In this document: positions 1 through 64,000 of the stretch, in pieces
Layout of the letters: the number at the start of each line of letters is the position of its first letter
Position numbering within the stretch: position 1 is the first letter of the stretch
The notes under the pieces: generated by a model
Told to the model about the DNA's origin: nothing
Databases searched by the model: none
The model's input: only the letters and a program-made list of their open reading frames with translations
Made by a program: the position numbers and the translations under genes
Assembly (NCBI GenBank): GCA_003168375.1
Contig: PMSI01000001.1
Span: forward strand, 62,001-126,000
Source of the DNA: Vulcanimicrobiota bacterium
Lineage (GTDB): Bacteria > Vulcanimicrobiota > Vulcanimicrobiia > Vulcanimicrobiales > Vulcanimicrobiaceae
Length of the DNA stretch: 64,000 nt
Direction: 5' to 3'

Positions 1-787
1 GCTCAAGGAGGCGCGGCTGCGCGCGATCTTTCACGAGCTGGGCAGTTGCATCGTCGCGTTTTCCGGTGGTGTCGACTCTGCGCTGGTCCTGCACGTCGCC
101 GCGCAAGAGCTCGGGGATCGCGCGGTCGGGATCACGGCGCGCAGCGAATCGCTCGCCGAGCGCGAGTACGCCGGCGCGGTCGCGTTCGCCGGCACGATCG
201 AGGCCCGTCACGAGATCGTCGAGACGCGCGAGCTGCACGACCCGTCGTACACGGCCAACCCAGCGAACCGCTGTTACTTCTGCAAAAGCGAGCTGTACGG
301 CCGGCTCACCGAAATCGCCGGCGAGCGCGGGATTCCGCACATCGTCGACGGGTTCAACCTCGACGACGAGGGCGACTGGCGCCCGGGGCGCCAGGCCGCA
401 CGCGAGCACGGCGTGCGCAGCCCGCTCCACGAAGCCGGGCTGCGCAAGGCCGAGGTCCGCGCACTCGCCCGTCAACTCGGCCTCGAGGTATGGGACAAAC
501 CCGCGCTCGCGTGCCTCTCCTCACGCTTTCCGTACGGAACGCCGATCACGCTCGAACTGCTGCGCCAAGTCGACCGCGCCGAGCAGGCCGTCCACGACGC
601 GGGCTTGCGCGCGTGCCGCGTCCGCCACCACGGTGAGATCGCGCGCATCGAGGTCCCGCCGATCGACATCGCCGCCGCCGCCGATCCCGAGCGCCGCGCG
701 CGGATCGTCGAAGGCGTTCGCGCCGCCGGCTACCGCTACGTGACGTTAGACCTCGGCGGCTACGTCAGCGGCGGCTTCAACCTCTGA
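1..787 (+). CDS. larE: LarE-type ATP-dependent sacrificial sulfur transferase, 5' truncated by window edge
   Basis: The gene enters from the left edge, is read in frame from base 2 and stops at 785-787. LarE adenylates and thiolates pyridinium bis-carboxylate mononucleotide to build the nickel-pincer cofactor of lactate racemase-type enzymes; many LarE proteins give up a cysteine sulfur in the process. The visible N-terminal part has the PP-loop motif SGGVDS, then NRCYFCKSELY, and later the block ACLSSRFPYG, whose cysteine sits where the sacrificial cysteine of LarE is expected. About 260 residues are present, so only a short N-terminal piece is missing. LarB and LarC are not in the window. 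It could instead be a related PP-loop sulfurtransferase, but the ordered motifs favour LarE. Confidence 0.88.
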   Translation, partial: LKEARLRAIFHELGSCIVAFSGGVDSALVLHVAAQELGDRAVGITARSESLAEREYAGAVAFAGTIEARHEIVETRELHDPSYTANPANRCYFCKSELYGRLTEIAGERGIPHIVDGFNLDDEGDWRPGRQAAREHGVRSPLHEAGLRKAEVRALARQLGLEVWDKPALACLSSRFPYGTPITLELLRQVDRAEQAVHDAGLRACRVRHHGEIARIEVPPIDIAAAADPERRARIVEGVRAAGYRYVTLDLGGYVSGGFNL

Positions 788-794
788 CCTCGCG

Positions 795-1355
795 TTAGCG
801 CTTCGCGCGCGCAAAGAGTTCCGCGACGTCAAGCGCAAACCCCGGCAGCGCCGTATGCGTCAGGATTTCCCCCGCACTGAAGACGCGAGTACCATCGGCG
901 TCGTGCATCGCGACCGTTTCGGTGCGAGGATCGACGACGATCACGACGGCCGTCCCCGCGGCGAGATAGGTGGCGATCTTATCGGCGACGTCCGCGCGAC
1001 GGTCGCCGCGCGACAGCACCTCGACGGCGGCCGTCGGCGCTCCGAGCGGAGTCTCGACGTCGTCTTCGCACGCGTCTCGGGCGAGCGCATCGTACGAGAG
1101 ATATCCGACGTCGGGAACGAGCGGACGGATGATCCGGTCGGGCGGCGCGATGCGGAAGCGCCACTCGACGGCGACTCGTCCGTGCGCCCCGCCGTCGGCC
1201 CAAGTCCGGAACGCCATGTAGAGTAAGCCTTGTACCGAGCCATGGCGGAACTTCGGGCTCATCTTTTGGAGCGCCCGACCGCGAACCCATTCGGTCTCCG
1301 GCTTCGTCTCGGGGAGCACGATCTCGTGGAGCGACATCTCACGCAAGCGTATCAC
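795..1355 (-). CDS. Uma2 family (DUF820) PD-(D/E)XK nuclease-like protein
   Basis: This is a 186-residue protein of the Uma2 family, a restriction-endonuclease-like fold common as scattered paralogues in cyanobacteria and other environmental bacteria; its biological role is not established. The visible core is PDVGYLS followed about 30 residues later by AVEVLSRGDRRADVADK, matching the PD...ExK arrangement, and then the usual VIVVDPRTETV strand. I chose the GTG at 1355 because GGAGG stands seven bases before it; an ATG at 1337 and a TTG at 1376 are in frame. It is convergent with larE, seven bases between the stops, and nothing nearby suggests a partner. Confidence 0.8.
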   Translation of the reverse strand: MIRLREMSLHEIVLPETKPETEWVRGRALQKMSPKFRHGSVQGLLYMAFRTWADGGAHGRVAVEWRFRIAPPDRIIRPLVPDVGYLSYDALARDACEDDVETPLGAPTAAVEVLSRGDRRADVADKIATYLAAGTAVVIVVDPRTETVAMHDADGTRVFSAGEILTHTALPGFALDVAELFARAKR

Positions 1356-1419
1356 GCCCGCCCCTCCCCTTGGCAATACCGAAGTTACTGACAGTCAGCG
1401 ATAGCTATCCACTCCACTC

Positions 1420-2049
1420 CTAGAACGGCCGCAAGATCCTCTCAAACATCGATTGCGCGGGCACTTCATTCCCTCCGTGAACCGCGACTGAGACGGCAAC
1501 CATCTCCGCCGATGGGACCATGCCCCATGCGAGACCCATGTCACGCAGCGCTAGAACGTGACTCAGAAACAAACGTTGGACTCTTCCGTTTCCTTCACGA
1601 AATGGATGTAGTGCATTGAGCTCACCAAAGAGGTATGCCAACCGGGCCGGAAGGTCCGTGACTGCTGCATCGACGAGCATCTTCCGGTCGTGCAGTTCGC
1701 GAAGGATTCTGTCCGCCTCGCTGTCTAGAAAGCGCGGCTTTGCGAACTCACTGCCACTCTTATTGATCGGGACGTCACGAAAATCGCCCGCCCACGGGTA
1801 AACATCTTGGAATAGATGACGGTGAATGAAACGTAAATGTCCTCGATCGAAGGTACGTCGAAACACCAGTCGAGCGAGCTGCGACTCACGCAACGCCGCA
1901 TGTTGAGCTTCTCGGATACGCAGCTCATCCGCGTTTGTTATGCCGAGGTCGTTCTTAAGACAGTCCGTGCCCTCAATGAGGTACGGGTCGTGTACTACGT
2001 CGCTCGTGAGCCGTGGCGCCCGACTTTCGGACGCGCCGTCGCCGGCCAA
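1420..2049 (-). CDS. Fic domain AMP-transferase, putative toxin
   Basis: This 209-residue protein carries the Fic core motif HPFREGNGRVQR from residue 148, which contains the catalytic histidine, the acidic metal ligand and the phosphate-binding glycines. Fic proteins transfer AMP (or a related group) from a nucleotide to a target hydroxyl. Upstream, RHLFQDVYPWAGDFR (about residues 77-91) is the usual conserved helix and flap region. No inhibitory (S/T)xxxE(G/N) helix is visible within the protein itself, which fits class I Fic proteins silenced by a separate antitoxin. The preceding gene supplies such a helix and overlaps this start by 55 bases, so the two should be translated together. Codon use is less GC-biased than in the neighbours, suggesting acquisition. 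Confidence 0.88.
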   Translation of the reverse strand: MAGDGASESRAPRLTSDVVHDPYLIEGTDCLKNDLGITNADELRIREAQHAALRESQLARLVFRRTFDRGHLRFIHRHLFQDVYPWAGDFRDVPINKSGSEFAKPRFLDSEADRILRELHDRKMLVDAAVTDLPARLAYLFGELNALHPFREGNGRVQRLFLSHVLALRDMGLAWGMVPSAEMVAVSVAVHGGNEVPAQSMFERILRPF

Positions 2050-2267
2050 CCGGCAGCTTCGTAAACCAATTCGGTAATAAACGCTGCGTCGAATTCGACG
2101 CCTTCGAGTCGCGCTGATTCTACGGCGTGCCCTACCGCTCGGTCGATATCACCGCTTCGCGCCCGGCCCTTATGCTGGGCCACAACCACACCCTCGGTGT
2201 TCAGCCGAGCATTGGAATGACCCGAGACCAGGAATGAGGACGCGCGAAGTCTTCTTCTGTGGCCCAT
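1995..2267 (-). CDS. VbhA-like antitoxin of the Fic protein
   Basis: The frame ends inside the start of the fic gene. Its C-terminal half, beginning about residue 40, contains ESARLEG, an exact (S/T)xxxE(G/N) Fic-inhibitory motif, inside a helical stretch like the VbhA antitoxin domain. In that family the glutamate blocks ATP gamma-phosphate placement in the Fic active site. The start is uncertain: the ATG at 2267 forms TGATG with the RNase J stop and gives 90 residues, but the first 30 or so are arginine-rich and unlike the family, so an internal GTG start near the EGVVVAQ stretch is possible. Inference: the pair is a class I Fic toxin-antitoxin module reading through from rnj. Confidence 0.65.
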   Translation of the reverse strand: MGHRRRLRASSFLVSGHSNARLNTEGVVVAQHKGRARSGDIDRAVGHAVESARLEGVEFDAAFITELVYEAAGWPATARPKVGRHGSRAT

Positions 2268-4006
2268 CACACTTCCATTACGACGGGGATCACGATCGGC
2301 CTGCGACGGGACTTTTCGAAGACCGCTTTGGAGAGGCCCGAGCGGATGTGCTCCTTGACGTTGCCGATGTCGCGGATGCCCTCGACGCTGCACTCGGCGA
2401 GGATCGCGCTGAGCTTCGCCTTCAGCTCGTCGAGCACGGCGCCGGAGTCGGGGAGATAGTAGACGCCGCGTGAGATCACGTCGGGTCCGGCGACGACGCG
2501 CGCCTCTTCGGCGTCGACCGTCACGACGACCATCATGATCCCGTCGCCGGCGAGATGCTTGCGGTCGCGAAGCACCGCCTCGCCGATGTCGCCGACGCCG
2601 GAGCCGTCGACCATCACGTTGCCGCCGTAGGTCCGGCCGATCTTCTCGGCCGAGTCCTTCGTGAATTCGAGCACGTCGCCGTTCTCGGAGACGAGAACGT
2701 TGTCGCCCGCGACGCCGGTCTGCTGCGCCAGCTTTCCGTGCGTGACCAGCATCCGGTACTCGCCGTGGATGGGGATGAAGTACTTCGGCCGCACGAGGTT
2801 GAGCATCAGCAGCAGTTCCTCTTGCGATGCATGGCCGCTGACGTGGGCGTTACCGGTGCTGCCGTGGATCACGTTCGCGCCCAGCCGGTACAAATTGTTG
2901 ATCGTGCGCGAGACGGCTTTCTCGTTGCCGGGGATCGGCGTCGCCGAGATCACGACCGTGTCGCCCGGGACGATCTTGAACTGCTTGTGATCGCGCACCG
3001 AGAGCCGCGTCAGCGCCGACATCGGCTCGCCCTGCGAGCCGGTCGTCATCACGCACACTTCGTGCGGCGGATGATCGTCGACGTCTTCGAGCCGGATGAC
3101 GAGGCCCTCGGGGATATCGAGATAGCCGAGCTGCCGCGCGAACTGCACGACGTTGAGCAGCGAGCGCCCGAGGAAGGCGACCTTGCGGCCGTGGCGCTTC
3201 GACTGGTCGACGACCTGCTGGATGCGCGGCACGTTCGAGGCGAACGAGGTGACGATCAGCCGTCCCTTCGCGCGGGCGAAGATGTTCGAGAACGCTTCGC
3301 CGACGATGCGCTCCGAGAGCGTGTGCCCGGGGCGCTCCGAGTTCGTCGAGTCGGAGAGCATCACCAGGACGCCCTCGTCGCCGACCTTCGCGATCGACGC
3401 GAAGTCGGCGGGGTCGCCGTCGATCGGCGTCTGGTCGAACTTGAAGTCGCCGGTGTGAAAGACCGTCCCCATCGGCGTGCGGATCGCCAGCGAGCACGCG
3501 CCGGCGAGCGAGTGGTTGATGTGGATGAACTGCGCCTCGATCGCACCGTACTGTACGCGGTCGCCTGGCTCGACCTCGCGCGCGTTCCATTCGCCGGGCT
3601 TGTGCTCTTTGAGCTTGGCGCGGATCAACGCCAGCGAGAGCGGCGTACCGACGATCGGGATCGTCGGAAACTCGCGCAGCAGGTACGGGATCCCGCCGAT
3701 GTGGTCTTCGTGACCGTGCGTGACGAGCAGCGCGCGGAACTTGTCCTGGCGCTCGCGCACGTAGGTGAAGTCGTTGATGACGATGTCGACCCCGAACATC
3801 TCCTCGTCGGGGAACATCAGCCCGCAATCGACGACGATGAGGTCGTCGTTGGTCTCGATGACGGTCATGTTGCGGCCGATCTCGCCGCAGCCGCCGAGCG
3901 GTACGATTCGAAGGTAAGGGTCGTCCGGCGGGGCCGGGACGACGAAGGTGTCGGGATGCAAGGAAGGTCCTAGTCGGGAGGCGGCGCCGGTGGGAAGGAC
4001 CGGCAT
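2267..4006 (-). CDS. rnj: Ribonuclease J
   Basis: This is a 579-residue metallo-beta-lactamase/beta-CASP ribonuclease, normal length for RNase J, which combines 5'-to-3' exonuclease and endonuclease activity in RNA turnover. The metal motif HGHEDHIGG, the later TGDFKFD, the beta-CASP segment with SDSTN and SFASNVPRIQQ, and the C-terminal PIHGEYRML motif are all present. I start at the ATG at 4006, just before the family's usual N-terminus; a GGTGA lies 11 bases upstream and longer in-frame starts add unlike sequence. The stop forms TGATG with the antitoxin frame, so rnj, antitoxin and fic may share a transcript. No RNase E is seen in the window. Confidence 0.93.
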   Translation of the reverse strand: MPVLPTGAASRLGPSLHPDTFVVPAPPDDPYLRIVPLGGCGEIGRNMTVIETNDDLIVVDCGLMFPDEEMFGVDIVINDFTYVRERQDKFRALLVTHGHEDHIGGIPYLLREFPTIPIVGTPLSLALIRAKLKEHKPGEWNAREVEPGDRVQYGAIEAQFIHINHSLAGACSLAIRTPMGTVFHTGDFKFDQTPIDGDPADFASIAKVGDEGVLVMLSDSTNSERPGHTLSERIVGEAFSNIFARAKGRLIVTSFASNVPRIQQVVDQSKRHGRKVAFLGRSLLNVVQFARQLGYLDIPEGLVIRLEDVDDHPPHEVCVMTTGSQGEPMSALTRLSVRDHKQFKIVPGDTVVISATPIPGNEKAVSRTINNLYRLGANVIHGSTGNAHVSGHASQEELLLMLNLVRPKYFIPIHGEYRMLVTHGKLAQQTGVAGDNVLVSENGDVLEFTKDSAEKIGRTYGGNVMVDGSGVGDIGEAVLRDRKHLAGDGIMMVVVTVDAEEARVVAGPDVISRGVYYLPDSGAVLDELKAKLSAILAECSVEGIRDIGNVKEHIRSGLSKAVFEKSRRRPIVIPVVMEV

Positions 4007-4307
4007 GAGAGACGCGATCTTCACCGGCACCCTGATGGTGCTCTTCTGTTCGATGCCCGCGACACCGGCCGGGCACTCCTCGGTTCCACTTCGGCAGGCC
4101 ACACCGCCGCCCAGCCCGGCGCGAGAGCACCGGATCGCGGCGGCGGCGCTCTACTCCCGGCGCTCCCGCCGCCTCGTCCAGTCCTACCTGCGCCTCAAAT
4201 TGCTCGAGATGCGGGAGCGCGATCTGGACCGGGCTCGCCAAGTGGTCGAGCGGAAGCTCGGGATCAAATCCTTGCTCGGCGAAACACCGTCACCGGTCGC
4301 CCGGTAG
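4005..4307 (+). CDS. Possible small exported or membrane-anchored basic protein
   Basis: An open frame of 100 residues fills the gap between rnj and the export operon. It begins with an ATG that overlaps the rnj start codon on the other strand (CATG). The first 20 residues are hydrophobic with a signal-like end (MPATPAGH), and the last 50 form a strongly basic amphipathic helix rich in R, L and E. Third codon positions are mostly G or C, as in real genes here, which is why I list it. Against it: there is no clear Shine-Dalgarno sequence, it leaves no room for an rnj promoter outside it, and I recognise no family. Function unknown. Confidence 0.35.
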   Translation: MRDAIFTGTLMVLFCSMPATPAGHSSVPLRQATPPPSPAREHRIAAAALYSRRSRRLVQSYLRLKLLEMRERDLDRARQVVERKLGIKSLLGETPSPVAR

Positions 4308-4344
4308 GACTGGGTGTCATCGCTCGTTCTTCCGGGAGAGACCT

Positions 4345-5097
4345 TTGAGCACGTCCGTCACGACCCCGCCGGCCCCTCGCAGCAGCCACAGCAACATCAT
4401 CGATATCGTCGTCTCCCCGTCGTCCGCGTTCGACCGGATCCGCGAAACGCCGGCCTGGGGCTGGGCCTTCCTCGCCGCGACGGTCCTGGGCGTGATCGGC
4501 GCGCTGCTGTACGGACCGGCGCTCGTGCACGCCATGGAGACGACCTTGCCGGCGAAGCTCGCCGCCATGCCGGCGATCGCCAAGATGCCACCCGAGCAGC
4601 AGCAGTCGATGATCGCGGCGCAACTGAAGTTCACCAAGATCTTCCTGCAGCTGTTCTGGCTGTTCGTCCCGATCCAGATCTTGCTGGTCGGACTGTTTCA
4701 GGGCCTGATCATGATGATCGCGAACGTCGCCGGACACGGTGACGGGAGCTTCAAGAAGTTCTTCGCGCTCAGCATCACTGTGCAGGTGATCGGCGTCGGG
4801 CTCGCTTCGGTCGTCATCGGCATCATCGTCCTGATCCGCGGCGCCGCGTCGTTCGAAGAGCAGAGCGCCGTGACCGGCGCTGCGCCGAGCCTGGCGCTCC
4901 TTGCGCCCGGCGCAAAAGGCGCGCTCGTGGGCTTCCTCGGTGCCTTCAACATCTTCATCCTGTGGAGCACGGCCCTGCTGGCCCTCGGGATGCAGCGCGT
5001 CGCCCGAATCCCCGCCGTCACAGCGTGGGCGACCGCGATCCTGATGCTGCTCGTGACGGCCGCTTTCGCCGCCTGGGGCGCCGCACAGAACGCGTGA
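4345..5097 (+). CDS. Yip1 family membrane protein
   Basis: This 250-residue integral membrane protein has the Yip1/DUF1282 pattern: a soluble N-terminus with IVVSPSSAFDRIRETP, then five or so hydrophobic segments and the characteristic loop of small residues. The function of bacterial Yip1-like proteins is not settled. The start is TTG at 4345, chosen because GGGAGAG lies four bases before it and the N-terminus matches the family. It is the first gene of an operon whose other members form a complete tripartite efflux system, and its stop overlaps the tolC-like start (GTGA), so it is probably co-translated with that system. Confidence 0.8.
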   Translation: MSTSVTTPPAPRSSHSNIIDIVVSPSSAFDRIRETPAWGWAFLAATVLGVIGALLYGPALVHAMETTLPAKLAAMPAIAKMPPEQQQSMIAAQLKFTKIFLQLFWLFVPIQILLVGLFQGLIMMIANVAGHGDGSFKKFFALSITVQVIGVGLASVVIGIIVLIRGAASFEEQSAVTGAAPSLALLAPGAKGALVGFLGAFNIFILWSTALLALGMQRVARIPAVTAWATAILMLLVTAAFAAWGAAQNA

Positions 5098-6497
5098 TCG
5101 TGCGCGCTTTCGTTCTCGGCGCCGCGCTGATCGCGGTTGCCGTCTTCGGCGCGCCGGACGGCGCGCGCGCAGACCAGACGCCGCTAGACCTGCGCGCCGC
5201 GGTGCGGTATGCGCTCGACCACGACCCGGCGGTGCTGAGGAGCCGCGCCACGCTAGCGCAGAACGAATCGACGTTCGCGCGCGACCATGCAAACGAGTTT
5301 CCGACGCTCGCCGGAACGCTGCAGAACCAGCTCGCCAAGACGAACGGCAACAACGGCGGCTCGTTCTCGCAGTTCGGGCTCTCGCAAGCCCAGGTTTTCT
5401 CGCAGAACGTCGCCCAGATCGGATCGACCTGGAACCTCTATACCGGGTCGCTCGCGCAGATCCAGACGCAGCAGGCGAAACGCCAGGTCGAAGGATCCCG
5501 CGACGACGTACGGCGCGCCGGACAGCAACTGGCGAGCGACGTCGCGGCCGCGTACTACAACGTCGTTCAGCAGCGCGAAGCGGTCGTTCTGAACGAAGGT
5601 GATCGCGCGTACCAGCAGCAGCTGCTCGACGTGGCACGGGCGCAAGAGCGCGTCGGCCGCGCAGCCGGGGTCGACGTGCTGCGCGCCCAGGTCAACGAGC
5701 TGCGCAGCGAGACCACGCTCACCACGGCGCGGGCCACCGAGGCAAACGCTCGGGAGTCGCTCGCCCAGCGCATCGGCGCGCCGCCCGACACCTCGTTCGT
5801 GTTTCCCGTCGTGCTGCCGGAGCCACCGCTGCCGCGGACGCCGCTCGACGCGCTCGTCGCCGCGGCGCTCGGGGCGCGATCGGACATCGCGAGCGCCCGC
5901 GCGCAGGTCGCGGTCGCCCGCCTGGTCGATGCCGCGATCGAGTCCGATCGCCGCCCGCAGATCCAGCTGTCCGGGTCGTTCGGCAACACCGAGACCCCCA
6001 CGACCGTCACCAGCGCGGCGCAGGTCATCCCCGGGTTCGGTATCATCCCCGGTTCGAGCGTGTCCCGGCCCGGTTTCTGGCAGATCGGCGCCACCTCGAC
6101 GTTCACCGTGCCGTTCGTCGAGTACGGCGCGCGCCGCGCGGCGCACCGGGCCGCACGCGCGCAGCTCGAGGCGGCGCAAGGGACGCTCGCGTCGGCCGAG
6201 TCGGGCGTCGCGGTCGACGTTCGTCAGGCCTTGCGCGCGGTGCTGACCGCCAACGCCAATCTCGGTACGTCGCGCGAGGCGCAGCGGCTGGGCGCAGAGT
6301 CGGCGCGGATCGCGCAGCTGCAGTACCGCAACGGCTTGATCTCGCTGACCGACGCGACCGCCGCCGAGCAGAGCGCGCTCTCGGCCGCGAACGACCTCGT
6401 GGTGGCGCGCGTAACCTATCTCAACGCGCTCGTTCGCCTGCGCGCATCGGTCGGTGTCGCCGATCCGCTCACCGTCGTCGACTTGGGGGCTCTGTGA
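5094..6497 (+). CDS. TolC family outer-membrane efflux protein
   Basis: This is a 467-residue outer-membrane channel of the TolC/OEP family. The GTG at 5094 overlaps the preceding stop and is followed at once by a signal peptide (a hydrophobic run ending GARA before DQTPLDL). The body shows the two internally repeated halves typical of TolC: each begins with helical ALxxxPxx-like segments rich in A, Q and R, and the second half ends with LQYRNGLISLTDATAAEQ, a standard OEP signature. It would form the trimeric duct across the outer membrane for the adaptor and ABC pump encoded next, which is direct evidence for a diderm envelope. Confidence 0.92.
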   Translation: MIVRAFVLGAALIAVAVFGAPDGARADQTPLDLRAAVRYALDHDPAVLRSRATLAQNESTFARDHANEFPTLAGTLQNQLAKTNGNNGGSFSQFGLSQAQVFSQNVAQIGSTWNLYTGSLAQIQTQQAKRQVEGSRDDVRRAGQQLASDVAAAYYNVVQQREAVVLNEGDRAYQQQLLDVARAQERVGRAAGVDVLRAQVNELRSETTLTTARATEANARESLAQRIGAPPDTSFVFPVVLPEPPLPRTPLDALVAAALGARSDIASARAQVAVARLVDAAIESDRRPQIQLSGSFGNTETPTTVTSAAQVIPGFGIIPGSSVSRPGFWQIGATSTFTVPFVEYGARRAAHRAARAQLEAAQGTLASAESGVAVDVRQALRAVLTANANLGTSREAQRLGAESARIAQLQYRNGLISLTDATAAEQSALSAANDLVVARVTYLNALVRLRASVGVADPLTVVDLGAL

Positions 6498-8044
6498 ACC
6501 GTCGTCGCAACATCATCATCATCATCGTCGCGATCGTCGCGATCGTCGCGATCGGCGCGTTCGCCGCGCGGCCGAAGGGCGCGGCCGTGACGGCACGCGT
6601 CGTGACCGTCACGTACACTCGCTATCAGACCAAGCTGCCCGAGACCGGCGTCGTGCAGCGCCCGCAGACGCAAGTGTTAGCAGCGCTGGTCACCGGGAAC
6701 ATCCAGCAGATCTACGTCCGGCCGGGCCAGCACGTGGCAGCAGGGCAGCTGCTCGGGACGATCTCGAACCCGCAGCTCGCGAACGCCGAGGCGACCGCGC
6801 ACGACGCGTATCTCGCGGCGCAAGGGCGCGCGCGCACCGCGGTCGCGACGAACTCCATCCTCCCGGCGCAGAACCGTTCCAACGTCGTACAAGCCGAGGC
6901 CGCGTTGCAGCAGGCCCGCTTCAACCTCAATCAGGCGATCACCGACCAGCACTCGGGCGCGCAGTCCGGTCTGGGGTACGGCGGGACGTCGGCGTCGCAG
7001 CAGCGCGCCGCCGCCGACGCCAACGTCGCCCAGCGGGAGACCGATCTGCGTGAAGCGCAGCGCCTTGCGGCCGCCGACCGCGACCTCTATGCGCAGAAAG
7101 CGCTCGCCAAGGACGCCCTCGACCAGCAGTTGGCCAAGCTATCGCAAGCCCAAGTCGCCTACGATCAAGCCAAGCGCGACCGGAACGAGACGTATGCGCA
7201 GATCACGCGTCAGACGCCGGTACTTTCGGCGCGCGTGCAAGCCAACCGCGACGCGGTCGCGCAGGCCGAGGCTGCGCTCGCCGCGGCGCGCGCGGGCGCG
7301 GGGCAGGACAAGACCGGGGACGTCGAAGCCGCGCGCGGCGATGCGGCGCAGCGGTACGATGACTGGCGCTACGCCTCCGACCAAGTCGCGCGGCTCCGCA
7401 TCGTCGCGCCCTTCGCCGGGGTCGTGCAGACGGTCGCGAGCGAAACGGCCGATACGTTGCGCGCGCTGCAGCCGGGCGATCCGGTGATCGTCGGGCAAGC
7501 GGTGATCACGATGGCTTCGGAAGGCGGCTTCATCGTCCGCACTCGCGTCGACGAACAGGACGTGGCCAGCGTGCGCTCGGGTCAGCCCGCGATCGTCTCG
7601 GGCGAAGATCTCGGCTCGACGAAGCTGCCCGGCCACGTCGCGACGATCGGTGCCGTCGCCCAGAAGAGCGACGATCCGTCGAACACGGCGCGCCAAGTCA
7701 TCACCACGGTCGTGCTCGACAAGACGGTGCCCTTTCTGCGCGACGGGATGACGGTTGACGTCGACATCGTCACGCAGGACCGCAGCCACGTCTTGGCACT
7801 GCCGTCCGACGCAATCCGGCGCGATCCCAACAACAAGCCGTACGTGCTCGCGGTGGTCGGCGGCAAGACCGTCAAACGCAGCGTCACGCTCGGGCCGAAC
7901 AACGACGCGCAGGCGATCGTCGCGCGCGGCGTCAAACCCGGCGACGTGGTCATCGGCGAGCGCAACATCGGCATCGTCGAAGGGATTCGGGTCACGCCGA
8001 CGACCGCGCCCACCACGAGCCCTTCGCCCGCGCCGGCACAATGA
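6494..8044 (+). CDS. HlyD/MacA-type periplasmic efflux adaptor
   Basis: The 516-residue protein starts at GTG within the preceding stop codon. After RR it has one N-terminal hydrophobic segment made almost only of I, V and A, encoded by a reiterated ATC/GTCGCG stretch, then the first half of a barrel-sandwich domain (GNIQQIYVRPGQHVAAGQLL), a long Ala/Gln-rich coiled coil of about 200 residues, and the second half (VAPFAGVVQTVASE) with beta-barrel and membrane-proximal domains. This is the order found in MacA-type adaptors. The C-terminus is a Thr/Ser/Pro/Ala tail. The coiled coil is longer than in minimal adaptors, in keeping with a reach to the TolC partner. Confidence 0.92.
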   Translation: MNRRRNIIIIIVAIVAIVAIGAFAARPKGAAVTARVVTVTYTRYQTKLPETGVVQRPQTQVLAALVTGNIQQIYVRPGQHVAAGQLLGTISNPQLANAEATAHDAYLAAQGRARTAVATNSILPAQNRSNVVQAEAALQQARFNLNQAITDQHSGAQSGLGYGGTSASQQRAAADANVAQRETDLREAQRLAAADRDLYAQKALAKDALDQQLAKLSQAQVAYDQAKRDRNETYAQITRQTPVLSARVQANRDAVAQAEAALAAARAGAGQDKTGDVEAARGDAAQRYDDWRYASDQVARLRIVAPFAGVVQTVASETADTLRALQPGDPVIVGQAVITMASEGGFIVRTRVDEQDVASVRSGQPAIVSGEDLGSTKLPGHVATIGAVAQKSDDPSNTARQVITTVVLDKTVPFLRDGMTVDVDIVTQDRSHVLALPSDAIRRDPNNKPYVLAVVGGKTVKRSVTLGPNNDAQAIVARGVKPGDVVIGERNIGIVEGIRVTPTTAPTTSPSPAPAQ

Positions 8045-8051
8045 GCCGCCG

Positions 8052-9248
8052 GTGCTGACGCGCACCCGCGACTACCTCGCCGAAGCGTTCACCGCGATCT
8101 GGCGCAATCGCACTCGCTCGATCCTCACGATGCTCGGCATGATCATCGGCACCTCGTCGATCATCGCGGTGCTCGGGATCAGCCGCGCCGCCTCGGGCGG
8201 GATCACCGGGACGCTGGCGTCCTTCGGCGATCCCGGCATCACGATCGCCGTCGATCCGAATCAGGAAGACCCGCGGGCGGCCGCGATCCAGTACCGCGAC
8301 GCTCGCACGATCGCGATCGACGCCGGGTCGGTGCTCTCGTACATCGAGCCGTCGTACACGCGCAGCTTCAAACTGCGCTGGAACGGGAAGACGACGACGA
8401 CGTTCGTCGCATCGGCCAGCCCGCGGTCTCAGGTGAGCTTGACGCTGCGCGACGGGCGCGCCCTCGCCGAGGACGACGTCGCCTCGGGTGCGCACGTCTG
8501 CTGGATCACGTCCGAACTCGCCACCAAGCTGTTCCGTGACACGCCGCCGACGGGCCAAGTGATCGACCTCGGGCCGACGCGCTGCACCGTCGCGGGCGTC
8601 TTCAACGAAGTCAAAGGCAGCATCTTCAACTCAATCGGCGCGAGTGACTTTCTGATCCTCCCGTACACGACATTCCACGGGATCGCTCCGGGGCCGGTCG
8701 ACAGCCTGACGATCTACGGCGCACCGGGCGTCGACGTGCCGCGCATCTCGGATGCGGTCTACGGTGTGCTGCAACGCCTGCACGGCGTGCGCACGCAGTA
8801 CATCACGCAGGACTCGACGGCGCAGCTCGCCGGATTCAACTCGGTCCTGGGGATCATCGCGGTCGGGCTGACCGGGATCGGCGGCGTCGCGCTGATCGTC
8901 GCCGGGATCGGGATCATGAACATCATGCTCGTATCGGTGACCGAGCGGACGCGGGAGATCGGCCTGCGCAAGGCGATCGGCGCGAAGCGCAGCGACGTGC
9001 TGCAGCAGTTCCTCTTCGAGGCGATCCTGCTCGCGTTCATGGGCGGCGGCGTCGGAACGCTCATCGGGTTCACGGTGACGGTGCTGGCCTACTCATCGGT
9101 CGAGAACCTGGTCGGTCCGGCTCCCATCCCGTACCTGCTGATCATTTCGGTCGCCGTCGGTTTCTCGACGCTCGTCGGCTGCGTGTTCGGCACGTACCCG
9201 GCGATTCGCGCCGCCCGCCTCGACCCGATCGCGGCGCTCCGATCGTGA
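8052..9248 (+). CDS. MacB/FtsX-type ABC transporter permease
   Basis: This 398-residue permease has the MacB topology: one N-terminal membrane segment after RNRTRSILTMLGMIIGTSSI, a large periplasmic MacB-type domain, and three C-terminal membrane segments with the FtsX signature [31 protein letters not shown] at 8052 is the only sensible start after the adaptor stop. It has no ATPase domain, unlike E. coli MacB; the ATPase is a separate gene two positions downstream. The next gene encodes a second permease that shares the same motifs but little sequence in the periplasmic domain, so the pump is probably a heterodimer. Confidence 0.9.
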   Translation: MLTRTRDYLAEAFTAIWRNRTRSILTMLGMIIGTSSIIAVLGISRAASGGITGTLASFGDPGITIAVDPNQEDPRAAAIQYRDARTIAIDAGSVLSYIEPSYTRSFKLRWNGKTTTTFVASASPRSQVSLTLRDGRALAEDDVASGAHVCWITSELATKLFRDTPPTGQVIDLGPTRCTVAGVFNEVKGSIFNSIGASDFLILPYTTFHGIAPGPVDSLTIYGAPGVDVPRISDAVYGVLQRLHGVRTQYITQDSTAQLAGFNSVLGIIAVGLTGIGGVALIVAGIGIMNIMLVSVTERTREIGLRKAIGAKRSDVLQQFLFEAILLAFMGGGVGTLIGFTVTVLAYSSVENLVGPAPIPYLLIISVAVGFSTLVGCVFGTYPAIRAARLDPIAALRS

Positions 9249-9252
9249 CCAT

Positions 9253-10455
9253 ATGCGGCTGACGCAGTATTTCGCCGAAGCGTTCGCGGTCTTGGCCGGA
9301 AACAAGATCCGGACGCTGCTGACCGCGCTCGGGCTCATCATCGGCGTGATGGCCGTGATCGCGATCCAGGTGCTCGGCGCGGGGATGTCCGGCGCGATCA
9401 CCGGGATTCTCGGCGCGTTCAGCGATCGGACGTTCTTCGTGCTGCCCAACCAGCAGCAGGCCGATTTCACGCGCGCCGCGATCCGGCTCTCCGACCTGCA
9501 GCGCGCGAAGTACGAGGTTCCCAACGTCGTCGAAGCGATCCCGGCCAGCGCGCAGAACCTCCGCGGGAGCTACGGCCACACCAGCCGGCGCGTCTCGGTC
9601 GGAGCGGGAACCGACGAGCGGTTCGCGGCGTCGACCCCGATCCGCTACGGACGCAAGCTCGACCCGGACGACATCACGCTCGCCCGGCACGTCTGCGTCA
9701 TCACGCAGAAGGCGGCGGTAAAACTCCGCATCACGGGCGATCCGACCGGCGGATCATTGCGCGTCGGCGAACACCGCTATCGCATCGTCGGCGTGCTGGG
9801 TGCGTCGACCGAGGGCATCCTGCCCGGACCGGCCGCCTACGACGTCGCGATCCCGTATACGACCTACGAGCGCGAGTTCGCCCGCGCCCGGGCGATCGTC
9901 TTCGCGCGCGTGCTCATGGACGATCCGTCCAAAGTCACCGAGACCGAGATCGCTATGCAGAACTGGCTCAAGAAAGTCAAAGGCGGGCGCGTCGAGTACC
10001 AGACCTTCGACCGCAAGTCGTTCTCCAAAGCGATCGACGGGATCTTCGGCGCGGTCACCTTCGTCGTCGCGCTGATCGGCGCGGTCTCGCTGCTGGTCGC
10101 CGGGATCGGCATCCTCAACATCATGCTGGTCAGCGTCGCCGAGCGCACGCGCGAGATCGGTCTGCGCAAGGCGATCGGCGCGACGCGCTTCCAGGTGCTG
10201 CTGCAGTTTTTCATCGAGGCACTCGCGCTCTCGGCGTTCGGGTGTCTGGTCGGAATGCTGCTCGGCGTCGCGATCGGCGCCTTCGTCAACGGCCAGTTCA
10301 TCGTCAAGCTCTCCGGGATCACCGCGCCGATCCCGTGGGCGCGCAGCATCGTGATCGCGACCGGGTTCGCGACCGTCGTCACGCTCGCGTTCGGCACCTA
10401 TCCGGCGTGGCGGGCCGCGACGCTCGACCCCATCGAGGCTCTCCGGTATGAATGA
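9253..10455 (+). CDS. Second MacB/FtsX-type ABC transporter permease
   Basis: This 400-residue protein begins at ATG four bases after the previous stop. It has the same plan as its neighbour: N-terminal segment with [20 protein letters not shown], a periplasmic domain of about 230 residues, then three membrane segments carrying [20 protein letters not shown], and a final [19 protein letters not shown] that matches the coupling end of MacB permeases. It overlaps the ATPase gene by eight bases. Inference: it pairs with the preceding permease and the ATPase to form an asymmetric type VII ABC mechanotransmitter that works with the adaptor and TolC-like channel. Confidence 0.9.
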
Positions 10456-11149
10456 CTCCCAGCGCGCGATCGACGTGCGCGACGTGACCAAGACCTACTC
10501 GCTCGGCGACGTGAAGGTCGAGGCGCTGCGCGGCGTGACGTTCACGATCGCGCGCGGCGAGTACGTCGCGATCATGGGCCCCTCGGGCTCCGGAAAGTCG
10601 ACGCTGATGAACCTGTTGGGCTGCCTCGACCGTCCGACGACCGGCCAGTATTTTCTCGACGGCAGCGACGTCTCGACGCTCGGTGACGATCAACTCGCCG
10701 CGATTCGGCTCAAGAAGCTGGGCTTCGTCTTCCAGGGCTTCAACCTGCTGCCGCGGACGAGCGCGCTCAAGAACGTCGCGCTGCCGCTCTTCTACGCCGG
10801 GATCAGGGCCAAGACGCGCAACGCCACGGCCGCCGACCAGTTGCGGGAGGTCGGGCTGGGCGATCGCATGGACCACAAGCCGAGCGAGCTCTCCGGGGGG
10901 CAGCAACAGCGCGTCGCGATCGCCCGGGCGCTGGTCAACGATCCGGCGGTCGTGCTCGCCGACGAACCGACCGGGAACCTGGACTCCCAGACCAGCGAAG
11001 AGATCATGGCGCTCTTCCACCACTTGAACGACGGCGGCCGAACGATCATCATGGTGACCCACGACGAGGACGTCGCCGGGCACGCCAGGCGCATCATCCG
11101 GCTCCGGGACGGCCGCATCGTCGACGACCAAGTAACCGGCAAAGGTTAG
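10448..11149 (+). CDS. LolD/MacB-type ABC transporter ATPase
   Basis: This 233-residue ATPase has Walker [11 protein letters not shown]-loop [11 protein letters not shown], signature LSGGQQQR, Walker [13 protein letters not shown] and the switch histidine in MVTHDED. The segment TGNLDSQTS is typical of the LolD/MacB/FtsE class, matching the FtsX-type permeases before it. It closes the export operon. Substrate cannot be read from the sequence; relatives export macrolides, siderophores, lipopeptides or toxins. Confidence 0.93.
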
Positions 11150-11242
11150 AACTCCGGGAAAAAGAGCCGCAGACCGCTACCTCGGGCCCGGCCGCCGGGT
11201 AGTCGAATCCGTTCACCCCGTCAGAGGAGTATCCGGAACGCC

Positions 11243-12481
11243 GTGAAGTCTCGTACAAGCATTTTCGGAATGGCGATCGTCGGTCTGATCGGCGCGATCA
11301 TCGGGAGTTTCTCGATGATGCTCTACGCGAGCACCCACTTCGCGGGCGTCGCCGGTCCCGGGAACACCCCGCCCATCGTCAACGCCGCCCCGCTGCTCAT
11401 CACCGCCGGCACGACCGACCAGGACCGCATCATCAACGCGGTCAAGCGCGTCGAGCCATCGGTCGTCGCGCTGCAGGTGGTCGTCAACGGCACCCAGGTC
11501 GTCCCGATCGATCCGCTCTCGCAGATGTTCGGCGGCGGCGGACCGGTCCAGCGCCAGCAGGTCATCGAGCGCGCATCGGGCTCGGGCTTCATCTATTCAC
11601 GCGACGGACTGATCGTCACCAACGCCCACGTCGTCCCGCGCGGAACCAGCAAGATAACCGTCGTCTTCGCGAACGGCGACCGTGTTCCGGGGCATCTCTT
11701 CTCCTCGAATCCAGCCGCCGACCTCGCCCTCGTGAAGGTCGACGCATACGCGAAGCTGCCGCCGCCGGTCGAATTCGCCGACAGCTCGAAGGTCCAGGCC
11801 GGTCAGTGGGCGATCGCGATCGGCGAGCCGCTCGCGCTGCAGCGCTCGGTCGCGGTCGGCGTCGTCTCCGGCTTCAACCGCGATGAGCCGATCCAGGGCG
11901 AGGATCAGCAGATCCGCCTCTTCCGCGGCCTCCTGCAGACTTCGGCGCCGATCAATCCCGGCAACTCCGGCGGCCCGCTCGTCGACTACGACGGACGCGT
12001 CATCGGCGTGAACCAGTCGACCGCGAACCCGGCTGCCGCGCAAGGCATCGGCTTCGCGATCCCCGCGATCACCGTGACCCAGACGGCGAACACGCTCGCA
12101 AAGAATCCGGGCAAGACGCTCGATGCGAACGGCACCGGCACCGGTAAGGGATTCCTCGGCATACAGCCGATCGACATCACCAACAACGTGCGCACGCAGC
12201 TCGGCGGCTACCACGATCCCGGCGGCGTCGCGGTCAACAACGTCTTCGACGGAACGCCGGCGGCGCTGGCCGGAATCAATTCAGGCGACGTGATCCAAAC
12301 GATCAATGGGAAGCCGCTGAACACCGCGAACGACCTCACCTCGACGATCAGCGCGATGAAGCCCGGCACGCAAGTGACGCTGCGGGTGTGGTCGCAGGGC
12401 ATTAAAAAGAACGTCCAGGTCACGCTCGGAGAGCAGCCGGTCCAGACCTATCTTCGGAACCAGCAGCAGCAGAATCCGTAA
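11243..12481 (+). CDS. HtrA/DegQ-like membrane-anchored serine protease with PDZ domain
   Basis: This 412-residue protein has an N-terminal membrane anchor (residues about 8-30), a trypsin-like domain with the triad H129 (TNAHVV), D160 (ADLALVKVD) and S242 (NPGNSGGPL), and one C-terminal PDZ domain (GFLGIQPIDI to the QVTLRVW strand). HtrA proteases degrade or refold damaged envelope proteins. Having one PDZ domain and a membrane anchor is closer to DegS or actinobacterial and cyanobacterial HtrA than to E. coli DegP. GTG at 11243 is the only start that keeps the anchor; AGGAG lies 14 bases upstream, a long spacing. It stands alone after the export operon and ends in a Gln-rich tail. Confidence 0.92.
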   Translation: MKSRTSIFGMAIVGLIGAIIGSFSMMLYASTHFAGVAGPGNTPPIVNAAPLLITAGTTDQDRIINAVKRVEPSVVALQVVVNGTQVVPIDPLSQMFGGGGPVQRQQVIERASGSGFIYSRDGLIVTNAHVVPRGTSKITVVFANGDRVPGHLFSSNPAADLALVKVDAYAKLPPPVEFADSSKVQAGQWAIAIGEPLALQRSVAVGVVSGFNRDEPIQGEDQQIRLFRGLLQTSAPINPGNSGGPLVDYDGRVIGVNQSTANPAAAQGIGFAIPAITVTQTANTLAKNPGKTLDANGTGTGKGFLGIQPIDITNNVRTQLGGYHDPGGVAVNNVFDGTPAALAGINSGDVIQTINGKPLNTANDLTSTISAMKPGTQVTLRVWSQGIKKNVQVTLGEQPVQTYLRNQQQQNP

Positions 12482-12493
12482 AGCTTCGTCTTT

Positions 12494-13309
12494 TTAGAAC
12501 TTCCCGTAGAACGGCGTGATGTCGAAATACACCGTGCGCGTTGCGCCGTTCGACGGGCACGTGTAGCGAACCGCGTCGTAGACGCGGCCGTTCGCGTGCG
12601 AGGTCCCCACGGTGCCCTTCACCCACCGGCTCGTTCCGTCGCACGGATGGAACTCGGCCCAGACTCGCTCCCAGCGAATCCCGTCCATCTCCGACTTGGC
12701 CACGTCGAGGACCGCGGTAGCCGGCGAGTCGCCGGCCGGCTCGGAGAGCGCCGGACCGTCTCCCGGCGGATCGGTGGACGGCCGCGTGAACCAGTTGATC
12801 GACCTCACCCGCCCATCCGCGAGCGAATAGGCGACGACGTACCGGTTCCCCAGCGGTACCACGAGGGTCATCCCGCGCGCGCCCGCCATCCTGCGAGCGT
12901 CGGGGTTGGCCTTCAGCACGGCCTCCTCGGTTGCGCCGAGCACGATCCCGCGAGGGTCCGGCGCGATCGCCGGCGCTTCGGCGGCGAGCGGCTGTTCGGA
13001 CTCCGCCTCGATCCCGACGACCGCGCCGTGCCGTTCGCTGACGATGAGGAAAAGCGGACTCGTGAAGGAGAGCACGTAGCGCGCCTTACGCTCCGGCTGC
13101 GTGTCGGGGGAGGCCTGGACCCCCGAGCCGGCAAGCGCCTCCGGCAAGCGCGTGAGCCGCACCGGATCGCCGAGCACCGGCCGCAACTGTGCGGCGGGGC
13201 TTTCGAAGGTCACCCCGAGCCAGCTCGGCGGCATCTCCTGGGCGGACGAGCCTGCCGGCGCGGCCGCGGCGGCGAGCGAGAGGATGAAGGTGACCGCGAG
13301 GGCGCGCAT
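12494..13309 (-). CDS. Secreted protein of unknown function with a possible tandem domain
   Basis: This 271-residue protein has a clear signal peptide (hydrophobic run ending SSAQ before EMPPSWLG). I do not recognise a family. The mature part seems to hold two related units of about 70 residues: WLGVTFESPAAQLRPVLGDP...YVLSF...VVGIEAE, and RGIVLGATEEAVLKANPDAR...YVVAYSLADGRVRSI. Each starts with a 'G-hydrophobic-x-x-G/S-A-x-x-L' turn and ends with a pair of strands, a pattern like the SmpA/OmlA (BLIP-like) repeat. The C-terminal third has two cysteines (HPCDG and YTCPSN) that could form a disulfide. It is convergent with htrA and divergent from dnaK. Confidence 0.7.
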   Translation of the reverse strand: MRALAVTFILSLAAAAAPAGSSAQEMPPSWLGVTFESPAAQLRPVLGDPVRLTRLPEALAGSGVQASPDTQPERKARYVLSFTSPLFLIVSERHGAVVGIEAESEQPLAAEAPAIAPDPRGIVLGATEEAVLKANPDARRMAGARGMTLVVPLGNRYVVAYSLADGRVRSINWFTRPSTDPPGDGPALSEPAGDSPATAVLDVAKSEMDGIRWERVWAEFHPCDGTSRWVKGTVGTSHANGRVYDAVRYTCPSNGATRTVYFDITPFYGKF

Positions 13310-13532
13310 CGGCGCGCCTTTCCTCAGCCTTTCGGCGCAACCATTGTGCCAGAAAGTCTGTCACACCGGGTAGTGGAACAAGAGCCCCTCGACGGCGTAT
13401 CATAGACGATGCGCCGCCCCACAACGGGCTCGGCTCACACCCCTTGAGCGACGGTAAGCGGCAAGGCTGGATCGGAGAGCGATCTCCGTGAGGGCTGGTC
13501 CACGACGCTCGGAAAGCGAGACACAGAACTAC

Positions 13533-15386
<1,854 letters not shown>

Positions 15387-15393
15387 CGCGCCC

Positions 15394-15939
15394 GTGAACG
15401 AGGACACCGCGACGAGCGCGCCGGCCGACGACATGGCCGGCGTGCAGAACGGCGCGGCGGAGCAGGCTGGTGAGGGTGCGGACAGCACCCTCACTGCCGA
15501 GCTGGCCGCAGCGCGCGCCAAAGCCGAGGAGAACTACAACAAGTTCCTCTACGCGATGGCGGACTTCGAGAACTACAAAAAGCGCATCGAGCGGCAGCTC
15601 GGCGATATCGCGCTCTCCGGCAAAAAGTCGGTGCTCGGCAAGATCCTCCCCGTGCTCGACAGCCTCGAGCGCGCGGTCGCATTCGAGGACTCCGACGGGC
15701 TGCGCAACGGACTGCAGGCGACGCTGAGGATGTTCGAAACGGCGCTTGCCGGCGAAGGCGTGAAGAGCGTCTCGCTCAAGGGACTGCCGTTCGATCCGAG
15801 GCTCGCCGAAGCGATCGCGACCCAGCCTACGCCCGAGGGCGTCGACGAGGGAACCGTGCTCGACGAGGCCCACAAGGCATACACGATCGGTGACGAGGTA
15901 CTGCGTCCCGCGCAAGTCGTCGTCGCCCGTAATCCGTGA
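15394..15939 (+). CDS. grpE: Nucleotide exchange factor GrpE
   Basis: This 181-residue protein is GrpE, which opens the DnaK nucleotide site and releases ADP. An acidic, Ala-rich N-terminus is followed by the long dimer helix (AELAAARAKAEENYNKFLYAMADFENYKKR begins it), the four-helix core, and the beta-wing ending DEGTVLDEAHKAYTIGDEVLRPAQVVVA, a family hallmark. GTG at 15394 lies seven bases after the dnaK stop, and the gene end overlaps the dnaJ start by four bases, so the three chaperone genes are tightly coupled. Confidence 0.95.
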   Translation: MNEDTATSAPADDMAGVQNGAAEQAGEGADSTLTAELAAARAKAEENYNKFLYAMADFENYKKRIERQLGDIALSGKKSVLGKILPVLDSLERAVAFEDSDGLRNGLQATLRMFETALAGEGVKSVSLKGLPFDPRLAEAIATQPTPEGVDEGTVLDEAHKAYTIGDEVLRPAQVVVARNP

Positions 15940-16958
15940 ACTACAAAGACTACTATTCGATCTTGGGCGTGCCGAAGGGTGCGCCCGAGAAAGACATCAA
16001 GAGCGCGTACCGCAAGCTGGCGCGGAAGTGGCATCCGGACGCGAATCCGGACAACGCGCACCAGGCGGAAGAGAAGTTCAAGGACATTCAGGAAGCGTAC
16101 GAGGTTCTCGGCGACCCCGAGAAGCGCAAGAAGTACGACGTCCTCGGTTCGGATTGGCAGCGCGCGGCGCGCGAGGCCGACCAGCAGCGTTCGTACCGGC
16201 AGGCGCAGGGCGCCGACTTCGGCGGCTTCGGCGGCTTCAGCGGCGCCGGTCCGCCCGGCGGCACGAGCGGATTCTCGGACTTCTTCGACATGTTCTTCTC
16301 CGGGATCGGCCGTCCGCGCACGGCCGGCGCGGGCCCGGGCGCATCGCAACAGCGGGGCGAAGATCTCGAATCGACGATCGAGCTGGCGCTTCACGATGCG
16401 TACGAAGGCGGCCGAAAGTCCGTCACGCTGCAGGTCGAGGACGCCTGCCCGCGCTGTCACGGCACAGGCACCGATCGCAACCGGGTCTGCCCGCAGTGCC
16501 ACGGCATCGGACGGACGCGCGAGACAAAGCGCTTCGACGTGACGATCCCGCGCGGCGTGCGCGACGGACAGCGCATCCGGCTCGCCGGCCAAGGCGCGAG
16601 CGGACCGGGCGGCGGACCGCGCGGCGATCTGTACCTCGTCGTGCAACTCGGCAACGACGACCGCTACGAGCGCAAAGGCGACGATCTGTACCTGGACCTT
16701 CCGGTCAGCATCTACGATCTGATCCTGGGCGCGGAGGTACGCGTTCCGACGATGAACGGCGACGTCACGATGACGATCCCGGCCGGGACGCAGAACAACA
16801 AGATGCTGCGGCTCTCCGGCAAGGGGATGCCGAAGCTCAAGGACGCCGGCTACGGCGACGAATACGTCCGGCTGATCGGACAGCTCCCGACCAACCTCAC
16901 CGACAAAGAGCAGAAGCTCTTCCGCGAGCTCGCCGGAATCCGCAACGGGAAGCCCTAG
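15936..16958 (+). CDS. dnaJ: J-domain co-chaperone DnaJ with a two-motif zinc centre
   Basis: This 340-residue J-protein has a J domain (residues 1-70, with a histidine-containing HPD motif in KWHPDANPDN), a Gly/Phe-rich linker, then a zinc region with only two CxxCxGxG motifs, CPRCHGTG and CPQCHGIG, instead of four, followed by the two beta-rich substrate domains (DVTIPRGVRDGQRIRLAGQG onward). It is shorter than classical DnaJ (about 375). One zinc site could still form from the two motifs. It overlaps grpE by four bases (GTGA), so it is the operon's own DnaJ and not a stray CbpA-like paralogue. The stop is followed by a short gap before an unrelated gene. Confidence 0.92.
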   Translation: MNYKDYYSILGVPKGAPEKDIKSAYRKLARKWHPDANPDNAHQAEEKFKDIQEAYEVLGDPEKRKKYDVLGSDWQRAAREADQQRSYRQAQGADFGGFGGFSGAGPPGGTSGFSDFFDMFFSGIGRPRTAGAGPGASQQRGEDLESTIELALHDAYEGGRKSVTLQVEDACPRCHGTGTDRNRVCPQCHGIGRTRETKRFDVTIPRGVRDGQRIRLAGQGASGPGGGPRGDLYLVVQLGNDDRYERKGDDLYLDLPVSIYDLILGAEVRVPTMNGDVTMTIPAGTQNNKMLRLSGKGMPKLKDAGYGDEYVRLIGQLPTNLTDKEQKLFRELAGIRNGKP

Positions 16959-17004
16959 CGGGGCAGCGGCAGGCACCCCCGCCCGGCGGCGGTAACCCTG
17001 GTCC

Positions 17005-18024
17005 ATGACCACCGCGAACGAGACCGTCCGTAGCCGCGAGATTCGGCTCGCGAGCCGCCCGAGCGGTGAGCCGACCGGCGAGAACTTCGCCGTCGCGACC
17101 GCCGAGGTCGGGCCGCCGGGCGAGGGCGAGATCCTGGTGAAGAACACGCTGATGTCGGTCGAGCCGTACATGCGCGGGCGGATGAACGACGCGAAGTCCT
17201 ACGTCCCGCCGTTCGTCGTCGGTGAAGCGCTCTCGGGTGCGGCGATCGGAACCGTCGTCGCATCGCGTGTCCCCGAGATTCCGGTCGGCGCGACCGTGCT
17301 GCACGACCAGGGCTGGCGCGAGTTCGCCATCGTCCCGGCCAAGAGCGCACGCGTCATCGATACGACCCACGTCCCGCCCGAGACCTATCTCGGGGCGCTC
17401 GGGACCACGGGATTCACCGCCTGGGTCGGCCTGCGCATCATTGCCGAGGTCAAAGAAGGGCAGACCGTCTTCGTCTCCGGCGCGGCGGGAGCGGTCGGCT
17501 CGATGGCGGTCCAACTCGCCAAGCGCTGGGGATTGCGCGTGATCGGCTCGGCGAGTTCGCCCGAGAAGGCGCGCGTCGTCCGCGAGGAGTTCGGCGCCGA
17601 CGCGGCGTTCGACTATCACGACGGCGCGTACAAGCAGCTGCGCACACTCGCCCCGGACGGTATCGACGTCTACTTCGACAACGTCGGCGGCGAGCAGCTC
17701 GAAGCCGCGATCTCGGCGACGCGCAACCACGCGCGGATCGTCCTCTGCGGCGCGGTCTCGCAGTACAACGCCGCCGCACCGCCGCCCGGACCGCGCAACC
17801 TCGCGATCGCGATCGGGCGCCGGCTGCGGCTCCAGGGGTTCATCGTCATCGACCACCTGGCGCGCTTCCGCGAGTACGTCGCGGAGGTCGCCCCGCTGGT
17901 CGCGAGCGGCGCGCTGCGAGCGCCGACGACCTTCGTCGACGGACTCGACAACGCGCCGGCGGCGTTCATGCAGATCCTCAAACCGAACCCATCGGTCGGG
18001 AAAATGTGCGTGCGCATCGGCTGA
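17005..18024 (+). CDS. NADP-dependent medium-chain oxidoreductase (PTGR/CurA type)
   Basis: This 339-residue protein is a zinc-independent medium-chain reductase of the prostaglandin reductase/CurA group, which reduces alpha,beta-unsaturated ketones and aldehydes with NADPH. Visible features are the N-terminal SVEPYMRGRM, GTTGFTAWVGL, the nucleotide-binding glycines SGAAGAVGSMAVQLAK, and YFDNVGGEQLEAA. The zinc ligands of alcohol dehydrogenases are absent. ATG at 17005 is the natural start. It follows dnaJ by 46 bases and might be co-transcribed, which would suit a role in detoxifying reactive carbonyls under stress; that link is inference. Confidence 0.92.
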   Translation: MTTANETVRSREIRLASRPSGEPTGENFAVATAEVGPPGEGEILVKNTLMSVEPYMRGRMNDAKSYVPPFVVGEALSGAAIGTVVASRVPEIPVGATVLHDQGWREFAIVPAKSARVIDTTHVPPETYLGALGTTGFTAWVGLRIIAEVKEGQTVFVSGAAGAVGSMAVQLAKRWGLRVIGSASSPEKARVVREEFGADAAFDYHDGAYKQLRTLAPDGIDVYFDNVGGEQLEAAISATRNHARIVLCGAVSQYNAAAPPPGPRNLAIAIGRRLRLQGFIVIDHLARFREYVAEVAPLVASGALRAPTTFVDGLDNAPAAFMQILKPNPSVGKMCVRIG

Positions 18025-18045
18025 TCCCGCCGCCGGAATGGCGCG

Positions 18046-19632
18046 TCATCGGCCCGACGCGAAGCTGTGCAGTTGATCGGACGAACCGTTGAATCGGTCG
18101 AGGTCGACGGTTCCGGTGATGCCGGCGACCTTTCCGGTCGCCGCATACTGCCAGAACCTCCAGGTCGTTCCGTTGCCCGGCACTTCGGGCACCGCAACGC
18201 CGTAGCTCGCAATCCAGAGCGGGTGTTTCGAGAGCGCGGGTGCGGCGGCAAACAGCGTCGCAAAATCCGCGTAGCCGGCGTAGAGAATCGACGGTCGTCC
18301 CGTCGCCCCGTCGACCACAGCGAGATACGTGAGGATCTTCTTCGCGTTCGCCTGGGCATCACCGCCGTGGATCGACTCGATGTCGAGCACTGCCGGCAGG
18401 TCACCCGCCTCTATTTTTACGTGGCCGAGGAAATTGCGGGCCTGCTCACCCGGATCGTCGTCGAGCACGAAGAAGTGGTACGCGCCCCGGACGAGCCCGA
18501 TGCTCTTGCTCGCTGTCCAGTTCGTTTCGAATCGCTGGTCCGCAACGCGCGCTCCCTGCGTGGCCCTGATGAAAGCGAACGCGACTGCGTCCCGTCCGAC
18601 CGACGGCCAATCGATGACACCGTTGAAGCTGCTGACGTCGATCCCGGCCGTTGTTGCGGTGCCGTTCCGCCCGCCGGCGGGCGCGATCGTCGCGATCGGA
18701 AGCGGCGTCGGCACCGGTGCGCTCGCGGTGCTCTCCGGCGACGCGCGAGCTTGGACGATCTCCGGCGGGCGCACTTTCAGGCTGAGCGAGACGGGCGCCC
18801 AAAGCAGCGTCCGTGCGGCAGCACCGGATCCCTGTGGGACGGGGACGACGGCTCCGGTCAACGTAACGGTCGATCCCTTCGACGCTACGCCAATCACCGG
18901 ACCGGTCGATTGCAGAGGGCTCGTCATTTGCCGGATGTTCACGTTTGCAATCGTCACGACCGGATCGCCCGGCTTCGGAACTTTCGTCTGGCGAATCGTT
19001 CGCGCCGCCGAGAGTGCGGCGCCGCCCGGCGCGGCAACGCCGAGATACATCCACCCCGTCGTTCCGACGGCGGTCGTCGCCTGCAGGATCTGCGAAGCAG
19101 CGGTGCCGCCTGACGTGGTCTCCGGAACGATGCGCCGCGCCGCCTCACCACCGCCGGCGTGCGGCGCCGGGGTCTCGTTGCGGACGGCGGTCGCGACTTG
19201 CCTGGTTTGCGTCTGCTTCGCCTGCGCGGCGAGCGTCACCGCACACGGCGGCGGCTGGGTTGACGTGGAACTGGAGAAGAGAAACGCGTACAGCGTCGGC
19301 GCCATCGAATCCGGAACATCCCCCGCAGCCGCCAAATAGAGGCTGCCTGCGTCGCACCGTTGCTGCGTCGTCGCCGCAAGGTGCATGAGGTTCTCGATCG
19401 TCTTCTTGATGGCGACGGCACCTTCAGACGGATTGAGCGAAACGAGCGCCTGTTGATACGCCGCCTCGAAGGCGGACTTCTCGGCCGGCTTCGGCTGCGG
19501 GAGCGGGAAGAGCACGTAGACGACGTATCCGATCACGGCCATCAGGAAGAACGCGGCGATGATCTGGACGGCGCGCGGAAGCTTCAGAACGAGCTCGATG
19601 AACTTGTCGATCAGATCCTTCAGTACGTCCAT
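18046..19632 (-). CDS. Membrane-anchored GH25 muramidase with SH3-like domain
   Basis: This 528-residue protein begins with a short amphipathic helix and one membrane segment (about residues 22-45, AVQIIAAFFLMAVIGYVVYV), so the rest should lie outside the cytoplasm. A helical region follows, then a bacterial SH3-like segment with NIRQMTSPLQSTGPVIGVASKG, a Pro/Thr/Ala linker, and a C-terminal GH25 domain (from about residue 325) with GIDVSSFNGVIDW and the acidic LDIES near residue 415. GH25 enzymes cut the N-acetylmuramic acid beta-1,4 link of peptidoglycan. ATG at 19632 is preferred; a GTG two codons upstream is possible. As a chromosomal, anchored enzyme away from phage genes, it probably remodels the cell's own wall. 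Confidence 0.88.
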   Translation of the reverse strand: MDVLKDLIDKFIELVLKLPRAVQIIAAFFLMAVIGYVVYVLFPLPQPKPAEKSAFEAAYQQALVSLNPSEGAVAIKKTIENLMHLAATTQQRCDAGSLYLAAAGDVPDSMAPTLYAFLFSSSTSTQPPPCAVTLAAQAKQTQTRQVATAVRNETPAPHAGGGEAARRIVPETTSGGTAASQILQATTAVGTTGWMYLGVAAPGGAALSAARTIRQTKVPKPGDPVVTIANVNIRQMTSPLQSTGPVIGVASKGSTVTLTGAVVPVPQGSGAAARTLLWAPVSLSLKVRPPEIVQARASPESTASAPVPTPLPIATIAPAGGRNGTATTAGIDVSSFNGVIDWPSVGRDAVAFAFIRATQGARVADQRFETNWTASKSIGLVRGAYHFFVLDDDPGEQARNFLGHVKIEAGDLPAVLDIESIHGGDAQANAKKILTYLAVVDGATGRPSILYAGYADFATLFAAAPALSKHPLWIASYGVAVPEVPGNGTTWRFWQYAATGKVAGITGTVDLDRFNGSSDQLHSFASGR

Positions 19633-19772
19633 GAGCACCCCGACGCCTAACTAGCTGTGCTTTACTGGCAAGCCTTCGACACCAGGTCCCGACCTCCCGC
19701 CGAGACGCAAGCGATTCGGCGCGCGTCGGCGACGGGAACCTCGGCTTCGCGGAGCTGGTTTCCTAAGTATTG

Positions 19773-21599
19773 ATGCTCGGCGGCCCTCCGGTCCACTTGA
19801 TGTGGTCCCAAATGTACAATCCGAATCGTCCGAAGGTGACGAAGCGGGTCGATCTGCGCCGCATCCTGGCGTTCTTCCGGCCGTACCTCCCGCAGGAAGC
19901 ACAGGTGCTCGCCTGCATCCTCGTCGTTGCGCTGCTCGGTCTGCTCCCGCCGCTCTTCACGCGGTGGCTGATCGACGGAGCGATCCCAGCCCGTGACATG
20001 CACGCCGTATCGCTTGCCGTCGGCGGGATGGTCGCCAGCGCGCTCGTCGCCGGCGCGCTCGGCGTCTACCAGGGCTTCCTGAACTCGCTGATCGGCGAGG
20101 GGATCATGCGCGACATCAGGACCAGCCTGGTCGCGCATCTCCATCGCATGCCGCTGTCGTTCTTCACTGGGACGAAGACCGGCGAGATCATGAACCGCGT
20201 CTCGAACGACGTCGACAACATCGACAACGTCGTGACCGGGACGCTGGTCTCGATCGTCACCAACCTCTTCACCATGGTGACCACCGTCGTCACGATCTTC
20301 GTCCTCGACTGGCGCCTCGCGCTGGTCGCGATGGCAGTCATCCCGCTGATGATCGTCCCGCTCTCGCCGGTCGGACGCCGGATGTACGACGTCCGCAAAC
20401 TGACGCGCGAAAAGCGCGACGAGATCGAGTCGATCACGCAGGAGACGCTCTCGATCAGCGGGATCACCCTGATCAAGTCGTTCGTCCGCGAGCGGTTCGA
20501 GCGCGAGCGTTTCTACCAAGCCGGAACCGAGTTGATGAAACTCGAGATCTCGCTCGCAATGGTCGGCCGGTGGTTCATCGCCGCGATCACCGCGCTCGTC
20601 GTGATCGGCCCCGCCGTCGTGTGGCTGACGGGCGGATGGCTCGCGATCACCAGCGGCCTCACCATCGGAACGATCGTCGCGTTCGTCGCCTTTCTGGGAC
20701 GCCTGTACGGTCCGGCGTCCGCGCTCGCCGGCGTGCAGGTTCAGGTGGTCTCCGCACTGGCCGTCTTCGAACGGATCTTCGAGTATCTCGACATGGCGCC
20801 CGAAGGCGCCGAGAAGCCTGATGCGACGGCCCTGCGCGACGTGCGCGGCGAGATCGCGTTCGAGGGCGTGGAGTTCTCCTACACGCCGGAGCGCAGCGCG
20901 CTGCGCGGCGTCACGTTCCACGTCGCACCCGGTGAGATGGCGGCGTTCGTCGGTCCGTCCGGCGCCGGGAAGACGACGATCACGCAACTCGTGCCGCGCT
21001 TCTACGATCCGCAGGCCGGTGCCGTCCGCATCGACGGCCACGACGTTCGCGACGTCACGCTGGCCTCGCTGCGTGAGAACATCGGGATCGTGACGCAGGA
21101 GACGTACCTGTTCCACGACACGATCGGCGCCAATCTGCGCTACGCGCGCCCTGATGCGACCGATGCCGAGCTGATCTCGGCGGCACGGGCCGCGAACATT
21201 CACGAGTTCATAGCCACCCTCCCCGACGGTTACCAGACCGTCGTCGGCGAGCGCGGGCACAAGCTCTCCGGCGGCGAGCGCCAGCGTCTCGCGATCGCGC
21301 GCGTCCTGCTCAAGAACCCGCGCGTGCTGATCCTCGACGAAGCGACGAGCGCGCTCGATTCGGCGAACGAAGCGGCGATCCAAGCCGCGCTGGTGCCGCT
21401 GTTGGAAGGACGGACGAGCCTGGTGATCGCGCACCGGCTCTCAACGGTGCAGAATGCCGACGTGATCTTCGTCGTCGAGGACGGGCGCATCACCGAACAG
21501 GGCACCCACGCCGGGCTGCTCGCCCGTGACGGCGCGTACGCGCGCCTCTATTGGAAGCAGTTCCGCGACCGCGCGGTGACGGAGGCGGTCGGAACCTGA
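19773..21599 (+). CDS. MsbA-like ABC exporter, fused membrane and ATPase domains
   Basis: This protein of about 608 residues has an N-terminal six-helix ABC exporter domain and a C-terminal ATPase with Walker A GPSGAGKTT, Q-loop IGIVTQETYLF, signature LSGGERQR, Walker B VLILDEATSALD and the switch histidine in IAHRLSTV. This is the homodimeric lipid/drug exporter design (MsbA, Sav1866). The start is uncertain: TTG at 19770 and ATG at 19773, 19800 and 19812 are all in frame, and none has a clear ribosome binding site. It forms TGATG with the next ABC gene, though that gene belongs to a different transporter type. Confidence 0.9.
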   Translation: MLGGPPVHLMWSQMYNPNRPKVTKRVDLRRILAFFRPYLPQEAQVLACILVVALLGLLPPLFTRWLIDGAIPARDMHAVSLAVGGMVASALVAGALGVYQGFLNSLIGEGIMRDIRTSLVAHLHRMPLSFFTGTKTGEIMNRVSNDVDNIDNVVTGTLVSIVTNLFTMVTTVVTIFVLDWRLALVAMAVIPLMIVPLSPVGRRMYDVRKLTREKRDEIESITQETLSISGITLIKSFVRERFERERFYQAGTELMKLEISLAMVGRWFIAAITALVVIGPAVVWLTGGWLAITSGLTIGTIVAFVAFLGRLYGPASALAGVQVQVVSALAVFERIFEYLDMAPEGAEKPDATALRDVRGEIAFEGVEFSYTPERSALRGVTFHVAPGEMAAFVGPSGAGKTTITQLVPRFYDPQAGAVRIDGHDVRDVTLASLRENIGIVTQETYLFHDTIGANLRYARPDATDAELISAARAANIHEFIATLPDGYQTVVGERGHKLSGGERQRLAIARVLLKNPRVLILDEATSALDSANEAAIQAALVPLLEGRTSLVIAHRLSTVQNADVIFVVEDGRITEQGTHAGLLARDGAYARLYWKQFRDRAVTEAVGT

Positions 21600-22348
21600 T
21601 GCCGGCGCTCCGCGGCGCCGGACTCGCGGTTCGCGCGCTGACGAAGCGCTTCGGCCGGAAAACCGCCGTCGACGATCTGTCGTTCGAGGTGGCGCGCGGC
21701 GAGATCGTCGCCGTCGCCGGACCGAACGGCGCCGGCAAGTCGACGACGCTGATGTGCCTCGCGGGACTCGTCCGCCCTGATGCGGGAACGATCGCCTTCG
21801 ACGGCGCCGTGCTCGGCCCGGAACGCGGACGTGCGATCGCGCTGATCCCTGAGACGCCGGACGTCTATCCGCTGCTCACGGTGTGGGAGCACCTCGCGTT
21901 CGTCGCCGCCCTGACGCGACAGCCTCCGGGCTGGGAAGAGCGCGCGGAGACGCTGCTCGACCGGCTCGAGCTCACGGCCGACCGCGACACGCTCGGCAAC
22001 GCCCTTTCGAAGGGGATGCGTCAGAAGACGCTGCTCGCCGCGACCGTGCTCGGCGGCACGCCGGTGCTGTTGCTCGACGAACCGATGGTCGGACTCGATC
22101 CGCTCGGTCAGCGCGAGTTGCGCGCGCTGCTGACCGCGTTGCGCTCCGACGGACACGCGATCCTGGTGAGCACGCACCTGCTCGAGAACGCGGCGGCGAT
22201 GTGCGACCGCATGCTGGTGCTCGACCGCGGGCGGCTGGTCGCGAGTGGGACGATCGACGAGCTGCGCGCGCGGCGCGGCGACGGTTCGATCGAAGACGTC
22301 TTCCTCGACGTGACCCTTCGACAAGCTCAGGACAGGCTGCGCTCGTGA
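21599..22348 (+). CDS. ABC-2 type transporter ATPase
   Basis: This 249-residue ATPase has Walker A GPNGAGKST, signature LSKGMRQK (a variant of LSGGQ), Walker B VLLLDEPMVGLDPLG and the switch histidine in LVSTHLLE, typical of ABC-2 exporters such as CcmA/EcsA relatives. ATG at 21599 overlaps the previous stop (TGATG). Its last ten residues come from a dispersed DNA repeat: the reading frame runs into a copy that adds LRQAQDRLRS and then stops in GTGA with the permease start. The original C-terminus was probably slightly different. Confidence 0.9.
   Translation: MPALRGAGLAVRALTKRFGRKTAVDDLSFEVARGEIVAVAGPNGAGKSTTLMCLAGLVRPDAGTIAFDGAVLGPERGRAIALIPETPDVYPLLTVWEHLAFVAALTRQPPGWEERAETLLDRLELTADRDTLGNALSKGMRQKTLLAATVLGGTPVLLLDEPMVGLDPLGQRELRALLTALRSDGHAILVSTHLLENAAAMCDRMLVLDRGRLVASGTIDELRARRGDGSIEDVFLDVTLRQAQDRLRS
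22314..22340 (+). repeat. Dispersed LRQAQ repeat, copy at ABC-2 ATPase end
   Basis: Core CCTTCGACAAGCTCAGGAC, read as LRQAQD in the gene's frame just before the stop. This imperfectly palindromic, REP-like sequence has related copies at 35143, 46902 and 60536. Confidence 0.85.
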
Positions 22349-23925
22349 ACGGCTTGATCGCACTCTCGTACGGCGACCGGCACGCACTGGTCAACGCGCT
22401 CCGCTCGCTGCGAACGCGCCCGGGCCGGCTTGCGATGTGGGGGCTCTACGCGGTGGCGATCCTCGCCTTCGCGTTCTTCAAGACCACGCCGCGCGCGCAC
22501 CCTACGGCGGGGCCGCCTCCGTTCTTCGTGCTCGCCGTAAACGACCTCTGGGTGTGCGGTTTCGGGCTCGCGTTCGGCGTCGTGTTGGCGACGGGGACGT
22601 CGCGCTGGCTCGGCGTCTTCTCCTCGCGCGCCGAAGCGCTGCTGCTCACCCGCGCCGAGATGGCGCCGCTGGTCGTCGCGGCGTATCTCCAAATGCGCGC
22701 GGTCGCGATCGCGCTCGCGCAGGGGTTCGCCCGGTTCGCGTATTTCATCGTGTTCGGGATTCCGTCGGGAACGACGGTCTGGGCGCTCCTCGCGCAGCTT
22801 CTCTTCTTCGCCGCCGCCGGTGCCGCGATCGCCAGCGTCGCGCTTCCGCGCGCGCTCGCCCGCGGCGCCTCGCGCATCGCGATGATCGCGGCCGGGAGCA
22901 CGATCGCCGCGGCCGCGGCGCTCCCGCTCGCCCTCGACGGACTGCGGGTGCTGCGGCTGCCCGAGACCGCGTCGCTGCTGCGCCACGCGCCGGCCGTGCA
23001 TCCCGGCGCGGTCATGAGCGCGCTCGCCGCCGGCGACCTGCGCGCGGTCTTGGTCCCGCTCGCCGTCGCGCTCGTCGCGACGGCGGCGTTCGCGCTTGCG
23101 GCGCGCGATGCGTACCCGGAACTCTACACGATCTCGCTTGCGAACCTCGAGTGGCGTATGCGCGTACGGACACGGCGCACGGCGAACAGCGACGACGCGG
23201 CCGCCGAGCCGGATGCGAAGACGGTGCGCAGCGCGACCGGCACGCGACTGCACGGCGCGCTCGCGCTGGTGTGGGCCGACGCGCTGATGTTCGCTCGCAA
23301 CGTCTCGCCGGTGGTCACCGGGATCGTCGCGCTTCTCGCGCTCGTCGGCGGTGCCGCTTTCGCGACCCTCGCGCGCCACGATCCGGAGCTGACGTTCGGT
23401 ATCCTGACCGGCGCCGGGCCGGGTCTTGCGATCGCCGTCGCGTCGACGACCGGAGTGCGGCTGGCGCCCGCCTTGCGCATGCCGCTGTTCTGGCTCGGCG
23501 ACGTCCCGCTCGCGGCGCGCCTCGCTGCATGGGCGGCCGGCGCCCTCTGGCGCGACGCCGTGCTGGTCGCGCTGGTCGCGATCGGCTACGCCGCCGTCGC
23601 TCGCGACGCGCGCGCGCCGCTGCTCGTCTTCATCGGTGCGACGGGTCTGCTCGCGCTCACCCGCGCCGTCGGTCTCGCCGTGTTCGCGCTCTTTCCGAAC
23701 CGGCTCGACCAGCGGGGGCCCGCGATGATCGTGCGCGCGATCCTCTCGTTCGCGCTGGTCGCGCCGCCGGTCGTCGCGGGCGCCGTCGCGACGGCGGCCT
23801 TCGGCGTCCCGCTCGTCGTCGGCGTGCTGGCCGGCACGGGCGTCGCGATCGCGGAAGCAGCCGCGCTCGTGCTGTTCGCGGCATGGCGCCTCGCCGGACG
23901 CGTCGATTCGCTCTCGCTCGCGTGA
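22345..23925 (+). CDS. Multi-spanning ABC-2-like permease subunit
   Basis: The 526-residue protein starts at GTG in the GTGA overlap with the ATPase gene. It has roughly a dozen hydrophobic segments rich in A, L and V, with a hydrophilic loop near residues 270-300 (RMRVRTRRTANSDDAAAEPD). The early segment NALRSLRTRPGRLAMWGLY resembles the start of EcsB-like or 'ABC exporter' permeases of double size. I cannot name a substrate. It should pair with the ATPase just before it. The gene ends four bases from the stop of the convergent LuxR-type gene. Confidence 0.78.
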   Translation: MNGLIALSYGDRHALVNALRSLRTRPGRLAMWGLYAVAILAFAFFKTTPRAHPTAGPPPFFVLAVNDLWVCGFGLAFGVVLATGTSRWLGVFSSRAEALLLTRAEMAPLVVAAYLQMRAVAIALAQGFARFAYFIVFGIPSGTTVWALLAQLLFFAAAGAAIASVALPRALARGASRIAMIAAGSTIAAAAALPLALDGLRVLRLPETASLLRHAPAVHPGAVMSALAAGDLRAVLVPLAVALVATAAFALAARDAYPELYTISLANLEWRMRVRTRRTANSDDAAAEPDAKTVRSATGTRLHGALALVWADALMFARNVSPVVTGIVALLALVGGAAFATLARHDPELTFGILTGAGPGLAIAVASTTGVRLAPALRMPLFWLGDVPLAARLAAWAAGALWRDAVLVALVAIGYAAVARDARAPLLVFIGATGLLALTRAVGLAVFALFPNRLDQRGPAMIVRAILSFALVAPPVVAGAVATAAFGVPLVVGVLAGTGVAIAEAAALVLFAAWRLAGRVDSLSLA

Positions 23926-23929
23926 GCCG

Positions 23930-24874
23930 CTAGGTCAGCTCTTCCCAGCCGAGGACGCGCGAGGTCAGTTCCGTGCGGTTCCGCGAGTTCGTCTTGCGCA
24001 GCAGCTGCTTGAGGTGGAACGTGGCGGTCGAACCGGAGATCGACAGCGACTCGCCGATCTCGGTGCTGGACGCGCCGCGCAGCACTTCACCCAAGACCTG
24101 ACCTTCTCGGCGGCTGAGCCCGTAGCGCGTCATTGCGCGCAGCACCGTCGCGCGCCGGCGTGCCGGCTCGACCGAGACCAGGAAGAACGGTGACGAACCG
24201 CCGACCAAGCGCGCCAGCCGCACGAACGCGAACGGCAGCGCTCGCGAGACGGCGGCCCCGCGCGGCGACGCGGCGAGCTCGCCGACGAGTTGCGTCAGCG
24301 TTCCGGCGAGCAGCGGCGGTGCGTGCCCCTGGCGCGGACGATAGAGGGCGTGGAGCGGTGAGTCGTCGAGCGCCGGCTCTTCCGCGAGGACGGGCCGCAA
24401 CTGCTCGTCGATGACGAAGACGACCGGTGCGCTGTTGCGGCGCCACTGCGGTGCCGCGCCGTCGACGATCCAATGCGTGAGCGCACCACCGTGCTCGTCG
24501 AGGAAACGGCGCGTCGCGGCGATCTGCGCCGGACGGAATCCGCGCGTGCCGTCGACGTCGAGCCGAATCACCCCGAGCGGGCCGCCGTGCCGTCCGAAGA
24601 CGAGGAACATCGCGCCGCCGGTGCGCGAGCGCACGACGAGCGCGGGGAGAGGTTCGTCGCGCAAGTGGAGATCGCGCAGGAGCGCCGCCCATTCGCGCTC
24701 GCTCTCGTCGCACGTGCGCGGCGACGGTGCGCCGCCGACGTACGACCGTAGCTCGTAGCGCTCCGCTCCCGCGATCGCGGCGAACACGTCGGCGGCGTAG
24801 CCGAGGGCTCCCGGCGCATCATCCTCGCGCGCAGAAAATCGCGGGTTGCCATGTACGATGGCCCCACCGGTCAT
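23930..24874 (-). CDS. LuxR-type (GerE) transcriptional regulator
   Basis: This 314-residue protein ends with a LuxR/GerE helix-turn-helix: LSRREGQVLGEVLRGASSTEIGESLSISGSTATFHLKQLLRKTNSRNRTEL. The recognition-helix block (STATFHLKQLLRK) differs a little from the commoner TVRNHVKNIFRK. The N-terminal 240 residues look like a GAF/PAS-like sensory region with no phosphoacceptor receiver motif, so it is not an obvious response regulator. I chose the ATG at 24874 because GGAG sits six bases before it; longer in-frame starts lack this. It faces a convergent permease and is followed upstream by the GGDEF/EAL genes on the same strand. Confidence 0.85.
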   Translation of the reverse strand: MTGGAIVHGNPRFSAREDDAPGALGYAADVFAAIAGAERYELRSYVGGAPSPRTCDESEREWAALLRDLHLRDEPLPALVVRSRTGGAMFLVFGRHGGPLGVIRLDVDGTRGFRPAQIAATRRFLDEHGGALTHWIVDGAAPQWRRNSAPVVFVIDEQLRPVLAEEPALDDSPLHALYRPRQGHAPPLLAGTLTQLVGELAASPRGAAVSRALPFAFVRLARLVGGSSPFFLVSVEPARRRATVLRAMTRYGLSRREGQVLGEVLRGASSTEIGESLSISGSTATFHLKQLLRKTNSRNRTELTSRVLGWEELT

Positions 24875-25018
24875 GAATCGCTCCATCTCGGCTGTGACGC
24901 CCTTCACAACATTTCGCAACCGGACGGCGGCAACACCCGCCGGGCGAGCTATGTTGTTTGGGATAAACGCCCCTAATAGTCCCGAGTCTTTAGTCCCTGA
25001 GACCCCGGCCGGCATCGC

Positions 25019-26740
25019 TCACCACGGTTCGCGAATCCCCGGCCGCGCGGAGCGGAGCCAGTCGGCGAAGTCCGGCGCGGTCATCGGCTGGGCGATCAAG
25101 TAGCCTTGCATTTGCTCGACGCCGTTGTCGACCAGCCACTTCGCCTGCTCGCGGTCCTCGACGCCGTCCGCGATCGTACGGATCTGTAGCGTCTGCGCGA
25201 CCCCGATCGCGGCCCGGGCGACGCGCTTCCACTGGCCGTCGCCGGCGGACGGGCTGGTGACGCGGCCGTCGACCTTGATGAAGTCGAGCGGGAGCGACGC
25301 CATCGCGGTGAGCGAGGTCGGGGTCGCGCCGAACCCGTCGAGGCCGATCGGGACGCCGAGCCTCCGCGCGTGCCGCAGGAACGTGCCGCCCGCGTCGCTG
25401 TCGGCGAGCATCGTCGCCTCGCGTACTTCGAGCGCGAGCTTGCTGGAGGCGTCCTCGATGTCGCGGATCAGGCTCTCGAGCTCCGACCAAACGGTCGAGT
25501 TGGCGTTCGAGATGTTGACGTGGATCCGCACGTCGATCTTTTCGTGCGTGGCGCGCAGCGTATCGGCAACGGCGCGCACGACCTTGACGTCGAGCGCCGA
25601 CGACGCCATCGCGCCGCCTTTGAAATCGAGAAACGTGCGCGGCGTCAGCCAGCCCCGCGACGGGTGCCTCCACCGGACGAGCGCTTCCGCGCCGACGACC
25701 CGCATCGTCGACGTCGAGACGATCGGCTGATAGCAGAGCATGAAGTCGCGCTCGAAGTTCGCGTCGCGCAACCGCTCGCGGAACTCACGCCGCGCGCGCA
25801 CTTCCTGGCTGACCCCATCGCGGTACCAGCGCACGCTGTTCCCGCCGCTTTCCTTCGCGGCGTACAGCGCTTCGTCGGCGTGCTGGAGCAGTTGCTCGGG
25901 CGTGAGCCCGTCGTCGGGGGAGACCGCGATCCCGATGCTCGCCCGCACGAGGCTGGTGAAGCCTCCCTCTTGGACTTCGATCAGGACGCGCTCGAGGAAC
26001 CGCTGCGCGGCCTCGACCATCTCCAGTTCGTCGTCGACGACGGTCAGGATCGCGACGAACTCGTCGCCGCCGAGCCGCCCGACGAAGTCGTTGCGGCGGA
26101 CGCTCTCGCGCATCCGGCGGGCGGCTTCGATCAACGTCTGGTCGCCGACCGCATGGCCGAACGTGTCGTTGATCGCCTTGAAGCCGTCGAGGTCGATGAA
26201 CAGCACGCCGACGCGGCCGCCGCCGCGCTGTGCGGCGGCGAGGACGTTGTCGAGGTGGCGCAGCGTCGCCGTGCGCGAGGGGAGCTCGGTGAGCGGGTCG
26301 ATCGCGCCTTCGCGGACCGGTTCCGGCTCCTCTTCGGTGCGCAGCAGCAGACGCGCGACCGCGCCGCTGACCGCGCGCGCGACGTCGTGATGCGCCGAGC
26401 GGCCGCGCGCCCAGCGCATTGCGAAGAAGTAGGGCGCCGTCGCCGTGAGGCGCGCAACGTAACGGTCGTCGTCGATGCTCTCGCGCGTCGGGACGCGCGA
26501 CGCTTCGGCCGCGAGCGCGGCGGCGGAGTCGTCCGCGACCCCGTCGGATGCCGCATACGAGACCAGCGAACCGTCGGGTCCGCACACGAGGGCGAGATCC
26601 GCGCCGGCGAGCGGTAGCGCTCCGGCGAGGATGACACGCATCAGGTCTTGCGACGATCGCCGCGACTCGACGGCGGCATGAAAAAGTTCAGCCAGGCCAT
26701 CGGTCTCGGCAGTTTCCCGTCGCCGTTCAGGCGTCAACAT
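25019..26740 (-). CDS. GGDEF-EAL protein: probable active diguanylate cyclase with altered EAL domain
   Basis: The 573-residue protein has an N-terminal GAF-like region (to about 140), a GGDEF domain and an EAL domain. GGDEF is intact at 224-228, with an inhibitory RxxD site (RRND) exactly five residues before it, so cyclic-di-GMP synthesis with feedback control is expected. The EAL domain keeps EALVRW (from 352), the asparagine of VNISN and the lysine of FIKVDG, but the metal pair DD is DG (LDGFGA) and AEGVE is ADGVE, so phosphodiesterase activity is doubtful. ATG at 26740 has GAGG eight bases upstream. No membrane segment is seen. It lies directly downstream of a degenerate paralogue. Confidence 0.9.
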   Translation of the reverse strand: MLTPERRRETAETDGLAELFHAAVESRRSSQDLMRVILAGALPLAGADLALVCGPDGSLVSYAASDGVADDSAAALAAEASRVPTRESIDDDRYVARLTATAPYFFAMRWARGRSAHHDVARAVSGAVARLLLRTEEEPEPVREGAIDPLTELPSRTATLRHLDNVLAAAQRGGGRVGVLFIDLDGFKAINDTFGHAVGDQTLIEAARRMRESVRRNDFVGRLGGDEFVAILTVVDDELEMVEAAQRFLERVLIEVQEGGFTSLVRASIGIAVSPDDGLTPEQLLQHADEALYAAKESGGNSVRWYRDGVSQEVRARREFRERLRDANFERDFMLCYQPIVSTSTMRVVGAEALVRWRHPSRGWLTPRTFLDFKGGAMASSALDVKVVRAVADTLRATHEKIDVRIHVNISNANSTVWSELESLIRDIEDASSKLALEVREATMLADSDAGGTFLRHARRLGVPIGLDGFGATPTSLTAMASLPLDFIKVDGRVTSPSAGDGQWKRVARAAIGVAQTLQIRTIADGVEDREQAKWLVDNGVEQMQGYLIAQPMTAPDFADWLRSARPGIREPW

Positions 26741-26846
26741 CTCCACGTCCTCGGGTCTCGAACTTCCCGGCTCGGCGGCAGCGCGCCCCTCGTCACGCCG
26801 CGAAGCCGTGAAAATCTCCCCGCCCGGAGAGGGCCGACCGTCTCTC

Positions 26847-28508
26847 TCACTGTCCGAGCGAGCCCCGCCGCTCCCTTGCCCACCGAACGAGCTCTTCCAA
26901 CGGCATTGGGGCGGCAAGTCCCTCACCGCATAGGGCGCTGGCCCCGTGCCGCGCCAGCCAGCGGGCCCGGTCGGGGTCGTCGACGCCGGTTGCAATGACC
27001 AACGGCGCAACGACCGACGCCAGCGCGAGCTCGGCCAGCGTACGCACGTCGTGCGCTCCGTCGACGGTGACGAAGTCGAGCGAGCCGCTCGTCCCGTCGA
27101 ACGGCGGGCGCGAGGTCCGCCACGCCGCGACGCCGACGCGCGCGCCGAGCGCGCGAAGGCGGCGGACGACCGAATCGAGCGCGCCACGCTGCGGTTCGTC
27201 GCCGGGGACGATCTCGGCCAGCACCCCGTGCAGGCCGTCGCCGCCGAATCCCGCCGCGATCGCATCGATCACCGCGTCGCTCGTCGTCGCCAGCTCCAGG
27301 TGCACCTGGAGGTCCAGCCCGGCGGCGCGCCAGGTACGTTGGTCGCTCGCGGCGGCCGCGATCGTCCAGCGCTCGAGCACCTCGCGCCCCGCAGGGTCGG
27401 GGTCGGCGCTCGCGTACGTGCGCGGCGGGGCCGAGATCGCCGGGTCGGCGTCCCGCCAACCGACCACCGCGCTCGCGGCGAACGGCGCGCCGGTGTTCGC
27501 ATCGACGATCGGCCGGTAGCGAACCTCGAGCAGCGCGCCGAGATCACCCTCGCGCAGGCGGGCGCGGATCGTGGCGCGCTCGCCGAGCTCGCGGCCGGCC
27601 GATTCGCGGAACCAGTACGGGCGAACCCCGCCGACCGATGCCGCGGCCATCGCCGCGGCGCCGGCCTTCTCGACCAGATCCTCGGGCCGTTCGCCGTCCT
27701 CGGGGCAGATTGCGACGCCGACGTTCGCGCAGGTGTCCGCGGCGGCGGCGGCCGCCGCGCGCAGCAGCCGCTGCGCGGCCGGATACGCCTCGGACTCGCC
27801 GTGCTCGAGCGCCACCAGCGCCAGATACGCATCACCACCCAGGTGGCCGAGATGGTCGTTCGCACGCACTTCGCGCCGCAGCCGGCGCGCGACCGCGTCG
27901 CGCACCGCATCGAGCGGGACCGCCGCCGGCGATGGTTCGACATCGACGTAGACGACCGCGAACGAGCGCTTCATGCGGCGCGCGTCGTGGACCAGCTGCT
28001 CCAGCCGGCGCAGCGTCGCGCCGCCGTCCGGCAAGTTCGCCGGGGAGCGTTCCGCGGCACGCCGCTCCAGCGCCCAGCCGCAGCTGGCGACGATCGCGCG
28101 CGCGATCTCGATGGTGTCCGGGCGCGGCTCGCGCCAGCGCAGTGCGACCCGCTCGGGGCGCTCGGGCGCGATGCGGGCGACGTACAGCTCCGGCGTGATC
28201 AGCTCGTCCTCGAGGACGCGGCGCGCACGCTCGAAGAGCCGGCGCGCGGCAACGGAGTCGCGGCCGCCGGGAGCGCCGGCGAGGATGCTGTCCTCACCGA
28301 AGACGATCGCGCGCTCGGCGTTGGCGAGCGAGCCGGCCACCGAAAGCACCGCGCGCAACCGGAGCTCGGGCTCGGCGATGTAGTCGAATGCGCGCGTCCA
28401 CGCACGGGCGAGGTCGCGCGTGGGAAAAGCTTCGCGATCGCTCCGTATGACGGGTAGCCGATATTGTCGCACGGGTCGCACTTCAGCGTAGCGCAGGGTC
28501 TGCGGCAC
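26847..28508 (-). CDS. Degenerate GGDEF-EAL paralogue, possible cyclic-di-GMP receptor
   Basis: This 553-residue protein has the same layout as its downstream neighbour but with lost catalytic motifs. GGDEF is GGDAY, yet an RxxD inhibitory site (RAND) is kept five residues before it. In the EAL half, EALVRW is replaced by AVVGWRD, the metal-binding DD is gone (GVAAWRTS in that region), and the late AEGVE-like element is TGVDD. It should therefore neither make nor break cyclic-di-GMP, but could bind it at the I-site, as known for degenerate GGDEF receptors. GTG at 28508 has GGGGAGAG six bases upstream. A 106-base gap separates it from the next gene on the same strand. Confidence 0.82.
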   Translation of the reverse strand: MPQTLRYAEVRPVRQYRLPVIRSDREAFPTRDLARAWTRAFDYIAEPELRLRAVLSVAGSLANAERAIVFGEDSILAGAPGGRDSVAARRLFERARRVLEDELITPELYVARIAPERPERVALRWREPRPDTIEIARAIVASCGWALERRAAERSPANLPDGGATLRRLEQLVHDARRMKRSFAVVYVDVEPSPAAVPLDAVRDAVARRLRREVRANDHLGHLGGDAYLALVALEHGESEAYPAAQRLLRAAAAAAADTCANVGVAICPEDGERPEDLVEKAGAAAMAAASVGGVRPYWFRESAGRELGERATIRARLREGDLGALLEVRYRPIVDANTGAPFAASAVVGWRDADPAISAPPRTYASADPDPAGREVLERWTIAAAASDQRTWRAAGLDLQVHLELATTSDAVIDAIAAGFGGDGLHGVLAEIVPGDEPQRGALDSVVRRLRALGARVGVAAWRTSRPPFDGTSGSLDFVTVDGAHDVRTLAELALASVVAPLVIATGVDDPDRARWLARHGASALCGEGLAAPMPLEELVRWARERRGSLGQ

Positions 28509-28579
28509 CGTCCACTCTCCCCTCGGGGAGGTTTTTGGGCGGGACCGCGACGCCGACGCGTAGCACTAGTCGAGCTCGT

Positions 28580-29335
28580 ATGGACAAAGTCGTCGCTTTG
28601 AGCGCCGAAGCGGTCAAGGACGTCCCCAGCGGCGCATCGCTGGCGGTCGGCGGGTTCGGTCTGAACGGAGTACCGCACAACCTGATCGAGGCGCTGCTCG
28701 AACAAGGTGCCACCGACTTGGTCACCGTGTCGAACAACTGCGGCGTCGACGGCTGGGGTTTGGGCAGGCTGCTCGACGCGAAGCGCATCCGCCGCACGAC
28801 CGGCTCGTACGTCGGTGAGAACAAGGAGTTCGAGCGCCAGTACTTGAGCGGCGAGCTCGAAGTCGAGCTGGTGCCGCAGGGAACGCTCGCCGAGCGGCTG
28901 CGCGCCGGAGGCTGCGGGATCCCGGCGTTCTACACGCCCGCCGGCGTCGGGACGCTCGTCGCCGACGGCGGGCTGCCGTGGCGCTATGCCGCCGACGGAT
29001 CGGTCGCGATCGCGTCGCCGAAGAAAGAGACGCGTACGTTCGGCGGTCGCGACTACGTGCTCGAAGAAGGGATCGTCTGCGACTTCGCGCTCGTCCGCGC
29101 CAGCGTCGGCGATCGCCACGGCAACCTGATCTTCCACAAGGCGACGCGCAACTTCAACCCGCTGTGCGGGATGGCGGGGAAGATCACGATCGCCGAAGTC
29201 GAGACGTTGGTGGAGCCGGGCGAGATCGACCCCGAGCAAGTGCATCTGCCGGGGATCTACGTGCAGCGCGTCGTGCAAGTCGGCACGGCCGGAAAACGCA
29301 TCGAGCGCGTCACCACGCGCAAGCGGGGAGTATAA
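28580..29335 (+). CDS. 3-oxoacid CoA-transferase subunit A
   Basis: This 251-residue protein is the alpha subunit of a succinyl-CoA:3-ketoacid CoA-transferase (SCOT/ScoA type), which activates acetoacetate or similar acids with succinyl-CoA. The glycine-rich GASLAVGGFGLNGVPHNLI at the N-terminus, VSNNCGVDGWGLG, and YVGENKEFERQYLSGELEVELVPQGTLAERLRAGGCGIPAFYTP are family blocks. ATG at 28580 is chosen because upstream in-frame residues are unlike the family. The beta subunit starts four bases after its stop. Confidence 0.93.
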   Translation: MDKVVALSAEAVKDVPSGASLAVGGFGLNGVPHNLIEALLEQGATDLVTVSNNCGVDGWGLGRLLDAKRIRRTTGSYVGENKEFERQYLSGELEVELVPQGTLAERLRAGGCGIPAFYTPAGVGTLVADGGLPWRYAADGSVAIASPKKETRTFGGRDYVLEEGIVCDFALVRASVGDRHGNLIFHKATRNFNPLCGMAGKITIAEVETLVEPGEIDPEQVHLPGIYVQRVVQVGTAGKRIERVTTRKRGV

Positions 29336-29338
29336 CCG

Positions 29339-30007
29339 ATGGCGCTCACGCGAACGCAGCTCGCCGCGCGCGTCGCGCAGGAGTTGCGCGACGGACAGTA
29401 CGTCAACCTCGGCATCGGGCTGCCGACGCTGATCCCGAACTACGTGCCGCCGAACGTCACCGTCGTGCTGCAGAGCGAGAACGGGATCCTCGGATTCGGA
29501 CCGTATCCGTTCGAGGGCGAAGAGGATCCCGATCTGATCAACGCCGGCAAGGAGACGGTCACGCTTCTCCCCGGCGCGTCGTTCTTCGACTCGTCGGCGT
29601 CGTTCGGAATGATCCGCGGCGGTCACGTCGACGTCGCGGTGCTCGGCGCGATGCAGGTCGCGCAGAACGGCGATCTCGCGAACTGGGTGATCCCCGGGAA
29701 GATGGTCAAGGGGATGGGCGGGGCGATGGATCTCGTGCACGGCGCGAAGCGCGTCATCGTGATGATGGAACACGTCGCGAAAGGGAACGCGCACAAGATC
29801 CTCGCCGAGTGCACGCTCCCGCTCACCGGAAAGCGCGTCGTGCAGCAGATCATCACCGATCTCGCCGCGATCGACGTGACGCCGGAGGGCCTGGTGCTGC
29901 GCGAGCTCGCGCCGGGCGTGAGCGTCGACGAGGTGCGCGCCGCCACCGGCGCACCGCTCGCGGTGCCGAGCGAACCGAAGACGATGGAGATCCCGGCCGG
30001 AGTCTAA
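29339..30007 (+). CDS. 3-oxoacid CoA-transferase subunit B
   Basis: This 222-residue subunit carries the catalytic glutamate (E47) in SENGILG, which forms the enzyme-CoA thioester. The blocks [30 protein letters not shown] and [19 protein letters not shown] are characteristic of ScoB/AtoA. It forms a two-gene unit with subunit A. An acyl-CoA dehydrogenase gene follows 440 bases later on the same strand, with a damaged reverse-strand gene between them; together they suggest oxidation of ketone bodies or short-chain acids. Confidence 0.94.
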
Positions 30008-30046
30008 GTGCGGCCCACTCGATCGTCTTCCCCCGGGCGGTTGCGT

Positions 30047-30372
30047 TCACGCGCGGATCGTGACCGTGCCGCATCTCTCCGACCGCTCGCTCGTGACCGT
30101 GGCCGCGCCCTTGTACAGCGCGGGCGAGAGATCGTCACCGGGCACGGGTGCGGAGACCATCTGGATCAGACTGGAGTGCAGGTCGCCCGCGAGCCAGGCA
30201 CTGCCGAACCCGGGAAACGGAGCGACGAGATGCCAGCCGGGGGGTCCGCAGCGGTCGGCGAGGGCGCGACCTGGTAGTTTTCCGGGACGGTGAAATCGAC
30301 GCCCTCGGCACGCGCCGCCACCGGGAGCAGGAACAGTGCCAGCGCGAGCAGCGAACCGAAACGACCCGCCAT
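30047..30372 (-). pseudogene. Small secreted protein gene broken by a one-base frameshift
   Basis: Reading from ATG at 30372 gives a good signal peptide (LLALALFLLPVAARA) and the mature start EGVDFTVPENYQVAPSP. At the run of six C on this strand (30241-30246) the frame goes into a short unlike tail that stops at 30166. Adding one C restores a continuous frame that goes on as DPPGWHLVAPFPGFGSAW and ends at TGA 30047-30049, for 108 residues. The restored protein has one cysteine and no membrane segment after the signal peptide. The break is either a real mutation or a homopolymer sequencing error. I know no family for it. Confidence 0.7.
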
Positions 30373-30445
30373 GCGGGCGTATCCGCGCGGCGGCCCGCGC
30401 GACCTGCCGGGGCCGCGTATCGTGCTCGTCGAACCCTTCCGGACT

Positions 30446-31624
30446 ATGTCGATCGCACCCGCACGCCCCGACACCTCCGACGAGGAGGCGATGATCCTCG
30501 ACGTGGTCCGGCAGCTCGTCCGGGAGCGGGTCGAGCCGCGCGCCGCCGAGATCGATGCCAAGGGCGAGTTCCCGTGGGACATCAAGCAGCTCTTCGCCGA
30601 GAACGATCTGCTCGGTATCCCGTTTCCGGCTGAATACGGCGGGCTCGGCGGCTCGTTCGTCACCTACGTCAAGGTCGTCGAAGAAGTCTCGAAGGCGTGC
30701 GCGTCCTCCGCGCTGATCATCGCCGTCCAGGAGCTCGGGGCGCTCCCGATCCTGATCGGTGGAACCGAGGAGCAGAAGCGGCGCTGGATCCCCGACCTCG
30801 CGTCGGGTGCGAAGATCGCCGCGTACGCGCTGACCGAACCGGGCTCGGGTTCCGACGCCGCGGGCTCGATGCGCACCAAGGCGCGCCGCGACGGCGACGA
30901 CTACGTGCTCGACGGATCGAAGATCTGGATCACCAACGGCAGCGTCGCCGACGTCGTCACCGTCTTCGCGGTAACCGATCCGGCGAAAGGTCCGAACGGG
31001 ATCGGCGCGTTCGTCGTCGAGAAAGGCACGCCGGGCTTCACGGTCGGCAAGCTCGAGAAAAAGATGGGGATTCGCGGTTCGCCGACGGTCGAGCTCGCGT
31101 TCGAGAACTGCCGCGTTCCGGTCGCGAACATGCTCGGCGAAGAAGGCCAAGGCTTCAAGATCGCGATGAAGGTGCTCGACAAATCGCGCCCGGGGATCGC
31201 CGCTCAAGCGCTCGGCATCGCACAAGGCGCGCTCGACTACGCGACCGAGTACACGAAGCAGCGCGTCGCGTTCGGCAAACCGATCTCGCAGCAGCAAGGC
31301 CTTCAGTTCATGCTGGCCGACATGAAGACCGAAGTCGAGGCCGCGCGCCTGCTGCTGTACGAAGCGGCGCGCAAGTGCGACGAAGGCGCGCCGGACGTCA
31401 CCACCTGGGCCGCGATGGCGAAGTTGAAATGCGGCGACGTCGCGATGAGCGTCACGACCGACGCCGTCCAGCTGCTCGGCGGTTACGGCTACTCGACCGA
31501 ATATCCGGTCGAGCGGATGATGCGCGACGCCAAGATCACGCAGATCTACGAAGGGACCCAGCAGATCCAGCGCATCGTGATCGCCCGCTCGATGGTCGGC
31601 AAGTGGAGCCCGCCGAAATCCTGA
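30446..31624 (+). CDS. Acyl-CoA dehydrogenase
   Basis: This 392-residue FAD enzyme introduces a trans-2 double bond into an acyl-CoA. Family signatures are clear: [94 protein letters not shown]. The glutamate in the IYEGT segment is the catalytic base of the short-chain/butyryl-CoA type. ATG at 30446 is preferred over upstream in-frame starts, which would overlap the reverse-strand small gene. Inference: it works with the adjacent CoA-transferase in short-chain acid or branched-chain catabolism. Confidence 0.94.
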
Positions 31625-31652
31625 GCCCGGCCGCGGGAACTGGTCCGGCGCC

Positions 31653-33467
31653 GTGACCTCGGAGCCGGCGAGCCTTCCGAAAGTCTCGCTCAGCCGGTCG
31701 CAGACGATCCGGCTGATCGTCGTCGGAATCCTCGTTGTCCTGGCGCTCGTGCGCGTCGCCCCGGACTTCATCCGCCTCGTGTACCCGCTCCAGGTCTTCG
31801 GTTACCTGACCGACGGTGACGGTGTCGTCACCACCGTCGCGACGCGGCTGTCGCCGAAACCGCAGCGCAAGCCGGCACGCACCGCGGCGCCCCCGAACGT
31901 GGCCGGCGACGCGCTCGCGCGCGGCGACCGCGTGCGCATCGATCGCGTCAAGCCGTTCGACCGGAAGCCGGGACTCGCGGGCCGCGGCTACACGTACGAC
32001 AACCCGCAGCGTTACCTGCCGATCGCGCAGAACGGGGAGGAGCGCATCGTGCGCGTCGTCGCGCGCGCCGAGACGGTGCCGCTACGGTCGATCGACATGC
32101 TGCGGATCGTGCTCTGCATCGTCGCGGTCGCGCTCGGCGCAATGCTCTTTGTCGTAAAGCCGAGCATCGCGACGGCGGCGTTCTTCGTCTTCTGCCTGGC
32201 CGCGGTGGAGGCGCCGAACACGTGGCTCGACACCCTGATCCCGATGCCGTGGCGCCCGATCCCGGCGTGGATCCACGACATGATCCGCGGGGCCGTGCGG
32301 CCGGCGCTGCTGCTCTTCGCGTTGTGCCTGATCGACGGCGATGCGGACGCACCGCGCGAGCGCGTCTTCGCCTGGTGCGCCGGCGCGCTCGCGCTCGGAC
32401 TCGGCACCTTGAACGCCTACGCGCAGTGGTCGCTGAACTACGGAGCGCTGCCGGCGGAGTATTTCGACCAAGCCTTGAAGATGTCGTCCTACGCATTGAG
32501 TGCGCTCACCGTGGCCGCGCTGCTGGTCGCGTTCGTTCGCGCGCACGTGAACGACCGGCATCGCATCGGCTGGATCGCCGCGGCATTCCTCTTCGCGGGC
32601 GCGGCGCGCTTCGTATCCGACACATGGTATCCCGGCCGCATCAACGGCTGGCAGAACGGACTGCTCGTCTCGGCGACGATCGTGCCGATCGTGGCGATCT
32701 GGATCGCGGTGATCCGGCACCGCTTCTTCAACGTCGACTTCGTCGTCAGCCGCGCCGTCGTCTACGTCGCGATCAGCGCGGCGTTCATCGGCACGGTCTC
32801 GCTGCTCGAGGACATCGCCACGTACGTGTTCTACCAGAACACGGACCTGGCGTACATCGTCCTGATCCCGATCTCGTTGGCGGTCGGCGCGTGCACCGGG
32901 AAGATCGTGCAGACGCTGGTCTACGTGGTCGATCGGTTCATCTTTCGCGACCGCCGCGAACAGCGCCAGGCGCTGGAGTTCATCGCCGGATACATCCTCG
33001 ACGCCGAGACCGTCGAAGACGTCTACCGCGCGCTGCTCCAAGACGCCCCGCACGCGCTGCAGCTCTCGTTCGGCGGGATCCTCGGCCGGCAGCCCGACGG
33101 CGGTTATCGGCTCGCGCAGAGCTACGACTGGCCGGAGGACGTGACGATCAAGCTCGGGCCGACCGACAAGCTGACACAGGCGATCACGCGCACCCGCGGC
33201 GCGCTGACGTTCACCGGGAACGACACTCGGATCATCCAGAACTCGTTCCCGAACGAGCGGCTGACGTTCGCCGCGCCGCTCTTCTTCGACCGCACGGTGA
33301 GCGGGATCGTCGTCTACGGGCACAACGTCAGCGGTCTCGACCTCGATCCCGAGGAGCGCGAACAACTGGTGCGCGTCGTCGCGCATGCCTCGATCGCGCT
33401 GAACACGATCGAACTCAACCGCTACCGCAACTCGGCGGCTCCGGCGGCCTTACCGACTCCGACCTAG
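31653..33467 (+). CDS. Multi-spanning membrane protein with cytoplasmic GAF domain
   Basis: The 604-residue protein has one N-terminal membrane segment, an extracytoplasmic stretch of about 100 residues, then seven or so membrane segments, the junction VVDRFIFRDRREQRQALEFI, and a C-terminal GAF-like domain to the end. The RHRFFNVDFVVSRAVVYV and VDRFIFRDRR elements are the same as those joining membrane sensors to GAF/histidine kinase modules in Chloroflexi, Firmicutes and Acidobacteria. Here nothing follows the GAF domain: no kinase, cyclase or phosphatase. Its output must be through a partner, or it is not a signalling protein. The last residues are a Pro/Ala tail. Ligand unknown. Confidence 0.8.
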   Translation: MTSEPASLPKVSLSRSQTIRLIVVGILVVLALVRVAPDFIRLVYPLQVFGYLTDGDGVVTTVATRLSPKPQRKPARTAAPPNVAGDALARGDRVRIDRVKPFDRKPGLAGRGYTYDNPQRYLPIAQNGEERIVRVVARAETVPLRSIDMLRIVLCIVAVALGAMLFVVKPSIATAAFFVFCLAAVEAPNTWLDTLIPMPWRPIPAWIHDMIRGAVRPALLLFALCLIDGDADAPRERVFAWCAGALALGLGTLNAYAQWSLNYGALPAEYFDQALKMSSYALSALTVAALLVAFVRAHVNDRHRIGWIAAAFLFAGAARFVSDTWYPGRINGWQNGLLVSATIVPIVAIWIAVIRHRFFNVDFVVSRAVVYVAISAAFIGTVSLLEDIATYVFYQNTDLAYIVLIPISLAVGACTGKIVQTLVYVVDRFIFRDRREQRQALEFIAGYILDAETVEDVYRALLQDAPHALQLSFGGILGRQPDGGYRLAQSYDWPEDVTIKLGPTDKLTQAITRTRGALTFTGNDTRIIQNSFPNERLTFAAPLFFDRTVSGIVVYGHNVSGLDLDPEEREQLVRVVAHASIALNTIELNRYRNSAAPAALPTPT

Positions 33468-33510
33468 TCGGCTCGGCGGTGGTGCGACGCCCCCACCGAG
33501 CGACAGCCGC

Positions 33511-34323
33511 CTAGTGCCCGACCCCCGAGTAGCGGTTAAGCCCGAACCGCCAGAACACGTACGCCATTGCGACGAAGAGCAGGCCGATCGCCGGCGTCAA
33601 CAGCCCGATTTCGGCCGGAAGCATCGCGTTCTCGTGGGCTTTGTGGAGGAAGAACCGCGCCGGAAAGTAGTTCATGAACGCGAACGGCACCACGAACGTG
33701 AGCAACAGCCGAACGCCGCGCGAGTAGATACTGATCGGGTACCGGGTGAACTCCTGCTCCAGCTGGATGACGATCCAGCGCAGCGCATCGACGCGGACGA
33801 ACCAGAACGCGACCGTCGAGATGAACAGGTTGAAGGCGAGGTCGATCAGCGCTCCGCCGGCGACGATCAGCGGCACGAAGACCAGGAACGTCGCGTCGAC
33901 CTGGACGCCGCTGTACCAGGTCGCGGCGGCGAAGGTGATCAGCGCCAGGATCAGCTCGTCGGGGAACACCTGACCCGGCGTCGCGATCGCCTGGAACAGG
34001 GTGTCGAGCGGGCGCACGAGGAGCCGGTCGAACTCGCCGTCGCGGATGTGTTCCGGAATGTCGCCCACGGTCGAGAAGAACGTGTTGTGGAGCGCGTGCG
34101 CGAGCATCCACAGGCCGTACAGGAACGCCATGTCGCGGAACGTCCAGCCGTTCATCGAGGGGAAGCGGTTCAGCACGATCCACAGCGCTAGGACCGCCGA
34201 GCCGTGATAGATGAACGTGAACCCGAACCACAGCAGAAAGTTCTCGCGGTACTCGAGCGTGGTCAGGATGTTGATGCGCCAGTACTGGACGTAGACTCCC
34301 AGCATCACGCGCAGGTGCCGCAT
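33511..34323 (-). CDS. ABC-2 family transporter permease (PF06182 type)
   Basis: This 270-residue protein has six membrane segments and the family motif around EHIRDGEFDRLLVRPL, which is the conserved cytoplasmic element of this ABC-2 branch. ATG at 34323 overlaps the previous stop (TGATG). It is the third gene of an ATPase-permease-permease operon read on the reverse strand. The two permeases are homologous and should form a heterodimer. Members of this group export antibiotics, viologens or unknown compounds; the sequence does not say which. Confidence 0.88.
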   Translation of the reverse strand: MRHLRVMLGVYVQYWRINILTTLEYRENFLLWFGFTFIYHGSAVLALWIVLNRFPSMNGWTFRDMAFLYGLWMLAHALHNTFFSTVGDIPEHIRDGEFDRLLVRPLDTLFQAIATPGQVFPDELILALITFAAATWYSGVQVDATFLVFVPLIVAGGALIDLAFNLFISTVAFWFVRVDALRWIVIQLEQEFTRYPISIYSRGVRLLLTFVVPFAFMNYFPARFFLHKAHENAMLPAEIGLLTPAIGLLFVAMAYVFWRFGLNRYSGVGH

Positions 34324-35135
34324 CAGCCGCCCTGCACGATGACGCGCTTCGCACCGGCGCGCCACATCAGCGTCGCGACGACCGCGAGCACGGCGAGCCA
34401 GCCCGCCTGGAGGCCGAGCGCGGCGGCGTAGCGCTCGGGCCGGATCACGCCGACGTAGATCAGCAGCGGGGTCGAGAACATCGCCGCGAACGGCAGCGCA
34501 AACGCGATCCTCTGCAGGAACACCGGAAAGATGACCAGCGGGATGATCTCGCCGCCGAAGAGATCGGTCACCCAGGTGACGATCAGTTGGACCGCGTGGA
34601 TCTCGAGCGTCCAGAACGCGACGCAGTTCAGGATGAAGTTGATGCAGAAGCCGACCAGGTACCCGAGGAAGAAGCTCACGAAGAACGTGCCGATCACGAG
34701 CGGCCCGGGCACATCGATGTGCACGATGAAGAGCGCGAGCAGCAGCGACGGGACGATCAGCACCGCGTGGAAGAGCACTTCGCCGCTCCCGTCGGCGAAG
34801 AAGTAGAACGGGACGACGATCGGCTTCATGAAGTCGGTCGCGATGTCACCGGTGTGCAGCCGATCGTGGAGCGCCCGGGTCTGGTCGATGTCCATCACCA
34901 AGCCCATCAGCAGCGCGACGGTCGAGTAGGTAATGATCGCGTGCAGCGGCAGTTCGCTCGGCGCGGCGTTGCGCGCGTAGAGCGCGACCCAGACCATCCG
35001 CAGCAAGTAGACGCGCACCAGCACCGACGCGATGCTGGTGAAGACGTCGAACCGGTAGGTCGCCTCGCGCGCCATCGCCTTCTGCGCGAATTGCACGTAC
35101 GGCTCCAGCCGAAACCGAGGCTTCGCTATGATCAC
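34323..35135 (-). CDS. ABC-2 family transporter permease, second subunit
   Basis: This 270-residue permease has six membrane segments and the equivalent cytoplasmic motif DRLHTGDIATDFMKPI after about 90 residues, marking it as a homologue of the next gene. It begins at ATG 35135 and overlaps the ATPase gene end by four bases. The arrangement (ATPase, permease, permease) and the permease type match the uncharacterised ABC-2 exporters often labelled 'viologen exporter family'. Confidence 0.88.
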   Translation of the reverse strand: MIIAKPRFRLEPYVQFAQKAMAREATYRFDVFTSIASVLVRVYLLRMVWVALYARNAAPSELPLHAIITYSTVALLMGLVMDIDQTRALHDRLHTGDIATDFMKPIVVPFYFFADGSGEVLFHAVLIVPSLLLALFIVHIDVPGPLVIGTFFVSFFLGYLVGFCINFILNCVAFWTLEIHAVQLIVTWVTDLFGGEIIPLVIFPVFLQRIAFALPFAAMFSTPLLIYVGVIRPERYAAALGLQAGWLAVLAVVATLMWRAGAKRVIVQGG

Positions 35136-36157
35136 GACGGCGTGTCATCCTGAGCTTGTCGGAGGGCCGCCCCTTCGTGATAGCCCTCGAGGTAGATGCG
35201 GCGCACGATCGAGTCGATGTCGGGCTCGATGATCGAGACGTCGGTGATCTGGTACCGTTCGGTGACCCGGCGGATCAGCGCCTCGGCGGTCAGCGCGCGG
35301 CGGTTGAAGCGCAGCCGCACCAGGTTGAGCTCGCGGCTCACGACCTCGGCCCCGGCGACAACGAACTCGGGATACGACTCCGCCAAATTCACTACCAGGG
35401 TGCGGTGCGTGCCGTACTCTTCGCGCAGCCGCTCGAGCGAGCCGTCGTAGATCACCTTTCCTTCGTCGATCAGGATGATCCGGCGCGAGAGCCGTTCGAC
35501 GTCGGCTAGGTCGTGCGTGGTCAGGATGACCGTCGTGCCCCGATCGCGGTTGATCGTTCCGATGAACTCGCGAATCGCTTCCTTCGCGACGACGTCGAGT
35601 CCGATCGTCGGCTCGTCGAGGAACACGATCTTCGGATCGTGGAGCATTGCGGCCGCGAAGTCGCCGCGCATCCGCTCACCGAGCGAGAGCTGGCGAACCG
35701 GCGTCGCGAGGAAGCGGTCGAGGTCGAGGATCGCCGCGAAGTGGCGCATGTTCTCGAGGTAGCGCGCCCGCGGGATGTCGTAGATCGAGCGCAGCAGCTC
35801 GAACGACTCGCGCAGCGGAAGGTCCCAATAGAGCTGGCTCCGCTGGCCGAAGACGACGCCGATGTTCGCCGCGTTCGCCATACGGTGCGCGTGCGGCACG
35901 ATCCCGGCGACGCGCAACTGCCCGCCGCTCGGGACCAGAATCCCGGTCAGCATCTTGATCGTGGTCGACTTCCCGGCACCGTTGGGCCCGATGTAGCCGA
36001 CCAGCTCGCCGGGCTCGAGCGAGAAGCTGACGTCGTCGACCGCGACCTTGTCCACGTAGGTGCGGGAGAACAGCGCCCCGACCGCGCCCCAGATCCCCGA
36101 TCCGCGTTCGAGCGACCGGAATACCTTGCGCAGCCCTACCGCCTCGATGATCGCCAT
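35132..36157 (-). CDS. ABC-2 exporter ATPase
   Basis: This protein of about 341 residues has Walker A GPNGAGKST, Q-loop VVFGQRSQLYWDLP, signature LSLGERMR, Walker B IVFLDEPTIGLDVVA and the switch histidine in LTTHDLAD, plus a C-terminal regulatory extension. The GQRSQLWWDLP-like block is typical of ATPases partnering PF06182 permeases. The last residues, LRQAQDDTPS, come from a copy of the dispersed repeat. ATG at 36157 gives the family-like MAIIEAVGLRKVF; a GTG at 36178 is also open. A strongly structured duplicated element lies just upstream on the other strand. Confidence 0.92.
   Translation of the reverse strand: MAIIEAVGLRKVFRSLERGSGIWGAVGALFSRTYVDKVAVDDVSFSLEPGELVGYIGPNGAGKSTTIKMLTGILVPSGGQLRVAGIVPHAHRMANAANIGVVFGQRSQLYWDLPLRESFELLRSIYDIPRARYLENMRHFAAILDLDRFLATPVRQLSLGERMRGDFAAAMLHDPKIVFLDEPTIGLDVVAKEAIREFIGTINRDRGTTVILTTHDLADVERLSRRIILIDEGKVIYDGSLERLREEYGTHRTLVVNLAESYPEFVVAGAEVVSRELNLVRLRFNRRALTAEALIRRVTERYQITDVSIIEPDIDSIVRRIYLEGYHEGAALRQAQDDTPS
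35143..35167 (-). repeat. Dispersed LRQAQ repeat, copy at exporter ATPase end
   Basis: Minus-strand copy with one change (CTCCGACAAG). It encodes LRQAQDD, the last part of the ATPase before its stop. Confidence 0.85.
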
Positions 36158-36204
36158 GCTCGGCGTGCCCTTTCCCACGCGGACCGTACGCCGCCTTTAC
36201 GTTG

Positions 36205-36320
36205 CCTGAGAGGGACGTACCCCGGACGAGGGGAACTCGCGGCGTACCAACAACCGTTGGTCCCAACAGATGCGCCCCTTTTCGGTACGCATCGAGTCTG
36301 ACTAGGCGAGGGGGTGAGAT
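36205..36320 (+). promoter_or_regulatory. Structured leader RNA of unit A
   Basis: Three hairpins can be drawn. One: GGG/CCC around ACGTA (36212-36222). Two: CGAG and CTCG closing a GGGAA loop (36227-36239). Three: ACCAAC/GTTGGT around AACC (36246-36261), inside an outer helix GGCGTA/TGCGCC. The same three are possible in unit B with changed bases. In unit A alone, GATGCG (from about 36270) can instead pair with CGCATC near 36292, which would break the outer helix, so two exclusive folds exist. The leader ends in a strong ribosome binding site. I cannot match it to a riboswitch class I know. Confidence 0.6.
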
Positions 36321-36326
36321 ACGAAC

Positions 36327-36386
36327 ATGGCCGCTAAGAAGAAAGCCCCGAAGAAGAAGCCCAGCAAGAAGGGCAAGAAGAAGTAA
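36327..36386 (+). CDS. Lysine-rich micropeptide A, 19 residues
   Basis: ATG at 36327 starts the peptide MAAKKKAPKKKPSKKGKKK, followed by TAA. A strong ribosome binding site (GAGGGGGTGAG, 36309-36319) is seven bases upstream. More than half the residues are lysine, with Ala, Pro, Ser and Gly between; this is like the tails of histone H1-like bacterial proteins and suggests binding to RNA, DNA or another polyanion, but no function is known to me. It is shorter than usual gene-finding limits. Its own terminator follows 67 bases after the stop, so it is a complete monocistronic unit. The identical copy downstream supports selection for this sequence. Confidence 0.6.
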   Translation: MAAKKKAPKKKPSKKGKKK

Positions 36387-36453
36387 ACCCGTCCCAGACA
36401 GAGATAGAGATAGATCAGGTTTTTCTCAGCCATCATTGCATCTTCGAATCGAG

Positions 36454-36481
36454 GCGCGGCCGGCAACGACCGCGCTTTTTT
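36454..36481 (+). terminator. Intrinsic terminator of unit A
   Basis: A GCGCGG stem pairs with CCGCGC, with an inner CG/CG and a GCAA tetraloop, followed by six or more T. This is a strong rho-independent terminator on the plus strand. Confidence 0.9.
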
Positions 36482-36495
36482 CTATCCCGGTGGCG

Positions 36496-36613
36496 GTCCG
36501 AGAGGGTGGCACCCCAGGCGAGGGGAACTCGCCGCGTATCAACATGCGTTGGTCCCACAGACGCGGTGCTCTTTGGGCCCCGAGTCGAGTCTGACTACGA
36601 GAGGGGGTGAGAT
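36496..36613 (+). promoter_or_regulatory. Structured leader RNA of unit B
   Basis: The three hairpins of unit A recur with different bases: GGGT/ACCC (36505-36515), GGCGAG/CTCGCC closing the same GGGAA loop (36517-36533), and ATCAAC/GTTGGT around ATGC (36538-36553) inside CCGCGT/ACGCGG. Pairs change between copies (for example C-G to U-G in the third stem, and a longer second stem), which supports a real RNA fold. The stretch CGAGTCTGACTA and the ribosome binding site are the same as in unit A. Confidence 0.6.
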
Positions 36614-36619
36614 ACGAAC

Positions 36620-36676
36620 ATGGCCGCTAAGAAGAAAGCCCCGAAGAAGAAGCCCAGCAAGAAGGGCAAGAAGTAA
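36620..36676 (+). CDS. Lysine-rich micropeptide B, 18 residues
   Basis: ATG at 36620 gives MAAKKKAPKKKPSKKGKK and TAA, the same as peptide A minus one lysine. The codons are identical to copy A, including silent positions, while the 5' leader differs at many sites. The ribosome binding site GAGGGGGTGAG is at 36601-36611. It is followed by its own terminator and then the convergent SRPBCC gene. Confidence 0.6.
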   Translation: MAAKKKAPKKKPSKKGKK

Positions 36677-36734
36677 GCCCGACCCCAATACAGATAGATC
36701 AGTTTTTCTCAGTCATCATCCAGATCCCATGAAG

Positions 36735-36763
36735 GCGCGGCCGGCAACGACCGCGCTTTTTTT
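36735..36763 (+). terminator. Intrinsic terminator of unit B
   Basis: Same hairpin as in unit A (GCGCGG, GCAA tetraloop, CCGCGC) with seven T. On the minus strand no T-run follows, so it does not serve the facing gene. Confidence 0.9.
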
Positions 36764-37198
36764 CTATGCCTGCACGGCGTTTTCGGCCGCGCGTTCCGCC
36801 AGTCGTCCGAGGTTCGCCGCCATCCCGCCGGCGATGAGCTCCGCGGCGCGGCGCAGGATCAGTCCGGCCAGCGGACCGCCGGTCCCGATGCGCTGCACGA
36901 TCGCCGTCCCGCTCGCCTGCGGCGCCAGCTCCCAGCGGAAGCGCAGCGCGGCAACCGGACCGAAGGTGACGATTAGGGCCAGCATGCGCTCCGGCACGAC
37001 CGCCTCGATGCGGAACGCCGTCTGCGGGGCTCCTTTGGGCTTCATCGTCAGCAGCGTCCCGGGCGCGAGCGGCCCCTCGAGGGTCATCCATTCGACACCC
37101 TCGTTCCACAGCGACCACCGCCGGCCGTCGAGCAGGACGCCCCACACGCGATCCGGCGGCGCGGTCGAGCTCGCTTCGGCAGTCCGTTCCCAGCTCAT
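36764..37198 (-). CDS. SRPBCC (START-like) family protein
   Basis: This 144-residue protein has the SRPBCC fold pattern: an N-terminal strand WERTAEASSTAPPDRVWGVLLDGRRWSLWNEGVEWMTLEG, a run of strands with TAFRIEAVVPERML and LRFRWELAP, and a long C-terminal helix. Such proteins bind hydrophobic ligands in a closed cavity; many act as polyketide cyclases or lipid carriers, but the ligand cannot be read here. ATG at 37198 with GGAAGAG ten bases upstream is preferred; an ATG at 37216 is also in frame and would overlap the start codon of the divergent gene. Confidence 0.82.
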   Translation of the reverse strand: MSWERTAEASSTAPPDRVWGVLLDGRRWSLWNEGVEWMTLEGPLAPGTLLTMKPKGAPQTAFRIEAVVPERMLALIVTFGPVAALRFRWELAPQASGTAIVQRIGTGGPLAGLILRRAAELIAGGMAANLGRLAERAAENAVQA

Positions 37199-37214
37199 CG
37201 CGAAGTGCTCTTCC

Positions 37215-37712
37215 ATGGACGAGCCGGAGAACCCGATCGTCGCGATGGCAACGAAGCTCCGCGCGCGCCGCGATCTGGGCGCCGCGATCGACTCGGCGAC
37301 CGCCGGCGCGGCGAGCCCGCGCGGCGACGACGCGGAGAGCCGCTTCGCGGCGCTCGCCGACGTCCTGGCAACGGGCACCAAGCGGCTGAACTCGATCCTC
37401 GGGGGCCGCACCGGGGTCACCCTGGTGCGGCTCGAGAACCCGCCGCGGCTGCGGCTGCGCTTCCGCGACAAGCGGATCGCGCTCGATCTCGACGCCGCGC
37501 GTCAACTGGTAATCGTGACCGGCTGCGGTCTGGAGGGCGAGTATCAGTTCCTGGACGCGGACGTGCCGGCTCTGATGAACCTCTCGAAGTTCTCGACCGA
37601 CGCCGGCTACCGCGACGCGTTGACCGGCTCCCAACTCCTCAAGACGATCTCCGACGGCGCCCAGCTTCCCCGCCCGCCGCACCTGGACGGCCAAGGCCCC
37701 TTGAGTTTCTAG
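37215..37712 (+). CDS. Conserved-looking hypothetical protein
   Basis: This 165-residue soluble protein has no family I recognise. The N-terminal half is helical and Ala/Arg-rich; the second half alternates strands (GVTLVRLENPPRLRLRFRDKRIALDLD, then ARQLVIVTGCGLEGEYQFL) and ends with SQLLKTISDGAQLPRPPHL. High third-position GC over the whole length supports coding. The ATG at 37215 overlaps the possible ATG of the divergent SRPBCC gene in CCATGG, leaving no separate promoter space; ATG at 37245 is an alternative. Its stop overlaps the endonuclease III stop by four bases (convergent). Confidence 0.65.
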   Translation: MDEPENPIVAMATKLRARRDLGAAIDSATAGAASPRGDDAESRFAALADVLATGTKRLNSILGGRTGVTLVRLENPPRLRLRFRDKRIALDLDAARQLVIVTGCGLEGEYQFLDADVPALMNLSKFSTDAGYRDALTGSQLLKTISDGAQLPRPPHLDGQGPLSF

Positions 37713-38386
37713 CGGCGCTGCGCGAGCGCGCGCGCCACGATCTTCCGGGACGGGCACATCGTGACCGGGCACTGGCCGCAGCGCGGGATCGGGGCCTTGC
37801 AGATCGCGCGGCCGTGGAGGATCAGCCAGTGGTGGGCGTGGCGCCACTGGTCGCGGGGGACCAGCTTGGTGACGTCGTCCTCGACGCCGCGCGGCGTCGT
37901 CGCCAAGGTCAGCCCGAGCCGGTGCGAGACGCGAAAGACGTGGGTGTCGACCGCGAACGCAGCCTCCCCGAAGGCGACCGACATCACGACGTTGGCGGTC
38001 TTGCGGCCGACGCCGGGGAGCGCTTCCAGCGACTCGCGGTCGCTCGGCACCGCGCCGCCGTGCTCCGCGAAGAGCGCGCGCGCCGCGGCGATGACGTTCT
38101 TGGCCTTGGTGCGGAAGAACCCGCACGACTTGATGATGCGCTCGACGTCGGCCTGATCGGCGCCGGCCAGCGCCGCCGGGTCGGGATACGCGGCGAAGAG
38201 GTGCGGCGTGGTGAGGTTCACCCGCGCGTCGGTGCACTGCGCGCTCAGGATCACCGCGATCAGCAGCTCGAACGGCGTGCGGTACTCAAGCGCCGTGACG
38301 GCGTGCGGGTACGTCCGCGCCAGGATCGCCAACTCCTCGGCTGCGACCGCGCGCGAGACCTTCCGCTTCGGAAACGGGATCGTCAC
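37709..38386 (-). CDS. nth: Endonuclease III (Nth) DNA glycosylase/AP lyase
   Basis: This 225-residue base-excision enzyme removes oxidised pyrimidines. It has the helix-hairpin-helix LPGVGRKTANVV with the catalytic lysine, the catalytic aspartate in VDTHVFRV, and a C-terminal [4Fe-4S] cluster loop. The cluster cysteines are spaced C-x6-C-x2-C-x4-C (CKAPIPRCGQCPVTMC), one residue shorter in the last gap than the usual x5. GTG at 38386 lies inside the stop of the SIR2-SLOG gene (GTGA), so the repair gene is translationally coupled to a defence-type gene. Confidence 0.94.
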   Translation of the reverse strand: MTIPFPKRKVSRAVAAEELAILARTYPHAVTALEYRTPFELLIAVILSAQCTDARVNLTTPHLFAAYPDPAALAGADQADVERIIKSCGFFRTKAKNVIAAARALFAEHGGAVPSDRESLEALPGVGRKTANVVMSVAFGEAAFAVDTHVFRVSHRLGLTLATTPRGVEDDVTKLVPRDQWRHAHHWLILHGRAICKAPIPRCGQCPVTMCPSRKIVARALAQRR

Positions 38387-39804
38387 GGATGCGACGGACG
38401 ACGTGCTCGCGGGTGACGCGAGTTCTCGCAGAGATGCCGATCGAGAATCTCGATAACCGCTTCGATACCCTTAGCGGATTGGGTTGCGACCGAAAACTTC
38501 GCTCTGTCCAATTCAGCGACCAGCCGATACTCCGGCGTGTCCTTGTGCTCTTTCAAGATTTCGTGCGCCGCCCAATCGGCCGCGCCGCCTGTTCCCGGAA
38601 TCGGAATGAGCCATCCTGGGAGCGATCGAGTTATCTCGACGTCGGCTCTCGTACCCTTGTCGCCGCCGATCAATATCCACGTGCCACACTGTTCAAGGAG
38701 TTTCCGACGTCGGCTCGACTCGCCCTGAGAATCCTTCCGAATGGAGCCGACCTGAAGGCGGCCGTGCATCGCGACTCCCCGCTCGCCGAGCCTTTCGATG
38801 AAACCCCGCAAGGTCGACGTACCGACGACGGGACCAAGCCCGGAGACCAAACGCTTATCGCGATCGGCAAGCAGTACGCCGACCCGACGGCACAATGTCT
38901 CTATCCTGGGGCGACCTGATTCCCTCAGCCCGAAACTGCCGTTGACGTAAACGCTATCTCCGAGAGGAAGACGATTGCATTCGTTAGCGAGCTCTTCGAC
39001 GAGCCCATCGATCTGGTCGAAGCTCTCGACGACATAGACACTGATCCCATAGCGACCCAGATCATCGACCCAATACTCGAAACGTTTTCGTTCATATTCA
39101 AACTGCGCGCGGCTCCGGCTCCCGCTTCGCTGCGGATACGGCAACACGGCGAAGTGCTGGCGCTGGTTCTCCTTGAACACAGCGAAGGACGTACTCAACA
39201 CGTGGTTTAGGTTGGGATCGCTGAAAGAAAGCCCAAGGAACAAGAACGTCTTCCCGACGTAGTCAGCCGACAAGAGGTTCAGAAAAGCAGGCTTGTCGCG
39301 CGCATAAGTCTCGAAGTCTTGTTTCGATATGACGCACGACGCCGCTTCATCCACCGAGCCGTGCATCTTGTACAGTACCGTTGGGTATTTATACGGTTGC
39401 ATCAGCTGGGCCGATGTGTAAACTACCGTTAAATCCTTTCCAATAACTCGGAACGCACTTTCGATGAGCGGATCGTAATTCGTTGTCCAAACGTTCGTTA
39501 CCGGAAGTCCGGCGAGCTTGATTAGTTCTTTCGGGACTACTTTCTTTTCAAGGAATCGCTCCATGATCAGTTTATTGATGTGCGTTCGACCATGAGCCTT
39601 ATTGACTAGGAACTGAGCGACCTCGGTCAGATCACAGTTAGCGGAGTCGAGGTCGAGATCTTTGATAACGTCATCGAAGAGTTCGCGCCACGTAGGGTAG
39701 CCTGCACGTTTCGACATGCCGGCACCGATGAACACCGCAGCGGATCGCTGTCGCAAGGCGCGCCCATACTCCGTGAGGAGCTTTTTCCTTGTGATGCCGT
39801 GCAT
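38383..39804 (-). CDS. ThsA-like SIR2-SLOG NADase, orphan Thoeris-type effector
   Basis: The 473-residue protein has a SIR2 NAD-hydrolase domain (GAGMSKRAGYP from residue 27; N109 in TTNYD; H148 in KMHGS, the same spacing as the catalytic Asn and His of Bacillus cereus ThsA) and a C-terminal SLOG domain (from about 285; SVYVNGSFG, LVSGLGPVVG, WILIGGDKGTRADVE). Length and order match ThsA, which in Thoeris defence destroys NAD when its SLOG domain binds a TIR-made cyclic ADP-ribose signal. No TIR (ThsB) gene is within the window. The gene has lower GC and many A/T-ending codons compared with neighbours, a sign of transfer. ATG 39804 has GGGGGT nine bases upstream. Confidence 0.85.
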   Translation of the reverse strand: MHGITRKKLLTEYGRALRQRSAAVFIGAGMSKRAGYPTWRELFDDVIKDLDLDSANCDLTEVAQFLVNKAHGRTHINKLIMERFLEKKVVPKELIKLAGLPVTNVWTTNYDPLIESAFRVIGKDLTVVYTSAQLMQPYKYPTVLYKMHGSVDEAASCVISKQDFETYARDKPAFLNLLSADYVGKTFLFLGLSFSDPNLNHVLSTSFAVFKENQRQHFAVLPYPQRSGSRSRAQFEYERKRFEYWVDDLGRYGISVYVVESFDQIDGLVEELANECNRLPLGDSVYVNGSFGLRESGRPRIETLCRRVGVLLADRDKRLVSGLGPVVGTSTLRGFIERLGERGVAMHGRLQVGSIRKDSQGESSRRRKLLEQCGTWILIGGDKGTRADVEITRSLPGWLIPIPGTGGAADWAAHEILKEHKDTPEYRLVAELDRAKFSVATQSAKGIEAVIEILDRHLCENSRHPRARRPSHP

Positions 39805-39905
39805 TTTGCGTTACCCCCGACTAGGTCCGGTTTGCTTTCTCCGGTGCGCAAACCTTCGATCGCAAGAGGGCTACGATCCGCGGCACGGAAAAACGCGCTC
39901 CACGC

Positions 39906-40502
39906 ATGCCGTTCCTCAAGCAAAAGGATCCGACCGTCCCGCCGGGTCAGACCGTCACGACCGGGTTCCCGGTGCTGCACGTCGGCGACGTGCCGGCGAT
40001 CGACCCGAAGAGCTGGCGGCTGCGCGTCTTCGGGCAGGTCGAGAACCCGTTCGAGCTCGCGTACGACGAGCTGCGGGCGCTCCCGGCGAGCGAGTTCCGC
40101 GGCGACATCCACTGCGTCACGCGCTGGTCGAAGCAGAACACGTATTGGGTCGGGGTTCGCTTCTCCACGATCGTCGCGCGCGCGAAACCGCTCGCGTCCG
40201 CGCGCTTCGTGGTGCAGCACGCCGACAACGACTACACGACGAACCTCCCGTTGGACGTAATGCTCGGCGACGACGTGCTGATCGCGTACGAGTTCGACGG
40301 CCGGCCGGTCGAGCCGATCCACGGCGGCCCGGTGCGCATGCTGGTGCCGAAAAAGTACTTCTGGAAGAGCGCCAAATGGCTGCGCGGGTTCGAGTTCCTC
40401 GACGCCGATCAGAAAGGCTTCTGGGAGGTGCGCGGTTACAACAACGACGCCGATCCGTGGAAGGAAGAGCGCTACGCGGACCTACCGGCCTGGATGAGCT
40501 GA
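39906..40502 (+). CDS. Small sulfite oxidase-like molybdopterin oxidoreductase
   Basis: This 198-residue protein is the molybdopterin domain of the sulfite oxidase/MsrP family alone. The Mo-ligating cysteine is C70 in IHCVTRWSK; further blocks are RFVVQHADNDYTTNLPL, LIAYEFDGRPVEPIHGGPVRMLVPKKYFWKSAKWLRGFEF. There is no signal or Tat peptide and no dimerisation domain, so it is a short cytoplasmic form. Its substrate and electron partner are unknown. ATG at 39906 is the only good start. It lies between the divergent SIR2-SLOG gene and the convergent ParE gene. Confidence 0.9.
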   Translation: MPFLKQKDPTVPPGQTVTTGFPVLHVGDVPAIDPKSWRLRVFGQVENPFELAYDELRALPASEFRGDIHCVTRWSKQNTYWVGVRFSTIVARAKPLASARFVVQHADNDYTTNLPLDVMLGDDVLIAYEFDGRPVEPIHGGPVRMLVPKKYFWKSAKWLRGFEFLDADQKGFWEVRGYNNDADPWKEERYADLPAWMS

Positions 40503-40519
40503 ACCCGCGAGTCGATTCC

Positions 40520-40840
40520 CTACCGCAGATCTCCTGGCAGATCTTCCAAGAGTGCTTGAAGGAGTTGGCGTCCGTGAGCAACGACGACGACTTCGGCCCC
40601 GCCATCGACCCGTTCGCGGTAGACAATTACAACCGGCGGGACGGGCCACGTGCGCACGTACGGCGCGCCATCGGTCAGGTCTTGCCGTTCCGGACCGAGT
40701 CGCGGGTTGTTGTCGAGCATCTCGACAGCATTTTCGATTCGTTCGAGAAACCTGCGCGCGTTTTGCGGCGACGCCTGCGCGATGTAAGAAACGATCGACG
40801 CGAGTTGTTCGGAAGCATGTTCCGTGAAAATGGCACCCAT
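40520..40840 (-). CDS. ParE-like toxin of a ParDE pair
   Basis: This 106-residue RelE/ParE-superfamily protein has the typical N-terminal helix pair (ASEQLASIVSYIAQASPQNARRFLERIENAVEML), NPRLGPER, and the final strands YVRTWPVPPVVIVYRERVDGGAEVVVVAHGRQ. The pattern is nearer ParE, a gyrase inhibitor, than the ribosome-dependent RelE. It begins 24 bases after the antitoxin gene. The toxin-antitoxin pair sits between a molybdoenzyme gene and mutY. Confidence 0.88.
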   Translation of the reverse strand: MGAIFTEHASEQLASIVSYIAQASPQNARRFLERIENAVEMLDNNPRLGPERQDLTDGAPYVRTWPVPPVVIVYRERVDGGAEVVVVAHGRQLLQALLEDLPGDLR

Positions 40841-40864
40841 TGAGGGCCGCGATTTTGCATCCGA

Positions 40865-41158
40865 TCAGCGAGCGCCTCCGGCGCCCACATCCACGACGGC
40901 CTGGCTCTCGGCTTCGTCAATCATCCTTCGCATGCGGGCGAAGACATTCTTGGCTTCAACGACCCTGCCAGACTCTAGGTCAGCAATGCCTTCGTGGACG
41001 AATCGCTTCAACGCCGCTTGCCGCTGCAGTCGTTCATCCTCCTGATCGTAGAGCAACCTCAGACCAGCGCGCACGACCTCGCTGCTCGAGGCATACTTGC
41101 CAGTGGCGACTTGCTGTTTCACGAATCGGTCCAACTGCGGAGTTACGGAGATGGTCAC
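40865..41158 (-). CDS. ParD-like antitoxin
   Basis: This 97-residue protein has an N-terminal ribbon-helix-helix: TISVTPQLDRFVKQQVATGKYASSSEVVRAGLRLL, the ParD/CopG pattern, followed by a charged helical tail that would wrap the toxin. The start is GTG at 41158. A promoter with a palindromic operator lies immediately upstream, as expected for autorepression by the ParD-ParE complex. Confidence 0.9.
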   Translation of the reverse strand: MTISVTPQLDRFVKQQVATGKYASSSEVVRAGLRLLYDQEDERLQRQAALKRFVHEGIADLESGRVVEAKNVFARMRRMIDEAESQAVVDVGAGGAR

Positions 41159-41163
41159 ACCCC

Positions 41164-41193
41164 TTTATACCAGGCTTTGGTATTTATTGACAA
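41164..41193 (-). promoter_or_regulatory. parDE promoter with overlapping palindromic operator
   Basis: On the minus strand, TTGTCA (-35) and TATAAA (-10) are 18 bases apart. A perfect palindrome ATACCA-AAGCC-TGGTAT (41167-41183) overlaps the -10. The -10 is so close to the GTG at 41158 that the transcript may be leaderless. A ribbon-helix-helix antitoxin would be expected to bind here. Confidence 0.65.
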
Positions 41194-41280
41194 GTCTAGG
41201 GCACCCTGCGCCTCGCCCGCCTGCTGACCGTCAGTGCAATCTTTGCTTATATTACTAGTCTAGGCTAGCATTAATTCACC

Positions 41281-42213
41281 TCAACTGAGGCGGACACGCG
41301 ACTCGGCCAGGGCGACGATTCCGTCGCGCACGAGCGCGTCGACGATTGCCGGGATCTCGTGCAGGCGGTCCGCGGGGACGATCGCAGCGAGGTCGCGTTC
41401 GAGCGCGCCGAGCGCGAGCGATTCGGTGGGCGGTACGTCGCGCAGGCGGTCGACGATGCGCCCGCGCAGGAAGCGCGTCGTGCGCTCGAACGGTAGCCCG
41501 CTCTGCGGCGGCCTTCGCGGCGCGTTCGCTCGGGCGAGCTGCGAGAGCTGCGCGGGATCGACCGGCGCGGAAGCGCACGCCTCGCGGAGCGGGCACACCA
41601 GACACCGCGCGGCGCGCGCGGTGCAGAGCGACGCGCCGAGATCCATCAGGGCGGAGTTCCAGTCGTGCGCGCCGCCGCTCGGGACCGCGGCGAGCGCCAG
41701 CGCGTCGAGCTCGCGGTCGCCGGCCTGCGGCGGGTGTTCGAGCCCGAACCGCACCCGGTGGACGACGCGCCGCAAGTTCACGTCGACGGCCGCGTCGTCG
41801 CGTTCGAACGCGAACGCGCGCACCGCCGCCGCCGTATAAGCGCCGATCCCGGGCAGCGCGCGCAGCGCGGCGGTATCGTCGGGCAGCTCGCCGCCGTGGC
41901 GCTCGACGACGGCGCGGGCGAGCGCGTGCAGCCGGACCGCGCGGCTGTTGTAGCCCAGCCCGCGCCAGGCGCGGACGACGTCGCCGGCGCCGGCGCCGGC
42001 GAGCGCCTCGAAGCTCGGGAAGCGTGCGACGAACGCTTCGTAGAACGGGATCACGCGTTCGACCTGCGTCTGCTGCAGCATGAACTCGCTGACGACGATG
42101 CGGTACGGATCGCGGGTCGTGCGCCACGGGAGATGGACGCGGCCGTGTTGCGCGTACCACGCCAGCAGCGCCTGCGACGGAAATGCGTTCGGCCGAGCCG
42201 CTCGCACCGTCAC
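41281..42213 (-). CDS. mutY: Adenine DNA glycosylase MutY, short form
   Basis: This 310-residue glycosylase removes adenine opposite 8-oxoguanine. It has the catalytic glutamate in SEFMLQQTQV, the helix-hairpin-helix LPGIGAYTAAAV, the catalytic aspartate in VDVNLRRVV, and a [4Fe-4S] loop with C-x6-C-x2-C-x5-C (CTARAARCLVCPLREAC). After the cluster there are about 95 residues with FERTTRFLRGRIVDRLRDVP and a winged-helix-like end, not the NUDIX-type 8-oxoG recognition domain of E. coli MutY; actinobacterial MutY proteins have a similar end. GTG at 42213 overlaps the stop of the MocR gene, so they are co-translated. Confidence 0.92.
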   Translation of the reverse strand: MTVRAARPNAFPSQALLAWYAQHGRVHLPWRTTRDPYRIVVSEFMLQQTQVERVIPFYEAFVARFPSFEALAGAGAGDVVRAWRGLGYNSRAVRLHALARAVVERHGGELPDDTAALRALPGIGAYTAAAVRAFAFERDDAAVDVNLRRVVHRVRFGLEHPPQAGDRELDALALAAVPSGGAHDWNSALMDLGASLCTARAARCLVCPLREACASAPVDPAQLSQLARANAPRRPPQSGLPFERTTRFLRGRIVDRLRDVPPTESLALGALERDLAAIVPADRLHEIPAIVDALVRDGIVALAESRVRLS

Positions 42214-43664
42214 GACGCGGCCTCGCCGATGCGGCGGAGCCCGGTCTCGATCGCATCGCGCGGCACCGGCGTGAGCGCGATGCGGAAGTTGTGATCGCCG
42301 CCTGACTGCGCGAAGAAGGCCTCGCCGAACAGGAACGACGCGCCCCGCCGTTCGGCGTTCGCGAGCAGCGCCCGCGCGTGGACCTCGCGCGGCGCGGTCG
42401 CCCAGAGATAGTATCCGTCGCCGCTGCGGACGACGCGCATCGCCGCCGGCCACCAGCGGTCGATCGCGGCGTACGCGATCGCGCGCCGGACCGCCAGCTC
42501 GCGCCGCAGCGCCGAGACGTGCGCGTCGTAGCCGCGCTCCAGATATTCGCGAACGCCGGCTTGGATGTACATCGAGGACGCCATGTCGTACGACTGCTTG
42601 CGGAGCAGCAGCCGCTCGTAGATCGTGCGCGGCGCGACCAGCCAGCCGAGGCGCAGCGACGGTGCGATCGTCTTCGAAAACGACGACAGGTAGATCACGT
42701 GGTCCGCGTCGCGCGCGCGCAGCGGTTCGATCGCGCTCTCGGCGAGCTCACCGTACGGATCGTCCTCGACGATCGGGACGCCGTAGCGCTTCGCGAGCGT
42801 CACCAGCCGCTCGCGGCGATCGGCGTTCATCGTGACGCCGGTGGGATTGTGGATCGAGGGCATCGTGTAGATGAAGCGCGGCCGCCGCGTGCGCAGGATC
42901 GCCTCGGCTTGGTCGACGCGCATCCCCTCCTCGTCGACCGGGACGGGGATCGCGCGCAGCCCGGCGATCTGAAAGATCTGCAGCGCGCCGGGATAGGTCG
43001 GCGCTTCGACCAGGATCTCGTCGCCGGGCTCGGCGAGCGATTGGGCGACCAAGGTGATCCCCTGGGTCGAGCCCGTCAGGACGAGCACGTCGCGCGCGTC
43101 GAGGACGCAGCCGCGCCCGCGCATGCGCGCCGCGATCGCCTCGCGCAGCGGCCCGAAGCCTTCGCTGTCGCCGTAGGTCAGCACGAAGCGCTCGTCGCCG
43201 CCGGCGCGGGCGAACGAGCGCGCGAGATCGGCGAGCGGCGAAGGCTCGGCGGGCGGGACACCTTGGACGAAGGCGATCGAGCCGCCATGCTCGCTGGCCG
43301 CCAGCTCGCCGAGGACCGCCGGGAACTGGCCGGCCCGCCACGGCGGCAGGGTGGCCCACCAGGGGACCGACGGCGCGCGGTCGGGCCGGCCGCCGTCGAT
43401 CGAGGCGACCCGCGATCCCGAACCGACCCGCTGCGAGATCAGGCCGTCGGCGGCGAGATCCCGGTACGCCCTGACGACCGTCGAGCGGTTGACGTCGAGC
43501 CCCGCGGAGAGCGCCCGTTCCGGCGGCAGCCGCATCCCTTCGGGGAGCGCGCCGGCGAGGATCTGCGCGCGCAGCCGCTCGTAGATCTGCCGGTAGATCG
43601 GGACGATGCTGGCGCGGTCGACGGTGAGCTCGACCTCGGACGAGCCGGTGCGCATACCATCCAT
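42210..43664 (-). CDS. MocR/PdxR-type GntR regulator with aminotransferase domain
   Basis: The 484-residue protein has an N-terminal GntR winged helix (VPIYRQIYERLRAQILAGALPEGMRLPPERALSAGLDVNRSTVVRAYRDLAADGLI) and a fold-type I PLP aminotransferase domain, with the PLP lysine in SSFSKTIAPSLRLG. MocR proteins sense PLP or amino-acid derivatives and switch nearby genes. ATG at 43664 is chosen because the upstream in-frame residues run into the divergent promoter. It is divergent from aceE, and repeats that look like MocR operators lie between them. mutY follows with a GTGA overlap. Confidence 0.9.
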   Translation of the reverse strand: MDGMRTGSSEVELTVDRASIVPIYRQIYERLRAQILAGALPEGMRLPPERALSAGLDVNRSTVVRAYRDLAADGLISQRVGSGSRVASIDGGRPDRAPSVPWWATLPPWRAGQFPAVLGELAASEHGGSIAFVQGVPPAEPSPLADLARSFARAGGDERFVLTYGDSEGFGPLREAIAARMRGRGCVLDARDVLVLTGSTQGITLVAQSLAEPGDEILVEAPTYPGALQIFQIAGLRAIPVPVDEEGMRVDQAEAILRTRRPRFIYTMPSIHNPTGVTMNADRRERLVTLAKRYGVPIVEDDPYGELAESAIEPLRARDADHVIYLSSFSKTIAPSLRLGWLVAPRTIYERLLLRKQSYDMASSMYIQAGVREYLERGYDAHVSALRRELAVRRAIAYAAIDRWWPAAMRVVRSGDGYYLWATAPREVHARALLANAERRGASFLFGEAFFAQSGGDHNFRIALTPVPRDAIETGLRRIGEAAS

Positions 43665-43680
43665 TTCGCCCGGCGGGTAG

Positions 43681-43746
43681 TCCAATCCCGTCGTGGTCGC
43701 CCGTGCGCTGCGCCAATTGGATGGCAACCCGACATGATTGGATGGC
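43681..43746. promoter_or_regulatory. Putative MocR operator in the mocR-aceE intergenic region
   Basis: The decamer ATTGGATGGC occurs twice in direct orientation (43716-43725 and 43737-43746), 21 bases apart start to start, two helical turns, and a reverse half TCCAAT lies at 43681-43686. MocR-type regulators typically bind such direct plus inverted repeats. A TATGAT (-10-like) at 43768-43773 lies just before the aceE ATG. Binding is inferred. Confidence 0.5.
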
Positions 43747-43781
43747 TCGGACGGCACCGACGCGCGCTATGATCGTCAGGC

Positions 43782-46496
43782 ATGATCGACACGCCCAGCC
43801 CGGCCGGTCCGGCCGCCGACGCGGCTCCGAGCGCAAAACCCGCGGTCCAGCCCGACCCGCAAGAGACGCGCGAGTGGCTCGATGCGCTCGACGGCGTGAT
43901 CGACGCCGAGGGCGCCGGGCGCGCCAGCGAGATCGTCCGGGCGATCGTCGAGCGCGCCGCGACGCGGGGCGTGCGCACGCCGGCCGCCCAGACGACGCCG
44001 TACGTCAACACGATCCCAGTCGAAGAGCAGGCGCACTTCCCCGGCGACCCTGAAATCGAAGAGCGGCTGCGGCACTACATTCGGTGGAACGCGATGGCGA
44101 TGGTCGTCCGGGCGAACAAGGACCACAGCGATCTGGGCGGACACGTCGCCTCGTTCTCGTCGGCGGCGACGCTCTACGACGTCGGCTTCAACCACTTCTG
44201 GCGGGCCCCGTCCGCGACCCACGGCGGCGACCTCGTCTACATGCAAGGGCACTCCTCGCCCGGCGTCTACGCGCGCGCGTTCCTCGAAGGCCGCGTCTCA
44301 GAAGAACAGCTGACGAACTTTCGCCGCGAGGTCGACGGGAAGGGCGTTCCGTCGTACCCGCACCCGTGGCTGATGCCCGACTTCTGGCAGTTCGCGACCG
44401 TCTCGATGGGGCTCGGCCCGCTACAGTCGGTCTATCAAGCGCGCTACATGCGCTATCTCCACGACCGCGGGCTCGCCGATACGTCGGAGCGCAAGGTGTG
44501 GAGCTTCGTTGGCGACGGCGAGATCGACGAGCCTGAATCGCTGGCGGGCCTGGCGCTGGCGGCACGCGAGAAGCTCGACAACCTGATCTTCGTCGTCAAC
44601 TGCAACCTGCAGCGCCTCGACGGTCCGGTCCGCGGGAACGGCAAGATCATCCAGGAGCTCGAGGGCGTCTTCCGCGGCGCGGGCTGGAACGTCATCAAGG
44701 TGATCTGGGGTACGCGCTGGGACCCGCTCCTCGCCGCCGACCACACCGGGATGCTGGTCAAGCTGATGGGCGAGACGCTCGACGGCGACTACCAAACCTT
44801 CAAGTCGCGCGACGGGAACTACGTGCGCGAGCAGTTCTTCGGCCGCTATCCGGAGACGCGTGCGCTCGTCGAGCGCATGACCGACGACGAGGTCTGGGAG
44901 CTCAACCGCGGCGGCCACGATCCGTACAAGGTCTACGCGGCGTACAAAGCCGCGGTCGAACACCGCGGCGCGCCGACGGTGATCCTCGCCAAGACGATCA
45001 AGGGCTACGGGATGGGCTCGGCGGGTGAAGGGATGAACATCGCCCACCAGCAGAAGAAACTGATGATCGAGCAGCTGCGCGCGTTCCGCGACCGCTTCTC
45101 GATCCCGATCTCGGATCGCGATCTCGAGAACGTTCCGCTGATCAAGCCGGCCGCCGACTCGCGCGAAGCCACCTACTTGCGCGAGCGCGTCGCGAAGCTC
45201 GGCTCGCTGCCGCAGCGGCGGCGCAACGTCGAGCAGCCGCTCGCGGTGCCGCAGCGCAGCGCGTTCTCCGCCCTGCTCGAATCGACCGGCGAGCGCGAGA
45301 TCTCGACGACGATGGCGTTCGTGCGCACGCTCTCGACGATCTTGCGCGACAAAACGGTCGGACCGCGCGTCGTCCCGATCGTCGCCGACGAGTCGCGCAC
45401 CTTCGGGATGGAAGGGATGTTCCGGCAGCTCGGGATCTACTCGAACGTCGGTCAGCTCTACCGCCCGCAAGACGCCGACCAGCTGATGTGGTACCGCGAG
45501 GACAAGGCCGGCCAGATCCTTCAGGAAGGGATCACCGAAGCCGGCTCGATGTGTTCGTGGATCGCCGCCGGAACGTCGTACTCGACGCACGGCGTGCAGA
45601 CGCTCCCGTTCTTCATCTTCTACTCGATGTTCGGGTTCCAGCGTATCGGCGACTTCGCGTGGGCGGCCGGCGACATGCGCACGCGCGGATTCCTGCTCGG
45701 CGGCACGTCGGGACGCACGACGCTCAACGGCGAGGGATTGCAGCACGAAGACGGCCACTCGCACCTCTTCGCGTCGGCGATTCCGAATTGCGTGCCGTAC
45801 GATCCGACCTACGCGTACGAGGTCGCGACGATCGTGCAGGACGGCGTGCGGCGGATGCTGGCCGAGCAAGAGGACGTCTACTACTACATCACGCTGCTGA
45901 ACGAGAACTACCAGCACCCCGCGCTGCCGCCGGGCGCCGAGGACGGGGTCCTGCGCGGGATGTACCTGCTGCGCGAGGGCGGCAAGCAGCAGAAGGGCCA
46001 GCCGCGCGTGCAATTGATGGGCAGCGGCGCGATCCTGCGCGAAGTTCTCGCCGCGGCGGAGTTGCTGCGCGACGACTGGGGCGTAATCGCCGACGTCTGG
46101 AGCGCGACGAGCTTCACCCTGCTCCACCGCGACGGCGAATCCACCGCGCGTTGGAACCTGCTGCATCCCACCGCGGCGCCGAAACGCGCGTACGTCGCGG
46201 AACAGCTCGACGGGCACGACGGCCCCGTCGTCGCGGCGACCGATTACGTGAAGACGTTCGCCGAACAAATCCGGCCGTTCGTCGAGCGCCGCTTCCACGC
46301 GCTGGGGACCGACGGGTTCGGGCGCAGCGACACGCGCAAACAATTGCGCTCGTTCTTTGAAGTCGACCGTCGCTGGGTCGCGCTCGCCGCGCTCAAGGCG
46401 CTCGCGGACGACGGCACGATCGAACGCGCGAAAGTCGTCGACGCGATCGCGAAGTACGGCATCGACCCCGCCAAGCCCGAGCCGACGACGGTTTGA
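43782..46496 (+). CDS. aceE: Pyruvate dehydrogenase E1, homodimeric type
   Basis: This 904-residue enzyme is the single-chain E1 of the pyruvate dehydrogenase complex, which decarboxylates pyruvate with thiamine diphosphate and passes the acetyl group to E2. Key features: the ThDP motif GDGEIDEPESLAG (from residue 244) ending in NCN at 271-273, YPHPWLMPDFWQFATVSMGLGP, and the C-terminal half with GTSYSTHGVQTLPFFIFYSMFGFQRIGDFAWAAGD. Length agrees with AceE (about 890). ATG at 43782 follows a possible -10 by eight bases, so the message may be nearly leaderless. E2 follows directly; E3 lies 15 kb away. Confidence 0.97.
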   Translation: MIDTPSPAGPAADAAPSAKPAVQPDPQETREWLDALDGVIDAEGAGRASEIVRAIVERAATRGVRTPAAQTTPYVNTIPVEEQAHFPGDPEIEERLRHYIRWNAMAMVVRANKDHSDLGGHVASFSSAATLYDVGFNHFWRAPSATHGGDLVYMQGHSSPGVYARAFLEGRVSEEQLTNFRREVDGKGVPSYPHPWLMPDFWQFATVSMGLGPLQSVYQARYMRYLHDRGLADTSERKVWSFVGDGEIDEPESLAGLALAAREKLDNLIFVVNCNLQRLDGPVRGNGKIIQELEGVFRGAGWNVIKVIWGTRWDPLLAADHTGMLVKLMGETLDGDYQTFKSRDGNYVREQFFGRYPETRALVERMTDDEVWELNRGGHDPYKVYAAYKAAVEHRGAPTVILAKTIKGYGMGSAGEGMNIAHQQKKLMIEQLRAFRDRFSIPISDRDLENVPLIKPAADSREATYLRERVAKLGSLPQRRRNVEQPLAVPQRSAFSALLESTGEREISTTMAFVRTLSTILRDKTVGPRVVPIVADESRTFGMEGMFRQLGIYSNVGQLYRPQDADQLMWYREDKAGQILQEGITEAGSMCSWIAAGTSYSTHGVQTLPFFIFYSMFGFQRIGDFAWAAGDMRTRGFLLGGTSGRTTLNGEGLQHEDGHSHLFASAIPNCVPYDPTYAYEVATIVQDGVRRMLAEQEDVYYYITLLNENYQHPALPPGAEDGVLRGMYLLREGGKQQKGQPRVQLMGSGAILREVLAAAELLRDDWGVIADVWSATSFTLLHRDGESTARWNLLHPTAAPKRAYVAEQLDGHDGPVVAATDYVKTFAEQIRPFVERRFHALGTDGFGRSDTRKQLRSFFEVDRRWVALAALKALADDGTIERAKVVDAIAKYGIDPAKPEPTTV

Positions 46497-46501
46497 TCGC
46501 G

Positions 46502-47920
46502 ATGGCGCAGATCGACCTTACCGTCCCCGACCTCGGCGGCTTCAACGACATCCCGGTGATCGAGGTCCTCGTCAATCCAGGCGACACCGTCAAGAAGGAC
46601 GATCCGCTCGTCACCCTCGAGTCGGACAAGGCGACGATGGAGGTCCCGGCGTCGAGCGCCGGCACCGTTCGCGAGATCAAAGTGAAGGTCGGCGACAAGG
46701 TCTCACAGGGCAGCGTCCTGGTGACCGTCGAGCCCGCCGCCAGCGAGACGCCGACGCCGCCGTCACCGCCGGCCGCGCCGAAAGACGCAGTCGGCATCGT
46801 CGCCGCCGAAGCCGGAACCAACGAAGAAGCAACGACCCCCGCGCCGAGCGCTACCGCGCCAAGTGCTACCGCGCCCAGCGATAATCCCGATGTCACCCTG
46901 ACCCTTCGACAGGCTCAGGGGAAAGGCGAACAACCGTCCAATGGACGGCCCGCAGTTGCCACTGCACCGGCCCCGGCGCTCTCCACGAATGGTGCAGCGA
47001 GCGCTCCGGTGCATGCGTCGCCGGCGATACGCCGCTTCGCGCGCGAGCTCGGCGTCGATCTCGGCCGCGTGCGCGGCAACGGCCCCAATGGGCGCATTAC
47101 GCGCGACGACGTGCAGAGCTTCGTCAAGACCGCGCTCGTGTCGTCGCCGTCAGCCGATCCGGGCGCGCGTCCCGGTGCGGTCAGCGGGTTCGGCCTCGGC
47201 CTTCCGCCCTGGCCGACCGTGGACTTCGCGAAGTTCGGCCCAGTCGAGCGCGTCGCGCTCACGCGCATCCAGAAGATCAGCGGACCGGTGCTGGCGCGCA
47301 ACTGGGTGATGATCCCGCACGTCACGCAGAACGACGACGCCGACGTGACCGAGCTCGAGGCGTTTCGCAAGCAGATCAACGGCGAGCGCAAAGACGTCAA
47401 GGTGACGATGCTGGCGTTCCTGATGAAGGCCGCCGTTGCCGCGCTCAAGCGCTACCCGCAGGTCAACGCCTCACTCGACGGCGACGAGCTCGTGCTCAAG
47501 CAGTACTATCACCTCGGCTTCGCCGCCGACACCCCGAACGGACTGCTCGTCCCGGTGATCCGCGACGTCGACCGCAAGGGGATCGTCGAGATCGCCGCCG
47601 AGACCGCCGCGCTCGCCGCGAAGGCGCGCGACGGCAAGCTCGGCCCCAACGACATGAGCGGCGCGACGTTCACGATCAGCTCGCTGGGCTCGATCGGCGG
47701 CACCTACTTCACGCCGATCATCAACGCTCCGGAAGTCGCGATCCTCGGCGCGTGCAAAGCCGAGATGCGGCCGGTCTGGGACGGCACGGCGTTCGTGCCG
47801 CGACTGATTCAGCCACTCTCGTTCTCGTACGATCACCGGGTGATCGACGGCGCGAACGCGGCGCGTTTCACCGTCGAGATCAAGAACGCGCTGGCGGACC
47901 TGCGCCGCACGCTCTTGTGA
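46502..47920 (+). CDS. aceF: Dihydrolipoamide acetyltransferase (E2) of pyruvate dehydrogenase
   Basis: The 472-residue protein has one lipoyl domain (lipoyl lysine K43 in ESDKATMEV), a long Pro/Ala/Thr linker, a peripheral subunit-binding domain (SPAIRRFARELGVDLGRVRGNGPNGRITRDDV), a second linker and the catalytic domain with SYDHRVIDGA. It moves acetyl groups to CoA. Only one lipoyl domain is present, against three in E. coli. The first linker contains a copy of the dispersed repeat (LTLRQAQGKGEQ), which may have been tolerated because linkers are unstructured. ATG at 46502 gives MAQIDLTV; TTG at 46493 is also open and overlaps the aceE stop. Confidence 0.95.
   Translation: MAQIDLTVPDLGGFNDIPVIEVLVNPGDTVKKDDPLVTLESDKATMEVPASSAGTVREIKVKVGDKVSQGSVLVTVEPAASETPTPPSPPAAPKDAVGIVAAEAGTNEEATTPAPSATAPSATAPSDNPDVTLTLRQAQGKGEQPSNGRPAVATAPAPALSTNGAASAPVHASPAIRRFARELGVDLGRVRGNGPNGRITRDDVQSFVKTALVSSPSADPGARPGAVSGFGLGLPPWPTVDFAKFGPVERVALTRIQKISGPVLARNWVMIPHVTQNDDADVTELEAFRKQINGERKDVKVTMLAFLMKAAVAALKRYPQVNASLDGDELVLKQYYHLGFAADTPNGLLVPVIRDVDRKGIVEIAAETAALAAKARDGKLGPNDMSGATFTISSLGSIGGTYFTPIINAPEVAILGACKAEMRPVWDGTAFVPRLIQPLSFSYDHRVIDGANAARFTVEIKNALADLRRTLL
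46902..46921 (+). repeat. Dispersed LRQAQ repeat, copy in E2 linker
   Basis: CCCTTCGACAGGCTCAGGGG, one base different (AGG for AAG) from the copy at 22314 in the core. It is read as LRQAQG in the E2 frame. Confidence 0.85.
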
Positions 47921-47939
47921 GCGGCGGCGCAACAGGCCT

Positions 47940-48305
47940 CTAGCCTCCGCCGGTTCCGCCGACGGGGATCACCATCGCCTCGTTGAGGAAGTCCACCCAC
48001 GCCTTGCTGGCCTCGGCGGCGCTCGCCATCTTGGCGGCCTTTGACGCTTCGGTCATCATCGCGTCGTGGTTGAGCTTCATGCAGACGATCTTCTCCGTGC
48101 CGATCGTCGCGATCGTGACGTGGGCCTTCGCCATGGCGTCGGCCGACGCGGCGGTGTCTTTCGCCGTCGCCGGACGGCAGGCCATTGTCGCCATTTGGCT
48201 CGCCGCCGCGGCCATGTGGTCGGCCGGCGGATCCGCCGCCAGTGCTGCGACCGGCATCGCCAGGAGCGCAAGCGTCAGCGACGCGTGCAGGACAGTTGAT
48301 TTCAT
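47940..48305 (-). CDS. Small secreted protein of unknown function
   Basis: This 121-residue protein has a signal peptide (LTLALLAMPVAALA, then ADPPADHM). The mature part is helical and rich in Ala, Met, Lys and Thr (MAAAASQMATMACRPATAKDTAASADAMAKAH), with two cysteines (MACRP and KIVCMKL) and a Gly-rich end. I know no family. ATG at 48305 has GAGG six bases upstream. It is convergent with the E2 gene and lies downstream of the S46 peptidase on the same strand. Confidence 0.7.
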   Translation of the reverse strand: MKSTVLHASLTLALLAMPVAALAADPPADHMAAAASQMATMACRPATAKDTAASADAMAKAHVTIATIGTEKIVCMKLNHDAMMTEASKAAKMASAAEASKAWVDFLNEAMVIPVGGTGGG

Positions 48306-48397
48306 TGCATACCTCGTTCGGATCGATGGGTGGCTGGTGTGGCCCCATCCTGACGCGAACACCTCAGCTTGTCGGTAAGCTCCCTTACGCCGGGTGG

Positions 48398-50464
48398 TTA
48401 GCGTCCGCGAGCCGCGCGAATCTCCGCCACGAGCGCGTCGGCGTGGTACACCTTCGAGAACGCTTCGAGCAGCGCTCGGCTGTCGACCGCGATCGAGCGA
48501 TTGCGCGTCGCGTCGTAGCCATAGTCGCCGCCGAGCGAGAAGATGTTCCCGTCGAAGATCAGCCCGACGATCTCGCCGCGGGCGTTCACGAGCGGACTCC
48601 CCGAGTTGCCGCCGATGATGTCGTTGGTCGTCGAGACGTTCATCGGCGTGGTCAGATCGAGCGCGGACTTCGCGTCGAGCCAGCTCTTCGGCAGCACGTA
48701 CGGCGGCGCGCCGGTCGCGCGCTCGAAGAGCCCCCCGATCGTCGTGTACGGCGGGACCTGTGCGCCGGCCGGGTTCTGGAACCCCTTCACGCTGCCGTAG
48801 CTGAGGCGCAGCGTGAACGTCGCATCCGGGTCGATGCTCGTACCGTAGACGGTGAAGCGCGCCTTTGCGATCCGTTCCGCGGCCGCGCGCGATGGCGCTA
48901 CGACGCGGTCTTCCTGGTCCTTCCGCAATGCGCGGAGCTGCGGGTCGATCGCGCGCGCGAAGACGATCATCGGGTCGGCCGACGCCGCGATCGCGTCGCT
49001 TCCGCCGTCGTAGAGCGCTTTGCGCACGGCCGGATCCCCGAGCTTGGTGCCGGCGACGAGCCGGTGCGCGAGCTGATCCGGCGACTCGGTGCCGAGGAAC
49101 GCCTTCACCAGCGGATCGTCGGTCCCAAGCGTCTCGCGCAGCTTCGAGAAGCCGAACGCGATCTGCACCTCTTGCAGGTCGGGGAAGACCGGTGTGCTGG
49201 TCGACATCGCCCGCGCGATGCGCGGCAGCGCCTGATCGGTGAACTCCGGCAGCCGCTGCGCGTTCGGTTTCGGACGCTCCGCGGCCGCACGCACGAGCGT
49301 GATCGCCGTGCCGAGCAGACCGCGCGTCGCGCCGGTGGCCGCTCCCTGCCGGCGCGCGACGCTCGCGCGCAGCGCCTGAACCCGTTCGATCTCCGTCCAC
49401 GCCGACGCCTCGGCGCGCAGCGCCGGTTTCGCCGCGACCGCGGCGCGCAGGCGCTTCTCCTCGGCGACCTTCGCAGCGAAGAACGCCGGCTCGACCAGCG
49501 CGAGTCGCCGGCCCGACTGCACTTTGATCCCGTTCTCGAGTCCGAACAGCGTCTCGTTCACTTCGCGGGCCTGCTCGGGGCCGCGGCGCGCGAACTCTTC
49601 GTAGATACCGCGCAGCTCCTCCGACTGCGCGATCGTCGCCGGCAGCCCGTAGTCGCGCTCGTAGGTCAGCTCGGACGTCGTGAGCTCGCGCGAGGTCCCG
49701 CCGGGATTTCCCGGGACGAACACGAGGTCGCCGGCCTTCGAGCCGTTCTCGCTCCAGCGCAGGTAGTCGGGACTCGCGGCCGGCTTGCCGTTCTCGTACG
49801 CGCGGACGATCCCGACGTCGAGATCGAAGCGCGGGAAGTTGAAGTTGTCGGGATCGCCGCCGAACTGCGCGACGGTGAACTCCGGCGCGAACACGAGCCG
49901 CACATCGTCGAAGTGCTTGTACCGGTAGACGTCATAGATGCCGCCGTGGTACAGCGAGACCAGATCGCAGCGGACGGTTTGATCGCTGCCGCACGACTGC
50001 TGCACCTGCACGGTCGCCGCGCGCAGCGCAGCGTTGGCGCCGGCGCCGGTCTTGCCTGCGGTCGCGGCGTGGATCGTCGCGGTGACGTCGGTGATCGCGA
50101 CCAGCTGGTTGACGTCGAAGTTCGGGCAGCGCTGCTCGTCCTGGCGGCGCTGCGCGATGAAGCCGTTCTCGATCAGGTTCTTCTGCGCGGTCGAGAGTGC
50201 GCCGACGCAGCCGAGCACGCAATGGTGGTTCGTCATCACCAGTCCGTCGGGGGAGATGAACGAGGCCGTGCATCCCGGGCTCCGCAGCGCGGCTTTGCGC
50301 AAGTGATCGAGAAAGGCTGCCGAGGGGGCGAACCCGTACGCGTGCTTCACTTTTGCGGCCGGGAAATTGTCGAACGTCCACATCCCTTCGTCCGCGGCCG
50401 CGAACGACGCCAGGCAACCAAACGACAGCACACCCGCGACCGCGAGCGAAAACAAACGGCGCAT
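48398..50464 (-). CDS. S46 family dipeptidyl-peptidase (DPP7/DPP11 type)
   Basis: The 688-residue protein has a signal peptide (GVLSFGCLASFAAA) and the S46 peptidase fold, a chymotrypsin-like domain with a helical cap. The catalytic histidine is in LVMTNHHCVLGC and the serine in IIGGNSGSPLVN. S46 enzymes cut dipeptides from the N-terminus of peptides in the periplasm, best known in Bacteroidetes and Xanthomonadaceae that feed on protein. ATG at 50464 has GGAGG four bases upstream. The gene is divergent from the MFS transporter, with 190 bases between. Confidence 0.93.
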   Translation of the reverse strand: MRRLFSLAVAGVLSFGCLASFAAADEGMWTFDNFPAAKVKHAYGFAPSAAFLDHLRKAALRSPGCTASFISPDGLVMTNHHCVLGCVGALSTAQKNLIENGFIAQRRQDEQRCPNFDVNQLVAITDVTATIHAATAGKTGAGANAALRAATVQVQQSCGSDQTVRCDLVSLYHGGIYDVYRYKHFDDVRLVFAPEFTVAQFGGDPDNFNFPRFDLDVGIVRAYENGKPAASPDYLRWSENGSKAGDLVFVPGNPGGTSRELTTSELTYERDYGLPATIAQSEELRGIYEEFARRGPEQAREVNETLFGLENGIKVQSGRRLALVEPAFFAAKVAEEKRLRAAVAAKPALRAEASAWTEIERVQALRASVARRQGAATGATRGLLGTAITLVRAAAERPKPNAQRLPEFTDQALPRIARAMSTSTPVFPDLQEVQIAFGFSKLRETLGTDDPLVKAFLGTESPDQLAHRLVAGTKLGDPAVRKALYDGGSDAIAASADPMIVFARAIDPQLRALRKDQEDRVVAPSRAAAERIAKARFTVYGTSIDPDATFTLRLSYGSVKGFQNPAGAQVPPYTTIGGLFERATGAPPYVLPKSWLDAKSALDLTTPMNVSTTNDIIGGNSGSPLVNARGEIVGLIFDGNIFSLGGDYGYDATRNRSIAVDSRALLEAFSKVYHADALVAEIRAARGR

Positions 50465-50656
50465 CAAACCTCCGGGGCGGAAAGACCGGCGATACAAAGT
50501 TGACTCGCGGTGTTTCGTCCCCTTCGCCGACGCGCGTAAGCGGCGCTCACCGAGCAACCCACAGTTCACTCTGCTAGGCGGCCTACCATCAGCGGTTTTC
50601 CGGGGTTTCGGCTCGGGTACCTCATAGGGCGTCCGCTCGCCAGCCTCGGAGGTCCG

Positions 50657-52114
50657 TTGGCCGTCTCCACCGCGAAGTTCAGTACCGACATTCCGTTCCG
50701 CCTCGACCGCCTGCCGTGGGCGAAGTGGCACTGGATGGTCGTCATCGGCCTCGGGATCACCTGGATCCTCGACGGCCTCGAAGTGACGATCGTCGGCGCG
50801 ATCAACCCCACCCTGGCCTCGGCCCAGGGGTTGAACTTCACCGCCACCCAGACCGGGCTCGCCGCGACCGCGTACCTGGTCGGCGCGGTGATCGGCGCGC
50901 TCGGGTTCGGCTTCCTCGCCGACCGCTTCGGGCGCAAGCGGCTGTTCCTGATAACCCTGGCCTGGTATCTGGTCTGCACGACGCTGACCGCGTTTGCGTG
51001 GGATTTCTCGAGCTTCGCGCTGTTTCGCGCGCTCGCCGGGATGGGGATCGGCGGCGAATACAGCGCCATCAACTCGGCGATCGACGAGCTGATACCCGCG
51101 CAGCGCCGCGGGACTGCCGACATCGCGATCAACGGCTCGTGGTGGATCGGCACGCTGATCGGGGCGCTGGCCTCGATCCCGCTCCTGGACGGGCGCTTCT
51201 TCCCGCCCTCGCTCGGCTGGCGTCTGGCGTTCGGGCTCGGCGCGGTGCTGGCGGTGATGGTGCTGTTCCTGCGAAAGAGCCTGCCCGAAAGCCCGCGTTG
51301 GCTGCTCACGCACGGGCGCCCCGACGAAGCGGAGACGATCGTGGCCCGGATCGAAGACGAAGTGCGGCGGGAGACCGGGCGCGAGCTGCCGCCGGTCAAG
51401 CACAAGACGATGACGTTCGATCCCTCGCGGAAGACGGGTTTCCTGGCTACGATCGAGACGCTGATCAAGACCTATCCGAAGCGCACGGCGCTGGTACTGG
51501 CGCTGATGATCACGCAGGCGTTCCTGTACAACGCGGTCTTTTTCAACCAGGGCCTGCAGCTCACGACGTTCTTCGGCGTCGCGCCCGGCGACGTCGGGCT
51601 GTACATCATCCCGTTCGCGATCGGAAACTTCTTGGGCGCGCTGGTCCTCGGTCACTTCTTCGACGCGGTCGGGCGCAAGACGATGATCGCGAGCTGCTAC
51701 ATCCTGAGCGGCCTGCTGATGGTCCTGAGCATCGTCCTGTTCCTGAACCACGGACTGAACGCGACCACGCTGACGTTGCTCTGGTCGGTGATGTTCTTCT
51801 TCGCCAGCGCCGGCGCCAGCGCGGCGTACCTGACCGTCAGCGAGATCTTTCCGCTCGAGATCCGCGCTGCGGCGATCGCATTCGTCTACGCGATCGGGAC
51901 GCTGATCGGTGGGGCGGTCGCACCGCCGATCTTCGGCGCGCTGATCGGCACGCGGGAGCCGCAGATGCTGGCGCTCGCGTGGGGGCTCGGCGCGGGTCTG
52001 ATGATCGCCGGCGGCCTCGTCGAGATCGTGCTCGGCGTCGACGCGGAAGGCAAGTCGCTGGAGGAGATCGCCGCTCCGCTCACCGCCGGCGGCCTCGCCG
52101 AAGCCGTAGCGTAG
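50657..52114 (+). CDS. MFS transporter, sugar/metabolite-proton symporter type
   Basis: This 485-residue protein has twelve membrane segments and the MFS motif GFLADRFGRKRLF between TM2 and TM3, the PESPRWLLTHGR motif after TM6, and a repeat GHFFDAVGRKTM in the second half. These motifs are those of the sugar-porter and metabolite symporter branches. TTG at 50657 is the start, with GGAGGT three bases upstream. The trehalose operon starts seven bases after its stop, so a sugar or maltose-like substrate is a reasonable inference, not shown. Confidence 0.88.
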   Translation: MAVSTAKFSTDIPFRLDRLPWAKWHWMVVIGLGITWILDGLEVTIVGAINPTLASAQGLNFTATQTGLAATAYLVGAVIGALGFGFLADRFGRKRLFLITLAWYLVCTTLTAFAWDFSSFALFRALAGMGIGGEYSAINSAIDELIPAQRRGTADIAINGSWWIGTLIGALASIPLLDGRFFPPSLGWRLAFGLGAVLAVMVLFLRKSLPESPRWLLTHGRPDEAETIVARIEDEVRRETGRELPPVKHKTMTFDPSRKTGFLATIETLIKTYPKRTALVLALMITQAFLYNAVFFNQGLQLTTFFGVAPGDVGLYIIPFAIGNFLGALVLGHFFDAVGRKTMIASCYILSGLLMVLSIVLFLNHGLNATTLTLLWSVMFFFASAGASAAYLTVSEIFPLEIRAAAIAFVYAIGTLIGGAVAPPIFGALIGTREPQMLALAWGLGAGLMIAGGLVEIVLGVDAEGKSLEEIAAPLTAGGLAEAVA

Positions 52115-52121
52115 CAAGCCC

Positions 52122-55100
52122 GTGCAAGGGGATCAGGGTTGGTACCGCGACGCGATCGTCTACCAGACGCACGTCAAAGCCTTCCAGGACTCAAACGGCG
52201 ACGGGATCGGCGACGTCGCGGGGCTGACATCGCGGCTCGACTACCTGGCAGAGCTCGGCGTGACCGCGCTGTGGCTGCTGCCGTTCTTCCCCTCGCCGCT
52301 ACGCGACGATGGCTACGACATCTCGGACTACACCGGGGTCCACCCGTCGTACGGGACCCTCGACGACGTGCGCGAGCTCGTCCGCGCGGCGCACGCGCGC
52401 GGGATCCGGATCATCGCCGAGCTCGTCGTCAACCACACATCCGACCAGCACCCCTGGTTCGTTCGCGCCCGCAACGCGCCGCGCGACTCGCCGGAACGCG
52501 CATTCTACGTCTGGTCCGACGACGATCGCAAGTTCGCCGGGACCCGCATCATCTTCACCGACACGGAGACGTCGAACTGGGCCTGGGACCCGGTGGCCGG
52601 CCAGTACTACTGGCATCGTTTCTTTTCACACCAGCCGGATCTGAACTTCAACAACCACGCCGTCGTCGGCGCGATGACCGACGCGATGCGCTTCTGGTCG
52701 GAGGTCGGGATCGACGGTTTCCGGCTCGACGCCGTGCCGTACCTGTGCGAACGCGAGGGAACGAACAACGAGAACCTCGCCGAGACGCACGGCGTGATCA
52801 AAGTCCTGCGCGCGGTCCTTGAAAAAGAGTTCCCCGACCGCATCTTCTTGGCCGAGGCGAACCAGTGGCCCGAAGACTTGTCGTCCTATTTCGGTGAGGG
52901 CGACGAGTGTCACATGTGCTTTCATTTTCCGCTGATGCCGCGGCTGTTCATGGCCGTCGCCGACGAAGACCGCTATCCCGTTCACGACATCCTGCGCCAG
53001 ACGCCGCCGATCCCCGAGGGCTGCCAATGGGCGGTGTTCCTGCGCAACCACGACGAGCTGACGCTGGAGATGGTCAGCGAGCGCGAGCGCGAGCGCATGA
53101 ACGCGGTGTACGCCATCGAGCCGCGGATGCGCATCAACGTCGGCATCCGGCGCCGCCTCGCGCCCCTGCTGGAGAACGACCGCCGCCGCATCGAGCTGCT
53201 CAACGGCTTGCTGATGTCGATGCCGGGGACGCCCGTGATCTACTACGGCGACGAGATCGGGATGGGCGACAACCTGTTCCTCAAGGACCGGGACGGCGTG
53301 CGCACGCCGATGCAATGGTCGCCCGACCGCAACGGCGGGTTCTCGCCCGCCGAGCACGTGCGCTTGTACGCGCCGCCGGTCACCGATCCGACCTACGGCT
53401 ACCAAGCCGTGAACGTCGAGTCCCAGCTGCGCAACACGAGCTCGCTGCTGCACTGGATGCGCCGCATCATTGCGGTGCGCAAGGCGACCAAAGTGTTCGG
53501 CCGCGGCACGCTGACGCTGCTGTATCCTGCCAACCGGCGCATCCTCACGTACCTGCGCGAGCACGACCAAGAAACCGTGCTCGTGGTCGCCAACCTGTCA
53601 CATACCGCGCAGGCCGTGCAGCTGGACCTCGCACAGTTCGCCGGCCGGACGCCGTTCGAGATGCTCGGCTCGACCGCGTTTCCGCCGATCGCGACCGTAC
53701 CCTACACCGTGACGCTGGCGCCGTACGGCTTCTTCTGGTTTTCGCTGGTGCGCGATCCGCGCGGCGCCGCCGCACCGGCTCGTTCCAGCGCGTTGCCCGA
53801 GCTGCCGACCATCGTCGTGCCGCGGGACGAGATCGCGCTCGACGCCTGGGCGCGAGCGGTGATCGACGCAGATGTCGTTCCCGTCGCGGTCGGAGCGTCG
53901 GAGCACGGGCGCGTGCTCGACGCGTTCGTGGCGGAAGGACTCGACCCGTCGCTGGCGTTCGTCGTGGTCGGCGAGGGGATGAACCGCACGTCGCTCGTGC
54001 TGCGCTTCGCTTGGGACACACCGATCCGCGAGGATGCGCTGGCGCGCGCGCGGAGCGGTCCGCGCGAAGGCTGGATCGTGGACGCCGCCTCCGACGCGAC
54101 AACGGCACCACTGGTGGAGCGCGCGATGCGCGCCGGAACGGAGCTGTACGACGGCGACCGCATCACGTTCGCTTGGGAGGGCGACGCCCGACCGGAGGCC
54201 GGCTCTTCGCAACGGTTCGGGTACGAGTCCGGCGCGCAGCGCTGGATCCTCGACGACTCACGACTGGTGACGCTGCACCGGCGGATGCCGCGCGTGCAGA
54301 ACAGCGCGGTCGCATTCCTGCGGCATCTTCGCGAGCGCGGTTTTGCTCAGGCGCCGCGATTGTTCGGCACGGCGCTGGTCACCGACCGCAGCGGCGAGAC
54401 GTGGGTCGCCGTCACCTCGCAGACCTTCGTCGAGAACCCCACCGACGTCGAAGCGGCGCTGCGCGAGATCCTGCGGACCGGGACGGCCGACGAGCGCCTC
54501 GTTCGCAGCGCCGAAAACGTCGCCGATGCGTTGGCGGAGCTCCACCGCGCATTGGCCGCACCCGGCAGCGATGCGACCTTCGGGACGCACCCCATCACGC
54601 CGGACGACATCGCGGCCTGGCGCACCGCGGCGCACGAGGACCTGGCGGCGGTCGTCGAGGCGCGGGCCGCGAGCATCGCCGCGGTGCGCGCGCGGGTGGC
54701 GACGGCGCTCGACGCCCTGCCAGGGTCGATCGATGCCGCCTCGTCGCGCGCGCACGGCCGACTGACGCTCAGCCGCGTTCTCCTGGTCGACGCGGTACCG
54801 GTATTCGTAGGTTTCGGCGAGGCGGTCGCGCGGCGATCATCGCCGCTCAAAGACGTGGCGTCCTTGGCCCGCTCCTTCGACGCGGTAACGCGCGAGACGA
54901 TCCAGGCGAGCCTGCACGATCCGACCGCCGACCGCGGCATGACGACGGCGACCATGTTGGACCTGACGGCGCGCGCGCGCGAAGCCTTCCTCGCCCGCTA
55001 CGCGGCCGGCGCGAGCGATCTCGCGACGATGCCGCGCGATCCGGCGCAGCGCGACGCGCTGATCCGCTTCTTCCGCGTGCAAGCGGCGCTGCACGACGTT

Positions 55101-55172
55101 CGCGACGCGCTGTCCGGACACCCCAGCGCGCTGGCCGCCGCCTTCGAAGCGCTGCGCGCCGAGTTGCGATGA
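52122..55172 (+). CDS. treS: Trehalose synthase fused to a degenerate maltokinase-like domain
   Basis: The 1016-residue protein begins with a GH13 trehalose synthase (about residues 1-550), which converts maltose and trehalose: catalytic D203 (GFRLDAV), E245 (AEANQWPED) and D311 (NHDE) are in place. The C-terminal 450 residues match the maltokinase fused to TreS in many bacteria, but its catalytic parts are lost: the HGDLHLGQ-like loop is HGRLTLSR (H878, R880) and the DFEGEP metal motif is VGFGEAV. The kinase half should not phosphorylate maltose. GTG start seven bases after the transporter; treZ starts inside its stop. Confidence 0.9.
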   Translation: MQGDQGWYRDAIVYQTHVKAFQDSNGDGIGDVAGLTSRLDYLAELGVTALWLLPFFPSPLRDDGYDISDYTGVHPSYGTLDDVRELVRAAHARGIRIIAELVVNHTSDQHPWFVRARNAPRDSPERAFYVWSDDDRKFAGTRIIFTDTETSNWAWDPVAGQYYWHRFFSHQPDLNFNNHAVVGAMTDAMRFWSEVGIDGFRLDAVPYLCEREGTNNENLAETHGVIKVLRAVLEKEFPDRIFLAEANQWPEDLSSYFGEGDECHMCFHFPLMPRLFMAVADEDRYPVHDILRQTPPIPEGCQWAVFLRNHDELTLEMVSERERERMNAVYAIEPRMRINVGIRRRLAPLLENDRRRIELLNGLLMSMPGTPVIYYGDEIGMGDNLFLKDRDGVRTPMQWSPDRNGGFSPAEHVRLYAPPVTDPTYGYQAVNVESQLRNTSSLLHWMRRIIAVRKATKVFGRGTLTLLYPANRRILTYLREHDQETVLVVANLSHTAQAVQLDLAQFAGRTPFEMLGSTAFPPIATVPYTVTLAPYGFFWFSLVRDPRGAAAPARSSALPELPTIVVPRDEIALDAWARAVIDADVVPVAVGASEHGRVLDAFVAEGLDPSLAFVVVGEGMNRTSLVLRFAWDTPIREDALARARSGPREGWIVDAASDATTAPLVERAMRAGTELYDGDRITFAWEGDARPEAGSSQRFGYESGAQRWILDDSRLVTLHRRMPRVQNSAVAFLRHLRERGFAQAPRLFGTALVTDRSGETWVAVTSQTFVENPTDVEAALREILRTGTADERLVRSAENVADALAELHRALAAPGSDATFGTHPITPDDIAAWRTAAHEDLAAVVEARAASIAAVRARVATALDALPGSIDAASSRAHGRLTLSRVLLVDAVPVFVGFGEAVARRSSPLKDVASLARSFDAVTRETIQASLHDPTADRGMTTATMLDLTARAREAFLARYAAGASDLATMPRDPAQRDALIRFFRVQAALHDVRDALSGHPSALAAAFEALRAELR

Positions 55173-56971
55173 AGAGCGCGCGCCACGCGCACCAGATGCC
55201 GTTCGGTGCGGAGCTGCGCGACGACGGGGTGGCGTTCCGCTTGTGGGCACCCTCGCGCGAGCGCGCCGCCGTGGTCGTCGACGGGGTCGAGCACGCGCTC
55301 GAGCCGCGCCCCGGCGGCTGGTTCGAGCGGATGGTCGGCGATGCGCGCGCCGGCGCACGGTACAGCTTCGCGTTTGGGGATGCCGACGTTCGCGTCCCCG
55401 ATCCGGCCTCACGCTTCCAGCCGGGCGGCGTCCATGCGCCGAGCATGGTGATCGATCCGCGCGCCTACGCGTGGCGCGAAACCGGCTGGCCCGGGCGACC
55501 GTGGCACGAGACGGTGGTGTACGAGCTGCACGTCGGCACGTTTACGCTCGGCGGAACCTACGCGAGCGCCGCCGAGCGGCTCGACAATCTGGCCCGCCTC
55601 GGCGCAACGGCGATCGAACTGATGCCGCTCGCGCAGCCGGCCGGATCGCGCAACTGGGGCTACGACGGCGTCTTGCCGTTCGCGCCGCAGTGCGCCTACG
55701 GAACGCCCGACGAGCTGAAGGCGTTCGTCGACGCGGCCCACGCGCGCGGGCTGTGCGTGCTCCTGGACGTCGTGTACAACCACTTCGGCCCCGAGGGGAA
55801 CTACCTGCACCAGTTCGCCGGCGCGTTCTTCACCGAGCGGCACCACACGCCGTGGGGTGCCGCGATCAACGTCGACGGCGAACGCTCCGAGACCGTGCGC
55901 GAGCTCTTCGTGCAAAACGCGCTGTACTGGCTGCGAGAGTACCGCTTCGACGGGCTGCGGCTCGACGCGGTGCACGAGATCCGCGACGACTCCTCGCGAC
56001 CGTTTCTGGCCGAGCTCGCCGCGCGCGTTCGCGCCGGTGTCGAACCCGACCGGCACGTGCACCTCACACTCGAGAACGACGCGAACCAGACCCGGCTCCT
56101 GGCCAGTTACGACGCGCAATGGAACGACGACGCGCATCACGCGTTCCACGTGCTGACGACCTCCGAGACCGACGGCTACTACCGCGATTTCGCACGCGAG
56201 CCGGCGCGTCTGCTCGGGCGCGCGCTCGCCGAGGGCTTCGCGTATCAGGGCGAAGCCTCGGAGCATCGCGGCGGCGCGCCGCGCGGCGAGCCGAGCCCCT
56301 CGCTGCCGGCGACCGCGTTCGTCGATTTCCTGCAGAACCACGATCAGATCGGGAATCGCGCGCTCGGCGAGCGCCTCTCGGCGCTGGCGCCGGAGCCCGC
56401 GGTGCGCGCAGCGACCGCGGTGCTGTTGCTCGCGCCCGCGATCCCGCTGCTGTTCATGGGCGAAGAGTGGGCGGCCTCGACGCCGTTCTTGTTCTTCTCC
56501 GACTTCGGCGCGGAGCTGGGGCGAGCCGTTACCGAGGGCCGACGACGCGAATTCGCCGCCTGGCCGGCGTTCAGGGAGGCCGCGCTGCAGCAGCGCATCC
56601 CCGACCCGCAGGATCCGGCGACGATGCTCGCATCGACGCTGCGCTGGGACGAACGCGCCGGCCCGCGGCACGCAGCGATGCTGAAGCTGCACGAGGAACT
56701 GCTCGCGCTCCGCGCCGGCCTGATCGTTCCGCGGCTCGCGCGCGGCGCGCACGGTGAGGGCTATCAGCTGCTCGCGCCGGCGGCGCTACGGGTGAAGTGG
56801 CGCTTCGGCGACGACGCGCGGCTCGGGCTGGTCGCGAACCTCGGATCCGAGCCGGCGACGGTCTCGTACGCAATCGCCGGCGTGCGAATCTTCACGCTCG
56901 GCGACGTACCGGCGCGCGCCGACGAAGCGACGCTCGCGCCGTGGAGCGTCGGATGGTTCCTCGAGTCGTGA
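55169..56971 (+). CDS. treZ: Malto-oligosyltrehalose trehalohydrolase
   Basis: This 600-residue GH13 enzyme releases trehalose from maltooligosyl-trehalose. It has an N-terminal beta domain (AFRLWAPSRERAAVVVDG), and the catalytic barrel with VYELHVGTFTLGGTYA, DVVYNHFGPEGNYL, FDGLRLDAVHEIRDDS (nucleophile), LTLENDANQTRLL (acid/base glutamate) and FLQNHDQIGNRALGER. These blocks separate TreZ from branching enzyme. ATG at 55169 overlaps the TreS stop. It works with TreY, encoded next. Confidence 0.95.
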   Translation: MKSARHAHQMPFGAELRDDGVAFRLWAPSRERAAVVVDGVEHALEPRPGGWFERMVGDARAGARYSFAFGDADVRVPDPASRFQPGGVHAPSMVIDPRAYAWRETGWPGRPWHETVVYELHVGTFTLGGTYASAAERLDNLARLGATAIELMPLAQPAGSRNWGYDGVLPFAPQCAYGTPDELKAFVDAAHARGLCVLLDVVYNHFGPEGNYLHQFAGAFFTERHHTPWGAAINVDGERSETVRELFVQNALYWLREYRFDGLRLDAVHEIRDDSSRPFLAELAARVRAGVEPDRHVHLTLENDANQTRLLASYDAQWNDDAHHAFHVLTTSETDGYYRDFAREPARLLGRALAEGFAYQGEASEHRGGAPRGEPSPSLPATAFVDFLQNHDQIGNRALGERLSALAPEPAVRAATAVLLLAPAIPLLFMGEEWAASTPFLFFSDFGAELGRAVTEGRRREFAAWPAFREAALQQRIPDPQDPATMLASTLRWDERAGPRHAAMLKLHEELLALRAGLIVPRLARGAHGEGYQLLAPAALRVKWRFGDDARLGLVANLGSEPATVSYAIAGVRIFTLGDVPARADEATLAPWSVGWFLES

Positions 56972-59709
56972 CCCCCCGCACGACGTACCGGCTCCAGTTC
57001 CACGCCGGCTTCACGTTCAACGACGCGACCGCGCTGATACCGTATCTGTCCGCGCTCGGGATCACCCACGTCTATGCCTCGCCGTACCTGAAAGCGCGTG
57101 CCGGCTCGACGCACGGCTACGACATCGTCGACCACAGCGCGCTGAACCCCGAGATCGGCACGCCGGCCGACTACCGCTGCTTCGTCGATACGCTGCGCGC
57201 GCACGGGATGGGGCATATCCTGGACTTCGTCCCCAACCACATGGGCGCCGGCGGCGACGACAACGCCTGGTGGCTCGATCTGCTGACCTGGGGCCAGGAG
57301 TCGCACTACGCCGATTACTTCGATGTCGACTGGCGACCGCTGCGCGCCGAGCTGCACGGGAAGATACTGCTGCCGTTCCTCGGGCGGCAGTACGGCGAGG
57401 TGCTCGACGCGGGCGAGCTGCGCTGGGAGTACGCCGACGGCGGTTTCGCGCTGCGCTACCACGAGCACCGCCTCCCGCTGACGCCGCCGTCGTACGCGCT
57501 CATGCTCGACGACGCCGAGCCGGCGTCGCTGGCCTCGTTCGGGCCGCTGTTCGGCGCGCTCGACACGATGCCGCGCCACACCGTACGCCGCGACGCCGCA
57601 GTGTCGCTGCGGCGCCTTCTCGCCGAAACCGAAGCGGCAAACGCGCGCGCGCATGTCGAACGACTCGACGCGACCCGCACGACCACGGACGGAAAGGCGC
57701 TGATCGAGCGCGTGGTCGACGTGCAGCGGTGGCGTCTCGCCTCCTGGAAGGTCGCCGCCGAGGAGATCAACTACCGCCGGTTCTTCGATATCAACGCGCT
57801 GGCCGCGATGCGGATGGAGAACGTCAACTGCTTCGGCGACGCGCACCGGCTCGTCTTCGAGCTCCTCGCCCGCGGCGACCTCGACGGTCTCCGGCTCGAC
57901 CACGTCGACGGACTGTTCGACCCGATCGGCTACTGCGATCTGCTGCGCTTCCGCGCCGAGGTCCTCGGACAGCCGATGTACCTGGTCGTCGAGAAGATCC
58001 TCGCGCCAAACCAGGAGCTGCTTTCGCGCTGGCACGTCGACGGCACGACCGGCTACGAGTTCATGAACGCCGTCACCGGGCTCGCCGTCGCCGCGCACAA
58101 CGAGCGCGCCTTCGACCGCGCGTACCACCATTTCACGCACCAGACGACACCGTTCCACGTCGTCGCCTACGTGGCGAAGAGATTCGTCCTGGAGACCGCC
58201 CTCTCCGCGGAGCTCAACGTCCTGGCGCTGCGGCTCGACCGCATCGCGCAGCGCGATCCGCGGACGCGTGACTTCACGCTCGGCGCATTGCGGCGCGCCC
58301 TGGTCGAGACGATCGCCTTCTTTCCGATCTACCGCACGTACGTCACCGGCGCGGTGGTCGGGGCCGCTGACCGCCTGTTCATCGAGCGAGCGATCGCGGC
58401 GGCGCGCGCGCACGATGCTTCGAACGAAGGCTCGATCTACGCGTTCCTGCGCCGTGTCCTGCTGACCGAGCACACGGACGACGCGGTGCGCCAGCGCTAC
58501 GTCGAGTTCGCCATGCGTTTCCAGCAGCTGACGGCGCCGGTAACGGCCAAAGGAGTGGAGGACACCGCGTTCTACCGTTCGGTGCGTCTCGCGGCGCTCA
58601 ACGAGGTCGGCGGCGATCCGGCGCGGTTCGGGACCTCGGTCGAGGAGTTCCACCGCCAGAACGCGCGCCGCGCCGCACATCATCCGCACGCCCTGCTGGC
58701 GACCGCGACCCACGACATGAAGCGCGGCGAGGACGTGCGCGCGCGGCTTGCCGCGATCTCCGAAGTGCCCGATCTCTGGCGCCGCGCGCTGGCGCGTTGG
58801 TCGCGGCTCAACCGCAAGCACCGCGGCGTCGTCACCCCACTGGCGGAGTACGTCGTCTACCAGACGATCCTCGGCGCCTGGCCCGTCGAGCTGCTCTCGG
58901 CCGAGCTCGACGTCGCGGCGCTCGACGGCTTCACCGATCGCATCGCCGCGTACGCGCGCAAGGCGGCGCGCGAGGCCAAGCTGCGAACGAGCTGGACGAA
59001 TCCCGACGCCGAGTACGAAACGGCGCTCGACGAGTTCGTCCGCGCGATCCTCGATCCGCGCCGCTCGTCCGCGTTCCTCGAGAGCCTGCGCACCGGCGCG
59101 CGCAGCCTCGCCGCAACCGGTATGACGAACGGCCTCGCCCAGGTCGTGCTGAAGGCGACCGCGCCCGGCGTCCCCGACACGTACCAAGGGACGGAGCTCT
59201 GGGACCTGAGCCTGGTCGATCCCGACAACCGCCGGCCGGTCGACTTCGCCGCGCGCGCGACCGCGCTGCGCGCGCTCGACGACGCGCTCGCCGCGGGGAC
59301 ACCGCGCGCGGCGCTCGCGCGCGATCTCCTCGCGGCGTGGCCCGACGGCCGCATCAAGCTCTACGTCCTCGCCACGCTGCTGCGCCGCCGCGCGATCGAC
59401 GCGTGGCCGGCCGACGCGTACGCTCCGCTGGTCGCGAGCGGCCGGCACGCCGCGCACGTCGTCGCGTTCCGCCGCGGCTCGGCGCTGGTCGTCGTGCCCC
59501 GCCTACCGCGTACGCTCTCGGTCGAACGACCGCCGCTCGCGGACGTCTGGGACGACACGACGCTGCTGCTCGACGGCGACGCGGCGACGGCGTATCGCGA
59601 CATCCTCACCGATCGCATCGTGTCCGTCGGCGTGCACGCCGGACGGCAAACGCTCGCGCTCTCCGGCGTCCTCACGGTTCTCCCGGTCGCCGTGCTCGAA
59701 CCGGTCTAA
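56953..59709 (+). CDS. treY: Malto-oligosyltrehalose synthase
   Basis: The 918-residue GH13 enzyme turns the reducing end of a maltodextrin into a trehalose unit, which TreZ then cleaves off. Visible blocks are RTTYRLQFHAGFTFNDATALIPYLSALGITHVYASPYLKARAGSTHGYDIVDH at the start, VPNHMG, FFDINALAAMRMEN, GLRLDHVDGLFDP (nucleophile) and LVVEKILAPNQELL (acid/base). I prefer the ATG at 56953, which has GGAG six bases upstream, though a GTG at 56968 overlaps the treZ stop as GTGA. It is the last gene of the transporter-treS-treZ-treY operon and is convergent with a SHOCT gene, the stops overlapping. Confidence 0.94.
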   Translation: MVPRVVTPRTTYRLQFHAGFTFNDATALIPYLSALGITHVYASPYLKARAGSTHGYDIVDHSALNPEIGTPADYRCFVDTLRAHGMGHILDFVPNHMGAGGDDNAWWLDLLTWGQESHYADYFDVDWRPLRAELHGKILLPFLGRQYGEVLDAGELRWEYADGGFALRYHEHRLPLTPPSYALMLDDAEPASLASFGPLFGALDTMPRHTVRRDAAVSLRRLLAETEAANARAHVERLDATRTTTDGKALIERVVDVQRWRLASWKVAAEEINYRRFFDINALAAMRMENVNCFGDAHRLVFELLARGDLDGLRLDHVDGLFDPIGYCDLLRFRAEVLGQPMYLVVEKILAPNQELLSRWHVDGTTGYEFMNAVTGLAVAAHNERAFDRAYHHFTHQTTPFHVVAYVAKRFVLETALSAELNVLALRLDRIAQRDPRTRDFTLGALRRALVETIAFFPIYRTYVTGAVVGAADRLFIERAIAAARAHDASNEGSIYAFLRRVLLTEHTDDAVRQRYVEFAMRFQQLTAPVTAKGVEDTAFYRSVRLAALNEVGGDPARFGTSVEEFHRQNARRAAHHPHALLATATHDMKRGEDVRARLAAISEVPDLWRRALARWSRLNRKHRGVVTPLAEYVVYQTILGAWPVELLSAELDVAALDGFTDRIAAYARKAAREAKLRTSWTNPDAEYETALDEFVRAILDPRRSSAFLESLRTGARSLAATGMTNGLAQVVLKATAPGVPDTYQGTELWDLSLVDPDNRRPVDFAARATALRALDDALAAGTPRAALARDLLAAWPDGRIKLYVLATLLRRRAIDAWPADAYAPLVASGRHAAHVVAFRRGSALVVVPRLPRTLSVERPPLADVWDDTTLLLDGDAATAYRDILTDRIVSVGVHAGRQTLALSGVLTVLPVAVLEPV

Positions 59710-60395
59710 GCTTCGCCGAGCAGCTTCCGTTTCAGCGACTCGAACTCGTCGGAGGCGAGCGCACCGCTCGCGCGCATCCGCTCGAGGTCGCTGAGCATCT
59801 GAACCGTTGAGGCGGGGTCGGCCGGTGCGGCGGGCCGAGCGGCGGCCGCGCCGTCGTCGCTCGACGTGAAGATCCGGCTGCCGTCGGGGTTGAGCCCCGC
59901 AGTCGCGGCCGACGCTGCGGCCGGATGCACGACCGCGACCTGCGTCTCGACGTCCAACGGTCCGTCCGCCGACGCGACGTCACCGGCGATCACGACGTGC
60001 GTCTTGCGCTGCGGATCGATGCAGACGTCGATCGAGTCGCCGTTGACCGGCGGCGCGAAGGTCAAGACCCGGAGCGTGGTCTCGTACGGATCGCCGCTCC
60101 CGTCGATACGGACGCGCAGCACCCACTGCGGCACGCGGTTGACGTAGGCTCCCGTGGTCTTCGCCCCGAGCACGGTCGCGCGGCCGCGCACGCCGTCGCG
60201 GAGCACGCGTTCGTCGTCCTTGCGCGTTCCGAGCGCGCGCACGCAGACGATCACGAACACCGTGTCCATCGCCAGCCAGATGATCCCGATCGGACCCGGG
60301 CTGACCACCGTGTACACGACCGCCGCCAGCATCATGCCGGCTCCGAGCACGATCGGAAGCACGTAGACCCACTGCGGCATCGTCGAGTAGCGCAT
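59706..60395 (-). CDS. Membrane protein with C-terminal SHOCT domain, paralogue 1
   Basis: This 229-residue protein has two N-terminal membrane segments (MPQWVYVLPIVLGAGMMLAAVVY and the next), a beta-rich DUF3592-like region (RATVLGAKTTGAYVNRVPQWVLRVRIDG), a low-complexity linker, and a C-terminal SHOCT helix pair (VQMLSDLERMRASGALASDEFESLKRKLLG). SHOCT is a short domain often found at protein ends, thought to mediate oligomer formation. It shares its whole architecture with the gene 14 bases upstream. Function unknown. Confidence 0.8.
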   Translation of the reverse strand: MRYSTMPQWVYVLPIVLGAGMMLAAVVYTVVSPGPIGIIWLAMDTVFVIVCVRALGTRKDDERVLRDGVRGRATVLGAKTTGAYVNRVPQWVLRVRIDGSGDPYETTLRVLTFAPPVNGDSIDVCIDPQRKTHVVIAGDVASADGPLDVETQVAVVHPAAASAATAGLNPDGSRIFTSSDDGAAAARPAAPADPASTVQMLSDLERMRASGALASDEFESLKRKLLGEA

Positions 60396-60409
60396 CGCCG
60401 TCCCGATCG

Positions 60410-61180
60410 CTATTCGCCGCCGAGCAGCTTGCGTTTGAGAGCGTCGAAGTCAGCATCGCCGATCGTACCGCTCGCGTGCATGCGGTCGAGATCGGCGAGC
60501 AACCGCACCGTCTCGGCGGCGTTCGTGGGCGCTCTGTCATCCTGAGCTTGTCGAAGGGCGCCGGCGCCGACCGTCGTCATCGTGATGGTTCGGCTCCCAT
60601 CGGGGTTGACGGTCGAGGTCGTTCCGCTCTGACCGGCTTGCTGCAGCGCAGCGGCGACCGCGGCGGCGAGTTCCGGCGAACCGATCCGGGCGAGGTCGTC
60701 CATCACGCCGCCGGTGAACCCCGCCGCGTTCACGGTCGGCAGCGCGGCGCCGTCGTCGGCGAGGACGACATGCTGGCGGTGGACCGGGTCGATGCGCACG
60801 GTGAACGTCGCCCCGTTCCCGGGCGGGCTGTACGTGCAGAGCTTCATCGTCGCCTCATACGAGGCGCCGGCGCCGTCGATGCGCAGCCGCAGCTTCCACT
60901 GCGGCACGTTGTTGACGATCAGGCTGGTCGTTTGCGCCGAGAGCAGCGTCGCCGTCGCCGGCGTTCCCTCGCGGCGGATGCGCTCGTCATCACGCCGCCC
61001 GCGCAGCGCGCGGATCGAAAAGAACACGAAGCCGGCGCCCATGACCAGCCAGATCGCGCCGACGATCCACCCCGTCGGCTGCGGAACGAACAGGATGAAC
61101 GCCCCGGCCCCGCCCATGAAGCCGATGCCCATCACGATGAGCATGACGTAGACCCAGCCCGGGGTCGTCGCATACCGCAT
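60410..61180 (-). CDS. Membrane protein with C-terminal SHOCT domain, paralogue 2
   Basis: This 256-residue protein is a tandem paralogue of the next gene: it begins MRYATTPGWVYVMLIVMG against MRYSTMPQWVYVLPIVLG, has the same two membrane segments, the same beta-rich region (TATLLSAQTTSLIVNNVPQWKLRLRIDG), and the same SHOCT end (RLLADLDRMHASGTIGDADFDALKRKLLG). The linker is longer and contains a dispersed-repeat copy read as LRQAQDD. ATG at 61180 is preferred over upstream in-frame starts. Confidence 0.8.
   Translation of the reverse strand: MRYATTPGWVYVMLIVMGIGFMGGAGAFILFVPQPTGWIVGAIWLVMGAGFVFFSIRALRGRRDDERIRREGTPATATLLSAQTTSLIVNNVPQWKLRLRIDGAGASYEATMKLCTYSPPGNGATFTVRIDPVHRQHVVLADDGAALPTVNAAGFTGGVMDDLARIGSPELAAAVAAALQQAGQSGTTSTVNPDGSRTITMTTVGAGALRQAQDDRAPTNAAETVRLLADLDRMHASGTIGDADFDALKRKLLGGE
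60536..60560 (-). repeat. Dispersed LRQAQ repeat, copy in SHOCT protein linker
   Basis: Minus-strand copy of CCTTCGACAAGCTCAGGA, read as LRQAQDD in the unstructured linker of the SHOCT paralogue. Confidence 0.85.
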
Positions 61181-61310
61181 AGGAAGCAAGCTTCCCGGCC
61201 TGCGCCGGGGGCTCCCGCGACCCGGCGCGAAGAGCGGCCAGAAACGCATTTGCACGCGCGCGGGTCTTGCAAGATGGCCCTTTCCACCGTCAGGAGTTCA
61301 ATAACACCCC

Positions 61311-62762
<1,452 letters not shown>

Positions 62763-62765
62763 CGG

Positions 62766-63536
62766 GTGGATCCCCGTATTGCCCTGGCGGGGTTCATCGT
62801 CGGGACGATCACCGGAATCTCCGGGATCGGCGGCAGCTCGCTGCTCGCGCCGGTGCTGATCCTGCTCTTGAGCGTGAAACCGACGATGGCGGTCGGCACC
62901 GACCTGATGTACAGCGTCCCGACGAAGATCCTCGCCGCGTTCGTCCACGCGCGCCAGCAGACGGTCGACCGCCGTCTGACGACGGCGCTGGCGCTCGGCG
63001 GAATCCCCGGCGCGCTCGCCGGGCTCGGCGTGTTCGCGCTGCTGCGCGCGCACGTCGCGACCGCGTTGCTGCAGCAGATCGTCCGCCACGCGATCGGCGC
63101 CGCGATCCTGTGCGCGTGCGTCGCGATGGTCGCGATGTACGTGCTGCGCGCACGCATCGCAACGCGGCGCGCCGTCTCGGTACGCGGCGCGCGCTCGCGT
63201 ACGGTCGCGATCGGGTTCGTGGTCGGCGGGCTGGTCGCCGTCACATCGATCGGCTCGGGGTCGGTGACGCTGCCGCTGCTCTTGCTGGCGCTGCCCGCCG
63301 TCGCGGTGCGCCGCCTGATCGGCTCGGAGATCGCGTTCGCCGCGATCGTCGTCCCGGTCGCGGCGCTCGGCCACACGAGCTTCGGCGACGTCGACTGGCG
63401 GATCACGGGGAGCCTGCTCGCCGGGTCGCTCCCCGGCGTCTACCTCGGCAGCCGGCTCTGCATGAAGATCGACGAACGCCCGCTGCGCGCCGTCATCATG
63501 GTGATCCTCGCCTACGCGGCGTACCGGCTGCTCTGA
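62766..63536 (+). CDS. TauE/SafE (TSUP) family membrane transporter
   Basis: This 256-residue protein has about eight membrane segments and the family's paired motifs: GTITGISGIGGSSLLAPVLIL near the start and GGLVAVTSIGSGSVTLPLLLL in the second half, with PGVYLGSRL before the end. TSUP proteins export sulfite, sulfoacetate or other organic anions. GTG at 62766 is four bases after the lpdA stop, so it is probably in the same transcript. Which anion it moves cannot be told. Confidence 0.9.
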   Translation: MDPRIALAGFIVGTITGISGIGGSSLLAPVLILLLSVKPTMAVGTDLMYSVPTKILAAFVHARQQTVDRRLTTALALGGIPGALAGLGVFALLRAHVATALLQQIVRHAIGAAILCACVAMVAMYVLRARIATRRAVSVRGARSRTVAIGFVVGGLVAVTSIGSGSVTLPLLLLALPAVAVRRLIGSEIAFAAIVVPVAALGHTSFGDVDWRITGSLLAGSLPGVYLGSRLCMKIDERPLRAVIMVILAYAAYRLL

Positions 63537-63579
63537 CGGCCGGGAACCTGCGCTCCTCGTGCCGGGTCATGGACTCGGG

Positions 63580-64000
63580 ATGGCAAACCGGGCGCGGCTG
63601 ATCGACCTCGGGCGCCGGCGCTACGGGCCGGTGCTGGAACTGCAGCGCGCCCTCCACGCCGCCGTGGCGGAGGGACACTCGCCCGACACGTGGCTGGTGG
63701 TGGAGCACGAGCCGGTGATCACGCTGGGGCGCAACGCCAACGAAGCGCACGTGCTGCTGCCGCGCGCGCTGCTCGCGGCACGCGGCGTCGACGTCGTCGA
63801 GGTCGAACGTGGCGGCGACGTGACCTATCACGGCCCCGGTCAGGTCGTCGTCTATCCGATCCGCCGGCTGGAGCGCTTCCGTGAGGTCGTGCCGCTGGTC
63901 GCCTCACTGGAGACCGCGGTCACCGGCGCGCTCTACCGCTTCGGGATCGAGGCGCAGCCGCGCAGCGAGCACCGCGGCGTGTACGTCGGCGACGACGCGA
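63580..64000 (+). CDS. lipB: Lipoyl(octanoyl) transferase LipB, truncated by window edge
   Basis: The visible 140 residues show LipB, which moves octanoyl groups from acyl carrier protein to lipoyl domains. Signatures are VVEHEPVITLGRNANEAHVL and VERGGDVTYHGPGQVVVYP. The cysteine/lysine active-site part lies beyond the window end. ATG at 63580 gives MANRARLIDLGR, a natural start. It is close to lpdA, in line with a lipoate-enzyme locus; lipA may follow outside the window. Confidence 0.93.
   Translation, partial: MANRARLIDLGRRRYGPVLELQRALHAAVAEGHSPDTWLVVEHEPVITLGRNANEAHVLLPRALLAARGVDVVEVERGGDVTYHGPGQVVVYPIRRLERFREVVPLVASLETAVTGALYRFGIEAQPRSEHRGVYVGDDA

What the first reader, a model, noticed from the sequence alone, without database searches (positions are those of the whole stretch)
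36204..36766. Tandem structured leaders driving near-identical lysine-rich micropeptides, each with its own terminator
Two units in a row each contain three hairpins, a strong ribosome binding site, an ORF of 19 or 18 residues (MAAKKKAPKKKPSKKGKKK and the same minus one K) and an identical GCAA-loop terminator. The leader hairpins keep pairing while bases change, and the ORF is unchanged. A self-contained, duplicated, highly expressed-looking unit for a tiny polycationic peptide is not something I can match to a described system. Possible roles: nucleic-acid compaction, ribosome or RNA binding, or a regulatory RNA with a short ORF.
Basis: partly seen in the sequence, partly recalled or inferred. 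Interest (0 to 1): 0.85.

Follow-up and report, generated by a model that had tools for sequence, protein, structure and literature searches.

The report
Tandem stress-promoter genes for polylysine micropeptides
Two neighbouring mini-genes each appear to make the same 18-19 residue, lysine-packed peptide from what looks like a stress-type promoter, and similar tiny genes, too short for normal annotation, turn up in many unrelated bacteria and some archaea.

Summary
The tandem units are real. Each is a complete monocistronic gene: promoter, 5' hairpin, exceptional ribosome-binding site, 19- or 18-codon Lys-rich ORF, GNRA-loop terminator. The most conserved part is not RNA but an ECF-sigma-type promoter, GGAAC-N17/18-CGTT, at a near-fixed distance from the ORF in 20 units of the bacterial family. 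Hairpin 1 lies upstream of it, hairpin 2 overlaps its -10 box, and only hairpin 3 lies in the predicted mRNA, where it covaries. The peptide is the conserved product: third-position changes dominate, lengths change only by whole codons, and two copies that lost the leader keep SD, ORF and terminator. The locus is divergent to an ABC-2 ATPase in at least eight genera: 17 of the 18 closest ATPase homologues carry it, 0 of 12 paralogues examined. A pattern search found 43 comparable Lys-rich micro-ORFs with extended SD in 32 records from Methylomirabilota/Rokubacteria, Nitrospirota, Chloroflexi, Acidobacteria, Planctomycetes and some archaea, often in tandem. Pfam, NCBIfam, PDB, Rfam and searched papers give nothing. 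Most likely: a stress-inducible, free histone-H1/HU-tail-like polycation binding DNA, RNA or polyphosphate. The gene is well supported; the function is inferred.

The parts
36232..36258 (+). Unit 1 promoter, GGAAC (36232-36236) - N18 - CGTT (36255-36258), ECF-sigma type
   Evidence: Sequence; found in 20 family units with N17/18 and near-constant distance to the ATG
36269..36293 (+). Unit 1 5' stem-loop of the predicted mRNA (predicted start about 36265)
   Evidence: Compensatory changes in relatives; fold -10.8 kcal/mol
36309..36318 (+). Unit 1 extended Shine-Dalgarno AGGGGGTGAG
   Evidence: -12.2 kcal/mol with anti-SD; invariant GGGGGTG in the genus alignment
36327..36386 (+). Unit 1 ORF MAAKKKAPKKKPSKKGKKK (11 Lys of 19)
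   Evidence: Homologous ORFs in 10 of 11 genus genomes and other genera; an in-frame TGA four codons upstream excludes a longer ORF (sequence)
36424..36437 (+). Unit 1 conserved 3' UTR motif TCTCAGCCATCATT
   Evidence: Genus consensus GTCATYATYC; role unknown
36454..36481 (+). Unit 1 intrinsic terminator, GCAA (GNRA) loop, U-run
36524..36550 (+). Unit 2 promoter, GGAAC (36524-36528) - N18 - CGTT (36547-36550)
36560..36586 (+). Unit 2 5' stem-loop
36602..36611 (+). Unit 2 extended Shine-Dalgarno AGGGGGTGAG
   Evidence: -12.4 kcal/mol
36620..36676 (+). Unit 2 ORF MAAKKKAPKKKPSKKGKK (10 Lys of 18)
36707..36719 (+). Unit 2 conserved 3' UTR motif TCTCAGTCATCAT
36735..36763 (+). Unit 2 intrinsic terminator
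35132..36178 (-). Divergent ABC-2 transporter ATPase (DrrA/NodI-like), conserved neighbour of the micropeptide gene
   Evidence: PF00005; 17 of 18 closest homologues have the micro-ORF next door, 0 of 12 paralogues examined

Best explanation
Each unit is a complete single-gene transcription unit for a free polycationic micropeptide. Steps supported by sequence: an ECF-type promoter (GGAAC-N17/18-CGTT), a roughly 60-nt 5' UTR opening with a stem-loop, a near-optimal SD, a 16-23 codon ORF whose Lys-rich composition (not exact sequence) is kept, and a dedicated terminator; gene duplication raises dosage. Inferred: an alternative (stress) sigma factor switches the gene on, the mRNA is stable and heavily translated, and the disordered +10/+11 peptide neutralises and compacts polyanions (most likely DNA, otherwise rRNA or polyphosphate), working like a detached tail of a bacterial histone-H1-like or HU protein.
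For: Peptide-level selection: substitutions at codon positions 1/2/3 are 227/238/482, all 14 genus ORFs are open, and lengths vary only by whole codons. Copies that lost leader and promoter keep SD, ORF and terminator. One relative carries MAAKRKHKHKHKHKSRGKHKGK, so charge is kept although the purine-rich codon tract is not. SD strongest by far against window genes. Promoter in 20 family units, with a predicted 5' UTR of 55-66 nt in 19 of them and 31 nt in one; the same boxes with N16 drive the alphaproteobacterial general stress response (PMC7083833, PMC8103513). A terminator-like hairpin follows nearly all family-level units. In another family of the phylum the ORF lies about 140 nt upstream of an RsbW-like anti-sigma gene, fitting a stress context. 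Several homologues resemble KPAKKAAKKK-type tails of H1/HU proteins (own knowledge).
Against: No expression, translation or binding data. The cognate sigma factor was not found: no PhyR and no matching promoter directly upstream of the ECF genes inspected. Other intergenic GGAAC-N17/18-CGTT sites in the genome gave no obvious stress regulon beyond one AhpC/TSA-type gene. The peptide is patchy: about 10 of 38 genera of the family. H1/HU resemblance is compositional; no family model matches.
Confidence: 0.55

Rival explanations
1. It is an accessory ribosomal micro-protein comparable in size and basicity to eL41, bTHX or bL37, binding rRNA.
For: Extreme basicity, tiny size, very strong SD, wide phylogenetic occurrence.
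Against: Patchy within one family, variable copy number 1-3, drifting sequence, ECF-type rather than housekeeping promoter, no translation-gene neighbours at the window's locus; no PDB sequence match (weak test for such a peptide).
Confidence: 0.12
2. The conserved divergent ABC-2 transporter exports the peptide, or protects against it; it acts outside the cell as a cationic peptide.
For: Strict linkage to one ABC-2 ATPase orthologue across at least eight genera.
Against: No signal or leader-cleavage motif, no hydrophobic residues for membrane activity; in other classes and phyla the neighbours differ.
Confidence: 0.12
3. It is a regulatory or structural RNA that merely contains a short ORF.
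For: Covarying 5' hairpin, conserved 3' UTR motif GTCATYATYC.
Against: ORF kept without the leader; third-position bias; the leader model never hits except upstream of this ORF in 99 family genomes; no Rfam match.
Confidence: 0.08
4. It is a Lys-codon leader peptide of a transcription attenuator.
For: Lys codon runs followed by a terminator.
Against: The next gene downstream is on the opposite strand (36764-37471, -); the units are tandem, each with promoter and terminator; no amino-acid gene follows.
Confidence: 0.02

Closest known systems
Bacterial histone-H1-like proteins and Lys-rich HU tails (AlgP, HupS-type C-terminal tails)
   Same: K/A/P-rich low-complexity polycation; KPAKKAAKKK-like repeats in several homologues; AlgP is linked to polyphosphate granule spacing (PMC9239181, title and abstract seen)
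   Different: Here the 'tail' is the entire protein (11-25 aa as a rule), with no folded domain and no demonstrable homology
Tiny basic ribosomal proteins (eL41, bTHX, bL37, bS22)
   Same: Size range and extreme basicity (own knowledge)
   Different: Arg/Lys mix and conserved sequences there; here almost purely Lys in a 68% GC genome, drifting sequence, patchy, multicopy, ECF-type promoter
EcfG/sigma-ECF promoters of the general stress response (GGAAC-N16-CGTT)
   Same: Both boxes identical
   Different: Spacer 17-18; no PhyR found; sigma factor unidentified

Membership tests
ECF-sigma (EcfG-like) promoter | GGAAC -35 and CGTT -10 boxes at near-fixed spacing and near-fixed distance to the gene | tested here: met
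   20 units, N17/18, predicted 5' UTR 55-66 nt in 19 of 20
ECF-sigma (EcfG-like) promoter | PhyR (of the PhyR/NepR/EcfG general stress pathway) present | tested here: not met
   PF22029 PhyR absent from own genome; hence called ECF-type, not EcfG
ECF-sigma (EcfG-like) promoter | Mapped transcription start | not testable with these tools
   no RNA-seq
Histone-H1-like / HU-tail proteins | Match to a family model | tested here: not met
   Homologous peptides of 20 aa or more: no Pfam or NCBIfam hit; the window's own 18-19 aa peptides fall below the tool's 20-residue minimum
Histone-H1-like / HU-tail proteins | Binds and compacts DNA | not testable with these tools
   needs a binding assay
Ribosomal micro-proteins | Universal single-copy presence in a clade | tested here: not met
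   Patchy, 1-3 copies
Known structured RNA | Rfam covariance model match | tested here: not met
   0 matches at gathering score
Attenuator leader peptide | Co-directional biosynthetic gene after the terminator | tested here: not met
   Downstream gene is on the opposite strand

The most novel reading that the evidence does not exclude
A widely distributed, essentially unannotated class of free polylysine micropeptides (11-25 aa), made in bulk from dedicated and often tandem stress-controlled mini-genes, serves as an inducible polycation for nucleoid, RNA or polyphosphate condensation in many bacterial phyla and some archaea.
Probability: 0.35. Interest if true: 0.85.

Novelty: new variant of a known kind. 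Interest (0 to 1): 0.62.

Why it matters
At 11-25 residues these genes fall below the usual length limits of gene finders, which would explain why nothing describes them. If the reading holds, many bacteria keep a minimal, sequence-degenerate polycation (in this family under alternative-sigma control): an H1 or HU tail without the protein. It makes a clear question testable: can composition alone, without a fold, be the selected property of a gene?

Tried and rejected
MARKK hits of the first pattern are RpoD sigma factors, unrelated. Viral pattern hits are mostly internal Met codons at the C-terminus of a longer Met/Gly/Lys-repeat protein, so not counted. EcfG/PhyR general stress pathway proper: PhyR not found. 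Regulon search with the promoter in the own genome: 65 sites against 29 for the reversed pattern, most inside genes by a home-made gene caller; not informative. ECF autoregulation: no matching promoter directly upstream of ECF genes inspected. PDB sequence search: nothing. Papers printing these sequences: none on a bacterial micropeptide.

Full report
OBSERVATION. The two units at 36204-36766 are real tandem copies: SD+ORF segments 98% identical, terminators identical over 30 nt, leaders about 84%. They are the only two ORFs of 15-40 aa with at least 40% Lys in the 68% GC window, and 20 Markov sequences of equal length gave none. Their SDs pair with the anti-SD at -12.2 and -12.4 kcal/mol; 29 long ORFs of the window average -3.2 and none is as strong. 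An in-frame TGA four codons upstream of the ATG excludes a longer protein. Rfam has no match in the window.

CONSERVATION. DNA and pattern searches find the gene in 10 of 11 genomes of the genus, one to three tandem copies each, in about ten genera of the family, and in two further families of the phylum (f3 of the same class, f11 outside the class). Peptides are 14-23 aa and differ in order but not in kind: MAAKKKAPKKKPSKKGKKK, MAAKKKGGKKKPGKKGGKK, MAMKKAKKKATAKKKK, MAAKRKHKHKHKHKSRGKHKGK. In the genus, differences fall 227/238/482 on codon positions 1/2/3. In G001, units 2 and 3 have lost the leader and promoter yet keep SD, ORF and terminator. So the peptide is what is maintained.

THE 'LEADER' IS MOSTLY A PROMOTER. 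Family-wide, the conserved part of the leader is GGAAC-N17/18-CGTT. It occurs in 20 units, with a predicted 5' UTR of 55-66 nt in 19 of them and 31 nt in one. This is the ECF-sigma type of promoter; alphaproteobacterial EcfG uses GGAAC-N16-CGTT (PMC7083833, PMC8103513). Only hairpin 3 is in the predicted mRNA. Covariation is weak on an unguided alignment, stronger on a model-guided one (10 of 13 pairs of hairpins 2+3 with two-sided changes, 0 of 500 shuffles reaching it; such an alignment leans towards its structure) and visible by hand pairing. The covariance model built from the leader hits only upstream of this ORF in 99 family genomes. The sigma factor is unknown: PhyR is absent and no ECF gene inspected carries the promoter directly upstream.

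GENE NEIGHBOURHOOD. The gene lies divergent to an ABC-2 ATPase. Of the 18 closest homologues of that ATPase, 17 have the micro-ORF next to them (the 18th, G010, has it about 2.6 kb away on the same contig), while 12 paralogues have none. Terminators follow nearly all units of the family.

BEYOND THE PHYLUM. One capped scan of 84,980 species genomes with an SD-ATG-Lys-Lys-stop pattern returned 119 stretches. Among in-frame Lys-rich micro-ORFs 37 of 58 have an extended SD; among other matches 7 of 68 do (odds ratio 15, p 2e-10). Forty-three such ORFs in 32 records were kept, only five of which could be extended by more than 15 residues: Methylomirabilota/Rokubacteria (two or three in tandem), Nitrospirota, Eisenbacteria, Chloroflexi, Acidobacteria, Planctomycetes, Omnitrophota, Brocadiales, Patescibacteria, Nanoarchaeota and others (names from the record titles). 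Whether these share descent with the window's gene cannot be decided from such short biased sequences. In Methylomirabilota and Nitrospirota several sit directly behind an HTH-nucleotidyltransferase (MNT) plus HEPN gene pair (in L094 and L160 the second gene is an open frame without its own Pfam test), in Rokubacteria behind an AbiEi_2-like gene.

MECHANISM. Shown by sequence: independent transcription units, ECF-type promoter, strong translation signals, selection on a Lys-rich composition. Inferred: induction under stress, high abundance, and binding of polyanions by a disordered +10/+11 peptide in the way of H1/HU tails. Ribosomal, exported, RNA-only and attenuator readings are weighed above. 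No expression data are available, so function stays an inference.

Noticed in passing
L082, L148, L163, L182, L094, L160 (genome contigs): Lys-rich micro-ORFs (1-3 in tandem) directly downstream of an HTH-MNT nucleotidyltransferase plus HEPN gene pair (type VII toxin-antitoxin-like) in Methylomirabilota and Nitrospirota; in Rokubacteria (L093, L103, L121) downstream of an AbiEi_2-like gene.
   Followed up: partly
L048, L049, L050 (same phylum, family f11): Micro-ORF (MAAKKAKAKSKKKK type) about 140 nt upstream of an RsbW-like HATPase_c_2 anti-sigma gene.
   Followed up: partly
36424-36437 and 36707-36719: Conserved 3' UTR motif TCTCAGYCATCAT (consensus GTCATYATYC in the genus) between stop codon and terminator; role unknown.
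   Followed up: no
36246-36261 (ACCAAC..CGTTGGT): Inverted repeat overlapping the -10 box keeps pairing in most genus members (compensatory ACCGAC/GTCGGT, ACCGGC/GCCGGT) although it should not be transcribed; possibly an operator.
   Followed up: partly
viral contigs L312-L431: Many viral contigs carry a Lys/Met/Gly-rich repeat C-terminus (..GGMAKKKMMRGGMAKKK) in a longer protein; unrelated to the micro-ORF but abundant.
   Followed up: no
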